A stretch of 64,000 nucleotides of DNA from Bacteroidota bacterium (lineage in GTDB: Bacteria; Bacteroidota; Bacteroidia; Flavobacteriales_D; Crocinitomicaceae): contig JASBTZ010000007.1 of NCBI GenBank assembly GCA_030148165.1, positions 62,001-126,000 on the forward strand. Reading direction: 5' to 3'. A program made the position numbers and the translations under genes. The notes under the pieces were generated by a model that was given only the letters and a program-made list of their open reading frames with translations, had not been told where the DNA came from and made no database searches. This document shows, piece after piece, positions 1-64,000 of this stretch (the stretch's first letter is position 1; each line of letters begins with the position of its first letter).

Positions 1-1518
1 ATTGAATTTAATTGATTTTTTATAACTAAGTGATGATTTCAGGTCAAGGTATTCTTTCTTATTCTCGCTGGACTTGTCCCAACTCAAATCAAACAGTTCT
101 AGTTTTCGTAAGTTCTTGCTTTCTTCAACAAACAATTCGAGAGCGCGTCTGTTTGCATCAATAATTCTATCTCCGCTTAATAAAAGAATCGCATCATTAG
201 ATTCTTCGAAGATCATTTTGTATTTCTGTTCGCTTTGTTTTAAGGCTTGCGCTGTTTTCTGACTTGAAGTAAGATCAATAACTGATCCCTCGATACTACC
301 CGTAAGTTTATCAAGGTACCAACTAAAAATAAAGGTCTTCATTTCTCCATTATTCAGGTAGAACTGCGTCTGGTAATTTTGAATGTTTTCCGTTTGATTT
401 AGTGTGTCGAGTATTAATTCCCAATCATCATCATACTCAGTTGTAAATAGCGGATCACCTATTTGAAGTGTGTTATCAAGCATCTTAAAGAAAACCTCAT
501 TCCCATCAATTATAACTGACCTGTGATCAATTGTGAAGACCCCTGCTCTATTTTTATGATAGAGGTTTCTGTATTTACGCTCACTGATTTCAAGCTCTTC
601 TCGCTTCACGCTTTGCTGTGTAACATCATTCAGGTTAGCTAACCATAGGACTCCATTTTTAAGTGTTATTCTACTGATGTTAAACTCAATATCATACCGT
701 CTATTATACTGATTAAAGGTAATTACCTTTGTGAATCGCATCCCTCTTTTTAGCTCTTTGATTGTTTTGATCTCGGAGTTAGAAAAGAGATCAAAAAAGT
801 CCTTGTTTAAATCACTTTCTTCTTCATCGTTTTGAGTAAAATACCTAAATGCTTCATTGTTATAATCGATTATTTTCCGATTACCGGTCATCGTGAAAAG
901 AATGTATCCCGATCCAGGATTATTCATAATCTTTTTCAGGTACTGGGAGTAATCATTAATTTTCCTTAATACATTATTTCGTGCATACAGCATTAATATG
1001 TTACTCAGACCAAATAAAATAAATAAGGCTAAAAGAAAATTAACATCAATGACCGGTTCTTTCATTTTGAAACCGGCATCAACAAATAATAAAGTAACTA
1101 ATACATGATATAAAATGGCTGGATAGAGCCTTTGAATGATAATGACTGATGCTAGATAATAGATCAGAAAAAGAAAAAGATACTTATAGGTGAAATACGC
1201 TAAATACATCTCCTGGAATGCGATAATAGTTATCACGTTCAAGTGAAAGAACAGCATATATAGAAGACTCTGTTTAAAAAAGGGTGTAAATCTGCATATC
1301 AGATAATACACAACAAAACCGCCTGTATACGAAAGTGCTAAATAAACAAATGTTTTAGGCGCGTTAAAAAAGTAGAGTATATATGCTAAGCTTGGTGCTA
1401 TTAAAATCGCACCGATACCGTTAAAAAAACTTATGCGATTAAACCCATCTTCGCCTTCAAATCTTTCGACCTGATCATTTTGATTTGGAAATATATTTGA
1501 TAACAAAGAAAGCCTCAT
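1..1518 (-). CDS. Multi-PAS membrane sensor protein, 3' end outside window
   Basis: An open frame runs on the minus strand from an ATG at 1518 to the window edge: 506 codons without a stop, so the C-terminus is missing. Residues about 35-190 are strongly hydrophobic and form several membrane helices. Three PAS-like segments follow: about 195-310 (core around FTMTGNRKIIDYNNEAF), about 315-425 (AGVFTIDHRSVIIDGNEVFF) and about 440-506 (EESNDAILLLSGDRIIDANR). In the PAS family this layout normally precedes a histidine kinase or other signalling output domain, which would lie beyond position 1. The ligand and output are unknown. The gene is transcribed away from rpiB, with a long AT-rich gap between them. 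Confident as a sensor, not as a kinase. Confidence 0.8.
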   Translation of the reverse strand, partial: MRLSLLSNIFPNQNDQVERFEGEDGFNRISFFNGIGAILIAPSLAYILYFFNAPKTFVYLALSYTGGFVVYYLICRFTPFFKQSLLYMLFFHLNVITIIAFQEMYLAYFTYKYLFLFLIYYLASVIIIQRLYPAILYHVLVTLLFVDAGFKMKEPVIDVNFLLALFILFGLSNILMLYARNNVLRKINDYSQYLKKIMNNPGSGYILFTMTGNRKIIDYNNEAFRYFTQNDEEESDLNKDFFDLFSNSEIKTIKELKRGMRFTKVITFNQYNRRYDIEFNISRITLKNGVLWLANLNDVTQQSVKREELEISERKYRNLYHKNRAGVFTIDHRSVIIDGNEVFFKMLDNTLQIGDPLFTTEYDDDWELILDTLNQTENIQNYQTQFYLNNGEMKTFIFSWYLDKLTGSIEGSVIDLTSSQKTAQALKQSEQKYKMIFEESNDAILLLSGDRIIDANRRALELFVEESKNLRKLELFDLSWDKSSENKKEYLDLKSSLSYKKSIKFN

Positions 1519-2043
1519 ACTATGTGCAAGCTAAATAATTAAATAAAATCTTTTTATCTAAATAATTTATTCTTTTTATTAGGGCTGTTGATTAGTTGAA
1601 AAGATAATACTTTGTTATAGTGATATATCTATTATTAAATATTTAGGGGGATATATCAACAACTTATTAACGAAACAATCCTTTGTAAAACGAAAGATCA
1701 AGGACCTTTTAAACAAAAGCACGAAAAGTATAAATGTTTAAAAAAAGACAATGTTAATTATAATTCTGCTGTTTGTAACGAGGGCATAAGTTGTAAAAAA
1801 TAAGCTTGTTTGATCGTTGTTATTATCAATTATTTTGTTGGGTATACAAGTTTTCTTAATATCCTAGATTTAACTTTGAATAGTTATTCTTACCTATTAA
1901 CATAAAAACAAATTATTGCGTTAATAACTCAAACATAACTACAGCTGAAAATCAAGGGATTAATAATTTGTGAATTTCTTAATTGTTTGAAAGTTGTAGC
2001 TATTGTTAATTAAATTTAGATTTGAATAAACAAACAAAAAACC
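1519..2043. other. AT-rich intergenic region between sensor gene and rpiB
   Basis: This is 525 bp of very AT-rich DNA between two divergent genes. I found no open frame with coding character and no convincing hairpin terminator. The rpiB promoter lies at its right end. The length is unusual for this otherwise compact region, so an untranslated leader or small RNA is possible, but nothing in the bases identifies one. Confidence 0.6.
1994..2024 (+). promoter_or_regulatory. Predicted Bacteroidota-type promoter of rpiB
   Basis: TTG at 1994-1996 and TAGATTTG at 2017-2024 match the Bacteroidota -33 (TTG) and -7 (TAnnTTTG) elements, with 20 bp between them. The predicted transcription start lies about 15 bp before the rpiB ATG. 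Confidence 0.6.
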
Positions 2044-2475
2044 ATGATTATACCCATTGGAGCAGATCACGCCGGATTCGAATTGAAAGAACAAATCATC
2101 AGTCACCTTAAGGAATTAGGACATGAGGTGCACGATCATGGTTGTTATTCAAATGAAAGCATCGATTATCCGGATTTTGGGCACCCCGTTGCAGATGAGG
2201 TGGAATCGAATGAAGGAATGTTGGGCGTATTGATTTGCGGGTCGGGAAATGGCATTAACATGACGGCCAACAAACACCAAGGCATCCGAAGTGCACTTTG
2301 CTGGACAACAGAAATCGCGGAATTAGCTAGAGAGCACAACAATGCAAACATTATTGCGCTACCCGCACGATTCGTCACAAAAGAAGAAGCTATAGCAATG
2401 GTTGATGTTTTTATTAATACTCCTTTTGAAGGGGGAAGACATGAGCGGCGTGTTAATAAAATTGCCTGCTCTTAG
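2044..2475 (+). CDS. rpiB: Ribose-5-phosphate isomerase B
   Basis: 143 residues, the normal RpiB length. It interconverts ribose 5-phosphate and ribulose 5-phosphate in the cytoplasmic non-oxidative pentose phosphate pathway. The N-terminal GADHAG motif and the CGSGNG loop (residues about 67-72) are the family's substrate-binding and catalytic segments, including the active-site cysteine. A good promoter precedes the ATG. The next gene is convergent and begins its stop codon only four bases later, so rpiB appears monocistronic. Confidence 0.95.
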   Translation: MIIPIGADHAGFELKEQIISHLKELGHEVHDHGCYSNESIDYPDFGHPVADEVESNEGMLGVLICGSGNGINMTANKHQGIRSALCWTTEIAELAREHNNANIIALPARFVTKEEAIAMVDVFINTPFEGGRHERRVNKIACS

Positions 2476-2479
2476 GAGG

Positions 2480-3709
2480 TTATTCTTCTAGTAATGATTT
2501 AACCAATGAGTCTGTTGACTTTACATATTCCGTGTAATACTCTCCAGTACCCGGACCATTAAATCCAGTGTGAACTCTTCTTACCGTACCATCTTTTCCT
2601 ATGAAAATGCTCGTAGGAAACGATATTACTTCGTTAAGCATTGAGAAGTGATCTGAGGCCAGTTTTTTACTGGCGACACCACCAACCAACATAGTGTATT
2701 TAATATCAAGCTTTTCTTTTAAGCGGATAATGCTCGCGGATTGTTCATCAAACGAGTTTCCCACCTCATAACCGATCGCGATTATTTCTAAGCCCTCATG
2801 ACCATATTTATTATACAGCTCCTTAAAGTAGATCGTTTCATCCAGGCAATTCGGACACCAGGTTCCCATGATTTGTATAATGGTAACTTTTCCCTCATAA
2901 TCATGATTAGGAAAAGAAAACGCCTCTCCATCCAGCTGTTTTAATGAGAAGCCAAACTCGCTAAGCTCATCGATATAAGTGAGCTCATCTGGATCCGTGA
3001 GCTTAAAAGATTCATTGCGTCGTCCTTGCCATTTAGAACTCCAGTGTTTTCCACTAAAAAACTCTCCGTAAATAGAATCACCCACAACCCTTGACTTAAA
3101 TAAAAATGCGTGAGAACCATCAAAACAAGACAAATAGACACTATCCCCAACAGCTGTACCTGCTAAAAAACGGTAATCCCCCGTTTCCGTCATAAAAGTC
3201 CCAAAGACTTCATTGGTCGCTTGACTGAACACACCAACAGCGGGGTAGCTGCCCTCAGTGCCTGGTTCAAACTCTACCTCCCATCGACCAGAAACCTCAG
3301 GAAAATTGTCCTTACTTACTATAGGAAACCGATCATCGGCGCCGTATTTAGCTTCAAAGGGGATATGATAATTGCCGCGTTTATTGTGATTGTACCAATT
3401 ACCGGTTAGATGTTTTTTACTAATGTTGTGAATAATGATTTCTGAATTAAACAATGGAAAAGCAAGAATAAGTGAGTCTCCCTGATAAACAGGGTCTGAC
3501 AATCTAATTTGTTCTTCTCCGTTGATAATAGTAAATGCAAACTGTTTTTTTTCCTTGGACACCCGAATACCAAACGGAAGTTGATTTTGATCGTCTAATT
3601 GTAAAACCGCTCGCCACTCGCCAGGTTTAATTTTTAAGCACCGTTCGTTTTTTTGAGAAAAAGACGCAATAGTAAGAAGACAAAATAATAGCGCTACCAG
3701 TGCTTTCAT
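2480..3709 (-). CDS. Secreted TlpA-like thioredoxin-fold protein
   Basis: The chosen ATG at 3709 gives 409 residues and begins with a clean signal peptide (MKALVALLFCLLTIASFSQ). An in-frame start 57 bp upstream would put polar residues before it and is less likely. The C-terminal 150 residues form a TlpA/ResA-type thioredoxin domain with the redox motif WCPNC at residues 284-288. The N-terminal 250 residues resemble the beta-rich DUF4369-like region common in Bacteroidota TlpA proteins, but I cannot assign it firmly. It is expected to reduce disulfides or support cytochrome maturation in the periplasm. Substrate unknown. Divergent from the ECF sigma gene. Confidence 0.8.
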   Translation of the reverse strand: MKALVALLFCLLTIASFSQKNERCLKIKPGEWRAVLQLDDQNQLPFGIRVSKEKKQFAFTIINGEEQIRLSDPVYQGDSLILAFPLFNSEIIIHNISKKHLTGNWYNHNKRGNYHIPFEAKYGADDRFPIVSKDNFPEVSGRWEVEFEPGTEGSYPAVGVFSQATNEVFGTFMTETGDYRFLAGTAVGDSVYLSCFDGSHAFLFKSRVVGDSIYGEFFSGKHWSSKWQGRRNESFKLTDPDELTYIDELSEFGFSLKQLDGEAFSFPNHDYEGKVTIIQIMGTWCPNCLDETIYFKELYNKYGHEGLEIIAIGYEVGNSFDEQSASIIRLKEKLDIKYTMLVGGVASKKLASDHFSMLNEVISFPTSIFIGKDGTVRRVHTGFNGPGTGEYYTEYVKSTDSLVKSLLEE

Positions 3710-3806
3710 TCTTGTTTTTTGGTAGAACGAAAATAATGTTTTAGAGTTAAAACAATGATAATGCAACCTTTTTTATCAATTTTATGTCTCATTAATTAAG
3801 CGCCGC

Positions 3807-4349
3807 ATGGACGACTCATCTCTTATAGAAAAATGCAGAGCAGGGGATCAACGTGCACAGCGCGAGTTGTTTGAAAAGTATGCACCCAAAATGCTCGGTG
3901 TTTGTTTGCGTTATGCAAAGAACAAAGAGCAGGCGGAGGATGTGTTGCAGGAAGGTTTTATAAAGGTTTATACCAAACTTGAGCATTATCAAAGCAAGGG
4001 GTCACTAGAAGGGTGGATTCGTCGAATAATGGTTAACACATCGTTAGATCATATTCGTAAGAATGTAAAGTTTCAGGGAGACAGATCTGTTGAAGATGTT
4101 GGATTCAAATTGGAGCAGAACACCTTTAATAGTGATCAGTTGTTTGAAGAGGATTTGTTAAAACTAATTAACGCGATGCCGCCGGGATATAAAGTCGTAT
4201 TTAACATGTTTGCGATAGAAGGGTATTCACACAAAGAAATAGCAGAAGAGCTAGGTGTGTCAGAAAACACTTCAAAATCGCAATACTCACGAGCGAGAGC
4301 ATACTTAAAAGCAAAACTAGAAGAACTAGGAATTGAACGAGAAGGATAA
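3807..4349 (+). CDS. ECF-family RNA polymerase sigma factor
   Basis: 180 residues, typical of ECF sigma-70 factors. Region 2 spans about 9-75, including the DVLQEGFIKVY core-binding helix. Region 4 spans about 115-172, with the helix-turn-helix YSHKEIAEELGVSENTSKSQ. It directs RNA polymerase to a dedicated promoter set, which cannot be read from this window. The downstream gene overlaps its 3' end by 17 bp in another frame, the usual layout of a sigma factor with a membrane anti-sigma or sensor partner. Confidence 0.92.
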   Translation: MDDSSLIEKCRAGDQRAQRELFEKYAPKMLGVCLRYAKNKEQAEDVLQEGFIKVYTKLEHYQSKGSLEGWIRRIMVNTSLDHIRKNVKFQGDRSVEDVGFKLEQNTFNSDQLFEEDLLKLINAMPPGYKVVFNMFAIEGYSHKEIAEELGVSENTSKSQYSRARAYLKAKLEELGIEREG

Positions 4350-5262
4350 CATAAAAGACTTGTTCTCAGAAAAATTGAGAAACTATGAGGCTAAAGTAGA
4401 CCCACAATTGTGGGCGAATATTAGTTCTCAAATTGGTGCGCCTGCAAGTGCTGCTGCCGGCGGCACAGGCCTGTCTATATTAACTAAAACTATAATAGGC
4501 GCCGCTATTATAGGTGGAGCTGTTTTAACAACTGTTTACGTAATGACTCCCGGCGAAGAAGACACTAAACCTGTGGTTATAGAACATCAAGCTGCTGTGG
4601 ATAATCAAGATGAGCCTACACAGGGAATCAAAAAGGAAAACACACAGGATGTTGCCTTCACAGATAATTATACTGCTGAAGAACAAAAAGGAACAGACAC
4701 CGAGACTATTGAGTTCCCACTCGACATATATACCGAGCACTTGGCTTCTGACGATGACCCGCTGAACGAGGTTGATTTTGATGATAGCCTGTTGCCGGAT
4801 ACACCTATGAATAATCAATCCGGCGAGGAGGTTGATAGTGAAGCTTCATCTAGTGAAGAGTCTGCCAATAGCGAAGAGACTGGAAAGGCGGAAGAGACAA
4901 ATAGCCACAAAGAAGAATCAAACCAAGAAGACCGGGAAGAAGAGCAGGAAACCAGAACTGTAATTACCTTCAAGCTGCCTAATATTTTTAATCCAGGAGG
5001 AAGCTTCAACCCTTATTTAACACTTGATGGTGCGAATATCGAAAATGAAGTTTCGCTTGATGAACTGGAAGACCTTCAGGTTGTAGTGCTTGACTCTTAT
5101 AGTAAAGTGGTGTTTAGATCTTCTGACCCATACCTTAAGTGGGATGGAACAGCCATGAATGGTTCTCCGCTTCCAGAGGGAACATATATAATTTACCTGA
5201 CAGCGACAACTAAAGACAAGATTCCTGTTAACGGATCGAGTCAACTTTACATTCAGCGCTAG
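4333..5262 (+). CDS. Single-pass membrane partner of ECF sigma (putative anti-sigma) with CHU_C-like C-terminus
   Basis: 309 residues from a TTG at 4333 that overlaps the sigma gene. There is no nearby in-frame ATG, and AGGA lies two bases upstream. Residues 1-40 (containing KDLFSEKLRNYE) are a short cytoplasmic segment of the kind found in Bacteroidota sigma-linked proteins. One membrane helix lies at about 46-70. Then comes a long Glu/Asp/Ser-rich linker (about 75-210). The last 95 residues contain FNPGGSFNPY, VVLDSYSKVVFRSS, KWDGTAMNGSPLPEGTYIIY, resembling gliding-motility-associated CHU_C domains. The predicted topology places that domain in the periplasm. No zinc anti-sigma motif (HxxxCxxC) is visible, so the anti-sigma role rests on gene order. 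Confidence 0.7.
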   Translation: MNEKDNIKDLFSEKLRNYEAKVDPQLWANISSQIGAPASAAAGGTGLSILTKTIIGAAIIGGAVLTTVYVMTPGEEDTKPVVIEHQAAVDNQDEPTQGIKKENTQDVAFTDNYTAEEQKGTDTETIEFPLDIYTEHLASDDDPLNEVDFDDSLLPDTPMNNQSGEEVDSEASSSEESANSEETGKAEETNSHKEESNQEDREEEQETRTVITFKLPNIFNPGGSFNPYLTLDGANIENEVSLDELEDLQVVVLDSYSKVVFRSSDPYLKWDGTAMNGSPLPEGTYIIYLTATTKDKIPVNGSSQLYIQR

Positions 5263-5270
5263 ACGGCCAC

Positions 5271-5996
5271 CTACTTAATCAAATTTGTTTCGGGATTATA
5301 TTTTAACGCAACCAGGTTATTGGTCCAAGCGATAATCAGATGTGCGAAAAACGCTACCCAAATGGTTCCTGTAGAAATAGTAATTAATGAAAGAACAAGC
5401 CCAAATGGTATTGCGCCCATTGTTTCGCCAAGTCCTTTTGGTATGTGTGTTCCGGAGTAGAGCGCGATGTTAATTGCGATTGCCGGCCACAAACCGATAC
5501 TGTCTACAAGGGGAATTAAAAGCACACCGCGAAACAAAAACTCGTAACCAAATAGGTAAAGGAACCAACCAAGTAAACTCTTAAACAGAATTCCTCTGGA
5601 CCATATTTTTGCTCTTACCTGAGGGTAGTTTATGTGTCTTTTACTTTGTCTTGCGCTTATAAAGCTTGTAGGAATTAACACGACCGATAAGACTAAGATC
5701 CAGAACAAGGATTCTCCTGTGGTTTCCGAATTAAAACTTACTCCAAAATCAGCAAGGGAATATTGAGGTAAGAAAATCAAACACGCAATAAAAGGGAGCG
5801 CCCCCATCGATAAAAACCCAAAGTACTTTGTAAAGAAAACATGATTCGAAGACGCCTGATCAAAGGGCTTGTTTTTATAAAACAAAGACGCTATCCTTTT
5901 TGATTTAGCTGTAAACCAATACAAGCAAAAAGCCAGCAATGTAATGATAATCGGAGCGCTGATAACTGTATCGGATTCATTCCATGAAAAGTCCAT
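5271..5996 (-). CDS. CPBP-family intramembrane metalloprotease
   Basis: 241 residues with about six to seven hydrophobic helices. The family's conserved residues appear as EFLFRG (about 149-154), SGTHIP and FFAHLIIAWTNN near the C-terminus. These correspond to the CPBP/Rce1 EExxxR, FxxxH and HxxxN-type motifs, with Phe in place of the second Glu. CPBP proteins are intramembrane endopeptidases of the CAAX-processing/bacteriocin-immunity superfamily. Substrate unknown. It is convergent with the sigma-partner gene, with eight bases between them. Confidence 0.82.
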   Translation of the reverse strand: MDFSWNESDTVISAPIIITLLAFCLYWFTAKSKRIASLFYKNKPFDQASSNHVFFTKYFGFLSMGALPFIACLIFLPQYSLADFGVSFNSETTGESLFWILVLSVVLIPTSFISARQSKRHINYPQVRAKIWSRGILFKSLLGWFLYLFGYEFLFRGVLLIPLVDSIGLWPAIAINIALYSGTHIPKGLGETMGAIPFGLVLSLITISTGTIWVAFFAHLIIAWTNNLVALKYNPETNLIK

Positions 5997-6051
5997 TTAC
6001 TGCTTCCTATATAGTGTTATTAAATTTAATTTTGCGAAAAAAACCCAGGGA

Positions 6052-6423
6052 CTATTCCTCTTTCATTAGATCTTCTAAATCCTGTTCAAACTCGTCCATC
6101 GGCCCCAGATCACTCTCAAGTTCCTTTTTCAGATGCTCTATTAAAAGTTCGAATTCGTGATCATAAGCCTCATAGTCCGGACATGTTTTCCATTCCTCTA
6201 GCGCTAATTTTTGATCGTCCTTATTGAGCTTGTTCATGGAGTCCGTATAGTTTTCACAGTAGTCACTCCAATCGTACTCATCCTCTTTCAATTGATACCC
6301 CGACTCACGATCTTTAATCATAAAATCGACTACTTCAGACACACAATCACAAGCTGTTTTTGGCGCCTCTTCTTTACAGGAAAGAAGAATTACCGCCATA
6401 ATTAAAAATGAATATCGAACCAT
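6052..6423 (-). CDS. Small predicted lipoprotein
   Basis: The ATG at 6423 gives 123 residues with an N-terminal hydrophobic stretch ending in a lipobox-like LLSC. A GTG six codons upstream is possible but adds charged residues. The mature part is acidic and helical with scattered cysteines (CDC, YCEN, TCPDY). I do not recognise a family. Lipid attachment suggests membrane anchoring on the periplasmic or cell surface side. Confidence 0.65.
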   Translation of the reverse strand: MVRYSFLIMAVILLSCKEEAPKTACDCVSEVVDFMIKDRESGYQLKEDEYDWSDYCENYTDSMNKLNKDDQKLALEEWKTCPDYEAYDHEFELLIEHLKKELESDLGPMDEFEQDLEDLMKEE

Positions 6424-6483
6424 TGTTTTGTTTTTTACCACCCTAAAGGAATAGCATTAAAGTTAATTAAAAAAGAAGGGGGT

Positions 6484-6524
6484 AATTAAAAAACCCTGCT
6501 CAATCAAATGAGAACAGGGTTTTT
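6484..6524 (-). terminator. Rho-independent terminator after tRNA-Cys
   Basis: AAAACCCTG (6490-6498) pairs with CAGGGTTTT (6515-6523), extended by CTC/GAG across a two-base bulge. T-rich flanks lie on both sides, so it can terminate tRNA-Cys transcription and possibly converging transcripts. Confidence 0.75.
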
Positions 6525-6529
6525 ACTTG

Positions 6530-6601
6530 AGGTCTCGAGCGGATTCGAACCGCTGTACACGGTTTTGCAGACCGTTGCCTAAGCCACTCGGCCACGAGAC
6601 C
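6530..6601 (-). tRNA. tRNA-Cys(GCA)
   Basis: On the minus strand the acceptor stem is GGTCTCG/CGAGACC. The anticodon loop reads CTGCAAA, giving anticodon GCA, with a T-loop GGTTCGAATCC. The discriminator base is U (position 6530), characteristic of cysteine tRNAs. The 3' CCA is not encoded. A terminator hairpin follows directly. Confidence 0.95.
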
Positions 6602-6641
6602 GTTAAGGGATGCCAAAAATAAGAAAAAATTAAAAGAACAG

Positions 6642-6995
6642 CTACTCTTCAATAATAATTGAAACGCTGTCTACATCGCCATTAATGGGAGGAGAAAGCT
6701 TAGTGACCTTCACCCAGGCAGAACGAACCAACGGCGCCTCTTTTTTTATTCGGCTAATTATCCGTTGTCCAACAACTTCAATTAGTTTTGCCCGAATGGC
6801 CATTTCTTCCTTCACGATTTTATTTATAAGAACATAGTCGACGGTGTCTTCCAATTTATCCGATAAAGAGGCCTTGGAAAAATCAGTGTCCAACCCCACA
6901 TCAACAATATAGTTGCCTCCGATCTCCGCTTCTTGCGGAAGACAACCGTGATAAGCATAAAGCTTGATTCCTGATACAAGGATTTTATGTCCCAT
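6642..6995 (-). CDS. folB: Dihydroneopterin aldolase
   Basis: 117 residues, standard for FolB, which cleaves 7,8-dihydroneopterin to 6-hydroxymethyl-dihydropterin and glycolaldehyde in folate synthesis. The LYAYHGCLPQE segment near residue 15 and the late KVTKLSPPI motif match the family. Its ATG overlaps the gltX stop by one base (TAATG), so the two are probably translationally coupled. Confidence 0.93.
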   Translation of the reverse strand: MGHKILVSGIKLYAYHGCLPQEAEIGGNYIVDVGLDTDFSKASLSDKLEDTVDYVLINKIVKEEMAIRAKLIEVVGQRIISRIKKEAPLVRSAWVKVTKLSPPINGDVDSVSIIIEE

Positions 6996-8518
6996 TAGGC
7001 ACCTACTTTACTTACTGCATCAATCCCTTCTTCGATTCGGGCAACACACTCTTCCTTACCTAGAAGTTCTGCTATCTCAAACATGCTTGGCCCCATTCCT
7101 TTTCCCGTTAGAAGTAGTCGAAACAATGGAAGCACTGCTCCGATTCCCAGCTCCCTTTTTTCTAAAAAATCTTTAAATGTAGTCTCAACGTTTTCCGCAT
7201 TAAAAGGAGTAACAGTGGAAAGCGTGATTTTCCATTCTCGCATTAAGTCTTCTGCATTCTCTTTCCACTTTTTGCGAATGGTTTGCTCGTCGTATTCAGT
7301 TGGCTTTTCTAATAAATATGAACCGTCTGTAAAAATGTCTTTTACGAATGTTGCGCGTTCTTTCATTAAACGACAAACCGGTGTTAATCGTTCAACACTG
7401 TATTCTCCGTCCAGCTCTTTTGTGAGCAACTCAGCAAGTTCTGAATCTGACTTAACACGTAAATATTGTTGCTGAAACCAGCGCGTTTTATCCGGATCAA
7501 ATTTCGCCCCCGCCTTAGAAACCCTGTCTAATGTGAAAGCTTCACATAGCTCTTCGAGAGAGAATATTTCCTGTGGAGTCCCGGGGTTCCAGCCTAGAAA
7601 AGCCAACATGTTTATAAAAGCATCCGGAAAATAACCCTGTTCGCGATAACCGGTGTAGAGCTCGCCCTCAGCCGTTGTCCAGTTTGTTGGAAAAACAGGA
7701 AACCCTAATCGATCACCGTCGCGCTTAGACAGTTTACCATTTCCGTCCGGCTTTAATAGCAGGGGTAAATGAGCAAATTTTGGACGCTCCCAGCCAAACG
7801 CATCATAAAGAATAATATGTAGCGGAGCGGAAGGCAACCACTCTTCACCTCTAATTACATGTGAAATATTCATAGAGTGGTCATCAACAATATTGGCAAG
7901 ATGATACGTTGGCATTCCATCAGACTTAAACAACACCTTGTCGTCCAGGTTGTTCGTGTTTACCACAACCCAGCCACGAATTTCATCTTCGAATCGAATA
8001 TCAGTATTACGTGGCATCTTGATTCTAATTACATATGGATCTCCGGCATCAATTCTCTTTTGAACTTCATCTGCGGGTAATGTCAATGAGTTTTTCATCG
8101 AACTTCTCGTAACACTGTTGTATTGCCAGTTAGGCATTCCCATTTGCTTCGCCTGAGATCTCATCTGATCAAGCTCCTCGGCAGAATCAAATGCATAGTA
8201 AGCCTTGTCTTCCGCGACTAATTGCTCTGCATATGGCCGATACATTTCCCGTCGCTCAGATTGAACATAAGGACCATGCTCACCACCAAGACCCGGACCT
8301 TCAGTTGGCATTATACCGCACCAGTTGAGCGCATCCATGATATAATCCTGAGCGCCTTCAACAAATCGTGTTTGGTCCGTATCTTCGATACGAATAATAA
8401 AAGTTCCGTTATGCTTTTTAGCAAATAAGTAATTGTATAATGCAGTTCGCACCCCGCCAATATGTAGGGGTCCTGTTGGAGAAGGAGCAAAGCGCACTCT
8501 TACGGGTCTATTCGACAT
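6995..8518 (-). CDS. gltX: Glutamyl-tRNA synthetase
   Basis: 507 residues, a class I aminoacyl-tRNA synthetase charging tRNA with glutamate. The signature PSPTGPLHIGG (about 12-22, the HIGH motif) and KLSKRDGD (KMSKS equivalent) are intact, and the start is supported by this motif spacing. A GatA gene at 50.6 kb raises the possibility that Glu-tRNA(Gln) or Asp-tRNA(Asn) transamidation occurs in this organism. First gene of a two-gene unit with folB. Confidence 0.97.
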   Translation of the reverse strand: MSNRPVRVRFAPSPTGPLHIGGVRTALYNYLFAKKHNGTFIIRIEDTDQTRFVEGAQDYIMDALNWCGIMPTEGPGLGGEHGPYVQSERREMYRPYAEQLVAEDKAYYAFDSAEELDQMRSQAKQMGMPNWQYNSVTRSSMKNSLTLPADEVQKRIDAGDPYVIRIKMPRNTDIRFEDEIRGWVVVNTNNLDDKVLFKSDGMPTYHLANIVDDHSMNISHVIRGEEWLPSAPLHIILYDAFGWERPKFAHLPLLLKPDGNGKLSKRDGDRLGFPVFPTNWTTAEGELYTGYREQGYFPDAFINMLAFLGWNPGTPQEIFSLEELCEAFTLDRVSKAGAKFDPDKTRWFQQQYLRVKSDSELAELLTKELDGEYSVERLTPVCRLMKERATFVKDIFTDGSYLLEKPTEYDEQTIRKKWKENAEDLMREWKITLSTVTPFNAENVETTFKDFLEKRELGIGAVLPLFRLLLTGKGMGPSMFEIAELLGKEECVARIEEGIDAVSKVGA

Positions 8519-8538
8519 GATTAATCAATTTTATCCCG

Positions 8539-8546
8539 CAAAGATA
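8539..8546 (-). promoter_or_regulatory. Predicted -7 promoter element for gltX-folB
   Basis: Read on the minus strand this is TATCTTTG, an exact match to TAnnTTTG, 20 bp upstream of the gltX ATG. I see no well-spaced TTG at -33, so this is a partial promoter call. Confidence 0.42.
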
Positions 8547-8667
8547 CGGATAAACAAAAAAAAGACTATTAAAATGAACGGTAAGTACGTCGGAATGTAC
8601 CGCCAATTAACAGAAATTAGGTGTAAAACACGTTATAATGTTGTAATTTAGATTACTCTTTTTTGAA

Positions 8668-11600
8668 ATGAGCGCATTTGACCGTTTAATATCGCAAATT
8701 GACACCTTTATAAGGAAGTTCTATAAGAACCAAATTGTGAAAGGTCTGTTTCTATTCGTAGGGATATTTCTTGTGACGTACTTAGCCGTAATAACACTGG
8801 AATATTTCGGGCGATTTAACAGCTGGGTGCGAGCAAGCTTATTCTTCTCATTCATCGCAGTAAACGGCTATGTTTTTGGAAAATATATTCTTGGACCGCT
8901 CTTGAGGCTTCGGTCTTTCGGGAAACGAATAGACAGATATCAGGCTTCCACGATTATTGGAAAGTTTTTTCCGAATATCTCGGACAGACTACTAAACACA
9001 CTTCAATTAAATGACCGCATTGACAAGAATGCCGCAGATTATGAATTAATAAGCGCAAGTGTTCTTCAGCGAAGCGAGTCGATGAGTAGGGTTCCGTTTG
9101 CGGATGCCATAGACATTTCAGAAAACAAGCGCTACATATGGTGGGTCTCTCCCCTACTACTTGCCATGTTTATGATAGGTATTTTTATACCCTCATTTTA
9201 TCAGCAGGGAACAGAACGAGTGGTAAACTTTACCGAGGAATTCATTCCTGTTGCTCCCTTTGAGTTTCAATTAATATCCAGCACTGATGGGCTGGAGGAA
9301 GGAGAGGACTTGTTTGTAGAGCTCGTGCTTGATGGAGAAGCGTTGCCTGAAAAGGTATATGTTACGACATCACAGGGCACCTTTTTAATGGGTAGAAAAG
9401 CGAAGAACACTTTTGTCCACACCATTCCACAACTGAGCGACAATATGACCATGCGATTCAAGGCTCCGTATCTTGGAGATTTATTTGAAAGCAAAGTGTT
9501 TCAAATCACGGTTGACGCAAAAGCGGCAATTGGAAAAATGAGTGCAACACTTAAGTTTCCGAAATACCTGGGTAAAGATGATGAGACAATAACGAACGCA
9601 TCCGACCTAACGGTACCTGAAGGAACGCTTGTTGAATGGAGTGTGCTTACAAAAAACACGAGTAAAATAGATTGGTTTGTTAACGATAAAAAGTCCACAT
9701 ATACCGGTGAGAGTTTTAGGCACAAACAGCGATTTTTAAATGATGCAGTCGGAAAGGTGGTCATTGAAAATAAGTTCAATAAGCGTAAAGACACAACAAA
9801 TTTTGGTGTAGATGTCATCAAAGATGAATATCCGTCGATTGAGGTTGAGGAAGTAAAGGATACTATAAAGGACGGCATTCGATATTTTTCAGGAATGGTT
9901 GGCGACGATCATGGCATATCTTCGGTGATGTTTCATTATACCATTAATAGAGATTCAGGAGCGAAAAAATCCGAAAAACTTCGCGTATCAAATGTTGTAG
10001 GAACGCAATCCCCATTCAACTTCGCTGTAGACTTCAGACGAGAAGAGGTCAAGTTAAAGGACAAGATCGAGTATTATTTCGTTGTCACGGATAATGACGG
10101 GGTTAATGGAGGAAAGACAACCAAGAGTCGTGTCTTTGTTTATGAGCTACCAACGCTAGAGGAGCTTCACGAAGAGCGATCTGAAGATCAAAAACAAGCA
10201 CGGGAGGATCTAAAATCGTTAATGGAACAGACCGATGAGTTTAGAAAAAACCTGGACCACCTAAGAAAGGAATCATTAAACTCTTCGCAATCGAATTGGA
10301 ATAAGGAGAATCAGGTACAGCAGCTTAAAGAACAGCATAAATCTATTTTGGATCAGCTCGAAGTGTTGCAGGAGGAAATGACAAACAGCATGGAAGAAAA
10401 ATCGCAGCTGTCTGAAATTGACGAAGAACTATTAAAGCAGCAGGAGATGATTAACGATTTGCTGGAGCAGTTAATGGATGACGAGTTGAGAGACTTATTA
10501 GACCAGCTCGAAGAACTTATCAAGGAACAAAATCCGGATGCACTTGAAAAGAACTTTGAAGAGATGGAAATGTCAGCTGAAGAGATGAAAGACCAACTCG
10601 ACAGAAGCCTGGAAATGCTGAAAAAACTACAGGTCAACGAAAAGATTGACGACCTGGAGGACGCTCTTGAAAAACTAGCGGACGAACAGGACCAGCTTAA
10701 AGAAGACATAGAGAAGGACGGTAAGGCTTCCGAAGAACAGAAAGAACATCAGGAGGAGATCGATGAAAAATTCGACAAACTTAAAGAAGACTTCCAGGAA
10801 ATTGATAGTCTAAACAAAGAACTACAAAGGCCAATGGAGCTTGGCAATACGGAAGAAAAAGCGGAAGAAGTTTCAGAAGATCTACAGGAAGCGGAAGATC
10901 AACTCAATAAAGGTAAAGAAAAGAAGGCCGGCGAAAGTCAACAAGGAGCATCGCAGAAGATGAAAGAAATGGCCGGAAATCTGGACGCGATGCAGGCTCA
11001 GTCAAATAAAGAACAGCAACAAGAAGACATTGATATGCTTCGAAACATACTTGAGAGCCTGGTTACCTTAAGTATGGATCAGGAACAAGTTATGGATGAC
11101 CTGGCCAGAGTTTCCGAGAATGACCCCGCATACATTGAATATGGTAGGGAACAGAGAAGGATCATTAGTGATACGAAGATCGTTCGGGACAGTCTTAACG
11201 AACTAGCAAAAAGACAACCTAAAATAGCATCGTTTATTGATAAAGAACTTAATCAGATAAAAGTAAATCATGAGTTAAGTCTCGAAGACATCGATGAACG
11301 AAGAAAGAGACCGCTAAACACGCACCAACAGTTTGCGATGACATCGTATAATAACCTCGCGTTGATGCTAAATGAAAGCTTACAACAAATGCAGGAACAG
11401 ATGCAAAACATGATGCCTGGATCTGGAAGTTGTAACAAGCCCGGAGGAAAAGGAATGCCTAAACCCGGTGAGAGCATGACTCCTGGTGACATGAAGCAGA
11501 TGCTTAAGAAACAACTGGAAGCCATGCAAAAGGGAGATCAAGAAGGAGGTAAAAAACCGGGAGATAAAAAAGGAAATTCTGAGCAAGGAGGAGGCATGGG

Positions 11601-12027
11601 CCTCGGTAATAAACAAGTAGCAAAAATGGCTGCTGAACAGTCGGCTATTCGTAAGCGCCTGGAACAAATGCGTAAAGAATTAAACAAAGACGGAAAGGGA
11701 AGAGGAAACGAGTTAAACCCGCTCATAGAAGAGCTGGAAGAACAAGAACGCGAACTCGTTAATAAGCGTTTGAATGACAACTTAATTAAGCGTCAAAAAG
11801 AGATTTTAACGAGGCTGTTGGAAAGCGAGAAAGCTATAATGGAAAGGGGTTACGATGAGAAGCGGGAGAGTAAAGAGGGAAAAAACGAAGATTATGGTAA
11901 CCAAATTAAATTTGAAGAGTATAACAAAGAAAAGTTAAAACAAATTGAATTATTACGCGCTGTAGATCCGGCTTATAAAAAGTACTATAAGGACAGAGCT
12001 AACGAATACTTCAACAAGGTGTTATAA
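8668..12027 (+). CDS. DUF4175 family large membrane-anchored coiled-coil protein
   Basis: 1119 residues. Two hydrophobic helices near the N-terminus (about 25-45 and 55-75) and one around 155-175 (WWVSPLLLAMFMIGIF) anchor it. Residues about 200-500 are beta-rich, possibly Ig-like. About 505-800 is a long charged coiled coil rich in Glu, Gln and Lys. A Gly/Pro/Met-rich segment at about 905-970 precedes a final helical region. This matches the DUF4175 family of Bacteroidota, whose function is not established. It starts the run with the ATPase, ybeY and mnmG, 17 bp from the next gene. Confidence 0.85.
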   Translation: MSAFDRLISQIDTFIRKFYKNQIVKGLFLFVGIFLVTYLAVITLEYFGRFNSWVRASLFFSFIAVNGYVFGKYILGPLLRLRSFGKRIDRYQASTIIGKFFPNISDRLLNTLQLNDRIDKNAADYELISASVLQRSESMSRVPFADAIDISENKRYIWWVSPLLLAMFMIGIFIPSFYQQGTERVVNFTEEFIPVAPFEFQLISSTDGLEEGEDLFVELVLDGEALPEKVYVTTSQGTFLMGRKAKNTFVHTIPQLSDNMTMRFKAPYLGDLFESKVFQITVDAKAAIGKMSATLKFPKYLGKDDETITNASDLTVPEGTLVEWSVLTKNTSKIDWFVNDKKSTYTGESFRHKQRFLNDAVGKVVIENKFNKRKDTTNFGVDVIKDEYPSIEVEEVKDTIKDGIRYFSGMVGDDHGISSVMFHYTINRDSGAKKSEKLRVSNVVGTQSPFNFAVDFRREEVKLKDKIEYYFVVTDNDGVNGGKTTKSRVFVYELPTLEELHEERSEDQKQAREDLKSLMEQTDEFRKNLDHLRKESLNSSQSNWNKENQVQQLKEQHKSILDQLEVLQEEMTNSMEEKSQLSEIDEELLKQQEMINDLLEQLMDDELRDLLDQLEELIKEQNPDALEKNFEEMEMSAEEMKDQLDRSLEMLKKLQVNEKIDDLEDALEKLADEQDQLKEDIEKDGKASEEQKEHQEEIDEKFDKLKEDFQEIDSLNKELQRPMELGNTEEKAEEVSEDLQEAEDQLNKGKEKKAGESQQGASQKMKEMAGNLDAMQAQSNKEQQQEDIDMLRNILESLVTLSMDQEQVMDDLARVSENDPAYIEYGREQRRIISDTKIVRDSLNELAKRQPKIASFIDKELNQIKVNHELSLEDIDERRKRPLNTHQQFAMTSYNNLALMLNESLQQMQEQMQNMMPGSGSCNKPGGKGMPKPGESMTPGDMKQMLKKQLEAMQKGDQEGGKKPGDKKGNSEQGGGMGLGNKQVAKMAAEQSAIRKRLEQMRKELNKDGKGRGNELNPLIEELEEQERELVNKRLNDNLIKRQKEILTRLLESEKAIMERGYDEKRESKEGKNEDYGNQIKFEEYNKEKLKQIELLRAVDPAYKKYYKDRANEYFNKVL

Positions 12028-12044
12028 GTAATGAGTTTTGTTAT

Positions 12045-12461
12045 ATGAAAGAAGGATTTGTTGTCGTGGATAGACTCTCTATCCCATCAGATTTTGGATC
12101 GATAAGGCAGGTTGAGAACTTAGTGGATGATGTTTGCAACCGACTGGAGGTGAACGAAGACTACTACGGAAACGTCTTAATAGCTGTAACTGAGGCAGTT
12201 AACAACGCAATAGAACACGGAAACGGCATTGGATCTGAACTAAATGTAGACTTATCAGTTGGTGATAAAGAGTCAGATTTTTGCTTTAGCGTTAAAGATC
12301 ACGGTCGAGGTTTTGATTTTAATAATTTGCCTGACCCAACTGCACCGGAGAATATCGAGAAAGAAAACGGACGAGGAATATTTTTAATGAAATCTTTATC
12401 AGAAGAAGTTGTTTTTGACGACAACGGATCAAATGTTAGTATATATTTCACGAAGTTCTAA
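12045..12461 (+). CDS. RsbW-like ATP-binding protein (GHKL serine kinase/anti-sigma fold)
   Basis: 138 residues comprising one HATPase domain. N-box EAVNNAIEHGN (about 49-59), G1 DHGRGFD and G2 NGRGIFLMK are all present. Proteins of this RsbW/SpoIIAB type phosphorylate anti-anti-sigma proteins or bind sigma factors. No matching STAS partner is visible here, so its target is unknown. The stop overlaps the ybeY start (TAATG), suggesting coupling. Confidence 0.85.
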   Translation: MKEGFVVVDRLSIPSDFGSIRQVENLVDDVCNRLEVNEDYYGNVLIAVTEAVNNAIEHGNGIGSELNVDLSVGDKESDFCFSVKDHGRGFDFNNLPDPTAPENIEKENGRGIFLMKSLSEEVVFDDNGSNVSIYFTKF

Positions 12462-12886
12462 TGGTTGAATTATTCTTTGAGGAAACAGCAATTCTGGATC
12501 TTGATCCGGAATTTTTTGTTTTATGGCTTGAAAAGCTGTGTAAAAAACACAATCGGTCATTGGGGGATATAAATATTATTCTTTGCTCTGATGAATATTT
12601 GTTACAAATGAATAAAGATCATTTACAGCATGATTACTATACAGACATCATTACCTTTAATTACAATGACGACAACAAAATTTCCGGAGATTTGTTTATA
12701 TCTGTTGATCGTGTTAGAGAAAACGCAGCCGAACATCGTGAAAGATTTCCCCGCGAATTAAATCGGGTAATAGCGCATGGCGTTTTACATTTAATCGGAT
12801 TTAATGATAAAACGGACCAGGAACGTCTCGAAATGAGGACGCGTGAAAATGAAGCTTTGGAATTAATTGTTTCACGTGAAACATGA
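12461..12886 (+). CDS. ybeY: rRNA maturation endoribonuclease YbeY
   Basis: 141 residues. YbeY is a metal-dependent RNase involved in 16S rRNA 3'-end processing and ribosome quality control. The C-terminal motif reads HGVLHLIGFND: two metal-binding His residues are present, but Asp occupies the position of the third His in the usual H-x3-H-x5-H pattern. I believe this variant also occurs in other Bacteroidota. The last codons coincide with a perfect parS site, so the end of the coding sequence is shaped by a DNA-binding site. Confidence 0.92.
   Translation: MVELFFEETAILDLDPEFFVLWLEKLCKKHNRSLGDINIILCSDEYLLQMNKDHLQHDYYTDIITFNYNDDNKISGDLFISVDRVRENAAEHRERFPRELNRVIAHGVLHLIGFNDKTDQERLEMRTRENEALELIVSRET
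12868..12883. promoter_or_regulatory. parS centromere site 1
   Basis: TGTTTCACGTGAAACA is a perfect 16-bp palindrome and an exact match to the bacterial parS consensus bound by ParB/Spo0J. It lies inside the last codons of ybeY. No parA or parB gene is in this window. Confidence 0.93.
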
Positions 12887-12905
12887 TTCTATTTATTATT
12901 TGATG

Positions 12906-12913
12906 TAATTTTG
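12906..12913 (+). promoter_or_regulatory. Possible -7 element upstream of mnmG
   Basis: TAATTTTG matches TAnnTTTG and overlaps the first two bases of the second parS site. No TTG is correctly spaced upstream, so the promoter is tentative. Confidence 0.35.
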
Positions 12914-12927
12914 TTCCACGTGGAACT
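12912..12927. promoter_or_regulatory. parS centromere site 2
   Basis: TGTTCCACGTGGAACT contains a 14-bp perfect palindrome and differs from known parS variants only at the outermost base. It starts 44 bp after the first site, in the short gap before mnmG. Two closely spaced copies make chance occurrence very unlikely. Confidence 0.88.
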
Positions 12928-12936
12928 TAATATGGG

Positions 12937-14811
12937 ATGTTAAAAAAATATGACATAATAGTTGTTGGGGCGGGACACGCTGGTTGTGAGGCTGCAAACG
13001 CTGCTGCTAAAATGGGCAGTGAAGTGTTGCTGATAACTATGAACATGAACACCATCGCTCAAATGAGTTGTAATCCCGCCATGGGAGGTGTTGCTAAAGG
13101 ACAAATCGTTAGGGAAATTGACGCTTTAGGTGGGGGATCAGGAATAATCAGTGACAAAAGTGCGATTCAATTCAGAATGCTGAACCGATCAAAGGGTCCT
13201 GCAATGTGGTCGCCAAGAACCCAGAACGACCGCATGCGCTTTGCAGAAGAGTGGAGATTAATGCTTGAACAGAACAATAGGGTGGACTTTTGGCAGGACA
13301 TGTGCACGGGTTTGATTGTAGAGGGTAATCAGATTAAAGGCGTAAAAACAGCGATTGGATTAGAGATTTTTGCAAACAGCGTCATTCTGACAAACGGAAC
13401 TTTTTTAAATGGATTGATTCATCTTGGTGAAAAGCAATTCGGAGGAGGAAGGGCTGGAGAAAGAGCTGCCACGGGAATAACAGAAGACCTGATAAAGTTG
13501 GGCTTTGAGACCGGTAGAATGAAGACGGGAACACCGCCAAGGGTAGATGGACGGTCGTTAGATTATTCCAAAATGGAAGAGCAACTGGGAGATGAAGAAC
13601 CAACTAAGTTTAGTTATTCGGAAGAGACTAAACCATTGGAGAATCAACGCTCTTGTTATATCACGTATACCAATGATAAAACACACGAAATATTACGAGG
13701 AGGCTTTGATCGATCGCCGATGTTTAACGGAGCCATTAAAAGTACGGGCCCAAGATATTGTCCAAGTATAGAAGATAAAATAAGTCGATTCGCGGAGCGC
13801 GACCGACACCAGATTTTTGTGGAACCGGAAGGGTGGGACACCGTTGAAATTTATGTCAACGGTTTTAGCACCTCATTACCGGAAGAGGTTCAGCTTGAAG
13901 CCATGAAAACAATTCCAGGATTTGAAAACGTGAAAATGTTCAGGCCGGGTTATGCCATCGAATATGACTACTTCCCCCCAACCCAATTAAAACATAGCCT
14001 GGAAACAAAACTCGTCGAAGGACTCTATTTTGCCGGGCAAATTAATGGAACAACAGGCTATGAAGAAGCGGCTTGTCAAGGATTAATGGCTGGAATAAAT
14101 GCACATCTAAAACTGCAGAAGAAAGAACCTTTCGTGCTTAATCGTAGTGACGCTTATATTGGAGTTTTAATAGATGACTTGATTACGAAAGGAACCAAAG
14201 AACCTTATCGAATGTTTACCAGTCGTGCTGAATACCGCATACTTTTGAGACAAGATAATGCAGATATTCGTCTAACACCAATTGGACATGAAATTGGACT
14301 AGCCAGCGATGAGGCCCTAAGGAAAGTAGAAGCCAAAGTCAGCGGCACAGAACAACTTAAAAAATCTTTGAGAAAAGAAGGGGTCAGCCCTGATTCTGCG
14401 AATCAATTGTTAGCGAGCATAAAGAGTTCTCCGATTAATCAACAAGTAAAGCTAAGTTCATTAATTACCCGACCAGGTATCAACCTAAATGATCTTTTGA
14501 GTATTTCTGATAAGAGTAAAAACCTCGCAGTTAAATTATCAAAGGAGCATGAAGATGTCGTGAGCCAAACGGAGATCCAATTAAAATATGAAGGGTATAT
14601 TAATCGCGAACAAGATGTTGCCGATAAAATGAACAGATTGGAAGAAGTTAAGATTCCGTCGGATCTGGATTATTCCAAATTAAAAAGTATCAGCACGGAG
14701 GCAAAAGAAAAACTAACGAAGGCTCAACCGGAAACAATTGGACAAGCATCCAGGATCAGCGGCGTATCACCAAGCGACGTATCTGTCTTGCTGGTTTACC
14801 TCGGTCGATAG
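12937..14811 (+). CDS. mnmG: tRNA uridine-5-carboxymethylaminomethyl modification enzyme MnmG (GidA)
   Basis: 624 residues, normal length. With MnmE it installs the carboxymethylaminomethyl group on wobble U34 of certain tRNAs using FAD and tetrahydrofolate. The FAD-binding [11 protein letters not shown] (about 10-20) and the [12 protein letters not shown] segment (about 45-56) are typical. The start is the second of two close ATGs, since the first at 12932 meets a stop after three codons. mnmE lies at 33.3 kb in the same window. Proximity to parS fits the frequent location of gidA near replication origins. Confidence 0.97.
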
Positions 14812-14977
14812 CATAAATTGACCACATTTCACCACCTAAAATCGATTTTAAAGCGCTCTGGCGGCATTTCGATAATCGTGCGGGGGAAGATCATTAAAAA
14901 GTCAAGAACGCGCAAATTTAAGCGCCCACAACGCAAGACGTTAATTACTTGATAATCAAATAAATAAAGGGATAAGA
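14812..14977. other. Short intergenic region, nothing recognised
   Basis: 166 bp between the convergent mnmG and ispG genes. No clear terminator hairpin with a T-run and no small gene could be supported. Confidence 0.5.
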
Positions 14978-16894
14978 CTAAGGTTCTACCCAATCACCAT
15001 GTTCTTTGATCAGGGAGATAAGGGCATCTACCGCATCGTCCTCCGGAATGTTTTTTCTGACGACTTCCTTTTCTTTATACAAATGAATTTTTCCAGGACC
15101 GGTTCCGACATATCCATAATCCGCATCAGCCATCTCGCCAGGTCCATTTACAATACAACCCATAATTCCAATCTTGACACCTTTAAGGTGAGAAGTTCGC
15201 TCTCGAATTTTGGCTGTGGTGATTTGAAGGTCAAACAAGGTCCTTCCGCAAGATGGACAAGAAATATATTCCGTCTTTGAAATTCGGGATCTCGTTGCCT
15301 GAAGAATTCCAAACGAAGTGCTATTGATTAGTTTAGGAGATTGATTTGCTTGTAACCATATTCCGTTTCCAAAACCATCAATAAATGAGGAACCGAGATC
15401 AGTCGAGCTCCAAAGTTGAAACTTCTCGTCATCGTCCTCATCTGATTGACACTTCAAAACAACAGGGTTGTTAATGTTGTTTTTCGCAAGATTTAATCTT
15501 GAATATCGAAATAGTTGCGTTTTATTACTGTATGTAGTGTTCAAAACGATCAGTGCATTTGGATAATCTTTCAGGTAGGCAACATTAGCGTCTTCTGCTA
15601 GATGTTCCACAAAGAACACGGCATCATTATTAAGCTCCGGAAGCTTATCCGGATTTCCCGAAATAATTGGAATCACTTGTTTGTGTGTGCTGTAATTAGC
15701 CTTCCAATTATCAAAATCAGCAATAAACCGAAGCGTTCCGGGAAGCTCAAAATCAAAGCTTTTTGATCCGATATAAACGTAGTCTGCAGAAGCATCGCTG
15801 ATGTTCCACTTATCGAGAGGCACAGAATAATTATACCCTAAGCCAAATAGATTGGCCGGCTTAACGACCTGCTCGGACTTTACATCTGCGACTACTACCG
15901 GAACATTTTTTCCACCAACATTCAACACTTCATTCGATTCAAATCGATCTACGTGAAAAGGATCATAAGATAGATCGCCGATGTCATTCAGGAATAACTC
16001 ATTCGTATTTTTATACTTTTCCAGTAGTTTTTGTGCAACGGGAATTTCTTCTTCTGGTGCCTCCGTTAATGATACACGAATGGTGTCACCAATACCATCT
16101 TCGAGCAAAGCACCGATTCCAACAGCAGACTTAATTCGTCCGTCTTCTCCTTCTCCTGCTTCGGTTACCCCGAGATGAAGCGGGTAATTCATTCCGTTTT
16201 CAATCATTGTATGAATCAACAAACGGTAAGCCTCAACCATCACCAGGGTGTTACTTGCTTTCATAGACAACACGATATCAAAGAAGTCGTTCTTTTCGCA
16301 AATACGTATAAATTCCATAGCAGATTCTACCATTCCTTCCGGTGTATCACCATAGCGACTAAGTATTCTGTCTGACAACGAACCGTGATTGGTACCAATT
16401 CGCATTGCCGTGTTGTTGGCCTTGCAGAGTTTAACCAGCGGGGTAAATTTTTCTTCTATTCTTTTAAGCTCAGCTTGATACGACTCATCTGTGTAATCAA
16501 TATGTTCGAAGCGCTTTTTATCAGCATAATTTCCTGGGTTGACCCTTACTTTTTCGACAATACCGGCAGCGACTTCAGCGGCGTTTGGCGTAAAATGGAT
16601 GTCAGCGACTAAAGGAGTATTATATCCTTTGGCAAGCAATGCCGCTTTAATGTTCTCAAGGTTAGCCGCATCTTTTTTGCTGGGCGCAGTTAGCCGAACC
16701 AATTCACACCCCGCTTCAATCATGCGCATGGACTGTTCCACGGAAGCTTGTGTGTCCATTGTGTCGGTTGTGGTCATAGACTGAACAACAATTGGAGCGT
16801 CACCACCAATAGAGATGCTTCCAACCCTCACCTCGCGTGTTTTGAAACGTGACCGGTTAAATGGGTCGTTACAATATTTCTTGGCTTTATTCAA
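14978..16894 (-). CDS. ispG: 4-hydroxy-3-methylbut-2-enyl diphosphate synthase, long Bacteroidota form
   Basis: 638 residues. IspG (GcpE) is the 4Fe-4S enzyme converting MEcPP to HMBPP in the MEP isoprenoid pathway. The N-terminal TIM-barrel (VQSMTTTDT, VADIHF, RIGTNHGS) runs to about residue 270. A large insertion of about 230 residues follows, then the C-terminal cluster domain with CPSCGRTLFDLQ and GCIVNGPGEMADADYGYVG. The insertion is the known long type shared by Bacteroidota, Chlamydiae and plants, not a fusion artefact. Divergent from the MmcQ-like gene. Confidence 0.96.
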   Translation of the reverse strand: MNKAKKYCNDPFNRSRFKTREVRVGSISIGGDAPIVVQSMTTTDTMDTQASVEQSMRMIEAGCELVRLTAPSKKDAANLENIKAALLAKGYNTPLVADIHFTPNAAEVAAGIVEKVRVNPGNYADKKRFEHIDYTDESYQAELKRIEEKFTPLVKLCKANNTAMRIGTNHGSLSDRILSRYGDTPEGMVESAMEFIRICEKNDFFDIVLSMKASNTLVMVEAYRLLIHTMIENGMNYPLHLGVTEAGEGEDGRIKSAVGIGALLEDGIGDTIRVSLTEAPEEEIPVAQKLLEKYKNTNELFLNDIGDLSYDPFHVDRFESNEVLNVGGKNVPVVVADVKSEQVVKPANLFGLGYNYSVPLDKWNISDASADYVYIGSKSFDFELPGTLRFIADFDNWKANYSTHKQVIPIISGNPDKLPELNNDAVFFVEHLAEDANVAYLKDYPNALIVLNTTYSNKTQLFRYSRLNLAKNNINNPVVLKCQSDEDDDEKFQLWSSTDLGSSFIDGFGNGIWLQANQSPKLINSTSFGILQATRSRISKTEYISCPSCGRTLFDLQITTAKIRERTSHLKGVKIGIMGCIVNGPGEMADADYGYVGTGPGKIHLYKEKEVVRKNIPEDDAVDALISLIKEHGDWVEP

Positions 16895-16947
16895 TGCAGG
16901 CCAAAGTTAAAACATTTCGTTTTGTAAATTGCGCTAAAACTAACTGT

Positions 16948-17274
16948 ATGAACATCGAGGACTTCAGAAAATATTGCTTATCCAAAAGCGAGGTCACAGA
17001 GGGTTTTCCCTTTGATAACAAGACACTTGTCTTTAAAGCCGGAAACAAGATGTTTGCCTTATGTGACATCGAAGAGTTTGACTTTATCAATTTAAAATGT
17101 GATCCGGAACGCGCAATAGAATTACGAGAGCAATACGTAGGGGTCAAGCCGGGCTATCATATGAATAAGACACATTGGAACTCCGTCTATGTCGATATGG
17201 ATGTGAAAGACGACTTGTTGCGCGAGTTAATAGATCATTCGTACGAATTGATTTATAACCCGAATAAGAAATAG
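16948..17274 (+). CDS. MmcQ/YjbR family protein
   Basis: The ATG at 16948 gives 108 residues. An upstream start at 16861 would overlap the divergent ispG start and add an atypical leader. Motifs include VTEGFPFDNKTLVFKAGNKMFAL, NLKCDPERA and MNKTHWNSVY, characteristic of the YjbR/MmcQ fold (double-wing DNA-binding or CyaY-like). The cellular role is unproven in the family. Confidence 0.85.
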   Translation: MNIEDFRKYCLSKSEVTEGFPFDNKTLVFKAGNKMFALCDIEEFDFINLKCDPERAIELREQYVGVKPGYHMNKTHWNSVYVDMDVKDDLLRELIDHSYELIYNPNKK

Positions 17275-17378
17275 GAGCACAATTGTTTAGAGTCATAACA
17301 AATAAACCTCCCGGCTCTGATATTTCCGTGACATTTAGTAAATTGCTTTAATTACAAATTCGTATACTACTACATGCC

Positions 17379-18911
17379 ATGAAGAAATTACTACTACTAT
17401 TTATTTTTATAGGGTCTTGTGTAACAGGGTTTTCTCAGACAGCAAACCCGACAGCAACACTTCAGCTAACCTTGACTTGCACGGGAGGAACAGGCAATCG
17501 TTCAGGAATCGCCTTTAACCCCAATCAACAATTATATTACTCGGTAAACGCCGGAAGCTCAGGTTATCCAATTGAGACGTATGATGTGGGAGGGAATCTC
17601 GTGTCCACGACAACCCAGTCTTTTGACTACCGTGGATGCTGGTGGAATCCAAACACGAACACACTGGAAGGAAACGGTTATAGTTCGAATGGTATATGGA
17701 TTCAAAACCTGAATGCGAGCTTTTACCCGTTAAACTCCGGAATAAACGATGTGCCATCTACCTCTGGGCCAGATCCACAGTCCTGCGGCGATTATGATTA
17801 TAATAACGATGAAATTATTTATCATAATAGCGGCACGCTATATATTCATGACAGGGCCACTAATACGATGATCACGTCTATGCCGATCACGGGATTACCG
17901 GTTGCAACTTCCAACTTGAATTGGACGGGAGTGGCTTACACGGGCATACCTGGAATGGAGATAGGCGTATACGATTATATAAATCAGGCCTTCTATTTTA
18001 TTGATAGAACAACTGGAGCATATGCATATACTTGTCAGCTTCCGGGAACGGCACCAGTGCCAAACTATCTTAGAATGGGCTTTGAGAATGAGTGTGTTTG
18101 GCTTTTTAATGGAACAACACTAACCTGGTACGGGTATAATGTGATGAACCAATGTGTAAGTACAGCTTCATCACTCACAGAAACGGTGTGTGCTTCCTAT
18201 TTGTCGCCGGCTGGAAACACGTACACGACAACCGGAATGTATTACGACACAATCCCAAATGCAGCCGGTTGTGATAGCATTATTACGATTGACCTTACGG
18301 TTCAGAACACAAGCAACTCACTTACAGAAACAGCATGTTCATCTTATCTGTCACCTGCCGGAAATACGTACACGACAAGTGGAATGTACTACGACACGAT
18401 AACAAATGCAGCAGGATGTGACAGTATTATCACAATTGATTTGACAATCATTCCGAATAATATTGATAATACGGTTACACAAAATGGAAGTCAGTTATAT
18501 GCAAATCAACTGGTCGCGGCTTATCAGTGGATCGATTGTGATAATGGAAACACACCCATACCCGGGGCGATCAATCAGTTTTATGAAGTTACAACATCAG
18601 GCAATTATGCTGTAGAAATAACTTATGGCGGGTGCACAGACACTTCGGCTTGTATGTTTGTCGACCTTACTGGAATAACAGAGCTTGAAGCCGGGTTTAA
18701 CATGTATCCTAATCCCGTTAATGGAACGCTTAATCTGGAACATGATTTTAACTCTATAGATATATGTATCAAATCGATGAGTGGTCAGCTAGTCCTAAAT
18801 AAAGAGGGCGCAAAAAAGACGATTGACGTAAGCGAATTAGTTCCGGGAGCATATTTTGTAGAGGTGACGAATGGTAAGAATAAATGGACCAGATTGCTGA
18901 TTAAGAAATAA
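17379..18911 (+). CDS. Secreted T9SS sorting-domain protein with two tandem repeats
   Basis: 510 residues. Signal peptide MKKLLLLFIFIGSCVTGFSQ. Residues about 25-260 form a repeat-rich extracellular region resembling a beta-propeller, but no family is certain. Two near-identical repeats occupy 265-308 and 314-357. A type A T9SS sorting domain ends the protein (NMYPNPVNGTLNLE, SGQLV, VPGAYFVEV, RLLIKK). It is expected to cross the outer membrane by the gliding-linked type IX system and attach to or leave the surface. Function unknown. Confidence 0.82.
   Translation: MKKLLLLFIFIGSCVTGFSQTANPTATLQLTLTCTGGTGNRSGIAFNPNQQLYYSVNAGSSGYPIETYDVGGNLVSTTTQSFDYRGCWWNPNTNTLEGNGYSSNGIWIQNLNASFYPLNSGINDVPSTSGPDPQSCGDYDYNNDEIIYHNSGTLYIHDRATNTMITSMPITGLPVATSNLNWTGVAYTGIPGMEIGVYDYINQAFYFIDRTTGAYAYTCQLPGTAPVPNYLRMGFENECVWLFNGTTLTWYGYNVMNQCVSTASSLTETVCASYLSPAGNTYTTTGMYYDTIPNAAGCDSIITIDLTVQNTSNSLTETACSSYLSPAGNTYTTSGMYYDTITNAAGCDSIITIDLTIIPNNIDNTVTQNGSQLYANQLVAAYQWIDCDNGNTPIPGAINQFYEVTTSGNYAVEITYGGCTDTSACMFVDLTGITELEAGFNMYPNPVNGTLNLEHDFNSIDICIKSMSGQLVLNKEGAKKTIDVSELVPGAYFVEVTNGKNKWTRLLIKK
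18171..18449 (+). repeat. Two tandem in-frame repeats, period 147 bp
   Basis: Copies at 18171-18302 and 18318-18449 encode 44-residue units starting SLTET and ending CDSIITIDLT. They differ at only a few residues but at many third codon positions. The protein sequence is therefore conserved over older nucleotide divergence, arguing against a recent slip or assembly duplicate. Confidence 0.85.
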
Positions 18912-18936
18912 TAAACAACAATTTTCTTATTTAAAG

Positions 18937-19224
18937 ATGATCATACAGCTAGTTAGACTAAAATCAAACCTGAGTGAAGAAGAAATGATTCGCAGAGCCG
19001 AAGAAAGAATGCCTCTTTTTAGAGAAGTGCCGGGTTTAATTCAAAAGTACTATGTAAAGCTAAACGAGCCTAATTCGTACGGAGGGTTCTATATTTGGGA
19101 CTCTAGAGAATCACTACTTGCGTTTAAGGAGTCAGAGCTTGCGGCAAGCATTCCGGCAGCCTATGAGGTTATGGAACCACCGCATATTGAAATCCTTGAG
19201 GCATTTGACGTTCTGCGCAAATAA
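18937..19224 (+). CDS. Small YdhR/ABM-like dimeric alpha-beta barrel protein
   Basis: 95 residues. The pattern of a short strand, helix with EEEMIRRAEERMPLF, the strand PGLIQKYYVK, and GGFYIWDSRESLLAFKES resembles YdhR-type putative monooxygenases and ABM-superfamily proteins. It lies two bases before the S4-domain gene, so the two are probably co-transcribed. Substrate unknown. Confidence 0.65.
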   Translation: MIIQLVRLKSNLSEEEMIRRAEERMPLFREVPGLIQKYYVKLNEPNSYGGFYIWDSRESLLAFKESELAASIPAAYEVMEPPHIEILEAFDVLRK

Positions 19225-19226
19225 GG

Positions 19227-19601
19227 ATGTCTTGTAGAATAGATAAATACATTTGGAGTGTTAGACTGGCAAAGACACGATCAAAGGCGTCTGAGCTAAT
19301 TTCCAAAGGAAAGGTTACCATCAATGGGGTCAAAGTTAAGCCTTCGCGAGAAGTTAAAATTGGTGAGGTGATTGAACTGCACAGGCACAGTGCAACATTC
19401 GAATTTCGGGTTGTTCAACTCTTGCAAAATAGAGTGGGAGCAAAACTCGTATCGGAATATATTGAAGACATCTCACGTCAGGAAGAAATAGAAAAGTATA
19501 AACTTTTTCAAGCGAGTCAAAAATCCTTCAGAGCCCAAGGAGACAGCAAACCATCAAAGAAACAGCGACGAGATTTAGATGATTTTTTAGAAAACTGGTA
19601 A
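19227..19601 (+). CDS. S4-domain RNA-binding protein (Hsp15/HslR-like)
   Basis: 124 residues. The N-terminal 65 residues are a classic S4 RNA-binding domain (RIDKYIWSVRLAKTRSKA, SKGKVTINGVKVKPSREV, GEVIEL). The C-terminal half is helical and basic, ending in KPSKKQRRDLDDF, as in HslR homologues that recycle aborted 50S subunits carrying nascent chains. Exact orthology is not proven. Confidence 0.85.
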   Translation: MSCRIDKYIWSVRLAKTRSKASELISKGKVTINGVKVKPSREVKIGEVIELHRHSATFEFRVVQLLQNRVGAKLVSEYIEDISRQEEIEKYKLFQASQKSFRAQGDSKPSKKQRRDLDDFLENW

Positions 19602-19654
19602 CCTTGCTTGTAACTTTTTTGTGATCACTCAGTCTTACGATTAAAAGAACGAAA

Positions 19655-20497
19655 ATGAATCACAAGAACATTACAATTTTATTCCTGTTAATTACAAGCA
19701 TAGCTTTCGGACAGGAAGAAGAAAAGCAGAAAGAACCGGACACAACCCGAATGAATTTTGGAAACACGGAAATCCTGATCATAGAGAAAGGAAAGAACGA
19801 TGAAGAGTCTGAGGAAAACGAATTTGAATCCGAATTCGAAATGGACGAGATGGAACACGTTGAAGGAAAACATAAGGCAGAGGCTCATTGGGCCGGCATT
19901 GATTTTGGATTCACAATGCTGATGAACTCCAACTTTGAGCCGAAGTTTGATGCGCACCCATACTGGGAAAATGACGCGGCAAGATCAACCTCGTGGAACC
20001 TTAATTTACTGGAGCATAAATTTCGTTTTGGGACGGATTATGTAGGCCTTACAACAGGACTTGGTTTCAGCTTTACTTCTGTAGCTTTTCGCGACAATTA
20101 TGTGTTAATGAGTGGAGCGGACAGTGTTTATGCAGAAATGGACACGGTATATAACTATACGAAGAATAAGCTCAAAGCATCCTACTTAACAGTTCCTATG
20201 TTGCTTGAATTCACAACCAATTCAAATAGTGATAAAAGTTTTTATCTGGCAGCAGGAGTTGTTGGGGGAGTTCGAATAGGCTCGAAAACGAAAAGAGTTG
20301 GAGAGTTTGACGGAAAAGAGTTTAGAGAAAAAAGCAAAGGAACATACAATCTCAACCCGTTTAAGCTTGACGCACTTGTTCGTCTGGGATACAGTGACTG
20401 GGGTGTGTTTGCAAGCTATGATATTCTTCCGCTATTTGAAGATGGAAAAACAGATAATATATACCCACTTACGTTTGGTTTGTCGCTTAATTTTTAG
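19655..20497 (+). CDS. Outer-membrane beta-barrel protein
   Basis: 280 residues. Signal peptide (MNHKNITILFLLITSIAFGQ) followed by an unusually acidic segment rich in Glu (about 45-75). The rest shows alternating hydrophobic strands (GIDFGFTML, FRFGTDYVGLTTGLGFSF, SFYLAAGVVGGVRIGS, DALVRLGYSDWGVFASY) and ends in aromatic LNF, as barrel proteins do. It resembles PorT-family barrels of Bacteroidota. The acidic periplasmic-side region could bind a partner or cation. Role unknown. Confidence 0.72.
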   Translation: MNHKNITILFLLITSIAFGQEEEKQKEPDTTRMNFGNTEILIIEKGKNDEESEENEFESEFEMDEMEHVEGKHKAEAHWAGIDFGFTMLMNSNFEPKFDAHPYWENDAARSTSWNLNLLEHKFRFGTDYVGLTTGLGFSFTSVAFRDNYVLMSGADSVYAEMDTVYNYTKNKLKASYLTVPMLLEFTTNSNSDKSFYLAAGVVGGVRIGSKTKRVGEFDGKEFREKSKGTYNLNPFKLDALVRLGYSDWGVFASYDILPLFEDGKTDNIYPLTFGLSLNF

Positions 20498-20514
20498 GCA
20501 GGTTTCATAAGTAC

Positions 20515-20550
20515 AAAAAAAGGGGCGGATAGTTAAATCCGCCCCTTTTG
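20515..20550. terminator. Bidirectional terminator
   Basis: GGGGCGGAT (20522-20530) pairs perfectly with ATCCGCCCC (20537-20545) around a six-base loop, flanked by A-run and T-run. It serves both the barrel gene and the first PA-domain gene, which converge here. Confidence 0.9.
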
Positions 20551-20567
20551 TATTTAGAAATTAAGAC

Positions 20568-22316
20568 TTATTTCTTTACAACGTTGAAAGTTGAAGTTTG
20601 TCCGTTTTCAAGTGTTACGTTGAATACGTAAACACCAGACTCAAGAGCTGAAATATCTACAGAAGACATTCCATTAACAAGAGTAACAGACTGGTTCATT
20701 GCAGCTCGTCCTGCGATATCTGTTACCTCTAGGGTAGCAGCTCCATCAGCAGCAAGCGTTACAGTAACGACATCATTCGCAGGGTTTGGATATGCAGACC
20801 CTTCGATCATTTCTGTTGCTTCAAGACCAGCCATTGTAGTATTTAGTCCAAGTGATGGTGCAGAAACACCGCTCCATCCACCAACATACCACATACCATC
20901 TACATGTACCGGAGATACAGGCTGACGATAAATTCCTTCGTTACCACTATAATTAAGCGCTTGATCGTAACCGAAAGAGATTGTCGTTGACTCGAATGTT
21001 TGAGCACAGAATAGGTAACGCTGTCCGTTCACAAGGAAGAAAGGCGTAGAAAATTCTGCGTATGCAACCTGATCAACTTCGTTTTCACTTCCAGGGTAGT
21101 AATCCTTGAAAGTGATCAAGTTAAGATTTTGAAATGCATCGTTAGTTGCAGGATCGAATGTATAGTTTGGATCGTCAAGATCAACCCATCCATCATCCCA
21201 CTGGTATGCGTTCAAGAAGATTTCAGCCCCAGTTAACTGGTTTACAGAAGTATCAGTGTGAGGAACAAAGTAAATTCCTAATACACCAAGACCAGCGTTG
21301 TCAGCTTCCTGATACATCATACATCCGTCGTACTCAGTAGTTGAGTTACTTGGGTAAGAATTGTGCATTGGCATGTTAGTTCCATCAAGACGAGCCAATG
21401 AAATAACATCTCCATTCACTCTGAAATCAGAAGAAAGTACGTTATCAAAATCAGACTCATCAGCAACAGGAATAGAGATGGTATACGTTAATGTATAATC
21501 TCCATCAGGGTAGTTACCTACACCAAGTGCAAATGGAGCAAATGCATCCGGGTTACCAGCAAAGATTGGCAATGTATCACCAGAGTTCATTGTAATTGGA
21601 CCAACCGCGTCAGTATAAACATTTCCAGAAGGACCATCAACTGTAGCTGTTACAGTAACGTCTTGCGTTGCTGTACCAAAGTTGTAAACCTGAATCCCTG
21701 GTTCGAAACCATCAAAAGTCGCGTTGTGAGCACCTCCGTAAGGAGAAATGATCATTTCAGCATTGTTAGCTCCGGCGTCGTTAGTGAATGCACCAACTTT
21801 GTTTCCAAGGAACATAACAACTGGTCCGTTTTGCATTTCTGCAGTTAGGATCTGTCCGGTTACACTTGAAACAAATACTACCGGAATAGTAACGTTAATA
21901 CCGTCAGTACCACCACCCATATTAACAAGGGCGTCCTCACGGTTAACAATAATAACACCAACTGCACCAGCGTTTTGCGCGTTCAAAGCTTTCGTTCCGA
22001 ACTCACAAGTGTTACGGTAGATCACCGCAATTTTACCAGTAAGGTTGTTGATCAAAGGGTTACATCCTTCTTGAGAGATAGGATTCCCTTGTGCGTTAAG
22101 TCCAGGAGTTCCGTCTTCGACCAACATAATCGTGTCTTCAACAAAAGTTCCAGGAACTAAGAAATCAGGAGTGCTCCAATCGCCTCCTGCAGGATCGGCC
22201 CATGTAAATCCGTAGTTACCTACGATGGCCGCCGGAGATACACCGGCACAAATAACCTGTGATTGTGCCCAAAATCCAGCAGCAACCATGGTTAATGAAA
22301 GTAATAATTTTCTCAT
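20568..22316 (-). CDS. PA-domain T9SS surface protein, paralogue 1
   Basis: 582 residues. Signal peptide MRKLLLSLTMVAAGFWAQSQ. A protease-associated (PA) domain lies at about 75-180, with LTGKIAVIYRNTCEFGTK and NAGAVGVIIVNRE. A beta-rich, probably Ig-like middle follows, then a highly conserved block around TDTSVNQLTGAEIF and a type A T9SS sorting domain (AYPNPANDVVTV ... LESGVYVFNV ... VVKK). No peptidase catalytic domain is visible, so it is a PA-only protein, probably for binding on the cell surface. Followed by its own terminator. Confidence 0.82.
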   Translation of the reverse strand: MRKLLLSLTMVAAGFWAQSQVICAGVSPAAIVGNYGFTWADPAGGDWSTPDFLVPGTFVEDTIMLVEDGTPGLNAQGNPISQEGCNPLINNLTGKIAVIYRNTCEFGTKALNAQNAGAVGVIIVNREDALVNMGGGTDGINVTIPVVFVSSVTGQILTAEMQNGPVVMFLGNKVGAFTNDAGANNAEMIISPYGGAHNATFDGFEPGIQVYNFGTATQDVTVTATVDGPSGNVYTDAVGPITMNSGDTLPIFAGNPDAFAPFALGVGNYPDGDYTLTYTISIPVADESDFDNVLSSDFRVNGDVISLARLDGTNMPMHNSYPSNSTTEYDGCMMYQEADNAGLGVLGIYFVPHTDTSVNQLTGAEIFLNAYQWDDGWVDLDDPNYTFDPATNDAFQNLNLITFKDYYPGSENEVDQVAYAEFSTPFFLVNGQRYLFCAQTFESTTISFGYDQALNYSGNEGIYRQPVSPVHVDGMWYVGGWSGVSAPSLGLNTTMAGLEATEMIEGSAYPNPANDVVTVTLAADGAATLEVTDIAGRAAMNQSVTLVNGMSSVDISALESGVYVFNVTLENGQTSTFNVVKK

Positions 22317-22365
22317 AAGATTAATTTTTAGCAGTGCTAATATACACTAAAATTCGCTTTCACAC

Positions 22366-22394
22366 AAAAAAGGGGCACACTTCCGTGCACCCCG
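22366..22394 (-). terminator. Terminator of PA-domain paralogue 2
   Basis: On the minus strand GGGGTGCAC pairs with GTGTGCCCC (two wobble pairs) around a GGAA loop and is followed by TTTTTT. Confidence 0.85.
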
Positions 22395-22417
22395 TAATTA
22401 GCTAAAAATTAGAGCCT

Positions 22418-24229
22418 TTATTTTTTCACAACGTTTATGATAGATCGATCACCATTTTCCATGGTAACATTAAAGACATAAACCCCCGATTCTAAATCAG
22501 AAACATCTATGCTTGCTTTACCATTCACTAGGTTAATCTTCTTTTTCATGGCCGTTCTTCCGGCAACATCAGAGATTATCAACTCAGCCGAACCATTGGC
22601 TGGAATCTCAATGTTTACCAGTCCGGCAGCGGGATTTGGATAAGCTGAACCTTCAAGCATAGCGGTTTCTTCTAACCCCACCAGTCGAGCAACGCCAATT
22701 GATGGTGCTGAAACGCCGTTCCAGCCTGCTGTATACCACATGCCATCTACATGAACAGGTGAAATGGGCTGCGCAAAAATGCTGTAGTTAGCCCCATAAT
22801 CAATACCGTTGTCGTAACCAAATGAAATGGTTGCTGATTCAAATGTTTGTAAACAGAACAAATAGCGTTGACCAGAAATCAGATTAAAAGGAGTGCCAAA
22901 TTCTGCGTAGACGACCTGATCGACCTCATTATCACTTGCTGGGTAATAGTCTTTAAAAGTGATAAGATTCAAATTTTGATAAGCATCATTCGTTGCTGGG
23001 TCAAACGTATAGTTTGGGTCATTTAAGTCTACCCAGCCATCATCCCATTGATAGGCATTAGCGAAGATCTCTGCTCCGGCCAATTGATTAACAGAGGTGT
23101 CCGTATGTGGAACAAAATATAACCCGGTAGCATATTCGAACCCAGTAAAATTAGGCTCTTGTACCATCATGCAAGATTGGTACTCTGTAGTTGAATTACT
23201 CGGGTAAGAATTTGAAATTGGTTCTTCATTGAAGGAGTCAACCCTTGCAGAGGACATTAATAACGAAGAGGTTAAACTGAATCCAGCCTCATAATAGTTG
23301 TCGAATGAAGCCTCATCTGTAAAGCCGCCATCAATGGTATACGACAAGGTATAGTCACCCGGCGGATAATTTCCAACACCTAGGTCAAATAATGCAAATG
23401 CCTCTGTATTTCCCGGAAATATTGGCAAGGTGTCACCGGAGTTCATTGTAATAGGTCCCACAACATCTGAGTAAACATTACCAGAGATAGTGTTATCAAT
23501 GCTTGCTGTTACAGTTACTGTAGCAGCGTTCGTGCCATAATTGTAGACCTGTATACCGGGATCAAACCCATTAAAGAAACTCTCGTTTGCCCCTCCATAA
23601 GGCGCAATTAGAAACTCTCCCTTCACAGCCCCCACGTCATTTCCATAGGCGCCGATCTTATTTCCGATGAACATCACAACCGGACCATTGCTCATTTCTG
23701 AAACAATGTTTTGTCCGTCCGTATTGTCAATAAATACCGCCGGAATATTACACTCAGTTCCGAGGGGTCCGTTTTGCGGATCAGTATTTGCCAGCATGTT
23801 AATAATGCCGGGCTCTCTATTGATAATAATAACAGCAACAGCGCCTGCTAATTGTGCATAGCGAATTTTTGATGAGAACCAACACGTGTTTCTATAAACA
23901 ACAGCGATCTTACCGGTCAGGTCGTTGATCAATGTGTCACATCCCTCTTGAGAGATAGGATTCCCTTGAGGGTTTAACCCGGGTGTTCCATCCTCAACCA
24001 ACATTAGAGTGTCCTGAACAAAGTCACCGGGATTATTAAAATCCAACCCACCATTCCATGTTCCCCACGTACCGTCGTCTGTTTGTCCGGGCCACAAGCC
24101 GCAATTGACTTGTATACCGTAATCATAATTTCCTTGAATAGCAGCAGGGCTAACGCCGGCCACTACTACTTGTGCATAAGCTGCGTAACCCGCAATAAGC
24201 ACTGTCATTGATAGTAGAAGTTTTTTCAT
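22418..24229 (-). CDS. PA-domain T9SS surface protein, paralogue 2
   Basis: 603 residues, same architecture as its two neighbours: signal peptide (MKKLLLSMTVLIAGYAAYAQ), PA domain at about 90-200, beta-rich middle, conserved block around TDTSVNQLAGAEIFANAYQ, and C-terminal sorting domain (AYPNPAAGLVNIEI, LESGVYVFNV, NVVKK). It has an extra N-terminal stretch (GLWPGQTDDGTWGTWNGGL) shared with paralogue 3 but not paralogue 1. The PA-domain cysteines are partly changed (CWFSSK instead of CEFGTK). No catalytic domain. Confidence 0.82.
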   Translation of the reverse strand: MKKLLLSMTVLIAGYAAYAQVVVAGVSPAAIQGNYDYGIQVNCGLWPGQTDDGTWGTWNGGLDFNNPGDFVQDTLMLVEDGTPGLNPQGNPISQEGCDTLINDLTGKIAVVYRNTCWFSSKIRYAQLAGAVAVIIINREPGIINMLANTDPQNGPLGTECNIPAVFIDNTDGQNIVSEMSNGPVVMFIGNKIGAYGNDVGAVKGEFLIAPYGGANESFFNGFDPGIQVYNYGTNAATVTVTASIDNTISGNVYSDVVGPITMNSGDTLPIFPGNTEAFALFDLGVGNYPPGDYTLSYTIDGGFTDEASFDNYYEAGFSLTSSLLMSSARVDSFNEEPISNSYPSNSTTEYQSCMMVQEPNFTGFEYATGLYFVPHTDTSVNQLAGAEIFANAYQWDDGWVDLNDPNYTFDPATNDAYQNLNLITFKDYYPASDNEVDQVVYAEFGTPFNLISGQRYLFCLQTFESATISFGYDNGIDYGANYSIFAQPISPVHVDGMWYTAGWNGVSAPSIGVARLVGLEETAMLEGSAYPNPAAGLVNIEIPANGSAELIISDVAGRTAMKKKINLVNGKASIDVSDLESGVYVFNVTMENGDRSIINVVKK

Positions 24230-24275
24230 AAGCTTAATTTAATGTTCTCTAAAATAGCCCAAAAAAATCAAGACA

Positions 24276-24307
24276 CAAAAAAGGGGCGAACCTAAGTCCG
24301 CCCCTTA
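24276..24307 (-). terminator. Terminator of PA-domain paralogue 3
   Basis: AAGGGGCG pairs with CGCCCCTT around a ten-base loop. On the minus strand a run of six T follows. It begins with the same ACAAAAAAGGGGC string (plus-strand view) as the other two terminators of the family. Confidence 0.85.
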
Positions 24308-24328
24308 ACTTATTAATAACTAAGTTAT

Positions 24329-26122
24329 TTACTTTTTCACAACGTTGAATACAGAGCTTTGTCCGTTTTCCATTGTGATGTTAAATACATAAACACCTGC
24401 TTCAAGATCAGCAACGTTAACAGAAGCCTTTCCATTTACAAGAGCGATATCTCCACTCATTGCAAGTTTACCAGCTACATCTGTTACTGTAAGAACAGCG
24501 TTTCCGTTAGCTTCAACTTGAACCGTTACAACATCTGTTGCCGGGTTAGGAAATGCAGATCCCACTAACATAGCAGTTTCTTCAAGACCGATTAATGAAG
24601 TGTTGATTGCGATTGAAGGTGCAGAAACACCACTCCATCCAGCAGTATACCACATACCATCTACGTGAACTGGAGAGATCGGCTGAGCAAGGATGCTGTA
24701 GTTAGCACCGTAATCGATCAACGGATCGTAACCAAACGAGATCGTAGCTGACTCGAATGTTTGAAGACAGAATAAGTAACGCGTACCAGCATTTAAGAAG
24801 AACGGCGTTGAAAACTCAGCATATGCAACCTGATCAACCTCGCTGTTAGCAGCCGGATAGTAATCCTTGAACGTGATAAGGTTTAAGTTCTGGTAAGCAT
24901 CATTAGTAGCCGGGTCGAATGTATAGTTAGGGTCATTCAAATCAACCCAACCATCATCCCACTGATAAGCATTCGCGAAGATTTCCGCACCAGCAAGCTG
25001 GTTAACAGAAGTATCAGTGTGAGGAACGAAGTACATTCCAGTTGCAGCTTCACCACCTGTAAATCCAGACTCCTGAACCATCATACAAGATTGGTACTCA
25101 GTAGTAGAGTTACTTGGATAAGATGAAGAGATTGGCATATTGGCAGCATCAACTCTTGATGAAGCAATTACATCTCCCTGAATTTTGAAATCTGCCGTAT
25201 AGTTGTTGTCGAATGCAAAATCATCCGGAGTACCACCATTGATAACGATATCATACGTAAGTGTATAGTCACCATCCGTGTAGTTACCAACACCTAGAGC
25301 AAACGGCACAAATTCATCTGTGTTACCAGCGAAAATAGGAAGTGTATCCCCAGGAGCCATAGTAATTGGTCCTACAGCATCCGTGTAAACGTTTCCGCCA
25401 GGACCATCAATAGTCGCAGTTACTACCGCGTCTGCAGAGTTAGTTCCGTAGTTGTAAATCTGAATACCAGGAGTAAATCCATCGTAGAATGCATTGTGTG
25501 CACCACCGTAAGGGTTCACCATGAATTCTCCTTTAACAGCACCAAGGTCGTTTGCAGAAGCACCCATCTTGTTTCCAATGAACATAACAACTGGTCCGTT
25601 GCTCATTTCTTGGATAATAGCTTGCCCATCTGAGTTGTCTATGAACACAGCTGGGATAGTAACGTTAACACCGTCAGTACCTCCAAGCATTCCAATAACA
25701 CCAGGCTCTCTGTTAACGATAATAACCGCAACAGCACCAGCATTTTGTGCGTTCAAGCACTTCGTTCCGAACTCACAAGTATTACGGTAGATAACCGCAA
25801 TCTTTCCTGAAAGGTTGTTAATAAGCGGGTTACACCCTTCTTGTGAGATTGGGTTTCCTTGTGGGTTTGTTCCAGGAGTTCCGTCCTCAACTAACATAAG
25901 TGTGTCCATGATGAAATCACCAGGGTTGTTAAAGTCTAGTCCTCCAGACCATACACCCCAAGTTCCATCGTCAGTTTCACCTGGCCATAAACCACAGTTA
26001 GCTTGATTTCCATAATCATAATTACCTTGAATAGCTGCCGGGCTTACACCCGCAACTACTGCTTGCGAATAAGCTGCAAATCCTGCAACAATCGCCGTAA
26101 TTGATAGTAAAAGTTTTTTCAT
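24329..26122 (-). CDS. PA-domain T9SS surface protein, paralogue 3
   Basis: The ATG at 26122 gives 597 residues with signal peptide MKKLLLSITAIVAGFAAYSQ. An in-frame start 31 codons upstream would bury the signal peptide and is rejected. PA domain at about 85-195 (LSGKIAVIYRNTCEFGTK, NAGAVAVIIVNRE), beta-rich middle, the conserved TDTSVNQLAGAEIF block, and T9SS sorting domain (AFPNPATDVVTVQV, LEAGVYVFNI, NVVKK). It is closest to paralogue 2 in the N-terminal extension and to paralogue 1 in the PA domain. Confidence 0.82.
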   Translation of the reverse strand: MKKLLLSITAIVAGFAAYSQAVVAGVSPAAIQGNYDYGNQANCGLWPGETDDGTWGVWSGGLDFNNPGDFIMDTLMLVEDGTPGTNPQGNPISQEGCNPLINNLSGKIAVIYRNTCEFGTKCLNAQNAGAVAVIIVNREPGVIGMLGGTDGVNVTIPAVFIDNSDGQAIIQEMSNGPVVMFIGNKMGASANDLGAVKGEFMVNPYGGAHNAFYDGFTPGIQIYNYGTNSADAVVTATIDGPGGNVYTDAVGPITMAPGDTLPIFAGNTDEFVPFALGVGNYTDGDYTLTYDIVINGGTPDDFAFDNNYTADFKIQGDVIASSRVDAANMPISSSYPSNSTTEYQSCMMVQESGFTGGEAATGMYFVPHTDTSVNQLAGAEIFANAYQWDDGWVDLNDPNYTFDPATNDAYQNLNLITFKDYYPAANSEVDQVAYAEFSTPFFLNAGTRYLFCLQTFESATISFGYDPLIDYGANYSILAQPISPVHVDGMWYTAGWSGVSAPSIAINTSLIGLEETAMLVGSAFPNPATDVVTVQVEANGNAVLTVTDVAGKLAMSGDIALVNGKASVNVADLEAGVYVFNITMENGQSSVFNVVKK

Positions 26123-26195
26123 AAGTCTTAAATTTTTAAAGCATAAAGATAAATAAATCAATTCAATTTCAGAAGTAAGAACGCAATATATGCAG

Positions 26196-26222
26196 AAAAG
26201 GCTGGGTAATCCCAACCTTTTC
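26196..26222 (-). terminator. Terminator of the sdhCAB operon
   Basis: On the minus strand AAAAGGTTGGG pairs with CCCAGCCTTTT around an ATTA loop, 24 bp beyond the sdhB stop. Confidence 0.8.
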
Positions 26223-26245
26223 GATTTAACTGTATATAATATTGA

Positions 26246-26995
26246 TTATTCCGAGAGAATAGTTGCTTTCAGATACTCGCGATTCATTCTTGCGATATTC
26301 TCCAGCGAAATTCCTTTAGGGCATTCAACTTCACAAGCCCCGGTATTCGAACAGTTTCCAAAACCTTCTTTGTCCATTTGCTCAACCATGTTGATAACAC
26401 GACGCTTAGCTTCAACCTTTCCTTGTGGAAGTAATGCAAACTGGGAGACCTTTGCAGAAACAAACAACATCGCCGAAGCGTTCTTACACGCTGCAACACA
26501 GGCCCCACAACCAATACATGTTGCTGCATCGAAAGCTTTATCTGCATCATCCTTAGGAATAGGAATGGCATTCGCGTCTTGGGTATTACCGGAAGTGTTC
26601 ACCGACACAAAACCTCCAGCGTGTTGAATTCGGTCAAAAGCAGATCGGTCAACAACGAGGTCCTTTATGATTGGAAAACCTTTAGCGCGGAACGGCTCAA
26701 CATAAATGGTGTCACCATCCTTAAATTTACGCATGTGTAGCTGACATGTTGTAACGCCTCTGTCCGGTCCGTGAGGCTCGCCATTGATGTGCATCGAGCA
26801 CATTCCACAAATTCCTTCACGACAATCATGATCAAATGCAACAGGCACTTGTCCTTCAGCTATCAACTGTTCGTTAAGAACATCCATCATTTCAAGGAAA
26901 GACATATGCTCAGAAACATTGTCTAATTGATATGTTTCCAATCTTCCTTTGTCGTTTGCGTCTTTCTGACGCCAGATTTTCAAAGTTAATTTCAT
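26246..26995 (-). CDS. sdhB: Succinate dehydrogenase/fumarate reductase iron-sulfur subunit
   Basis: 249 residues. Carries electrons between the FAD of SdhA and the haem/quinone subunit. The 2Fe-2S ligands are Cys58, 63, 66 and 84 ([13 protein letters not shown]). The C-terminal clusters use [11 protein letters not shown] and [12 protein letters not shown]. Last gene of sdhC-sdhA-sdhB, six bases after sdhA. Confidence 0.96.
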
Positions 26996-27001
26996 GGCTG
27001 C

Positions 27002-29005
27002 CTATTTGTATGAGCGTTGTTTAAGCTCAATGTCATTAAACGTTAATTCTTCTTTGTGTAAGTTCGATTTTCCCGGATCACCTGTCCACTCCCATGCCGC
27101 AACATAAGCGAAAGTGTTATCATCTCTTTTAGCTTCACCTTCTTCTGTCTGAGACTCTTCCCGGAAGTGACCCCCACAAGATTCTGTGCGGTGTAAAGCA
27201 TCTAACGCGAAAAGTTCACCGAGTTCCAGAAAGTCCGCAACGCGCGCCGCTTTTTCCAACTCCGGATTCAGTTCATTCATTTCTCCTGGAACAAACACGT
27301 CTTTGTGGAATTCTTCCCGGATTTGACGAATCTCTTCAATAGCCTCTTTGAGTCCTTGCTCATTTCTAGCCATCCCTACTTTATCCCACATTACTCTTCC
27401 AAGTCGTTTATGGAAATAGTCTACAGATTTAGTCCCTTTATTATTGATAAACGCCTCCAGGCGATCCTTAACTGATTTTTCCGCCTCTTCAAACTCAGGT
27501 GTGTCTGTACTGATTGGGCCGGTTCTGATATCATCTGAAAGATAATCTCCGATGGTATATGGAAGAACAAAATATCCATCTGCAAGTCCCTGCATCAGAG
27601 CGGAGGCACCCAATCTATTTGCTCCATGATCGGAGAAGTTTGCTTCTCCTGCAGCATAACAACCAGGTATGGTCGTCATCAAGTTGTAATCAACCCAAAT
27701 ACCGCCCATTGTATAGTGAACGGCAGGATAGATTTTCATAGGTGTTTTGTATGGGTTGTCGTCTGTGATCTTCTCATACATTTGGAACAAGTTCCCGTAT
27801 TTCGATTCGATCACTCCTTCTCCCAATTCACGAATACGTTCTTTCGAAGCATCCGCTTCACCAAGTATATTTGCCTTTTCTTTCCCATATCGCATGATCG
27901 CAGAAGAGAAGTCAAGGAATACAGCTTCACCCGTTTCATTGACACCATAGCCTGCATCGCACCGTTCTTTAGCAGCTCGAGAAGCCACGTCCCTAGGCAC
28001 AAGGTTTCCAAATGCAGGATACCTTCTTTCTAAGTAATAATCGCGTTCTTCTTCGGATAATTCAACCGGGCTTTTCGACCCATTGCGAATTGCTTCAACG
28101 TCAGCTTTGTTTTTAGGAACCCAAATACGCCCATCGTTACGAAGGGACTCTGACATCAAGGTTAATTTCGATTGATAATCTCCAGATCGGGGGATACACG
28201 TTGGGTGTATCTGTGTATAACACGGGTTGGCAAAATACGCCCCTTTTTTATGAATTCTCCATGAAGCCGTAACGTTAGACCCCATTGCATTTGTTGACAA
28301 GTAGAACACGTTTCCATAACCTCCGGAAGCAATAACAACGGCATGCGCTGAGTGTCGTTCGATCGATCCGGTAACAAGATTTCGGGCAATAATACCCCTT
28401 GCTTTTCCGTCGACAACAACCAACTCCAGCATTTCGTGTCGGTTGTACATTTGAATCTTTCCTTTACCGATCTGACGATTCATAGCAGAGTATGCACCCA
28501 ATAACAACTGCTGTCCGGTCTGACCTTTAGCGTAGAAAGTTCTTGAAACAAGTACACCACCAAAAGATCTATTATCCAATAAGCCGCCATATTCTCGTGC
28601 GAACGGTACGCCTTGCGCAACACACTGGTCAATAATGTTTGCAGAAACCTCTGCTAATCGATATACGTTTCCCTCTCTTGCTCTGTAATCACCTCCCTTT
28701 ACGGTGTCGTAGAAGAGACGGTAAACTGAATCGCCATCATTCTGATAGTTTTTGGCAGCGTTGATTCCTCCTTGAGCAGCAATTGAATGTGCTCTACGAG
28801 GAGAATCCTGAAAGCAAAAAGCCTTAACGTTATATCCTAACTCCGCAAGAGAGGCCGAAGCTGAACCACCGGCTAATCCCGTGCCGACAACGATGACATC
28901 AATTAGTCTTTTATTGGCTGGGTTAACAACATTAATATTGTTTTTATGATTAGTCCACTTTTCCTTTATTGGACCTTCTGGTATTTTAGCATCTAAGACT
29001 GACAT
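27002..29005 (-). CDS. sdhA: Succinate dehydrogenase/fumarate reductase flavoprotein subunit
   Basis: 667 residues. Oxidises succinate to fumarate (or the reverse) with covalently bound FAD. The dinucleotide fold [13 protein letters not shown] (about 40-52), the FAD-attachment region [15 protein letters not shown] and the active-site segment [14 protein letters not shown] are intact, as is TESCGGHFR near the C-terminus. The length and motifs fit the Bacteroidota/B. subtilis-like type that pairs with one cytochrome b subunit. Confidence 0.96.
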
Positions 29006-29026
29006 AATTTCCTGGCGTATTAATAT

Positions 29027-29899
29027 CTATTTATTCATAAAGATCATGATCGGAATGATAGCGAATGCCAGCGGCACCACTATTGCGAAAAACTTTCCGA
29101 AACCTTTAATGAACGAATTGTATCTTGAATGATTGACCCCGAGTGTTTGGAATCCTGAAGCGAAACCGTGCCATAGGTGAAAAGCAAGCACTAACATAGC
29201 AACGACATAAATAATGACAGCGATTAATGCGTTTTTATTTGCAGGCAGATTTGCCTCTTCCATTTTGTCGTGACCAAAGTAAGCGAAAACTAAAGAATGA
29301 AGATCTTTATATCCCTCTCCGAGTTTAATTTCACCCCTAGTGGTATAGAATTCAGTGCCGTCTTTTATCCAAAACTTTGCTTCGCCCAAGTCATTTTGTT
29401 CAAAATCTACAACAGGGATATAACTCCCTTCGGTTTGGGTAAGATAGAACTCTGTGTTTTCAACATTTACAGTGTGTAAAGGCATCGCCGTATAATGCAT
29501 TTTACCCCAAAAACTGGCCATGTGAAGCACGATAAAAACGAGAATTGCCGTTCCCAATACCGCCATGTACCGCGAAGGCAATGAGCTATTAGTTCCAGGC
29601 TTATTGTAAGCGTAATTCTTAGGGCGCGCCTTCTTATTTTTAAAAGTAAGCACCAGACCATCGATGGCGTGGAATAAAATGGAGAAGTACGTTACATATG
29701 ATAGGACCTTGATGAAAGGATTGTGCGTCATAAAGTAAGCGTATTCATTAAAAGCCCTTTTTCCTTCCTCCCCGTGAATGAAAATCAACTGTAAATTACC
29801 AAGTAGGTGACCAACAAGAAACAGGCAAAGAAAAAGCCCTGTCAGGGCCATCCACCATTTCTTGGCAATAGACGAATTAAGTAATGCTGAATTGCTCAT
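29027..29899 (-). CDS. sdhC: Succinate dehydrogenase cytochrome b subunit
   Basis: 290 residues with five hydrophobic helices, starting KKWWMALTGLFLCLFLVGHLLGN. The one-polypeptide cytochrome b (type B, di-haem) replaces the SdhC/SdhD pair, and no sdhD is present. A long soluble loop (about 145-205) sits between helices 3 and 4. Conserved His residues in the helices (VGHLLGN, ILFHAID, VLHMASFWG, LAFHLWHGF) would bind haem. Confidence 0.93.
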   Translation of the reverse strand: MSNSALLNSSIAKKWWMALTGLFLCLFLVGHLLGNLQLIFIHGEEGKRAFNEYAYFMTHNPFIKVLSYVTYFSILFHAIDGLVLTFKNKKARPKNYAYNKPGTNSSLPSRYMAVLGTAILVFIVLHMASFWGKMHYTAMPLHTVNVENTEFYLTQTEGSYIPVVDFEQNDLGEAKFWIKDGTEFYTTRGEIKLGEGYKDLHSLVFAYFGHDKMEEANLPANKNALIAVIIYVVAMLVLAFHLWHGFASGFQTLGVNHSRYNSFIKGFGKFFAIVVPLAFAIIPIMIFMNK

Positions 29900-29926
29900 T
29901 TTGTTCTAAGAAATTGTAAGTGCGTA

Positions 29927-29961
29927 CAAATTTAAAAGATATACGAATCGATGCACGCCAA
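29927..29961 (-). promoter_or_regulatory. Predicted promoter of sdhCAB
   Basis: On the minus strand a TTG (29961-29959) and TAAATTTG (29934-29927) are separated by 24 bp, slightly longer than usual. The -7 element is an exact TAnnTTTG match 27 bp before the sdhC ATG. Confidence 0.48.
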
Positions 29962-30047
29962 GCGCTTTATTTAGAATCGTTTTAAATAACCCTGTAACAT
30001 CAGTTTTATGCGGCGTTACAATGGTAGAACTGTTAAACCAAAATTAG

Positions 30048-30380
30048 ATGAAACGATTAATCTTATCGACGATGATATGTATCGTCACAGGCGCATTATC
30101 ACACGCTCAGCAAGAATCAAATGAAATTAAACGTATCGGAGAAAAACGCGAACTCATGGATTATGAGCTAATGGTTACTCCTAATCCCGCGACCGGGCCG
30201 GTTACTATTGAAGCGCCAAAAGGTGCTACATGTCGTATTGTGTCTGCCAAAGGAACATACGTTGGAACCTGGACCCTGGAAGATGGTACACTTCAGCTGG
30301 AAGACATGCCTTTGGGAACGTATATTATACATATCATGTATAAGGAAATGCACGTACAAAGAAGATTGCTAGTCCTGTAA
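30048..30380 (+). CDS. Minimal secreted protein: signal peptide plus T9SS-like sorting domain
   Basis: 110 residues. Signal peptide MKRLILSTMICIVTGALSHA, about 17 linker residues, then a region matching a type A sorting domain (VTPNPATGPVTIE, SAKGTYVGTW, MPLGTYIIHIMYKE, RRLLVL). Almost no passenger remains between the two export signals. It could be a decoy, a small surface peptide, or a non-exported CTD-like periplasmic protein. Its 3' end overlaps the convergent LD-carboxypeptidase gene by 12 bp. Confidence 0.7.
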   Translation: MKRLILSTMICIVTGALSHAQQESNEIKRIGEKRELMDYELMVTPNPATGPVTIEAPKGATCRIVSAKGTYVGTWTLEDGTLQLEDMPLGTYIIHIMYKEMHVQRRLLVL

Positions 30381-31274
30381 GCATCGAAGCGTGGTCTCTT
30401 TTTCGTTAACCGAAAGCTCTGCCGGCACGCCAAAAACAAGAGGCCGATTATCATAGATATGTCCTGCTGGATAGTTAAACATTACAGGTATTTGTAGCTC
30501 AGCAACATGTGAAAGAATTATTTCCTCTACGCTCATTCCGAATGGAATTTCTGTGTCTTTCATGTCCGTCATACCCCCTACAACAAGGCCATTGATTTTT
30601 TTAAGAATTCCGGCTTTTCTGAAGCTGTGGAAAATTCTATCTAAATGGTACAACGGTTCGCATAGGTCTTCAATAAACAGAATGGCATTGCTATAATCGA
30701 CCTGGTCATTTGTTCCGATCAAACTATATAGAATTGAAAGGTTACCCCCGATTAAGATTCCTTGTGATGAACCGCTTTGATTGTACGGATTGTTTGGGAG
30801 AGTTGTACTGATCGAAGTGCCCTTTAGCGTTTCGATTAATCCCTGAAGTGATTCGTTGGAGTTTTCTTTGAAATTTAATGGCATGGTCCCATGAATACTT
30901 GGGTAGCCCATTTGATAGAGACGCTGATGAAAAATGGTAATATCACTGAATCCTATTATCCATTTCGGTGTTTTTTCGAACCGGCTCCAGTTTAGCTGAT
31001 CAATAAATTGAACCGAGCCATATCCCCCTCGCGCGCAAAGAATAGCCTTTAATGATTCATCATCGAGCATTTCTTGAAAATCAGTCCTGCGCTCCTCAAT
31101 CGTTCCAGAGAAATAATTGTGTCGACTACGGCAGCGCTTTCCTAGACGAACCGTAAACCCGTTCGACTCTAGAAATTCTTTAGCGTAATCAATTAGCTCA
31201 GGATCGATTGCCTTTGCAGGTGAAACGATACCGATGCTGTCTCCTGGTTTCAGATGTGGAATAGCATTAATCAC
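30369..31274 (-). CDS. LD-carboxypeptidase, peptidase family S66
   Basis: 301 residues from a GTG start at 31274 (VINAIPHLKPGD). S66 enzymes remove the terminal D-Ala from tetrapeptide stems during peptidoglycan recycling, or cleave microcin-type substrates. The serine nucleophile motif ARGGYGS, the Glu in FIEDL and the late His in PAGHIYDN form the expected Ser-Glu-His triad. No signal peptide, so cytoplasmic. Confidence 0.9.
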   Translation of the reverse strand: MINAIPHLKPGDSIGIVSPAKAIDPELIDYAKEFLESNGFTVRLGKRCRSRHNYFSGTIEERRTDFQEMLDDESLKAILCARGGYGSVQFIDQLNWSRFEKTPKWIIGFSDITIFHQRLYQMGYPSIHGTMPLNFKENSNESLQGLIETLKGTSISTTLPNNPYNQSGSSQGILIGGNLSILYSLIGTNDQVDYSNAILFIEDLCEPLYHLDRIFHSFRKAGILKKINGLVVGGMTDMKDTEIPFGMSVEEIILSHVAELQIPVMFNYPAGHIYDNRPLVFGVPAELSVNEKETTLRCLQD

Positions 31275-31345
31275 GAAGTAAATGTAAAGAATCTGGATAA
31301 GACGAAATGAATTTATTTAATTTCACTTCAGAGAAAACTAAATGC

Positions 31346-31789
31346 ATGACTGAAGAGGAAAAAGATGAATTCTTTATGAAAAAAGCGATCAATGAGGCGC
31401 TCATCGCTGAGGAACGAGGAGAAGTACCCGTTGGGGCAATCATTGTTGCGAAGGACCAGATCATTGGCAGAGGTCATAACCTGACAGAGACTTTGGTGGA
31501 TGTAACAGCTCATGCAGAAATGCAGGCAATCACAGCTTCTTCTGAAACACTCGGGGGTAAGTACCTGAAAGGCTGTACACTTTACGTTACCCTTGAACCG
31601 TGCGTAATGTGTGGGGGAGCGCTTTACTGGAGTCAAATAGATAGAGTCGTTTATGGAGCGAATGACGACAAAAGAGGAGCATCAACCACAGGAGATTTAT
31701 ATCATCCTAAAACAAAGGTAAAAGGAGGTGTTTTAGAAGCTGAATGTGCGGAAATGGTTAAGCGGTTTTTTAAGGCTAAAAGAACATAA
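31346..31789 (+). CDS. tadA: tRNA-specific adenosine deaminase-type enzyme
   Basis: The ATG at 31346 gives 147 residues. The zinc deaminase motifs HAEMQAI and PCVMCGGAL are intact, and the spacing and the VPVGAIIV start fit TadA, which converts A34 to inosine in tRNA-Arg. General nucleoside deaminases of the same family are hard to exclude from sequence alone. An upstream ATG at 31307 would add 13 atypical residues and overlap the divergent neighbour's promoter region. Confidence 0.85.
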   Translation: MTEEEKDEFFMKKAINEALIAEERGEVPVGAIIVAKDQIIGRGHNLTETLVDVTAHAEMQAITASSETLGGKYLKGCTLYVTLEPCVMCGGALYWSQIDRVVYGANDDKRGASTTGDLYHPKTKVKGGVLEAECAEMVKRFFKAKRT

Positions 31790-31853
31790 TCAACGAGCCT
31801 CTTTCATAATTCAACGAATTGTTATAATTTAATCGCTCTAAAATTCAACTAAT

Positions 31854-33269
31854 ATGAAAAAACTACTACTATCTGGCGCTCTGCTCATTAGCGCAACAAC
31901 TATTGCACAAACCACATTGTTTTCAGATGACTTTGAAAGTGGTTCCGGTAACTGGACCTTAAATGTAGGCGGTTTCGGCGACAATGATTGGATCGTAAAC
32001 AACGCTTATGCGGGAGTATGGTTAACGTCTACACCACAACAGCCCGGAGCGATAACCAACTCACCAATGTCCCAATACTTACATATTTATAATCAGGGGA
32101 CTGCTTGTGCAGGGCTTGGTGAATGCCAGGCGGTATTCTTAGCGCAGTCCGGAGGAGATAAGACGGCTGAAATGACAAATAACATTTCAACGACTGGAAT
32201 GACAAACGTTCAATTTGACTTTTACTATTTATGCATGGGACAGGTTGGAGCAACATATGGCGCTGTAGAATACAGCGTTGATAATGGCGCTTCCTGGACG
32301 AATATTAGTGGTGGACTAGCTGGTCAGCCGACATGGACAAATCTCGTGTTATCAGATCCGGGACTAGACAATCAGGCCCAGTTAAAGTTCAGATTCCACT
32401 GGTTTGAATCCACTACAGGAGCGGATCCTTCATTTGCAGTTGACCAGGTTTTAATAACGGCCGGTGGTAGTGGACCAAGTACAGATATCTCAACAAGCGC
32501 AATGAACATCAATAACTGGTGTGAAGGAACAGCACAAAACCTGACAGTAAATTTTGTTGCGAACGGAACTTACAATGCAGCGAATGTTTATACCGCTGAA
32601 ATTTCGGATGCGGTAGGTTCATTTGCTTCACCAACAAGCATTGGAACGCTAGCGTCTTCATCTAACGGAAACTTATCGATTAATGCAACAGTGCCGGGCA
32701 GTATGCCGGCAGGAACGGGATACAGAATTCGTGTAAACGCATCGGATCCGGCAACAACAGGAGTGGATAACGGAACAGACTTAACGATCAACCCGTTACC
32801 AACAGTTACGCTCGGAACCTTTTCAGCTGTGTGTGACACAGACCCAATGTTTACTTTGACAGGAGGGTCTCCTGCAGGAGGAACTTATTCCGGAACAGGT
32901 GTTACAGCAAACGTATTTGAACCCGCAGCGGCTGGAGCCGGAACGCATACCATTACGTATAGTTATACAGATGGAAACGGGTGTTCAAACACGGCACAAC
33001 AAGACATGGTTGTCAATTCATGTGGCGGATTGGAAGAGCAAGACATGCTATCTTTATTGGTATACCCAAATCCTGCAGAGAATTTTATCACATTGGAGAC
33101 TACATATGATTTGAGCTCGATCGAAATAGTAGATTTAAGTGGTAGAGCAATCAGAACATTTGACGTGAACGATGAAGCGCATTCGGTAAAGGGAATTCCT
33201 ACGGGAACTTATTTTATCATTGCTACTTCAAACGATTTACAATCAGTGAAGCAGATTGTAATCAAGTAA
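31854..33269 (+). CDS. Secreted T9SS sorting-domain protein
   Basis: 471 residues. Signal peptide MKKLLLSGALLISATTIAQ. Residues about 22-205 begin TLFSDDFESGSGNWTL and look like a jelly-roll/MAM-like adhesin domain. A Thr/Gly-rich Ig-like part follows, then a type A sorting domain (VYPNPAENFITLE, LSGRAIRTF, IPTGTYFIIA, KQIVIK). Likely a surface adhesin or structural protein; ligand unknown. Confidence 0.8.
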   Translation: MKKLLLSGALLISATTIAQTTLFSDDFESGSGNWTLNVGGFGDNDWIVNNAYAGVWLTSTPQQPGAITNSPMSQYLHIYNQGTACAGLGECQAVFLAQSGGDKTAEMTNNISTTGMTNVQFDFYYLCMGQVGATYGAVEYSVDNGASWTNISGGLAGQPTWTNLVLSDPGLDNQAQLKFRFHWFESTTGADPSFAVDQVLITAGGSGPSTDISTSAMNINNWCEGTAQNLTVNFVANGTYNAANVYTAEISDAVGSFASPTSIGTLASSSNGNLSINATVPGSMPAGTGYRIRVNASDPATTGVDNGTDLTINPLPTVTLGTFSAVCDTDPMFTLTGGSPAGGTYSGTGVTANVFEPAAAGAGTHTITYSYTDGNGCSNTAQQDMVVNSCGGLEEQDMLSLLVYPNPAENFITLETTYDLSSIEIVDLSGRAIRTFDVNDEAHSVKGIPTGTYFIIATSNDLQSVKQIVIK

Positions 33270-33287
33270 GTAATCTCACGGATATTT

Positions 33288-33317
33288 AAGCCCTGCCTTT
33301 TAAGGCGGGGCTTTTTT
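33288..33317 (+). terminator. Rho-independent terminator
   Basis: AAGCCCTGCC and GGCGGGGCTT (one G-T wobble) form a strong stem around TTTTAA, followed by a T-run. Ends the T9SS gene transcript before mnmE. Confidence 0.9.
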
Positions 33318-33330
33318 GTTGAAATAAGCT

Positions 33331-33338
33331 TAATTTTG
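33331..33338 (+). promoter_or_regulatory. Possible -7 element before mnmE
   Basis: TAATTTTG matches TAnnTTTG but ends only four bases before the mnmE ATG. If used, the mRNA would be leaderless or nearly so. No correctly spaced TTG is evident. Confidence 0.3.
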
Positions 33339-33342
33339 TGGC

Positions 33343-34695
33343 ATGTTAACGAAGGATACGATATGTGCAACAGCGACTTCAAGCGGAGTAGGCGCTATTG
33401 GTTTGATTCGGATCTCCGGAGACAAAACACTGGCGATCGTGTCATCGATATTTAATAAGGATCTCTCCAACGCGAATACACACACACTTCACTTTGGAAC
33501 AATCAGAGATAAGAATAGCAACTTAATTGATGAGGTCCTGATAAGTGTCTTTCGGGAAGGGAAGAGTTACACCGGAGAAGAAAGCTGTGAGATTAGCTTT
33601 CACGGTTCGCCCTTTATTCAGCAAGAAATAACCAAGCTATTAATAGCTAATGGTTGTCGTTTGGCAGAGCCCGGAGAATTTACCCAACGAGCATTTTTAA
33701 ATGGTAAACTGGATCTGTCACAAGCGGAGGCCGTCGCCGATTTGATTGCGTCTCAGTCGAAACGAACACACGAGATTGCACTGAAACAATTACGAGGAAA
33801 GTTCTCATCAGAGCTAAAAGAGCTCAGAGAAAAACTGATAAACTTTGCATCACTGGTTGAACTGGAACTAGACTTTGGTGAGGAAGATGTTGAGTTTGCT
33901 GATCGTACAGAATTAGCTCAGCTAGTATCAGATGTTATTGCTTATATCGAAAGACTCGCATCGTCATTTGAACTTGGTAATGCGTTGAAAAACGGCGTAC
34001 CAGTTGCCATCGTTGGAGCTCCAAATACCGGTAAAAGCACACTTTTAAACCAACTCCTGGGTGAAGATAGAGCGATTGTCAGTGACATAGCGGGAACGAC
34101 TCGCGATGTGATTGAAGAACTGATCAACATCGATGGAATTCAATTCAGATTAATAGATACTGCAGGGATTAGAGAAGGGGCGGCCGATATTGAGGCAATG
34201 GGAATCGAAAGAACGATGACAAAGATCGATCAGGCAAAAATAGTAATCTGCCTTTCAGACGGAACGCTTGAAGAAAGCATTAGTGGGGTGAGGGCCTGGA
34301 CTGAAAAACTACAGGACGAAAACCCGTATAAAAGTGTTTTCCAAGTGATCAATAAAGCGGACCTTGCAAAAAATGATAAGCCAAATGCGATCACAATAAG
34401 CGCCCAGACAGGAGAGAATATCGAAACGCTAAAGGCAAAGTTGATCGAAATTGTTCAAGGCGATTATAATTTCGCAGAAGACACCATCGTAACCAACGCA
34501 AGACATCATCAGGCTTTGATTAAGACGCTTGATTCTTTGAAAAAAGCAAAAGAAGGAATAGACAATCAGGTGTCGGGCGATTTTATAGCCATGGATATTC
34601 GTCAAGCCATGCACCATCTGGGAAGCATTACAGGTGACATATCGACAGACGATCTATTGGGCAACATTTTTGCAAATTTTTGTATCGGGAAATAG
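33343..34695 (+). CDS. mnmE: tRNA modification GTPase MnmE (TrmE)
   Basis: 450 residues, standard. Works with MnmG on wobble uridine. N-terminal tetrahydrofolate-binding domain (DTICATATSSGVGAIGLIRISG), helical domain, G domain with P-loop GAPNTGKST (about 224-232) and DTAGIRE, and the C-terminal catalytic-cysteine motif FCIGK at the very end. Confidence 0.97.
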   Translation: MLTKDTICATATSSGVGAIGLIRISGDKTLAIVSSIFNKDLSNANTHTLHFGTIRDKNSNLIDEVLISVFREGKSYTGEESCEISFHGSPFIQQEITKLLIANGCRLAEPGEFTQRAFLNGKLDLSQAEAVADLIASQSKRTHEIALKQLRGKFSSELKELREKLINFASLVELELDFGEEDVEFADRTELAQLVSDVIAYIERLASSFELGNALKNGVPVAIVGAPNTGKSTLLNQLLGEDRAIVSDIAGTTRDVIEELINIDGIQFRLIDTAGIREGAADIEAMGIERTMTKIDQAKIVICLSDGTLEESISGVRAWTEKLQDENPYKSVFQVINKADLAKNDKPNAITISAQTGENIETLKAKLIEIVQGDYNFAEDTIVTNARHHQALIKTLDSLKKAKEGIDNQVSGDFIAMDIRQAMHHLGSITGDISTDDLLGNIFANFCIGK

Positions 34696-34778
34696 ATTTT
34701 TAATCGGCAAGACCTTATCTTAGTTGCATAAAACGAGCAGATTAACTAACTTAATCGCGGTAACCAAAACCACAAACA

Positions 34779-35213
34779 ATGAAAATGGCTAAAACCTATT
34801 CTTATTTGAGTTTTTTGTTGATGTTCATGCTGTTTGCATGCTCAAATCCTCCCGAAGAAGTTGAACTTAGCGAGGACTCTGAAACTACCGTTGAAGTAGA
34901 AGAGACAGAAACGGAAGAGGAACCTGAGCCGCAACCACGAGTTAAGCGAGAATATGATCTTACTGTGATTAGCAAAAGTTGTCGTGAATTGTTGGACAGC
35001 TATGAGGAGTTACAGGTTAAAATGGTTGATGCCAAAAAGAAGTATGAGGTCGACACAAAAGACACAGAACAGGCAGATAAGTACTTCGATTTAATTAGTC
35101 AGAACTCAAAATTTTTATCGGATCCCAAAACGGCCGATTGTGCAGGAGACTTGAATTTTCAGTATGCTCTTGCTGACATTGCTGATAAATACAGCAAGCA
35201 GCTAAACGAATAA
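34779..35213 (+). CDS. Small acidic lipoprotein, unknown function
   Basis: 144 residues. N-terminal hydrophobic stretch ending in LFACS, a lipobox. Then a Glu/Thr/Pro-rich acidic linker (about 25-50) and a helical domain of about 90 residues with two cysteines. No family recognised. The acidic linker may hold the folded domain away from the membrane. Confidence 0.68.
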   Translation: MKMAKTYSYLSFLLMFMLFACSNPPEEVELSEDSETTVEVEETETEEEPEPQPRVKREYDLTVISKSCRELLDSYEELQVKMVDAKKKYEVDTKDTEQADKYFDLISQNSKFLSDPKTADCAGDLNFQYALADIADKYSKQLNE

Positions 35214-35219
35214 ATTCAA

Positions 35220-35975
35220 TTATTTTTTCTTTTTATTAAACAAGCCCTGAACCTTGGTTTTGTTTCTGGTGGCAGCGTATTTTGCCTTTAACTTGGCTTT
35301 ATCAATCAAGGTTTCCTCAAATGACATAGAGCCTGTTTTTTCATCAAAAGGCTTTTCGCGAATTCTTTTTTCTATGATCACGACACTGTCATAGAAATGT
35401 ATCGAATCTGTAGTCCGAGTGAAATCATCCGCCTCAAAGCCTTTTTCCCGTGAATGAAAAGCATTGATCTGGTCGATAAGATTTTTGGAATACTCAATAA
35501 AAGATTTCGGGTTTTTGTGTCCACCTCCAAATTCCGGCCAGTAGGAGGTGTGAACATCTTCGCACACATAAATCCCATCGTCCGAAACCAATTCATAAAG
35601 CTCTTCAAACGTTACAATTTGCTGCTTCATGGTGTGACCACCATCATCGATTAATAAATCAACCGTGCCAATTTTTTCTGTCAGATCACGAAGAAATGAG
35701 CGATCAGATTGAGATCCGATGAAAATCTCTACATTTTCCTCTTCGAGTTCCTTACATTTCGGGTTGACATCAACGCCGTAAATTTTTGCTTGAGCTCCGA
35801 AATAAGCTTTCCACATTTGAAGGCTTCCTCCCTGCGAAACACCAATTTCAAGAATTTTTACAGGCTTATTTCTCAGACGACTGAAGTGCCGGTCATAAAT
35901 GTCGAAATAGTGATTCCACTTATGGATCAATCGTTTGTCGTTTGCACGAAAGTATTTTTCCAGATCAGACATCAT
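35220..35975 (-). CDS. Class I SAM-dependent methyltransferase-like protein
   Basis: 251 residues from the ATG at 35975 (35972 is equally possible; the further TTG is less likely). KILEIGVSQGGSLQMW is SAM-binding motif I, and DLLIDDGGH and GIYVCEDVH are later strands. The closest resemblance is to the CmcI/macrocin-type methyltransferases that act on sugars or natural products. Substrate unknown. Its C-terminus is Lys-rich. Confidence 0.75.
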   Translation of the reverse strand: MMSDLEKYFRANDKRLIHKWNHYFDIYDRHFSRLRNKPVKILEIGVSQGGSLQMWKAYFGAQAKIYGVDVNPKCKELEEENVEIFIGSQSDRSFLRDLTEKIGTVDLLIDDGGHTMKQQIVTFEELYELVSDDGIYVCEDVHTSYWPEFGGGHKNPKSFIEYSKNLIDQINAFHSREKGFEADDFTRTTDSIHFYDSVVIIEKRIREKPFDEKTGSMSFEETLIDKAKLKAKYAATRNKTKVQGLFNKKKK

Positions 35976-36053
35976 AATTGGCAAGCAAGTTAGATCACGG
36001 TGAAACTACAAAATTCTATATAAACAGATCGTAAAAACTATCTTCGTATTTAT

Positions 36054-36737
36054 ATGGATGGTGAAGGAAAATTAAAGGATGTTTTATCTTCTTTGGAAGA
36101 TGTAAAAGTGTTGGACAGATCAATTGAACGAAACTTATACATGCCAATTGATCTTTCAAGTTCTAACCGCGAACTTGAGGAGGTAGACATGTCAACCCCC
36201 GAAGGCATTGAGAATCACATTAACACAAAGTTATCAGCAAATAATAAGAAGATTGCATTTGGCGGGTACCTGGAAAGGCGCAACCTGTATAATCGAAGCA
36301 GCCACTTCACGCACTCAGAAGAATCCAGAAATGTACATTTGGGTGTAGACCTTTGGTGTCCCGCCGGAACCGCGGTATTAGCGGCGCATGATGGAATAAT
36401 CCACAGCTTCCGGAACAATAATAATTTCGGTGACTATGGGCCTACGATCATATTAGAACACGATATAGAAGGAGAGACATTTTATTCTCTGTATGGTCAC
36501 CTCAGCCTTGAATCGATAGCTGATAAAAGTGTTGGCCAAGAGGTTAAGAAAATGGAACATATTGGTGAGCTGGGAGCCAGCGAGGTGAACGGAGATTACG
36601 CTCCGCACTTGCACTTTCAATTGATTATTGACCTGGAAGGAAATCACGGGGATTATCCAGGCGTTGCCTCAGAGGAGCGCGTTGGATGGTACAAGCAGAA
36701 CTGTCCTGACCCAACCATAATGCTAGGCTTGAAATAA
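36054..36737 (+). CDS. M23-type metallopeptidase fold protein without signal peptide
   Basis: 227 residues. The LytM/M23 zinc motifs HLGVDLWCPAG (HxxxD) and HLHFQ (HxH) are present with the intervening YGHLS. No signal peptide or membrane helix is visible, unlike most peptidoglycan-cleaving M23 enzymes. The same fold occurs as an internal domain in some large aminotransferase fusions, where the substrate is not peptidoglycan. The function here is open. Confidence 0.8.
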   Translation: MDGEGKLKDVLSSLEDVKVLDRSIERNLYMPIDLSSSNRELEEVDMSTPEGIENHINTKLSANNKKIAFGGYLERRNLYNRSSHFTHSEESRNVHLGVDLWCPAGTAVLAAHDGIIHSFRNNNNFGDYGPTIILEHDIEGETFYSLYGHLSLESIADKSVGQEVKKMEHIGELGASEVNGDYAPHLHFQLIIDLEGNHGDYPGVASEERVGWYKQNCPDPTIMLGLK

Positions 36738-36739
36738 GC

Positions 36740-37219
36740 TTATTCTGCTAAAAAAATCTCGTAGGCATTTGGAATGAACACCCAATGTTCTTTCACATAA
36801 AAGAACGCATGTAAACGATAGCCCTCGTTTACTTCGGGCTCATAATATTCGATCATATACACACCAATATTGGGCTTGATGTGATCCGCAATCGTATAAT
36901 ACTGCTCCGGTAAAGCGCTCTCCACATTAGTTTTTAGTTCAGAACCCAATAGCTTATGAATAGCGACCTCTGTTTGGTTGGCGTCAGGCTCAACAGATGT
37001 GGGATCAAGATATTGAATGTGCACATATGCATCGCTTACATCCTGAGACGAGACAAATATTCGTTGAAGATCATCCATCGAGGCGAGCATGTCATCAAGC
37101 ATAGATGAGCCAATTTCTGTCCGCACATTTTCAGCAATTTCTTTTAATTGGTTTTCAATCTTTTGTCCAAAACAACCCAGGCTAAACGCCGCAAAAAACA
37201 GAGTGATTATAGATTTCAT
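36740..37219 (-). CDS. Secreted protein of unknown function
   Basis: 159 residues. Signal peptide MKSIITLFFAAFSLGCFGQ; the cysteine at 16 does not form a good lipobox. The remainder is mixed alpha/beta with no recognised motif. Its stop lies two bases from the convergent M23 gene. Confidence 0.62.
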   Translation of the reverse strand: MKSIITLFFAAFSLGCFGQKIENQLKEIAENVRTEIGSSMLDDMLASMDDLQRIFVSSQDVSDAYVHIQYLDPTSVEPDANQTEVAIHKLLGSELKTNVESALPEQYYTIADHIKPNIGVYMIEYYEPEVNEGYRLHAFFYVKEHWVFIPNAYEIFLAE

Positions 37220-37295
37220 TACAGTTTATTTGAAAATGAAAGATATGAAAATTGTGTCAGACTGGATGTAGAAACGAAATTGACCGGAAGCAGGA

Positions 37296-38036
37296 TTATT
37301 TTGTTACAACCAGAACCTGATAAGGCCTTAGCTTAGGAAACAACCAATAAAAAGGTTTAATCAACAGCTTGGGAGTGTGATAATAGGTGTAACGATGATC
37401 AAGTAATTTGAGACCAGCAACTTTAAGAAAGCGAATCAATTCCTTTCGGGAGTATTCTCTCAGGTGTCCCATATGACCCATCGCTTCAAGTTTTTGAAAA
37501 GCCTTTACCGGATCCCCGAGACCTCTTCCCGTAAAAAAACGCCATCGGTTGCGAAGTGAATAAAGATTAGGCGTGGTTATAATGAGTTTACCATCGGGCA
37601 TTAGAACTCGTTCAGTTTCGCGCAATGCGTGCAAAGGGTTAATACGAAGGTGTTCAAATACCTCATTCATTAACACTGTACTAAAGGTATTATCAGCTGA
37701 AGGAATTCGCTGAGTTTCAATATCGCAAGCAATTACCTCGAGGGCATTTTTTTGAATAAACTCTTCTGCCCTGTTTGGATTAATATCGATGCTTACAACA
37801 GGTATTTTAAGCTGCCGAAGGATAAAGGTCATGTGGCACGGAAGCGCACCAAGCTCTAATATATTTCCGGAAACGTAGTGATGCTTGAGAATATTCAGAT
37901 CACTTAAATAGCGAATTCGGTGTTTCTTAAGATAGCCGGAACTCCATGTTTGCAGACCTTGTTCTTTAATTGAAGCAACGCTTTTTTCGAGCTGCGACAA
38001 CAGTTCGTTCGCATCAGATGACGTTAGCTCCTTCAT
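37296..38036 (-). CDS. Class I SAM-dependent methyltransferase
   Basis: 246 residues. Motif I NILELGALPCHMTFIL, acidic strand-2 end VSIDINP, and the motif IV/post region VLMNEVFEHLRINPLHALRETERVLMPDGKLIITTPN fit the Methyltransf_11/23 type often found in envelope sugar pathways. Substrate unknown. Confidence 0.82.
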   Translation of the reverse strand: MKELTSSDANELLSQLEKSVASIKEQGLQTWSSGYLKKHRIRYLSDLNILKHHYVSGNILELGALPCHMTFILRQLKIPVVSIDINPNRAEEFIQKNALEVIACDIETQRIPSADNTFSTVLMNEVFEHLRINPLHALRETERVLMPDGKLIITTPNLYSLRNRWRFFTGRGLGDPVKAFQKLEAMGHMGHLREYSRKELIRFLKVAGLKLLDHRYTYYHTPKLLIKPFYWLFPKLRPYQVLVVTK

Positions 38037-38051
38037 AAAGCGTGGTCTAAC

Positions 38052-38465
38052 TTAACAGAACTCGTCGTACGCGGCAGCAAGATTTGAAGCGATCATTTCA
38101 GCGGTTCCGCCCTCTATGTGATGGCGCTCCAGAAAGTGAACCAATTTCCCGTCCTTAAACAAGGCTATTGAAGGGGAAGATGGTGGATATGGTAAAAAGT
38201 ACTTTCTTGCTTGTGCAGTGGCTTCACTATCTACACCGGCAAATACAGTTGTAAGCGTTTTTGGCAACTTTTCGTTTCGAAGGGATAGCTTTACTCCGGG
38301 ACGCATCATTCCTGCTGCGCAACCACATACTGAGTTAACAACAACCAATAGGCTTTCTCCTTCATTCTTTATAGCCTCATCTACCTCCTCAGCGGTGGTA
38401 AGGCTTTTAAATCCAACCGATGTAAGATCTTCTTTCATGGGCTGAACTAGCTCTGGTGGGTACAT
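38052..38465 (-). CDS. BrxA/BrxB family bacilliredoxin
   Basis: 137 residues with active-site CGC in VVNSVCGCAAG, the family signature. Bacilliredoxins remove bacillithiol or similar thiols from S-thiolated proteins after oxidative stress. The YPPELVQPMKEDLTSVGF start is typical. A candidate promoter precedes it. Confidence 0.92.
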   Translation of the reverse strand: MYPPELVQPMKEDLTSVGFKSLTTAEEVDEAIKNEGESLLVVVNSVCGCAAGMMRPGVKLSLRNEKLPKTLTTVFAGVDSEATAQARKYFLPYPPSSPSIALFKDGKLVHFLERHHIEGGTAEMIASNLAAAYDEFC

Positions 38466-38489
38466 TTATTTTACTTTAAGTTTATACTA

Positions 38490-38522
38490 CAAAAGTAGAA
38501 ATAATAATTGCCTTGGTAACAA
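38490..38522 (-). promoter_or_regulatory. Predicted promoter of the bacilliredoxin gene
   Basis: On the minus strand TTG (38522-38520) and TACTTTTG (38497-38490) are separated by 22 bp, an acceptable match to the Bacteroidota -33/-7 promoter. Confidence 0.5.
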
Positions 38523-38546
38523 TTATTCATTTATTGACTTAAAGGG

Positions 38547-39122
38547 CTAAACCTTACCAAGCATTCCCTTTTTCAAAGAAGAGTCAGCCGGTTTGGTTCC
38601 TAGCCAAATCGAAAAGAGCGCCTTTTTAAAGTCAAGACCAGAAGCGGTTCCAAGTTTTTTACCATTCTTTTTTACAACAACCCCGGTTCCAGGGATATAA
38701 TCAATATCGATTTTATCACCCTTCTTAAATTCATCCTTGAAGAATCCCATAAAATCTTTGATTTCAGACTTAGTAGCTTTTCCGTGGCTAGCCTTTCCGA
38801 ACCCCTCTTCAACAGTTTCAACAAATTTTTCACGTGTTACGGCATTCGACACAAGTTCTATGCGAATGGACATTTCCTGATCCCCGTTAATGATTTTATC
38901 AGCATCCATCGATGGGCGCTTAAGGTATAAGGCAGCTACATACAGATCAATAAAATACTTTTCACGAAGCCCACCCCCATTATACAGTAACATTTTACTG
39001 TTGACTGTTGTTTTAGCATCGAACGTAACTCCTGAGATAGTTCTTTTTTGAGCCATTCCAGTAAATGAAGTTACGGTGACCAATAATAATACGAGAATTG
39101 AGTTTCCTAAGATTTTATTCAT
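38547..39122 (-). CDS. Chalcone isomerase-like secreted protein
   Basis: The ATG at 39122 gives 191 residues with signal peptide (MNKILGNSILVLLLVTVTSFTGMAQ). A much longer in-frame start would overlap the divergent lipoprotein gene. The body (ISGVTFDAKT, LLYNGGGLREKYFIDLYVAALYL, IRIELVSNAVTREKF, IDYIPGTGVVVKKNG, ALFSIWLG) matches the chalcone-isomerase-like fold family. Bacterial members are not flavonoid enzymes and may bind fatty acids. Role unknown. Confidence 0.85.
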   Translation of the reverse strand: MNKILGNSILVLLLVTVTSFTGMAQKRTISGVTFDAKTTVNSKMLLYNGGGLREKYFIDLYVAALYLKRPSMDADKIINGDQEMSIRIELVSNAVTREKFVETVEEGFGKASHGKATKSEIKDFMGFFKDEFKKGDKIDIDYIPGTGVVVKKNGKKLGTASGLDFKKALFSIWLGTKPADSSLKKGMLGKV

Positions 39123-39174
39123 ACCAACAAAGTTTTTAAATTTAATGCATTCAAAATTAGTGAAATAATAAATT

Positions 39175-39444
39175 ATGAAGAATCTTATACCAACAGCATT
39201 TATCTCTTTCCTATTATTAACGGCTTGTGGAGATGATCCGAATGCCTGGACAGAAGAAAAAAAACAGGTGATTATCGACAAGTGTGACTCAGAAATGTTT
39301 GATTGTGATTGTTATTTAAAAATAACCATGGAAACATTCCCGAATGCACAAGATTACAACGCCACGATGGAGGATGAAGAGAAGAACGGTGACAAAATAG
39401 ATGCTTATTGGGACAAGATATACGACGAATGCATGTCGGAATAG
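39175..39444 (+). CDS. Small lipoprotein
   Basis: 89 residues. Lipobox LLTACGD at the end of a short hydrophobic stretch. The mature part is acidic with paired cysteines (CDSEMFDCDCY ... DEC). It resembles the small lipoprotein at 6052-6423 in having a CDC motif, and the two may be distant relatives. Function unknown. Confidence 0.68.
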   Translation: MKNLIPTAFISFLLLTACGDDPNAWTEEKKQVIIDKCDSEMFDCDCYLKITMETFPNAQDYNATMEDEEKNGDKIDAYWDKIYDECMSE

Positions 39445-39450
39445 CAGTAG

Positions 39451-40506
39451 TTATTTGTAAAATCGCTCAAGATTCATTTCGGGATCGAGTTCTTTCTTCT
39501 CGAGGAGATAATCACAAAACTCTTTTGCCAGAAGGGGTGCAATTAAGTATCCCTTTGTTCCAAGCCCGTTAAATAAATGAAGGTGTTCATAGGTGTGATG
39601 GGTCCCAATCAATGGTCTTCGATCCGGAGTTGTGGGCCTGATGCCCGCCTCTTGATCTATCACCACAACTTCTTCATCGGTGAGATAACTTAGTTTTTCG
39701 AGCAAGGCTTTTTTACCGTTCTCTGTAATAGACAGATCAGTTGTTTCCCACTCATAGGTGGATCCAATCTTATAGGTGTGATCCCCAAGAGGAAGCATAA
39801 AACATTTGCGATTCAGAGAAATATTATCGGGAAGTGAATGAGCTTTGACAGTTAGTGTTTCACCCTTCGTTTGACCCAGGGGTAGATCGGAAAACCAGGG
39901 ATTATCAAATCCCAGATAACCTTCACAAAAGACAATTTCGTCGTATTCAACACCATTGTAACTATTCCCCGATAGGCCATCATACTTGAAAACACCTTGC
40001 ATAATGGCGTGTTGATTAATAAACACGTGCATGCAGGACAAGAAGGTGTCGGTTTCAACATAAAAGGCCTGTTTAAGTCGGCCTGAACCGAAATCATTTT
40101 TCGCCAGTGAATAGGTTTCATCCGCCTCATTCACTTCATGCAAATAGTCCTGATATTCCTCCTGAGCTTGTTTTTCAAGCCAATAGCTTTTTTCTTGTTC
40201 AGACGAAAACATGCGTCTGATCTGAACAGGATGAAAGAATGATTTAGAGCACTGTTCTTCCAGTTCTTTATAAAAAGAAATGTCGTAGGGAATAAATTCA
40301 TCTACCCTCCAGCCTTTATTCATTCTTCGAAACACGATTGGGTTGATCATTCCGGCAGCAACTCGCGAGCTATGATTAACACCATTATCGAAAACAGTGA
40401 CATTACATCCCTTTCGGATCAAGTGATAGCTAAGTGCGATACCTCCCAGACCGGCCCCGACTATTGCGATTTTCTTTGGTTCAGACAATGGAACTGTTTT
40501 ATGCAA
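39451..40506 (-). CDS. FAD-dependent oxidoreductase (DAO family)
   Basis: 351 residues. N-terminal dinucleotide-binding fold IAIVGAGLGGIALSYHL with VTVFD. The late IRPTTPDRRPLIG and FNGLGTKGYLIAPLLAKEF match glycine/D-amino-acid oxidase and MnmC C-terminal-type enzymes. Substrate unknown. It overlaps comF by eight bases, so both are likely in one transcript. Confidence 0.85.
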   Translation of the reverse strand: MHKTVPLSEPKKIAIVGAGLGGIALSYHLIRKGCNVTVFDNGVNHSSRVAAGMINPIVFRRMNKGWRVDEFIPYDISFYKELEEQCSKSFFHPVQIRRMFSSEQEKSYWLEKQAQEEYQDYLHEVNEADETYSLAKNDFGSGRLKQAFYVETDTFLSCMHVFINQHAIMQGVFKYDGLSGNSYNGVEYDEIVFCEGYLGFDNPWFSDLPLGQTKGETLTVKAHSLPDNISLNRKCFMLPLGDHTYKIGSTYEWETTDLSITENGKKALLEKLSYLTDEEVVVIDQEAGIRPTTPDRRPLIGTHHTYEHLHLFNGLGTKGYLIAPLLAKEFCDYLLEKKELDPEMNLERFYK

Positions 40507-41212
40507 TTGCCAAAGTTACAACACTTATCCTTATATCAGGGGCACAGTTCTGAATGCTTTTAATCAACGATTCCATGGTGGCTCCTGTCGTGATGACATC
40601 ATCCACCAGCATGACGTGATTGTATTTTTGAATCTTTGGATCAACCTTGAAGATTTCACTTACATTATCCCAGCGTTGAAAGCGGTTCTTTTTTGTTTGA
40701 GTCGAACTGTGTTTTGTTCTTTTAGCCAGGTCAACAATTACAGGGGCGTCCATTATCGTTGAGATTCCATCGGCAATCATTTCACTTTGGTTGTATCCAC
40801 GTATGAAAGCCTTTTTATGATGAAGCGGTACCGGAACTATCAAGTCACATGATTTAAACTTGTCAACGCCCAACAATCGATTTCCGATTTCTTGACCAAA
40901 GTAATAGCCCAGGGGTGAACCGTCTTTGTATTTCAAATTGAAAAGGATTTTTTGAGAAGCAGCATTTTTCTTAAAGTGAATGTGAGCGTAGGTGGAGTAG
41001 ACCTGAACCCTGCCCCAAAACAATTTATCCATATCGGTATCATCCTGGTACAACTGATAATCCGTATAGGAAATCTGTTCTTGACAGAAGGAACAAATAT
41101 GTTTTTCTTGTGCAGATAATTCACGATCACAAATCAGGCACCCTTCCGGATAAACCAGATGTGAAAGATCTTTTAATAAAGACCATTTTGATGTTAATGA
41201 ATGTTGTTCCAT
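40499..41212 (-). CDS. ComF family phosphoribosyltransferase-like protein
   Basis: 237 residues. N-terminal zinc-ribbon-like cysteines (CLICDRELSAQEKHICSFC) and the PRPP-binding motif VMLVDDVITTGAT near the C-terminus define ComF. In competent bacteria ComF supports DNA uptake or single-strand DNA handling; the role in Bacteroidota is not established. Confidence 0.9.
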   Translation of the reverse strand: MEQHSLTSKWSLLKDLSHLVYPEGCLICDRELSAQEKHICSFCQEQISYTDYQLYQDDTDMDKLFWGRVQVYSTYAHIHFKKNAASQKILFNLKYKDGSPLGYYFGQEIGNRLLGVDKFKSCDLIVPVPLHHKKAFIRGYNQSEMIADGISTIMDAPVIVDLAKRTKHSSTQTKKNRFQRWDNVSEIFKVDPKIQKYNHVMLVDDVITTGATMESLIKSIQNCAPDIRISVVTLAIA

Positions 41213-41660
41213 TGGTTAACCGTAAGGCTTTCCGATTCTTTTAACAAATCGATGTTTAAAATAACAAATTTCATGTCTTGACATAGGGGCATCTTGACCT
41301 TAATTTTATAGAACCTTCTTCAAATCAGCACTCTATCAAGTTTTGGGATGAATGAGGTAATTTTTTCGACAAAGTTGGCACTTTTGACTGTGAATATCTT
41401 TATTCATTTTGTTGAAAAAGTTTCTAACTCCTGTCACTAGAGGGATTCAGTTTTTAAATGTTGAAAACGTTTAACAATTGTGAATTTCTTTAGTTGTCAG
41501 ACGAAAGAATTTTGACAATTTTTGTATGCCTCTAGCAAGGAAAATTTTACCGCAACCACACATTCGGTTTAAAGCTGAGGAAACAGAAACTTTAAGGATA
41601 AATTACGCTGGAAACACAGGGTTTCCGGTAAGGGACTCTTACGTTTAAAATAAAAGAAAT
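41213..41660. other. Long leader/intergenic region upstream of nrdBA
   Basis: 448 bp without a supportable gene. It contains an inverted repeat TTGTCA (41494-41499)/TGACAA (41513-41518), an AAACGTTT palindrome (41465-41472), and a structured segment directly before nrdB. No exact TAnnTTTG with a spaced TTG was found, so the promoter is not located. I saw no NrdR-type paired box. Confidence 0.6.
41545..41642 (+). ncRNA. Candidate structured RNA leader of nrdBA
   Basis: Three hairpins can form in a row. TTAAAGCTG (41569-41577) pairs with CAG (41584-41586) and CTTTAA (41590-41595) across an AAA bulge. GGAAAC (41610-41615) pairs with GTTTCC (41621-41626). GTAAG (41628-41632) pairs with CTTAC (41638-41642). 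TTTTACC at 41545-41551 could compete with the last stem by pairing to GGTAA. The third hairpin ends 18 bases before the nrdB ATG. I do not recognise a known riboswitch class. It could be a regulatory leader for ribonucleotide reductase or chance folding. Confidence 0.4.
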
Positions 41661-42632
41661 ATGGCACAATTAGAACCAATTTTGGAAGAAAACAAAGACA
41701 GATTTGTTCTTTTTCCGATCAAACATGATGACATCTGGTCATTTTACAAACGAGCTGAAGCAAGCTTCTGGACAGCAGAAGAAATTGACCTTCAACCAGA
41801 CCTTGTCGACTGGGAAACCAAGTTGAATGACAACGAGCGTCACTTTGTAAAACATGTGTTGGCGTTTTTTGCTGCTTCTGATGGAATTGTGAATGAAAAT
41901 CTTGCTGAAAATTTCTTGTCAGAGGTTCAGTATACAGAAGCAAAGTTCTTTTATGGATTTCAGGTGGCGATCGAGAACATTCACTCGGAAACGTATTCGC
42001 TTCTTATCGACACTTACATTAAGGATAAGGAAGAAAAGAATGGATTATTCAACGCCATTGACACAATGGATTGTGTTAAGAAAAAAGCAGATTGGGCGCT
42101 AAGATGGATCGACGAAGGAAGCTTCGCTGAAAGATTGGTTGCATTTGCTGCTGTCGAAGGAATATTCTTTTCAGGATCATTCTGTTCGATCTTCTGGTTG
42201 AAGAAAAGAGGATTGATGCCTGGGCTTTCTTTTTCAAATGAGTTAATATCCAGAGACGAAGGTCTTCACTGTGATTTCGCTTGCTTGTTATATAACAACC
42301 ACCTTCAGAACCAATTGCCAAAAGAGCAGGTTAGAGATATCATTCTGGATGCGGTAGAAATAGAAAAGGAATTTATCCTTGAAGCGCTACCGGTTAAGTT
42401 GATTGGAATGAATAGCGAGCTAATGGCTCAGTACATTGAGTTCGTTGCAGACAGATTACTGCTTGAACTTGGAAACGAAAAGGTGTTTAACGTATCAAAC
42501 CCATTCGATTTCATGGATATGATATCCATTCAAGGTAAAACGAACTTCTTTGAGAAGAGAGTTGGTGAATACCAGAAAGCTGGAGTTTTAAACAACGACA
42601 AGCAATCATTTAGTCTCGACGAAGACTTTTAG
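41661..42632 (+). CDS. nrdB: Ribonucleoside-diphosphate reductase class Ia, small (beta) subunit
   Basis: 323 residues. Holds the di-iron tyrosyl radical used to start nucleotide reduction. The metal ligands appear in [23 protein letters not shown] and SRDEGLH, and the radical tyrosine in IHSETY. The C-terminal SFSLDEDF matches the peptide that docks into NrdA, eukaryote-like in form. nrdA follows after 51 bp. Confidence 0.96.
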
Positions 42633-42683
42633 AATTAATTAGAACGAAACAAATTATAGGAACAATAAAATCGACCAGCGCCC

Positions 42684-45029
42684 ATGTACGTAATAAAAAG
42701 AGACGGAAGAAAAGAAGCTGTAAAGTTTGACAAAATTACAGCGCGCATCGTGAAAATGTGCTACGGGCTCGACCCGTTAGTGTCACCGGAAGCTGTTGCC
42801 ATGAAAGTAATCGAAGGATTATACGATGGAGTAACAACTACGGAATTAGATAACCTGGCAGCGGAAGTAGCTGCAGCCAAAACAATTGATCACCCGGATT
42901 ATGCTTTGTTGGCATCTAGAATTTCTGTTTCAAACCTGCACAAGGAAACGAAAAAGACATTCTCTGAGGTAATGACGGATTTATACGAATACATCGATCC
43001 AAAAACAGGAGAAAACGCGGCGCTTTTAGCGGACGATGTATTTGATATCATTCTGGAGAACAAGGAACGATTGGACTCAAGTATTATCTATGATCGTGAT
43101 TTCAGATACGACTATTTCGGATTTAAGACACTTACCAGATCATACCTTTTGAAACTTGACGGTAAGATTGTAGAGCGTCCACAACAGATGTTGATGCGTG
43201 TTGCAGTTGGAATTCACAAAGAAGATATTGACTCAGCATTAAAAACATACAACCTGATGTCTGAAGGATGGTTTACTCATGCTACACCAACTTTATTTAA
43301 TTCGGGAACACCAAAACCGCAGATGTCGTCTTGCTTCCTGTTAACAATGAAGGAAGACAGTATTCCGGGAATCTACGATACACTAAAGCAATGTGCTCAG
43401 ATTTCTCAATCAGCTGGTGGAATTGGATTGTCAATTCACAATATCAGAGCGACGGGATCATACATCAAAGGAACAAATGGCACTTCAAATGGTATCGTTC
43501 CAATGTTGCGTGTATTTAACGATACTGCTCGTTACGTAGATCAAGGTGGAGGAAAAAGAAAAGGGTCCTTTGCAATGTACATTGAACCTTGGCACGCTGA
43601 TGTGTTCGACTTCCTTGATTTGAAAAAGAATCACGGAAAAGAAGAGCAAAGAGCACGAGATTTGTTTTACGCACTTTGGATTCCGGATTTGTTCATGAAG
43701 CGCGTTAAAGAAAACGGGGAGTGGACTTTAATGTGTCCGCACGAATGTCCGGGACTTTCTGACACGCACAGTGCAGAATTCGAGAAGCTTTATCTGAAAT
43801 ATGAAAAAGAAGGTAAAGGAAGAAAAACAATCAAGGCACAAGACCTATGGTTTAAGATTCTGGAATCTCAGATCGAAACAGGAACGCCTTATATGCTATA
43901 CAAAGATTCTGCGAACGCAAAATCAAATCAGCAAAACCTTGGAACGATCAAGTCATCTAACCTGTGTACAGAGATTATTGAGTATACAGCTCCGGATGAA
44001 GTTGCGGTTTGTAACCTGGCATCTTTGGCGCTACCGAAGTACGTAACAGAAGAAGGTGGATTTGATCACGAAAAACTTTTCGAAGTAACTTATCAGGCAA
44101 CACTTAACCTGAACAAGATCATCGACGGAAACTATTACCCGGTTGAAGAAGCTAGAAACTCGAACATGAGACACCGTCCAATTGGACTTGGAGTTCAGGG
44201 ATTGGCTGACACCTTTATTTTAATGCGTTATCCTTTCGAATCGGAAGAAGCAAAAGCATTGAACCGAGAGATCTTTGAAACGATCTACTACGCGGCGATG
44301 ACAGCATCAAAAGATTTAGCTAAAGTTGACGGACCATATGAAACATTTGAAGGGTCACCTGTATCAAAGGGACAGTTCCAGTACGATCTATGGGATGTAA
44401 CACCGACGGATCGTTGGGAGTGGGACGTATTGAAGGAAGAAGTAATGGAACATGGTGTTCGTAACTCATTATTGCTTGCTCCGATGCCAACGGCATCGAC
44501 AGCACAAATACTTGGTAATAACGAATGCTTCGAGCCTTATACCTCAAACGTTTATACAAGAAGAGTTCTTTCGGGTGAGTTCATCATTGTGAATAAGCAC
44601 CTGTTGAAAGACCTCGTTAAAGAAGGACTTTGGAATCAGGAAATGCGTCAGAAGATCATGGCACAAAACGGATCTATCCAGAATATTTCGGAGATCCCAC
44701 AGTATTTGAAAGACCTGTATAAGACAGCCTGGGAGATCTCGCAAAAAGCGATATTGGATCAGGCGGCAGACAGGGGAGCATACATCTGTCAATCTCAGTC
44801 TTTGAACATTTTCATGGAGAACGCAAACTTTGGTAAGCTTACCTCAATGCACTTCTACGGATGGGAAAAAGGTCTGAAAACGGGTATGTACTACCTTAGA
44901 ACGAAAGCGGCGACAGACGCGATTAAGTTTACCATCGATAAAGAAGCGATTGCTGAACCAAAGGCAGAAGAAGAAGTGCTTGTTGAGCCTCAGGCGGAGC
45001 AGGACGTTATCGAGGAAAACGAGGATTAA
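42684..45029 (+). CDS. nrdA: Ribonucleoside-diphosphate reductase class Ia, large (alpha) subunit
   Basis: 781 residues. N-terminal ATP-cone (about 1-90) for overall activity control. Catalytic cysteines are in [16 protein letters not shown] and VAVCNLAS. The enzyme reduces NDPs to dNDPs. The C-terminal tail after about residue 755 is a Glu-rich stretch without any cysteine. The usual shuttle pair (such as CLMCGS) that passes electrons from thioredoxin is absent, and no frame near the stop restores it. Confidence 0.95.
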
Positions 45030-45096
45030 TGTAACAACAAACCTTACATACTTGTGTTGATTAATAATTGTGCCGTAATAATTAATCGCAAGATGA

Positions 45097-45124
45097 AGAT
45101 CCCCTCGCCAGAGGGGATTTTTTA
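45097..45124 (+). terminator. Terminator of nrdBA
   Basis: ATCCCCTC (45099-45106) pairs perfectly with GAGGGGAT (45111-45118) around GCCA, followed by a T-run that reaches into the 3' end of the convergent DUF3109 gene. Confidence 0.92.
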
Positions 45125-45703
45125 TTTGCTTTGATCCTGAATTTCTTTAGCGACAGTTTCCAATTCACTGTAGAAGTCATCGCCAAAAGCGCGAATAAGA
45201 GGCTCCTTTAAAAATTTGTAAACCGGGACATTTACTTTTGCACCTAACTCACAGGCGTCGGAGCAGATACTCCAGACATCGTAATTGAGAGCTGTAAGCT
45301 CGTTGAACTTCTTCACGCGAATGGGGTAGAGATGACAGGAGATGGGCTTCTTAAAGGCTAACTTGCCATTATAGTGAGCTTGTTCAATAGAGCAAAGAGC
45401 TGTTCCCTTTTCATCGAAAGAAACAAAAGCACATTCCCCGCCATCAATTAGCGTAGTGACAGGCTCATTGTCCTGGTCCATATAAAAGATGCCGCTTTCA
45501 TCAACAGCATTGATTCCCTCATCCCGCATGTACGGTTTAATATCATCCAAATGATCTTCAATAATGGAAACCTCTTCTTCTGTTAAGGGAGCTCCAGCGT
45601 CTCCCTCGACACAACACGCACCCTTACACTTACTTAGATCACAAACGAATTTGCGCTCAAAGATCTGCGTGGAAATTACTTTATCACCGAGCTCTACAAG
45701 CAT
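45122..45703 (-). CDS. DUF3109 family cysteine-rich protein
   Basis: 193 residues from the ATG at 45703; a start seven codons upstream is possible. Cysteines cluster as CDLSKCKGACC, GGECAF, ALCSIEQ, ISCHLYP and CSDAC, as in the DUF3109/YkgJ-like group thought to bind a metal or Fe-S cluster. Function unknown. It is divergent from the rimP operon. Confidence 0.82.
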   Translation of the reverse strand: MLVELGDKVISTQIFERKFVCDLSKCKGACCVEGDAGAPLTEEEVSIIEDHLDDIKPYMRDEGINAVDESGIFYMDQDNEPVTTLIDGGECAFVSFDEKGTALCSIEQAHYNGKLAFKKPISCHLYPIRVKKFNELTALNYDVWSICSDACELGAKVNVPVYKFLKEPLIRAFGDDFYSELETVAKEIQDQSK

Positions 45704-45745
45704 ATTGCAAAGTTTATAAAACAAAGTGAATAAAGCCTAAATAAG

Positions 45746-45774
45746 TTGTGAATTAAAAAAAAGCTATATATTTG
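45746..45774 (+). promoter_or_regulatory. Predicted promoter of rimP-nusA-infB
   Basis: TTG at 45746-45748 and TATATTTG at 45767-45774, 18 bp apart, match the Bacteroidota promoter. The predicted start of transcription near 45780 leaves a leader of about 55 bases before rimP. Confidence 0.6.
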
Positions 45775-45804
45775 TCTCACATTTTACATAACAACGGTAC
45801 AAAT

Positions 45805-45829
45805 GAGGGGACGAAAGTCCCCTCTTTTT
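45805..45829 (+). terminator. Terminator-like hairpin in the rimP leader (possible attenuator)
   Basis: GAGGGGAC (45805-45812), GAAA tetraloop, GTCCCCTC (45817-45824), then five T. It is a perfect intrinsic-terminator shape, but it lies between the predicted promoter and rimP, ending seven bases before the ATG. It therefore covers the ribosome-binding region of the first gene. Confidence 0.75.
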
Positions 45830-45836
45830 ATAGCCC

Positions 45837-46316
45837 ATGATTAGTAAAAAGAAAGTTGAAAAGTTGATAGCGGAACGAATTGAGGAGCATGATCCGAATT
45901 TGTTCGTGGTTAGTCTGACCATTTCACCGGCCAACGATATAAGCGTTGAGTTGGATAAAGAAGAAGGAAATGTTTCTGTAGACGATTGTATAAAAGTTTC
46001 CAGAAATATTGAACACAACTTGGACAGAGAACAGGAAGACTTTTCATTGAACGTGTCTTCAGCAGGACTGGATAAAGGACTAAGGGTCTTCAAACAGTAC
46101 TTGAAGAATGTAGGGAGAGAAGTGAAGGTAAAGCTTAACGAAGGAGGAAAACTTCAGGGAGAGCTGGTAGAGGCCAAAGAAGACAAAATTACGCTCCGAA
46201 CAACTCGAAAGGAAAGGGTTGAGGGGAAAAAGAAAAAGGAAACAATTATCGAGGATCAAGTGATCCCGATGAATACAATAATAGAAACAAAAATTGTGAT
46301 CTCCTTCAAAAGATAA
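45837..46316 (+). CDS. rimP: Ribosome maturation factor RimP
   Basis: 159 residues. Assists 30S subunit assembly. The N-terminal domain with DVSSAGLDK-like VSSAGLDKGLR and the C-terminal Sm-like strand region (VKLNEGGKLQGELVEAKEDKITL) fit the family. First gene of the classic rimP-nusA-infB cluster. Confidence 0.93.
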   Translation: MISKKKVEKLIAERIEEHDPNLFVVSLTISPANDISVELDKEEGNVSVDDCIKVSRNIEHNLDREQEDFSLNVSSAGLDKGLRVFKQYLKNVGREVKVKLNEGGKLQGELVEAKEDKITLRTTRKERVEGKKKKETIIEDQVIPMNTIIETKIVISFKR

Positions 46317-46344
46317 GGAGAGTTAATATTAAATACAGACAAAA

Positions 46345-47580
46345 ATGGACAGTTTAGAGTTAATTGATTCGTTTTCGGAATTTAAAGAACTAAAGAACAT
46401 CGACAAACAAACGATGCAGCATGTTCTGGAGGATGTATTCCGTTCGATGTTAAAGAAAAAGTTCAACACAGATGAACACATCGATGTGATTGTGAACATT
46501 GATAAAGGTGACGTTCAGATATTTTTGAATAAAGAGATCGTCGATGATGGGGAAGTAGAAGACCCGAACACAGAGATCGCTTATTCGGACGCAATTAAAA
46601 TTGAACCGGATTTCGAAATTGGAGAGGAAGTAACAGAGGAATTCAAATTTGAAGACTTCGGAAGAAGAAACATTCTTTCACTTCGTCAGAATTTGATTTC
46701 GCGAATCATGGATCTTGAGAAAGATCACTTGTACAAATTGTATAAAGAACGAATTGGCGAGATCGTTACCGGTGAAGTTTATCAGGTTTGGAAGAAGGAG
46801 ATCATGGTATTGGATGATGAAGGAAATGAATTGATCCTTCCTAAATCAGAGCAGATTCCATCTGATTACTTCAAGAAGGGAGAATCTATCCGTGCCGTTG
46901 TTGCCAAGGTGGATATGCGAAACAGTAACCCGGTAATTATTCTTTCGAGAACTGCACCGGAATTCCTGGAGCGCCTGTTTGAATTGGAGGTTCCGGAAGT
47001 CTTTGACGGATTAATCACGATTAAGAATATTGTTCGTGAACCTGGAGGTCGCGCAAAAGTAGCGGTAGAGTCTTACGATGACCGAGTTGATCCGGTAGGA
47101 GCATGTGTGGGAATGAAGGGATCGCGAATTCACGGAATTGTACGTGAACTTCGCAACGAAAACATCGATGTTATTAATTATACATCAAACCCAACACTTT
47201 ATATTACAAGAGCACTGTCTCCGGCTAAGATCAGCTCAATCGAAATCGATGACGAAGCAATGTCAGCAAAGGTCTTCTTGAAACCCGATCAGGTTTCGTT
47301 GGCTATTGGTAAAGGTGGACACAACATTAAATTAGCAGGAAAGTTAACCGGATATGAACTTGACGTTTATCGCGAAGGAGAAGTCGATATCGAAGATGTT
47401 GATCTCGATGAATTCGTTGATGAAATCGATGAATGGATCATTGACGAATTGAAAGCAATCGGATGCGATACAGCAAAATCGGTGCTCGAAATTGATGTTG
47501 AAGACCTTGTCAAAAGAACAGATCTTGAGGAAGAAACGATCGAAGAAGTCTTCAAAATACTGAGGGCTGAATTTGAGTAG
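46345..47580 (+). CDS. nusA: Transcription termination/antitermination factor NusA
   Basis: 411 residues. N-terminal RNA-polymerase-binding domain (about 1-125), S1 domain (about 130-200), and two KH domains with VGMKGSRIHGIVREL and AIGKGGHNIKLAG. An acidic C-terminal tail with a helix-hairpin-helix-like repeat follows. NusA binds RNA polymerase and hairpins, so it could act on the hairpin in its own operon leader. The acidic C-terminal repeats of E. coli NusA are absent, as is common outside proteobacteria. Confidence 0.96.
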   Translation: MDSLELIDSFSEFKELKNIDKQTMQHVLEDVFRSMLKKKFNTDEHIDVIVNIDKGDVQIFLNKEIVDDGEVEDPNTEIAYSDAIKIEPDFEIGEEVTEEFKFEDFGRRNILSLRQNLISRIMDLEKDHLYKLYKERIGEIVTGEVYQVWKKEIMVLDDEGNELILPKSEQIPSDYFKKGESIRAVVAKVDMRNSNPVIILSRTAPEFLERLFELEVPEVFDGLITIKNIVREPGGRAKVAVESYDDRVDPVGACVGMKGSRIHGIVRELRNENIDVINYTSNPTLYITRALSPAKISSIEIDDEAMSAKVFLKPDQVSLAIGKGGHNIKLAGKLTGYELDVYREGEVDIEDVDLDEFVDEIDEWIIDELKAIGCDTAKSVLEIDVEDLVKRTDLEEETIEEVFKILRAEFE

Positions 47581-47632
47581 ATCGCTGATAAAACCTTATA
47601 TTTAGCACGAATTTAAAAAGGAAACAAGCTAT

Positions 47633-50227
47633 ATGGCTAGACCAATCAGATTAGGAAAAGCGGCAGGAGAATTGAACGTGGGAATGTCTACCCTCGTTGA
47701 ATTCCTTGAAAGCAAAGGCGTAGAAATCGATGCCAGCCCGAATACGAAGCTGACACCGGAGCAATACGAATTGCTACGCACTGAGTTTGCTGCTGATCAG
47801 GACCTGAAGGAACAGTCGAAACAAACGACAGTTACACGAGAGAAGCGTGAAACGATCTCTATTCGCGATAAGGAAGAGGACGAAAAGCCGGACGAGAAAG
47901 AAGAGGAAATAGAAGAGGAAATAGAAGAGCTTGTTGAAGAGAAGTCATCTCCTAAAGTTATTGGAAAAATTGATCTTGAATCGATCAACACTAAAACACG
48001 ACCTGATAAGAAAAAGGAAGAACCTAAGAAGGAAGAACCTAAGAAGGAAGAGGTAAAAGAGGAGAAGAAAGAAGAAGTTAAGGAGGAGCCTAAGAAAGAA
48101 GAGAAGAAGGAGGAGAAAAAGGAAGATGAGACGATCCGTGCGGAAAGCAAGAAGTTGACCGGTCCGAATGTGGTTGGAAAGATCGAACTGCCGGTTGAAA
48201 AAGAGAAAAATGATAAGTCAAGTGAACGCCGAAAAAGAAAGCGTGTTCGGAAAATTGATGTAGATAAGCAAGCGAAGCAGGCTCAAGGGAAAAAGAAATC
48301 CAAGAAGATTGATAAACCGGAGATTACCGAAGAAGACATCCAAAAGGAGATCAAGGAAACGTTAGCGCGTTTGTCGGGTAAAGGTGGAAAATCAAAATCT
48401 GCTAAGCTAAGAAGAGCGAAACGAGATAGTATTGCTCAGAAACGTGAAGAGGAAGAGTTACAGGCAGAGCTTGATGAAAAAGTACTGAAGCTGACAGAAT
48501 TTGTGACCGTTTCCGAGCTGGCATCGATGATGGACGTTAGTTCAACAGAAGTCATTTCGGCTTGTATGTCACTTGGAATATTCGCTTCGATTAATCAGCG
48601 CCTAGACGCAGAGACAATCCAGATTATTGCAGAGGAGTTCGGCTATGAGGCTGAATTCGTAAGTGCAGAAGTACAGGAATCTATTCCTGTTATTGAAGAT
48701 AAGGAGGAAGAGCTTCAGGATCGACCACCGATCATTACAGTAATGGGACACGTTGACCACGGTAAAACATCCCTTCTTGACCGTATTCGGGATGCTGATG
48801 TGGCTTCTGGTGAGGCTGGAGGAATTACACAGCACATCGGTGCGTATAACGTTACTTTGAAGGATGGCAGAAGAATGACATTCCTTGATACACCGGGTCA
48901 CGAAGCCTTTACGGCAATGCGTGCTCGTGGTGCTCAGGTAACGGATGTTGCTATTATTATTGTTGCGGCGGATGATGATGTCATGCCTCAAACAAAAGAA
49001 GCGATCTCGCACGCACAAGCTGCCGGAGTTCCAATGATTTTTGCAATCAACAAAATTGATAAGCCGGGAGCTAATCCTGATAAAATTAAAGAGCAATTAT
49101 CCGGAATGAACATTCTGGTTGAAGATTGGGGAGGGAAATTCCAATGTCAGGAGATTTCAGCAAAGCAGAATCTATACATTGAGGATTTACTCGAAAAAGT
49201 ATTGCTCGAGGCAGAGATGCTAGACCTAAAAGCCAATCCGAATAAAAATGCGGTTGGTACAGTGATCGAATCTTCTTTGGACAAAGGAAAAGGATACGTT
49301 ACCAACGTTATTATTGAAGCGGGAACCCTTAGAGTAGGAGATATGGTGCTTGCAGGAAAACATTTTGGTAAGGTCAAAGCGATGCACGATGAGCATGGAA
49401 GCGAACTGAAAGAAGTTGGCCCATCAATGCCTTGTTCGATCCTTGGAATCAATGGAGCTCCTTCAGCAGGAGACAAATTCCACGTGATGGATGATGAGCG
49501 AGAAGCTAAATCGATCGCAACGAAGAGAGAGCAATTACACCGAGAGCAAGGACTTAGAACAACCAAACACATTACACTTGATGAGATCGGTCGCCGATTG
49601 GCAATTGGTAACTTCAAGGAGCTTAATTTGATTATTAAAGGGGATGTGGACGGTTCAATCGAAGCGTTATCAGATGCCTTACTTCAACTTTCGACAGAAG
49701 AGATACAGGTTAATATCGTACACAAAGGAGTAGGAGCGATCTCTGAAGCGGACGTAAACCTTGCATCAGCGTCTGATGCGATCATTATTGGATTCCAGGT
49801 GCGACCAACGATTGGCGCGAGAAAACTGGCTGAGCAAGAACAGATCGACATCCGACTTTACTCGATTATCTACAAGACGATCGAAGAGATCAAGTCAGCA
49901 ATGGAAGGAATGTTGTCACCGGATATCGAAGAAAAAATAACGGGAACAGCGGAGGTTCGAGACATATTCAAGATAACAAAAGTTGGTACGATTGCAGGTT
50001 GTTTTGTACAGGATGGAGTTATCAAAAGAAACTCGAAGGTACGTTTGATTCGCGATGGAATTGTAATTCACGAAGGAGAACTTGGATCATTGAAAAGATT
50101 CAAAGACGACGTTAAAGAGGTCAAAAGCAACTACGAATGTGGTTTAAATCTGGAAAACTATAATGACATCCAGGAGGGAGACATTATTGAGGCCTTTGAA
50201 GAAGTAGAAATCGCAAGAACGCTATAG
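47633..50227 (+). CDS. infB: Translation initiation factor IF-2
   Basis: 864 residues. The N-terminus starts with a short IF2-N module, followed by a low-complexity Lys/Glu linker (about 75-230), a second IF2-N region (about 285-345) and the GTPase domain. G1 is GHVDHGKTS (about 374-382), G3 is DTPGHE and G4 is NKID. Domains II-IV follow. Directs fMet-tRNA to the 30S subunit. The Lys/Glu repeats are the flexible linker, not a separate gene. Confidence 0.97.
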
Positions 50228-50249
50228 CAGCATTCACTAAAACATAGAC

Positions 50250-50277
50250 AGCCGCTCGTTATTGGGCGGCTTTTTTA
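50250..50277 (+). terminator. Terminator of rimP-nusA-infB
   Basis: AGCCGCTC pairs with GGGCGGCT (one wobble) around GTTATT, followed by TTTTTTATT. Confidence 0.9.
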
Positions 50278-50339
50278 TTACTCTTTCGTTTTTTTAACAC
50301 ATTGCACGGCGCAAACCGACGAAATACGCATATTATAAG

Positions 50340-50347
50340 TAACTTTG
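50340..50347 (+). promoter_or_regulatory. Predicted -7 element before tatA
   Basis: TAACTTTG is an exact TAnnTTTG match 22 bp before the tatA ATG. No spaced TTG is seen. Confidence 0.45.
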
Positions 50348-50369
50348 TGTTAACTATAAATGAACGATA

Positions 50370-50549
50370 ATGATTTTAGGAGTATTCGGACCATGGCAAG
50401 TAATTGCAATCCTTGTAGTCGCACTTCTTTTATTCGGTGGAAGAAAAATTCCTGAATTGATGAAGGGTCTGGGAAAAGGTGTTAAAGAATTTAAAGATGC
50501 CTCCAAACCTGAGGAAGAAAAACCAACAGACGAAAAAGCAAACGAATAA
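50370..50549 (+). CDS. tatA: Twin-arginine translocase subunit TatA
   Basis: 59 residues: MILGVFGPWQVIAIL membrane helix, hinge LLFGGRKIPELMKGLGKG, an amphipathic helix (VKEFKDASK) and an acidic-basic tail. This is the TatA/E form that multimerises to open the pore for folded proteins. It is the first gene of the following cluster, 11 bp before gatA. No tatC is in this window. Confidence 0.93.
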   Translation: MILGVFGPWQVIAILVVALLLFGGRKIPELMKGLGKGVKEFKDASKPEEEKPTDEKANE

Positions 50550-50560
50550 TCATAAGCAGG

Positions 50561-51976
50561 ATGTTCCGCACTTATGCTGATGTAAAAGAGGCGATTGCTT
50601 CAGGAAGTACTGTATTAAGTATTCTGGAAGGTTATCTCGATGCGATCGAAAAGCATAAGGAACTGAACGCATTTCTGGAAGTGTTTAGCGATAGCGCTAA
50701 AGAACAGGCAATCAAAGCAGATAACAAGCTTAAAGACGGAACTGCAGGGAGACTTGCGGGAATGGTTATTGGTCTCAAAGACAATCTTTGTTATCGTGAT
50801 CATAAAGTAAGCGCATCATCTAAGATTCTTGAAAATTTTGAGTCGCTGTTCACGGCAACTGCCGTTCAGCGATTGTTGGATGAAGATGCTATAATTATAG
50901 GCAGACTCAACTGTGATGAATTTGCCATGGGAAGTTCCAATGAGAATTCTGCATTTGGACCCGTTAAAAACCCGCTCAACTTGAACAGTGTTCCCGGAGG
51001 ATCATCCGGAGGTTCAGCAGCAGCTGTAGCGGCTGGACTTTGCACCGCAGCATTAGGAAGTGATACCGGGGGTTCGATCAGGCAACCGGCAAGTTTTACG
51101 GGAACTGTTGGTTTGAAACCCACTTATGGTCGCGTAAGCCGCTACGGTTTGATAGCATACGCTTCGTCATTTGATCAAATTGGCCCATTTGCCAATTCTG
51201 TGGAAGATGCGGCGCTTTTACTTGAGATAATGGCCGGCCAGGACAAGATGGATGCAACCTCTTCCAGTCAGCCGGTCGGAAACCTGACCGAAATATCAGC
51301 ATCAAATAAACTGCGAATTGCGGTTATCAAAGAAGCGTTCGAGATGGAGGGCCTGGATCCTGAAATTAAATCTTCAGTAGAAGGGATATTGACTAGACTC
51401 GAGAATCAGGGACACACGATTGAATCGGTTTCTTTTCCATATTTAGATTATATGGTTCCAACCTATTACGTATTGACCACAGCAGAGGCTTCATCAAATC
51501 TAGCACGATTCGATGGTGTCCATTACGGATATCGCAGCAAAGAGGCTGTTGGGGTTGAAGAAACATATAAGAAGTCCAGAAGTGAAGGTTTTGGCCCGGA
51601 AGTAAAAAGAAGAATAATGGCTGGCACATTTGTGTTGTCACATGGATATTATGATGCTTACTATACAAAAGGTCAAAAGGTTAGACGCGTTTTGAAGCAA
51701 CGAACAAATGAAATCTTAGCGGATCATGACTTTATTCTTTTACCGACTACGCCAACTACGGCATTTGAATTAAACGCAGTGACGGACCCGATTTCCATGT
51801 ATTTACAAGATATTTATACAGTACATGCAAATCTGGCCGGCAACCCGGCTATTTCAATTCCATGCGGCAAGCATTCAAATGGCCTTCCAATAGGTCTGCA
51901 AGTGATAGGAGATAATTTTAAAGAAAAGGAAATGTTGAACTTTTCAGCTGATCTGGAAAAGCTCATAAAAGAATGA
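50561..51976 (+). CDS. gatA: Asp-tRNA(Asn)/Glu-tRNA(Gln) amidotransferase subunit A
   Basis: 471 residues, an amidase-signature enzyme. Catalytic Lys73 (GLKDN), cis-Ser148 (PGGSSGG) and Ser172 (DTGGSIRQP) are intact and correctly spaced. With GatB and GatC (not here) it converts misacylated Glu-tRNA(Gln) or Asp-tRNA(Asn). The last four bases overlap the next gene (ATGA). Confidence 0.94.
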   Translation: MFRTYADVKEAIASGSTVLSILEGYLDAIEKHKELNAFLEVFSDSAKEQAIKADNKLKDGTAGRLAGMVIGLKDNLCYRDHKVSASSKILENFESLFTATAVQRLLDEDAIIIGRLNCDEFAMGSSNENSAFGPVKNPLNLNSVPGGSSGGSAAAVAAGLCTAALGSDTGGSIRQPASFTGTVGLKPTYGRVSRYGLIAYASSFDQIGPFANSVEDAALLLEIMAGQDKMDATSSSQPVGNLTEISASNKLRIAVIKEAFEMEGLDPEIKSSVEGILTRLENQGHTIESVSFPYLDYMVPTYYVLTTAEASSNLARFDGVHYGYRSKEAVGVEETYKKSRSEGFGPEVKRRIMAGTFVLSHGYYDAYYTKGQKVRRVLKQRTNEILADHDFILLPTTPTTAFELNAVTDPISMYLQDIYTVHANLAGNPAISIPCGKHSNGLPIGLQVIGDNFKEKEMLNFSADLEKLIKE

Positions 51977-53433
51977 TGAAGAAAGCGCTTTTAGTCATAT
52001 TGTCAATCTCATGTTTAAATGCGAACGGCCAGCAAGAATGGACGGCGGAGGACAGCTTAAAAGGAGAGGCCTTGATAACGATGATCGAACAGAGCCTGGA
52101 AGCTTTCTATGCGGAAAACGCGACAGAACCGGGCAATTATGATTCGGTTATTGCCGCTCTTAATTTTGAAGCAGGTGAAATTCCTGAGTACTCTGATGAG
52201 GTATATTGTGAGCGATTGAATGTCATGAATGAGATGAGTCCTTTTCATCTGGATTGCAATGAAACCACCCTGTCCACCATTAAGTTTTTTGTCACGAAAA
52301 GAAGAGGATTCGCGCGAGTGGTTCTGGGAAGATCAGAACTGTATTTCGATATGTTTGAAGAAAAGTTAGCGAAATACAATCTACCGATCGAACTTAAATA
52401 TCTTGCTGTAATTGAAAGCGGACTGAGACCACAGGTTAAATCTAGAGCGGGAGCACTAGGTCTATGGCAATTTATGTATAGAACGGGCAGATTATTTGGC
52501 CTGACAGAAAACTCTTACATAGATGAGCGAATGGATCCAGAGCTAGCCACCGAGGCCGCGTGTCAGTATCTGAAAAAACTATATGATATCTACGATGACT
52601 GGAACATGGCGCTGGCGGCCTATAATGCAGGACCAGGCAATGTCAACAAAGCGATACGCCGTTCAGGGAACAAGTTGACCTATTGGGAAGTGAGACCATT
52701 TTTACCGAGAGAAACACAAGGATATGTTCCGAACTTTATTGCTGCGGCTTACCTCTTAACGTATCATGCAGAGCATAATATCATTCCTGCAGAGGCAAAG
52801 ATTAAGTTTGAGGTCACCGACACCATGTGTCTCAATAAAGGGGTTCATTTTGCAAGCATTGCAGAGTTACTTGAAATGGAATTAGAAGACATCGAGCTTT
52901 TAAACCCGATCTACAAGAGAAGCTATATTCCTAAATCTGTAACGGGACAGTGTGTTCGGCTACCAATGGATAAAATTGGGAAACTGGTTTCATTAGAAGA
53001 CAGCCTCTACAAACTCGAATACGCGAGATATGTACAAGGAACGGAGCAAACTACGGGGACACAGACGACAAATACTACTACAAATACAAACGCATCTTCA
53101 TATACTTACCATAAAGTCAGATCGGGAGAAACACTTGGAACCATAGCTTCGCGCTACGGAACTTCGGTAAAAGATATACAGACTTTGAATGGACTTTCCT
53201 CAACGCGAATCTATGTTGGTCAGCGCCTGAAAGTAAAGGCATCAACGTCGACCACCACAACAAATCATACTCCTACGAACACAACCACGAAGAAGTACTA
53301 TACCGTTCGTTCAGGAGACACATTTGGCCGAATTGCTCAGCGTTATAACATGAGCGTTTCCCAGCTGCAAAGACTTAATCCGGGAATCAATATTCACCGA
53401 TTAAGCATTGGTCAGAAGATTCGCGTGAAATAA
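51973..53433 (+). CDS. Lytic transglycosylase with two LysM domains (MltD-like)
   Basis: 486 residues. Signal peptide (KKALLVILSISCLNANGQ). GH23 transglycosylase domain at about 135-260, with catalytic Glu148 in AVIESGLRPQ, then GALGLWQF and AAYNAGPGNV. A Thr/Asn-rich linker leads to two LysM modules (about 380-425 and 440-486: VRSGETLGTIASRYG and VRSGDTFGRIAQRYN). Cleaves peptidoglycan glycan strands in the periplasm. Start 51973 or 51976. Confidence 0.93.
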   Translation: MMKKALLVILSISCLNANGQQEWTAEDSLKGEALITMIEQSLEAFYAENATEPGNYDSVIAALNFEAGEIPEYSDEVYCERLNVMNEMSPFHLDCNETTLSTIKFFVTKRRGFARVVLGRSELYFDMFEEKLAKYNLPIELKYLAVIESGLRPQVKSRAGALGLWQFMYRTGRLFGLTENSYIDERMDPELATEAACQYLKKLYDIYDDWNMALAAYNAGPGNVNKAIRRSGNKLTYWEVRPFLPRETQGYVPNFIAAAYLLTYHAEHNIIPAEAKIKFEVTDTMCLNKGVHFASIAELLEMELEDIELLNPIYKRSYIPKSVTGQCVRLPMDKIGKLVSLEDSLYKLEYARYVQGTEQTTGTQTTNTTTNTNASSYTYHKVRSGETLGTIASRYGTSVKDIQTLNGLSSTRIYVGQRLKVKASTSTTTTNHTPTNTTTKKYYTVRSGDTFGRIAQRYNMSVSQLQRLNPGINIHRLSIGQKIRVK

Positions 53434-53471
53434 ACTGCCCGATTTTTGCGGGGTATTCAATAAACTTCGAC

Positions 53472-54548
53472 ATGAAACTATACATTTTACTAGCAGGAGT
53501 ACTTACAACTTTCATGATTACATTCCCTGGTTGTGAATCAAATCACAAGATGAGCACGTCCAATGGCCTGGGAGTCACAGGTAAAGTAGGAGAAATTCTG
53601 GTCGTCTGTGAAAACGCTATTTGGGAGTCTGAAATAAAGGAGTGTCTGGACACCAATTTGACACAATGGATCATGCCTTACTTTCCGGATGTTGCAACGT
53701 TTACCCTTGTGCATAAAACCGAGAATCATTTTACGCAGGGAGTAAAAAGGTGGCGTAATACTTTATTCTTAACGATCGACCCGGAATATGAAGGAGAAAA
53801 GGGAAAGATCGAAAGGAAAGAGGATGTATGGGCAATAGGGCAGTTGGTAGTTGAAGTCATCGCCAAGGACTTTAATCAACTGGAGCAAACCTGTAAGTAT
53901 GGCTTAGCAAATGTCCATGACGAATTTGATGAGTTTGAATGGAAGAGACTAATCAAACAGTTTGATAAGACTTCCACGAATCATTCGAGAGAAAAGATCC
54001 GTGATAATTTTGGAGTTGATATCGTTCTTCCTTCTAATGCTAAAATTGTTACTAAACGAAAGAATTTCTATCGTATTGAATTTCCGCCGGCGTCAAGACC
54101 TATTGAATTTGTAAATGCAGGTTCTACCGATGCGGGAAACATTTTTTCGGGATTATTGATCTATCAGTACGACTTTATCGACTCGACTCAACTTGAGCTG
54201 GATCAGCTGATGAAAGACAGGGACACCATGCTTAAATACAATGTCCCTCATGAGATTGAAGGATTATATATGGGTACCCAATATGATCCAAGAATCTATC
54301 CTGAAGCTGAGGAGATTTCGAATCTGAGCGGAACGATTCAAGGGGTTGACGTGAGGGGGATGTTTTATTTCACAGGGAAAGATATTCATAGCACCGGTGG
54401 CGCGTTTTGGGAGTTTCATTTTGTCAACCCAAAAACAAAAAAATTAGTTACTTTGAGTGGTTATGTAGACGCTCCTCCTACAACTAGCTGGACACATCCG
54501 TTAAGAGAAATACAGGCGATACTGAGGAGTGTAGAATTGGCAGAATGA
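53472..54548 (+). CDS. DUF4837 family lipoprotein
   Basis: 358 residues. Hydrophobic N-terminus ending in a lipobox-like FPGCES. The body contains VGEILVVCENAIWES, WGIGQ-like WAIGQLVVEV, and GLYMGTQYDPR ... DVRGMFYF, typical of the Bacteroidota-only DUF4837 family. Function unknown. It overlaps the next gene by four bases. Confidence 0.85.
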   Translation: MKLYILLAGVLTTFMITFPGCESNHKMSTSNGLGVTGKVGEILVVCENAIWESEIKECLDTNLTQWIMPYFPDVATFTLVHKTENHFTQGVKRWRNTLFLTIDPEYEGEKGKIERKEDVWAIGQLVVEVIAKDFNQLEQTCKYGLANVHDEFDEFEWKRLIKQFDKTSTNHSREKIRDNFGVDIVLPSNAKIVTKRKNFYRIEFPPASRPIEFVNAGSTDAGNIFSGLLIYQYDFIDSTQLELDQLMKDRDTMLKYNVPHEIEGLYMGTQYDPRIYPEAEEISNLSGTIQGVDVRGMFYFTGKDIHSTGGAFWEFHFVNPKTKKLVTLSGYVDAPPTTSWTHPLREIQAILRSVELAE

Positions 54549-55294
54549 AAATTTCAGCGACCATCATCACAAAGAATGAAGAAAGAAACATCGAAAGATG
54601 CATTTGCTCTTTGAAAGGTGTGGCAGATGAAATCATTGTACTTGATTCTTTTTCGACCGATCGTACGGAAGAAATTTGCCTCCAGCACAATGTGCGTTTT
54701 GAAAAAAGAGAGTGGGAGGGATATTCTGCAAGTAAGAATTATCTGAACTCACTCGCTTCACACGGATATATCTTATCGATTGATGCGGATGAAGCGCTGG
54801 ATGATACATTGCGCGAAGCAATTCTCGGAATTAAAGAGACTCAGGAAAAAGCGGTATATAGCGTTAACAGGCTGACAAATTACTGTGGTAAATGGATCAA
54901 ACATTCGGGTTGGTATCCCGACATCAAGGTGCGCCTATTTCCGAAAGAAGGCAGCTATTGGGATGGTGAATATGTACACGAAGAGCTCAAGTTCCCGAAT
55001 GACCTTAAAGAAGTTCAATTGGACGGGCATCTTCTGCATTATTCATACTACAACTACAAGGAACATCGAGAACGAGCAGACAAATATTCCGAGCTGACAG
55101 CCCAAAAAATGAATAAGGCAGGAAAACGGGCTTCCGCTCTTAAACCCTATTTGAGTGGCATCGGAAGGTTTATAAGCATGTACATTATAAAAGGAGGCTT
55201 TCTGGACGGCAAAATGGGATATAAGATTGCCTCTATCAGTGCCCAGTCCAATATATTTAAATACAAGGAGTTAAGACGGTTAAACAAAGCTTGA
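54545..55294 (+). CDS. Family 2 glycosyltransferase (WaaE/KdtX-like)
   Basis: 249 residues. GT-A fold: ATIITKNEERNIERCICSLKG, VLDSFSTDRTEE and the metal-binding SIDADEAL motif. The later WYPDIKVRLF and GEYVHEEL match LPS-core transferases of the WaaE/KdtX type. Paired with the family 9 transferase whose start overlaps its stop (TGATG). Probably adds sugars to lipopolysaccharide or a surface glycan. Confidence 0.88.
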   Translation: MKISATIITKNEERNIERCICSLKGVADEIIVLDSFSTDRTEEICLQHNVRFEKREWEGYSASKNYLNSLASHGYILSIDADEALDDTLREAILGIKETQEKAVYSVNRLTNYCGKWIKHSGWYPDIKVRLFPKEGSYWDGEYVHEELKFPNDLKEVQLDGHLLHYSYYNYKEHRERADKYSELTAQKMNKAGKRASALKPYLSGIGRFISMYIIKGGFLDGKMGYKIASISAQSNIFKYKELRRLNKA

Positions 55295-56289
55295 TGGAAG
55301 TCAACGGTAAGCGCATTATAATTAGTCGAACCGACAGCATCGGGGATGTCATGTTGACACTTCCAATTTGTGCGTGGATAAAACGAAATTTTTCTGACAC
55401 TCATTTAATTTTTCTTGGTAAGGGATATACCCGTGACATAGTAACGGCCTATGAGCTGGTCGACGAGTTTATCGATTGGAATGATTTTCTGACAGATCGT
55501 TCTACAAGCGCAGACAGGTTTAAGGCACTCAATGCAGATATTATCTTGCACGTCTTCCCGAGTAAGTCGATTGCGCGATTGGCAAAAAAAGCTGGCATTT
55601 CAGAACGAATAGGGACTTCCCACAGACTGTTTCACTTATCGACCTGTAATCATCGCGTGAATTTTACGCGGCGGGGATCTGACCTTCATGAGTCACAGCT
55701 CAATCATGAATTATTGCGTCCGCTTGGGTTGAAAAGCATACCGTCATTACAGGAAATAACGGATACCACGAAATATTTTAGGCGTCCTCAGGTGGGTCTG
55801 CCGGAAGATTTAGAACGACTTAACGATATCACAATCTTACACCCAAGGTCTCAGGGGAGCGCTAAAGAATGGCCGATAAAGAAGTATGTTGAACTGGCAG
55901 AAAAATTGGTTGAAGCGGGAAAAAATGTTCTTTTCACCGGGACTGAGAATGAAGGCGCTCAATTTAGAGAACAACTTCCTGTCCACGAACAGATAAATGA
56001 TACGACAGGCCAATTAAGCTTACAGCAATTAATGATTTTGATCTCAAAAGCCGATAATCTGGTTGCTTGTTCGACAGGCCCCCTTCATATCGCAGGCTAT
56101 TATGGAGTAAACACAATTGGCTTATTCAGCCCGAAAAGACCAATTCACCCCGGAAGGTGGAAAGCGCTTGGTGACGGAGTTCAAATAGTAGTTAAGGACG
56201 AAAATTGTCCAAAATGTGCTGCGGGAAAAGAGTGTTCCTGCATTGAAGAAATCTCTGTGGACAGCGTCTGGAGCAAACTAAAGAAATAG
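55294..56289 (+). CDS. Family 9 glycosyltransferase (heptosyltransferase-like)
   Basis: 331 residues. N-terminal IIISRTDSIGDVMLTLP and C-terminal CSTGPLHIAGYYGVNTIGLFSP are the GT9 signatures. A cysteine-rich end (CPKCAAGKECSC) may bind metal. Acts in LPS core assembly in other bacteria; the acceptor here is unknown. Confidence 0.88.
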   Translation: MEVNGKRIIISRTDSIGDVMLTLPICAWIKRNFSDTHLIFLGKGYTRDIVTAYELVDEFIDWNDFLTDRSTSADRFKALNADIILHVFPSKSIARLAKKAGISERIGTSHRLFHLSTCNHRVNFTRRGSDLHESQLNHELLRPLGLKSIPSLQEITDTTKYFRRPQVGLPEDLERLNDITILHPRSQGSAKEWPIKKYVELAEKLVEAGKNVLFTGTENEGAQFREQLPVHEQINDTTGQLSLQQLMILISKADNLVACSTGPLHIAGYYGVNTIGLFSPKRPIHPGRWKALGDGVQIVVKDENCPKCAAGKECSCIEEISVDSVWSKLKK

Positions 56290-56375
56290 CCATCGAATCT
56301 ATTCTGACACGCATTGTTTATCTAAACCTGATCGTTGCATTTTCAACAGGTGTTCTCAGCGCTGGGTTTTGTCGC

Positions 56376-57101
56376 ATGCTCGGAATAGAGCAGTGGCTGT
56401 ACTATGGAATCTTCGCCTTCTCTGCAACACTTGCAGTGTATAACGGTCAACGAATCTATAAGTCAGGTGTATTGCAACGAACACCGTGGTTGCGTTGGGT
56501 ATATAACAACAGGACTTATTTAATTGCACTAGTTGTTTTAGCCTTATTAAGTGCTGTTTACTTTCTGGTACAGATTATTAACTGGACGCTTCCCACGATT
56601 CTATTATTAGCACTGAGCTCAGGGATTTCCATGTTCTATATCGTTCGGGTTAGAGGTAAAAATTTGCGGGAGATGCCCTACATCAAAATCCATTTAATAG
56701 CATTCAGCTGGACCGCCATGTTGATCATGTTTCCTTTGATCAATGAGACGATTACGAATAATCAAATCATCTATATTGTTGCGCATTACTTCTATGTTGT
56801 TGGTGTTACAATTCCCTTTGATATAAGAGATCTAAAATATGACCAGCCAATGCAGCGAACAATACCGCAAATTTTAGGGATAAACGGGGCGCGCATTCTG
56901 GGGGCATTTCTGGTAGTAGCATTTTCGATACTGATGCTTTACGCCAATGTTTCGCTTTGGACTAATCCGCTATTTTATATAGCGATTGCAGTTCAGCTGG
57001 CACTCATTATCGGGATGAACGAAAATCAGTCCGATGTTTATTGTGCTGGAGGAATAGACGGTGCGATATCCCTGTTAGGCCTGGCGTATCTTTTCGCCTG
57101 A
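56376..57101 (+). CDS. UbiA-prenyltransferase-like membrane protein, start uncertain
   Basis: 241 residues from the only ATG, with about seven helices. The arrangement of LAVYNGQRIYK and PFDIRDLKYD resembles the UbiA superfamily, in which the two Asp-rich motifs hold the diphosphate; here they are degenerate (NGQR, DIRDLKYD). The same frame continues upstream to 56247 without a stop. From about 56286 it encodes a further hydrophobic helix (YLNLIVAFSTGVLSAGF) but has no ATG, GTG or TTG. The true start may use a rare codon. Function unproven. Confidence 0.68.
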   Translation: MLGIEQWLYYGIFAFSATLAVYNGQRIYKSGVLQRTPWLRWVYNNRTYLIALVVLALLSAVYFLVQIINWTLPTILLLALSSGISMFYIVRVRGKNLREMPYIKIHLIAFSWTAMLIMFPLINETITNNQIIYIVAHYFYVVGVTIPFDIRDLKYDQPMQRTIPQILGINGARILGAFLVVAFSILMLYANVSLWTNPLFYIAIAVQLALIIGMNENQSDVYCAGGIDGAISLLGLAYLFA

Positions 57102-57896
57102 TCAATGCTCTTCGAGAGGAGTATAGGTTTCACTTGTTTTGATAAAAACATCATCAAGATAAGCTCTGGCGCCAAAGCCACAATCAACGCTGGAACCGTG
57201 TGCGACAGCCTTAATCTTTTTGTCTTCAACGCTTATTTCAAGGAGACATTCCTCATACATTTGACAGATATACGAGTCACCACTTTTGTATGCAATTCCT
57301 TCACCAATAGCGAAATGATAGGTAGGGCCACAGATCACTTCGAACGCAAATGCCAATGAATCACCGGCAAACTCCTCCACGGCAAATATTCCTCCGTTGT
57401 ATCCGAGTTCAATATTAGGCTGGTCTTCCCGAAACCACATATCATTGATGAAGTAATATTCCGTTTTATAGGTGCCTGTGATTTCATTAGATAGGTCTTT
57501 ATACCTTTCTTCAAGAGAAGGCCTGCTTATCATAGACCGATCACCGGAAATGATTTTCAGATCTACCGAAAACCAACGCGAACTATCCAACCATTTCCCT
57601 TTGAGCTCATCACCCACTGCTTCAAGGTAAAACTCGCCTGTTTCTTTTCCTTTAAAAGACTCTGTTATAAGTATGCAATCCCCAAAGACTTCTCCCTGTA
57701 TATTGAGTTTATTTTTGTGTCCTCGGTAATTATAGACTCCCTCGAAAGTTCCATTTTCCGGATCAGATGCTGTGATTTTCATATCAATGGGATACTTACC
57801 AATACCACCCTCGATTATAAGAGGTTTCTGCTGTCCATATGAGAACGAACATGAAAAAATCAGCGTGAATATCGCAAGAAAGAAATGCCTACTCAT
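57102..57896 (-). CDS. Secreted protein of unknown function
   Basis: 264 residues. Signal peptide MSRHFFLAIFTLIFSCSFSYG. Beta-rich: KITASDPENGTFEGVYNYRG, GEFYLEAVGDELKGKWLDS. The N-terminal half resembles the beta region found beside TlpA-type proteins, such as the one at 2480. Three to four cysteines, likely disulfide-bonded. It overlaps the upstream hydrolase gene by eight bases. Ends one base after the convergent neighbour. Confidence 0.65.
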   Translation of the reverse strand: MSRHFFLAIFTLIFSCSFSYGQQKPLIIEGGIGKYPIDMKITASDPENGTFEGVYNYRGHKNKLNIQGEVFGDCILITESFKGKETGEFYLEAVGDELKGKWLDSSRWFSVDLKIISGDRSMISRPSLEERYKDLSNEITGTYKTEYYFINDMWFREDQPNIELGYNGGIFAVEEFAGDSLAFAFEVICGPTYHFAIGEGIAYKSGDSYICQMYEECLLEISVEDKKIKAVAHGSSVDCGFGARAYLDDVFIKTSETYTPLEEH

Positions 57897-58680
57897 CTTT
57901 TATCAATGTTAAAAATTCGTCTATTGCCTCCCAGTATTCTTCGCCATTAAGTTGATTTAACCAAAGGGCTCTGGACCCGTGGTGGCCATCGTTTTGGGGA
58001 ATAAAATGCATTTGATTATCACCCAGCTCTTTATTTGGAATCATCTCTTTTACGAAAGGAGCCTCTTGTTTCGAAGAAGTCAAGAATAGCGGTTTCTGAA
58101 AGTCTTCTAATATTGGAATGAGATCGCCTCGCTCTTCTGCGAAATAATTACCCGGACTGAATGAAACGACACCCATTACATTTTCGTTTTCAGCTGCCAC
58201 GTATAGAACGAGGGTAGAGGAATAAGAGCTCCCCCAGAGTAACACCTTTTTCCCGTACTTCTCTGAAGCAAAATCGACAGCAGCGGTAATGTCTTGTTCA
58301 GCGTCAAGATAATCGATACTTTTTCCGGCTTTAAGTGCGTGCAGGGTGGTTTCATTTTGTTCATTGGCAATTGGTCCACCGGATCGCTGATCAATAGCCA
58401 GACAATTAAACCCTCTGTTGTTTAACTCCTGCGCAATTCCTTCGTATTCGAATTTATTAAAACGAGCCTGGTGACAAAGAACAATAACCGGTGCATCCTT
58501 ATTGATCTCGTATAATCGTGCACTAATAGTTAATGAGTCAAGTGAAGGAAATGTAATTTCTTCATAGTCGGAGTCTACAATTGTGTTTTCGACCTCAGCA
58601 TTCGATTGAGCGGATGCATTTTGATCTTCACAAGATATTAGAAGTGTAATAAAACCAAACAAGTAAAACAGATTTTTCAT
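57889..58680 (-). CDS. Alpha/beta-hydrolase lipoprotein
   Basis: The ATG at 58680 gives 263 residues. Lipobox-type LLISCED follows a short hydrophobic stretch. Hydrolase elements: VIVLCHQARFNKFEYEG (strand 3/oxyanion region), CLAIDQRSGG, nucleophile elbow LWGSSYSST (GxSxS) and late DGHHGSRAL with the catalytic His. Esterase or peptidase activity is likely; substrate unknown. It lies 11 bp after radA, so probably in the same transcript. Confidence 0.82.
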   Translation of the reverse strand: MKNLFYLFGFITLLISCEDQNASAQSNAEVENTIVDSDYEEITFPSLDSLTISARLYEINKDAPVIVLCHQARFNKFEYEGIAQELNNRGFNCLAIDQRSGGPIANEQNETTLHALKAGKSIDYLDAEQDITAAVDFASEKYGKKVLLWGSSYSSTLVLYVAAENENVMGVVSFSPGNYFAEERGDLIPILEDFQKPLFLTSSKQEAPFVKEMIPNKELGDNQMHFIPQNDGHHGSRALWLNQLNGEEYWEAIDEFLTLIKDE

Positions 58681-58691
58681 AGACATTATAT

Positions 58692-60053
58692 TTAGGTGAA
58701 CAGCGCCTTGACAACTTCGGTGATTTTGCCGCACTCAATCAGCTCTATCTTGAAATCACTTTGTTTTATTCCTTTGTTGTATTTCGAAATAATGATCTTT
58801 TCAAACCCCAGCTTCTCCGCCTCACGAATGCGTTGATCAATGCGGTTTACAGGTCGAACCTCTCCTGACAAACCTACTTCCGCTGAAAGCGCGATGTGAT
58901 TATTGATCGGGATGTCTGCATTGGAAGACAACACGGCAGCAACAACCGCTAGGTCGATTGCCGGATCATCAACCTTAATTCCACCGGCAATGTTAAGAAA
59001 GACATCCTTAGCCCCAAGTTTAAACCCGCAGCGTTTCTCCATGACAGCTAATAACATGTTCAATCGTTTGCTATCGAAACCCGTTGAAGAGCGTTGAGGT
59101 GTACCATATGCGGCTGTACTGACAAGGCCCTGAACTTCAATTAGCATAGGCCTCATTCCCTCAAGAGTTGCACCGATTGAAACCCCACTTAGTGATTGAT
59201 CGGTATTTGTTATTAGTATTTCGGATGGGTTTTCTACCTGTCGAAGACCAGAGCCTACCATTTCATAGATACCTAGTTCATTAGTGCTTCCGAATCGGTT
59301 TTTAATAGACCTTAACAATCGGTAAACATGATTTCTATCTCCTTCAAATTGCAGTACAGCATCGACCATGTGTTCCAAAACTTTCGGTCCGGCTAATGAA
59401 CCTTCCTTCGTAATGTGGCCAATCAGAAATACTGGGACACTACTTTGCTTCGCATAACGAAGTAATTGGGCTGTGCATTCACGGACCTGAGAAATGCTCC
59501 CTGGAGAACTTTCTATTTGTGGAGAGTGCAGTGTTTGTATCGAATCGATTACCAATAACTCTGGCTGAATTTCTTCTGCATGCTGAAATATATTTTGAAT
59601 ACTGGTTTCAGTAAGGATATAGCAATTAGGATTATTTATACCAATCCTCTCAGCTCTCATTTTAATCTGTTGATCGCTTTCTTCTCCGGAAACATAAAGC
59701 ACCTTCTTGTCTTTCATCGCAATCGAAAGTTGCAATAGGAGTGTTGATTTACCAATACCCGGTTCACCACCGAATAAGATTAATGAACCCAATACTAACC
59801 CTCCACCCAGAACACGATTGAGTTCTTTGTCAGGGAGTTCTATGCGACGGTGCTCCCGATCAGAAATATCTCCAATCTGCTGAGGCTTATTGTCTCTTTG
59901 TGATTTCGAAAAAGCAACAACTTGTGGAACCTGCTTCTGCACAATCTCTTCTACGAATGTGTTCCATTCGCTGCATGAAGGACACTTCCCCAACCATTTA
60001 GGAGTTTCATGTCCGCAATTTTGACAGAAGAATGCCGATTTAACTTTAGCCAT
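58692..60053 (-). CDS. radA: DNA repair protein RadA (Sms)
   Basis: 453 residues. Zinc finger CQNCGHETPKWLGKCPSC (10-27), RecA-like ATPase with Walker A GGEPGIGKST (95-104), the RadA-specific KNRFG motif (251-255) and a C-terminal Lon-like domain. Promotes branch migration during recombination repair. Start supported by the zinc finger position. Confidence 0.97.
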   Translation of the reverse strand: MAKVKSAFFCQNCGHETPKWLGKCPSCSEWNTFVEEIVQKQVPQVVAFSKSQRDNKPQQIGDISDREHRRIELPDKELNRVLGGGLVLGSLILFGGEPGIGKSTLLLQLSIAMKDKKVLYVSGEESDQQIKMRAERIGINNPNCYILTETSIQNIFQHAEEIQPELLVIDSIQTLHSPQIESSPGSISQVRECTAQLLRYAKQSSVPVFLIGHITKEGSLAGPKVLEHMVDAVLQFEGDRNHVYRLLRSIKNRFGSTNELGIYEMVGSGLRQVENPSEILITNTDQSLSGVSIGATLEGMRPMLIEVQGLVSTAAYGTPQRSSTGFDSKRLNMLLAVMEKRCGFKLGAKDVFLNIAGGIKVDDPAIDLAVVAAVLSSNADIPINNHIALSAEVGLSGEVRPVNRIDQRIREAEKLGFEKIIISKYNKGIKQSDFKIELIECGKITEVVKALFT

Positions 60054-60114
60054 TGTTGTAATTCGTTAGACTAAAGTTAATCAATCAATTGAAAGAATTT
60101 AAAGAAAGAAGGGA

Positions 60115-60324
60115 TTAACCAGCGTATGCTTTTCGCCCGAATTGGTGACACTTGCGTTTGCGCTTTTTATTAATTCGACGCTCGCGATGGCCACCTCTTT
60201 TTTTGCCCTTGCCGGGGTAGTATAATTCCACATCAGAATTAGTCGAATGGAATGTGGCTGATGACTCACTGGCGGACGCGCCCATTGATAAAAATAAGAT
60301 TGATAAGGAGATAAATAATTTCAT
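60115..60324 (-). CDS. Small secreted, strongly basic peptide
   Basis: 69 residues. Signal peptide MKLFISLSILFLSMGASA, a short neutral part, then a Lys/Arg-rich tail (GKGKKRGGHRERRINKKRKRK) with one cysteine. No family recognised. A cationic exported peptide might bind nucleic acid, LPS or a surface polymer. Short, so coding status is moderate. Confidence 0.5.
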   Translation of the reverse strand: MKLFISLSILFLSMGASASESSATFHSTNSDVELYYPGKGKKRGGHRERRINKKRKRKCHQFGRKAYAG

Positions 60325-60382
60325 TTTCTAGTGATTGATATTCTATTAAAACTGTATTTCAGGAAAAATATTGCGAATAAGG

Positions 60383-60706
60383 TTAATTTCTTGGAAGTCT
60401 TCTGTCCAGCATCACATATAACAAATAAAGAAGTCCGGGAATGTAAACTAATGGATGAAGAAAACCAGAGGCTAATATGCATACCGACGAAAGAAGTCCA
60501 CCAACGAGCTCCCACTTATAAGCCATTCCGTAGCCCGCCAAAATGCCGACATATAATAGAATTGCTCGCCAATCCATTGAAAAATCAAATTCATCAAAAA
60601 AGCCTCTCCAGACCGCTATGAGAGCGACTAAGATAATAGCCCCTCCCCAAATGCGGGCAATCCATAAAATGGCTGTGGTTGCGACTTTGTAGTTTCTGTT
60701 ATCCAT
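60383..60706 (-). CDS. Small membrane protein
   Basis: 107 residues with three to four hydrophobic helices (AILWIARIWGGAIILVALIAVW, AILLYVGILAGYGMAYKW, LLSSVCILASGF, YIPGLLYLLYVML). Resembles small integral membrane proteins common in Bacteroidota; function unknown. Confidence 0.62.
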   Translation of the reverse strand: MDNRNYKVATTAILWIARIWGGAIILVALIAVWRGFFDEFDFSMDWRAILLYVGILAGYGMAYKWELVGGLLSSVCILASGFLHPLVYIPGLLYLLYVMLDRRLPRN

Positions 60707-60768
60707 GATGTAAAAATAAGCAAATCAATGTAGTATGCAGAAAAATGATTTATGATCTGCCCTTTATT

Positions 60769-60776
60769 TACATTTG
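60769..60776 (+). promoter_or_regulatory. Predicted -7 element before the PnuC gene
   Basis: TACATTTG is an exact TAnnTTTG match 30 bp before the ATG. No spaced TTG is seen. Confidence 0.45.
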
Positions 60777-60806
60777 TACTTGAACAAGTGAACTTAGTCG
60801 CGCGAC

Positions 60807-61409
60807 ATGTATGAGTTTTTTGAGGGAGTCTTAACAGGTATAAAGGAAACAACCTGGGTAGAATGGTTAGCTGTTGCAGTCAGTATTATCTACGTTGTGC
60901 TCGCAGCGTTAAAATCGATCTGGTGTTGGTTATTTGCCTTTATTGGTTCTACCCTCTATGTATATCTCTGCATTGATGCAGATTTATACCTTGAAAGCGG
61001 GCTACAATTTTTCTATGTTGTTATGGCGATAATCGGATGGCTTTCCTGGAAGCAGAGTCAAAATAAACGCCTCGACATTATTCAATGGTCTCTTGGTCAG
61101 CACGTGATCAACATTGTATCGAGTACAATTGTTGCCTTATCATTAGGGTGGATTTTTGACGAATATACGGACCAACAGAACCCATATGTGGATGCGGTAA
61201 CTACAGTTTTTAGTTTAGCTGCCACATTTATGGTAGCCAGAAAAGTTCTTGAAAACTGGATATATTGGATTGTCATTGATGCGATTTCAGTTTGGTTATA
61301 TGCTGAACGCGGCCTGAATCTTTCTTCCCTTTTATTTCTTGTTTATACACTTATCGCAGTCGTCGGTTTCTTTAGCTGGTTGAAACAATTTAAAAGACAA
61401 AGGGCATGA
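60807..61409 (+). CDS. PnuC-family vitamin transporter (thiamine PnuT or nicotinamide riboside PnuC)
   Basis: 200 residues with seven to eight membrane helices and the Trp-rich PnuC features (SIWCWLFAFIGSTLYVYLCIDADLYLESGLQFFYVVMAIIGWLSWKQS). PnuC-type proteins passively import nicotinamide riboside or thiamine, trapped by intracellular phosphorylation. The kinase gene overlaps its stop (ATGA), and a TPP riboswitch with a TonB receptor follows, which favours thiamine. Substrate cannot be read from the sequence alone. Confidence 0.88.
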   Translation: MYEFFEGVLTGIKETTWVEWLAVAVSIIYVVLAALKSIWCWLFAFIGSTLYVYLCIDADLYLESGLQFFYVVMAIIGWLSWKQSQNKRLDIIQWSLGQHVINIVSSTIVALSLGWIFDEYTDQQNPYVDAVTTVFSLAATFMVARKVLENWIYWIVIDAISVWLYAERGLNLSSLLFLVYTLIAVVGFFSWLKQFKRQRA

Positions 61410-61918
61410 TCAGAATTGCGATTACAGGCCCGGAATCAAGTGGCAAAACGACCTTAGCCAGACAACTCGCCGAGCGCCTAAATGCAGATTTTATTCCTGA
61501 ATTTGCCCGACAATATTTGGAAAACAAAGAAGGAAAATACACCCAAGCTGATTTGGACGAAATCGCAAGAGAGCACAAAGAAAGCGTAAGTAAATCGCAA
61601 AAATCAATTAAAATTATAGATACAGATTATTTTGTACTAAAGGTTTGGTCCGAATATCGTTTCGGCAATTCGACTTCCTACATAGATGAGTTGATCGCAG
61701 AAGAAGTTTTCGATTTTCACTTTGTTTGTAAACCAAATATTCCATGGGAGGATGACCCGCTTCGAGAGAATCCGCATGATCGCGACGAGCTGTTCGATTT
61801 ATACATCCAACACCTTGATCATTATCAGAGACCCTATGAAGTTATTCAGGGTTCTGTTGAAGAACGGATTGAGAAATGTCTTAAGATTCTTAACGAGAGA
61901 TTGAATTTAAACTATTAA
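61406..61918 (+). CDS. NadR-like AAA-type kinase
   Basis: 170 residues. P-loop GPESSGKTT (8-16) with FIPEFARQYL, TDYFVLKVWSEYRF and a lid-like WEDDPLRENPHDR region. Matches the C-terminal ribosylnicotinamide-kinase domain of NadR; the NMN adenylyltransferase and DNA-binding parts are absent. With PnuC it would phosphorylate and trap the imported vitamin (nicotinamide riboside, or perhaps thiamine, given the neighbours). Confidence 0.85.
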   Translation: MIRIAITGPESSGKTTLARQLAERLNADFIPEFARQYLENKEGKYTQADLDEIAREHKESVSKSQKSIKIIDTDYFVLKVWSEYRFGNSTSYIDELIAEEVFDFHFVCKPNIPWEDDPLRENPHDRDELFDLYIQHLDHYQRPYEVIQGSVEERIEKCLKILNERLNLNY

Positions 61919-61923
61919 ATTTG
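61916..61923 (+). promoter_or_regulatory. Predicted -7 promoter element for the TPP riboswitch-receptor transcript
   Basis: TAAATTTG exactly matches TAnnTTTG. It overlaps the kinase stop codon and places the transcription start close to the first base of the riboswitch. The -33 TTG is not well placed. Confidence 0.5.
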
Positions 61924-61929
61924 GACCGT

Positions 61930-62004
61930 CTCTAAGGGGTGCCCTGCTAAGGGCTGAGATTATACCCATTGTACCTGCTCAGGATAATGCCTGCGAAGGG
62001 AAGT
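61930..62004 (+). promoter_or_regulatory. TPP riboswitch (THI element)
   Basis: Contains the conserved blocks in order: GGGGTGCC (61936-61943), GGGCTGAGAT (61951-61960), ACCC (61964-61967), GTACCTGCTC (61971-61980), GGATAATGCC (61982-61991) and GCGAAGGGAAGT. It binds thiamine pyrophosphate and lowers expression of the receptor downstream when the vitamin is plentiful. Confidence 0.97.
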
Positions 62005-62011
62005 GACTAAA

Positions 62012-62039
62012 GCTAATTATTAACACACAGAGAATTAGC
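62012..62039 (+). promoter_or_regulatory. Possible riboswitch expression-platform hairpin
   Basis: GCTAATT (62012-62018... pairing arm) and AATTAGC (62033-62039) form a seven-base stem 8 bases after the aptamer. It lacks a following T-run, so control may be translational or through an alternative stem. Confidence 0.45.
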
Positions 62040-62066
62040 CCCTTGTTCTTGTAAAGACAAATTACA

Positions 62067-64000
62067 ATGACAACAAGACATCTAGCAATTATCTGTGGCC
62101 TGTTCTTCAGTCCATTGATACTTTTTGCACAACAAAACATCAAGGGAAAAGTAAGCTCTTCAAGCGGAGAGCCTTTACCGGGAGTAAAAATTCAGGTTCT
62201 CGAAACGTATCTAAAAACTTACAGTGATGCTGAAGGGATTTTTGAGTTCACAAATGTACCCAGCGGAGAATATGAACTTCTGTTTCAGCTGGTAGGATTT
62301 GAAGATCAGACCGAACTGGTTTCTGTTCAAGGTCAGGATGCAGAAATCAATGTAAGCATGAATGAAAATCTCCAGGAAATTGAAGAGATTCTCGTTAGCG
62401 CGGTTAAGGCGGATGATAAAACACCTACAACCTATACCAACCTGGACCAAAAGGAGATCGACAGGCTCAATTACGGTCAGGATATGCCGTACATTTTGCG
62501 AAATACTCCTTCAACAGTGGTTACTTCTGACGCGGGGGCAGGAGTCGGATATACAGGAATTCGCATCAGAGGAGTCGATCCTACACGTACCAATGTTACC
62601 ATTAATGGAATTCCGTTAAACGATTCTGAATCACACGGAGTTTATTGGGTGGACTTACCGGATATGGCCTCATCTGTAAATGACATTCAGGTACAGCGAG
62701 GAGTTGGAACTTCGGCAAACGGAGCAGCAGCATTCGGAGCCAGCATTAATATTAACACCAACGAAATAAAGAAAGAAGCTTACGGCAGAATTGATAATAC
62801 ATACGGTTCGTTTAACACGGTTAAGAATACTGTAGCCGCAGGAACCGGATTGTTGAATAAGCATTTCACCATGGATGTGCGATTATCAAATCTCATGTCG
62901 GACGGGTTCATTGATCGAGCTAGCTCGGACATGCAGTCCGGCTACCTGTCGACTGCCTGGGTTGGTACGAAGTCACAGTTGAAAGCAAACATTTTCTTAG
63001 GGAAAGAAAAAACTTATCAAGCATGGTGGGGAGTCCCCCAGGTGAAGTATGATGGAGACGAGGATGCATTAATATCTCACTTCTATAACAACTATTATCC
63101 TGGTGGACTCTATCAAAACGCAAACGATTCGGTCAATTTATTCGACAGTGGAGACAATACGTATAACTATTATACCTATGATAATGAAGTCGATAATTAT
63201 CAGCAAAATCATTATCAATTACACTTTTCACATCGTTTCAATAAAAAATTAAAACTGGATGCGGCAGGGCATTACACGAGGGGGTTCGGGTATTATGAGC
63301 AGTACCGAATAGAAGATAAATTTTCCACGTATTCAATCGCCCCGCTAATTCTATCTTCTGATACCATAACAAGCGGTGACTTCATTCGTCGCAGATGGCT
63401 GGATAACCACTTTTACGGAGGAATTTTTTCTTTTAACTATAACAAACAAAACACAAGCCTGCGCTTTGGTGGTGGGGCAAATCAATATTTAGGAGATCAC
63501 TATGGAGAAATTATCTGGGCAGAATTCGCCTCAAATAGTAATATAAGAGACCAATATTATCAGACTGACGCCGATAAATTTGAGTTCCAGACCTATGGAA
63601 AAGGAACCTTAAAGAAGAATAAGGCGACCTATTTTATTGACATTCAATTCAGGCACATAGATTATCGATTCGAAGGATTTGATGAGGTCAATGGTGATAT
63701 TGTATTTCTTGATCAGCAGGTTAGTTATGATTTTATTAACCCGAAAGCAGGTTTCATGATCGACTTTAACAGTAAAAACAACCTGTATTTCTCTGTTGCA
63801 ATCGCAAACAGAGAGCCTGTCCGATCTGATTTCGTAGAAAGTACCTCGAATAGCAGGCCCGAGCACGAAGAACTTTTAGATGCTGAGTTAGGGTATCGAT
63901 ACCGTTCAAGTAAGCTCTTCGCCAATGTTAACCTTTATAACATGCAATATGAAAATCAATTAATATTATCAGGCCAAATCAATGATGTTGGCGCCTACAC
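62067..64000 (+). CDS. TonB-dependent receptor, probably for thiamine, 3' end outside window
   Basis: 644 codons are visible, with no stop before the window edge. Signal peptide (MTTRHLAIICGLFFSPLILFA), then a carboxypeptidase-regulatory-like domain (about 24-105: GKVSSSSGEPLPGVKIQV). A plug domain follows (about 125-245: GIRIRGVDPTRTNVTINGIPLND), then the start of the beta-barrel. Energy from TonB drives uptake of a large or scarce ligand. Riboswitch control points to thiamine or a thiamine derivative. Confidence 0.93.
   Translation, partial: MTTRHLAIICGLFFSPLILFAQQNIKGKVSSSSGEPLPGVKIQVLETYLKTYSDAEGIFEFTNVPSGEYELLFQLVGFEDQTELVSVQGQDAEINVSMNENLQEIEEILVSAVKADDKTPTTYTNLDQKEIDRLNYGQDMPYILRNTPSTVVTSDAGAGVGYTGIRIRGVDPTRTNVTINGIPLNDSESHGVYWVDLPDMASSVNDIQVQRGVGTSANGAAAFGASININTNEIKKEAYGRIDNTYGSFNTVKNTVAAGTGLLNKHFTMDVRLSNLMSDGFIDRASSDMQSGYLSTAWVGTKSQLKANIFLGKEKTYQAWWGVPQVKYDGDEDALISHFYNNYYPGGLYQNANDSVNLFDSGDNTYNYYTYDNEVDNYQQNHYQLHFSHRFNKKLKLDAAGHYTRGFGYYEQYRIEDKFSTYSIAPLILSSDTITSGDFIRRRWLDNHFYGGIFSFNYNKQNTSLRFGGGANQYLGDHYGEIIWAEFASNSNIRDQYYQTDADKFEFQTYGKGTLKKNKATYFIDIQFRHIDYRFEGFDEVNGDIVFLDQQVSYDFINPKAGFMIDFNSKNNLYFSVAIANREPVRSDFVESTSNSRPEHEELLDAELGYRYRSSKLFANVNLYNMQYENQLILSGQINDVGAY

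What the first reader, a model, noticed from the sequence alone, without database searches (positions are those of the whole stretch)
12868..12927. Two parS centromere sites at the ybeY/mnmG junction
A perfect TGTTTCACGTGAAACA and a near-perfect TGTTCCACGTGGAAC lie 44 bp apart. The first is written into the last codons of ybeY, so coding and chromosome-segregation signals are superimposed. The second overlaps a TAnnTTTG -7 candidate before mnmG, so ParB spreading could influence mnmG transcription. parS sites usually cluster near the origin, so the window is probably origin-proximal, although no dnaA or parAB is here.
Basis: partly seen in the sequence, partly recalled or inferred. Interest (0 to 1): 0.75.

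Follow-up and report, generated by a model that had tools for sequence, protein, structure and literature searches.

The report
Chromosome centromere sites beside mnmG gene
Two copies of the DNA signal that bacteria use to pull their copied chromosomes apart sit between the genes ybeY and mnmG, one of them written into the last codons of ybeY, and many relatives in the same phylum keep the signal at this same spot.

Summary
A perfect parS (12868-12883) and a one-mismatch parS (12912-12927) lie 44 bp apart, start to start, and are the only such symmetric sites in the 3.5-Mb assembly. The genome holds one ParB beside a ParA on another contig, with the two residues that mark parS-specific ParBs. 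GC skew has opposite signs on the two sides. The best reading is a chromosomal centromere close to the origin.

Comparison adds more. In a sample of 60 Bacteroidia genomes, 36 of the 40 with an exact parS carry one within 2 kb of mnmG; of the other four, one has it inside ybeY. Among 105 loci with both ybeY and parS, 51 encode a whole parS inside ybeY, in two reading frames (tails like VSRET/VPRGT or FHVKH/FHVEQ). Tails found by peptide alone use parS codons in 49 of 50 cases, so the DNA is kept beyond the protein.

The mnmG-promoter idea is plausible here (TAATTTTG, 12906-12913, overlaps site 2) but not general: many relatives carry parS downstream of mnmG. parS/ParB is a known kind; the address and the two-frame YbeY tail were not found in the papers I could search.

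The parts
12868..12883 (.). parS site 1, perfect palindrome TGTTTCACGTGAAACA, wholly inside the ybeY coding sequence
12912..12927 (.). parS site 2, TGTTCCACGTGGAACT, one outer mismatch; occupies -25 to -10 relative to the mnmG start codon
12461..12886 (+). ybeY (PF02130); the Pfam match ends at residue 134 of 141, so the parS-encoded tail lies outside it
12937..14811 (+). mnmG (gidA), 624 aa; named by recall of the family, no family search was run on it
   Evidence: 80 related loci, 65-79% identity in the best segment
12906..12913 (+). TAATTTTG, match to the Bacteroidota -7 promoter consensus TAnnTTTG; last two bases shared with parS site 2
   Evidence: consensus from PMC7366714 (passage read)
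12045..12461 (+). HATPase_c_2 protein immediately upstream of ybeY (context gene; a HATPase_c_2 protein also precedes ybeY in L145)

Best explanation
The two palindromes are a tandem pair of chromosomal parS sites near the replication origin. ParB, made from the parAB genes on another contig, loads at them and spreads or slides over ybeY-mnmG and neighbouring DNA, and the ParA-ParB machinery moves the newly copied origin regions apart. The site next to ybeY has been absorbed into the gene's free 3' tail, where two of the three frames are always open through the site. Shown here: the sites, their uniqueness, the ParB and ParA genes, ParB's two parS-type residues, the skew change, the conserved address. 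Inferred: binding, spreading and segregation.
For: Only symmetric sites with at most one mismatch in the assembly. Single PF02195 ParB, E 5.2e-34, overlapping a ParA gene. R and G where parS-specific ParBs have R173 and G201 and Noc has Q and R (alignments, positions matched by eye; residue roles from PMC7383237, passages read). Skew: 14 blocks of 5 kb left of the sites average -0.025 and 50 sampled blocks right of them +0.049, Mann-Whitney p 6e-4. Same-order single-contig genome G014: fitted origin between 3.82 Mb and the contig start on 3.98 Mb, sites at 15.5 and 17.4 kb, dnaA at 462 kb, 0 of 60 permutations fit as well. Address: 19 of 20 genomes (own and 19 relatives, compared by eye); 36 of 40 genomes with an exact site in a 60-genome class sample (one of the 36, G053, rests on a 22-residue mnmG match); all 48 loci read from searches for parS pairs that named no gene (47 with mnmG, 1 with ybeY only; 40 distinct genomes, the window's own included).
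Against: No binding or segregation data. Site 2 carries one mismatch. Of six other parS-contacting residues listed in PMC7383237, this ParB differs at two by my count (S for G170, G for S172; the Noc shown also has G at 172). 20 of 60 class genomes have no exact site, and 18 of 80 mnmG loci have none within 900 nt of mnmG. A close exact pair is uncommon: 18 of 295 genomes. Local skew is noisy: one 8-kb bin right of the sites (C3 86-94 kb) is negative, -0.068. The Chryseobacterium fit agrees in position (3.02-3.10 Mb, sites at 3.03 Mb) but 13 of 60 permutations fit as well. No DnaA-box cluster in the stretches scanned.
Confidence: 0.93

Rival explanations
1. The pair is first of all an operator: ParB bound at site 2 sits on the mnmG transcription start and represses or times mnmG, coupling tRNA modification to origin copy number.
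For: TAnnTTTG occurs within 150 nt upstream of mnmG in 70 of 134 loci, against 6, 7, 11 and 23 of 134 for four scrambled or reversed patterns. It overlaps a parS in 12 loci (the window's own among them) and lies between two parS in 12. The site nearest mnmG starts at -35 to -21 in 67 of 113 loci that have one upstream. PMC7022226 (passages read) reports that P. aeruginosa ParB represses genes next to two intergenic parS sites.
Against: In the 60-genome sample 26 of 55 mnmG-near sites are downstream of mnmG. Eleven of the 12 parS/-7 overlaps are the window's own locus or near relatives, and 6 is the only offset at which the two motifs can overlap, so the fixed register (12 of 12) is no evidence. 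In Saprospiria-like genomes most sites lie elsewhere. PMC7022226 also reports unchanged expression near parS in B. subtilis without Spo0J.
Confidence: 0.2
2. The palindromes act in RNA, as a hairpin or terminator at the end of ybeY.
For: The stretch folds better than shuffles (-22.9 kcal/mol, z -3.2, 3 of 200 shuffles as good), as a pair of palindromes is bound to.
Against: 62 of 246 sites have C and A at positions 5 and 12 on the mnmG strand, which breaks the RNA pair, against 34 with the tolerated T/G. No run of T follows site 1 or 2. Sites also lie in other gene contexts.
Confidence: 0.02
3. Chance palindromes, or a motif conserved only because the YbeY tail peptide is conserved.
For: The YbeY tail peptide recurs among relatives.
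Against: 0 of 100 shuffles. Two different peptides arise from two frames (29 and 28 sites). 49 of 50 tails use parS codons although VSRET has 1152 synonymous spellings; the test is weaker for FHVK/E, where few spellings exist.
Confidence: 0.01

Closest known systems
Chromosomal ParABS centromere (parS, 16-bp TGTTTCACGTGAAACA type)
   Same: Same palindrome, a ParA-ParB gene pair with parS-type ParB residues, position near a GC-skew switch.
   Different: parAB and dnaA are on other contigs. The sites are anchored to ybeY-mnmG, and one is part of the YbeY coding sequence.
Origin gene set of other phyla (gidA, gidB, parA, parB among the origin genes named in PMC2099444, passage read)
   Same: gidA (mnmG) lies near the origin and parS.
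   Different: Here parAB is on another contig; in G014 dnaA is about 0.45 Mb and in Chryseobacterium (G039) about 1.9 Mb from mnmG.
Noc/NBS
   Same: ParB-family protein binding a palindrome.
   Different: NBS has a different sequence (PMC7383237); the only ParB here has R and G, not Q and R, at the two deciding positions.
sopC repeats of plasmid F (recalled, not tested)
   Same: Tandem palindromes at about 43-bp spacing.
   Different: Plasmid type, about 12 copies, different sequence.

Membership tests
Chromosomal ParABS parS site | 16-bp palindrome matching the parS consensus, beyond chance | tested here: met
Chromosomal ParABS parS site | ParB encoded in the same genome, with ParA | tested here: met
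   ParB by PF02195; ParA by its sequence (KGGVGKTT) beside it, not by a family search
Chromosomal ParABS parS site | ParB carries parS-specificity residues R173/G201 | tested here: met
   alignments, positions matched by eye to the residues named in PMC7383237; two of six other contact residues differ
Chromosomal ParABS parS site | Sites clustered near the replication origin | tested here: met
   skew of opposite sign on the two sides in the own contig, and in G014 a fitted origin within about 0.2 Mb; the Chryseobacterium fit agrees but is weak
Chromosomal ParABS parS site | ParB binds, loads and spreads there; loss impairs segregation | not testable with these tools
   needs ChIP-seq or a binding assay
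ParB-regulated operator of mnmG | Promoter element overlapped by the site, and ParB changes expression | tested here: inconclusive
   TAATTTTG overlap here and in 12 of 134 loci in all; no expression data
Noc/NBS | ParB paralogue with Q173/R201 | tested here: not met
   one ParB only, with R and G

The most novel reading that the evidence does not exclude
In Bacteroidota the centromere is tied to ybeY-mnmG because ParB at parS also sets the output of this origin-proximal unit. Cells would thus couple the tRNA-modification enzyme MnmG and the ribosome-maturation enzyme YbeY to origin duplication, and the YbeY tail peptide is a by-product of that centromere.
Probability: 0.15. Interest if true: 0.8.

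Novelty: new member of a known kind. Interest (0 to 1): 0.5.

Why it matters
The sites suggest a gene-anchored marker (ybeY-parS-mnmG) for the origin and centromere of many Bacteroidota, where dnaA can be a poor guide; PMC10197239 (passage read) reports that the origin does not always coincide with dnaA. They also give a clean case of a protein tail dictated by a DNA site: the same 16 bp is read in two frames to give unrelated peptides. The conserved parS-mnmG neighbourhood makes ParB control of a housekeeping gene directly testable.

Tried and rejected
Helical phasing of paired sites: 75 pair distances from the listed rows (range scanned 24-54 bp; the list was cut) show humps near 37 and 46, but the Rayleigh signal is flat over periods 9-11 and weak against a Gaussian null (p 0.007 for all, 0.08 for the genus that dominates, 0.03 for the rest). 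Not claimed.

Fixed register of the -7 element and parS (12 of 12 at offset 6): this is the only offset at which the two motifs can overlap, so it carries no weight.

Third reading frame never used (0 of 57 sites): explained by a TGA stop only when position 12 is A (140 of 246 sites); when it is G the frame is open, so part of this absence is unexplained.

Origin by DnaA boxes: at most 2 boxes (TTATCCACA, recalled consensus, up to 1 mismatch) per 500 bp in contig C3 1-60000, the window and C3 130001-170000; no cluster.

RNA hairpin: disfavoured by the C/A sites.

Prior description of the ybeY/mnmG address: the paper searches showed none, judged from their listings and from passages of PMC10197239, PMC7022226, PMC8653839, PMC2768785, PMC2099444 and PMC13342612; the other listed papers were not opened. 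The most relevant paper (Livny et al. 2007, PMC2168934) is not held, so it may already list Bacteroidetes sites; I saw nothing of it.

Full report
OBSERVATION. The window holds TGTTTCACGTGAAACA at 12868-12883 and TGTTCCACGTGGAACT at 12912-12927. The next best match in the window has two mismatches, and 0 of 100 shuffles gave as many matches. In the whole assembly (3,506,720 bases, 18 contigs; window = contig C3, 62001-126000) one perfect and two one-mismatch matches exist. Two of these three are this pair, and the third is asymmetric and on another contig. Site 1 is read as I-V-S-R-E-T-stop at the end of ybeY. ybeY is confirmed by Pfam PF02130, whose match ends at residue 134 of 141, so the parS codons lie outside it.

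PARB AND PARA. The genome has one ParB_N domain protein, on contig C14, overlapping a ParA-like gene with a KGGVGKTT motif (ParA judged by its sequence, not by a family search). Its closest solved relatives are ParB-family and Spo0J proteins, with Noc close behind. In the alignments it has R where parS-type ParBs have R173 and Noc has Q, and G where ParB has G201 and Noc has R (positions matched by eye). [quoted passage not shown] Of the six further contact residues named there, this ParB keeps four by my count and differs at two (S at 170, G at 172).

ORIGIN. On contig C3 the 5-kb blocks left of the sites average a GC skew of -0.025 (14 blocks) and the sampled blocks right of them +0.049 (50 blocks, out to 570 kb), Mann-Whitney p 6e-4; one 8-kb bin on the right (86-94 kb) is negative. 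The cumulative skew is lowest at 58.0 kb and almost as low at 70.0 kb; the sites are at 74.9 kb (2 kb of the contig, 60001-62000, were not read). dnaA is on another contig. In the same-order genome G014 (one contig, 3.98 Mb, sampled at 20 stretches of 20 kb) the best-fitting origin lies between 3.82 Mb and the contig start, with 0 of 60 permutations as good. Its sites flank mnmG at 15.5 and 17.4 kb, and dnaA is at 462 kb. In Chryseobacterium sp. ZHDP1 (G039, 4.9 Mb) the best fit is 3.02-3.10 Mb, the sites are at 3.03 Mb and dnaA is at the contig start, but 13 of 60 permutations fit as well, so this case is only consistent. PMC10197239 (passage read) used parS clusters plus skew to place origins in gut bacteria, including two Bacteroidetes, and warned that dnaA does not always mark the origin.

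CONSERVED ADDRESS. Of 20 genomes (the window's own and 19 relatives) 19 have a site with at most one mismatch close to mnmG. The twentieth has no site, and only a fragment of its mnmG was found, at a contig edge (compared by eye). Of 80 mnmG loci from genome contigs, scored over 900 nt on each side and at most one mismatch, 37 have a site upstream only, 1 downstream only, 24 both and 18 none; a few of these loci are cut short by contig ends. In a class sample of 60 genomes (own included), 40 have an exact TGTTYCACGTGRAACA, and 36 of these 40 have one within 2 kb of mnmG: 55 of 68 sites, 29 upstream and 26 downstream. One of the 36 (G053) rests on a 22-residue mnmG match. Of the 13 remaining sites, nine belong to G074, which also has sites at mnmG; seven of the nine lie on contig C24, where an array of ~99-bp spacing starts inside ybeY and runs to the contig end. 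One (G079) lies inside the end of ybeY. Two (G098, G069) are 25 and 43 kb from mnmG, and one (G170) is on another contig. Searches for parS pairs that named no gene hit 18 of 295 and 53 of 296 genomes, so a close pair is the minority arrangement. All 48 loci read from them (40 distinct genomes, own included) carry mnmG (47) or ybeY alone (1). The other 23 genomes hit, most of them outside the class, were not read, and its list was cut short.

WHERE IT IS MISSING. The 18 mnmG loci without parS include many Saprospiria-like genomes. Of the ten such loci read around their sites (L142-L151), eight have the sites beside threonine synthase (Pfam-confirmed in L142; the others by the same N-terminus, by eye), one (L145) has them directly after the ybeY stop, followed by a different gene, and one (L150) elsewhere. 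Four of 21 genomes searched had no site. So parS can move, and it stayed with ybeY in L145 and G079 where mnmG was not beside it.

TWO READING FRAMES. In 134 distinct loci (111 with ybeY, 105 with ybeY and a site; this set includes loci found through parS, so it is not an unbiased frequency), 51 have a whole parS, with at most one mismatch, inside ybeY. These hold 57 sites, seven of them in the body of the gene and the rest in its tail: 29 in the frame that reads V-S/P-R-E/G-T, 28 in the frame that reads F-H-V-K/E, and none in the third frame. The third frame meets a TGA when position 12 is A but is open when it is G, so its absence is only partly explained. Searching the tails by peptide alone, 49 of 50 use parS codons (26 of 27 VSRET-like, 23 of 23 FHV-like), and the exception differs by one base. 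VSRET has 1152 synonymous spellings (arithmetic); FHVK/E has few, so that half of the test is weaker. The relatives are not independent, but two unrelated peptides from one DNA word show that the DNA is what is kept.

PROMOTER. PMC7366714 (passage read) gives TAnnTTTG as the Bacteroides fragilis -7 element and says it was confirmed in Flavobacterium johnsoniae. It occurs within 150 nt upstream of mnmG in 70 of 134 loci, against 6, 7, 11 and 23 of 134 for four control patterns. It overlaps a parS in 12, lies between two parS in 12 and lies inside ybeY in 23. So the region packs promoter, centromere and coding sequence together. Whether ParB affects mnmG is open; the frequent downstream sites argue that regulation is not the general reason for the address.

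VERDICT. This is very likely a real chromosomal parS pair near the origin. The system is known. The ybeY-mnmG address shared across the phylum's sampled members and the centromere-dictated YbeY tail in two frames are the new part, as far as the searches named under Tried and rejected reach.

Noticed in passing
window 1301-2043: AT-rich stretch (GC down to 24% in 300-bp windows, lowest at 1751), about 11 kb upstream of the parS pair and close to the cumulative-skew minimum; a candidate for the origin itself, but part of it overlaps the end of an ORF and no DnaA-box cluster was found.
   Followed up: partly
23 of 134 loci, among them L029, L030, L060, L109, L112: The mnmG -7 promoter element TAnnTTTG (often as TATCTTTG, in tails such as YLSLR) is written into ybeY, so the end of ybeY can carry the promoter of the next gene, as it carries the centromere in others.
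   Followed up: partly
L020, L066, L101, L103, L104, L113, L118: Some relatives have a further parS-like site (up to 1 mismatch) inside the body of ybeY, about 127-145 nt before its end.
   Followed up: no
57 parS sites inside ybeY: None uses the third reading frame although that frame is open whenever position 12 is G; unexplained.
   Followed up: no
L248 (G074:C24) and L142: Arrays of parS at about 99-bp and 89-108-bp spacing (7 exact sites each), unlike the pair here.
   Followed up: no
L142-L149, L151: In Saprospiria-like genomes parS sits mostly beside threonine synthase; some are followed by an ORF that by eye resembles the one after ybeY in L145 (a sub-threshold Peptidase_M1 match), suggesting relocation of the site.
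   Followed up: partly
window 61924-62018: TPP riboswitch, + strand (Rfam RF00059).
   Followed up: no
window 3807-5262: ECF sigma factor followed by an overlapping ORF whose C-terminus barely passes the Pfam cut-off for a type IX secretion signal domain (CHU_C).
   Followed up: no
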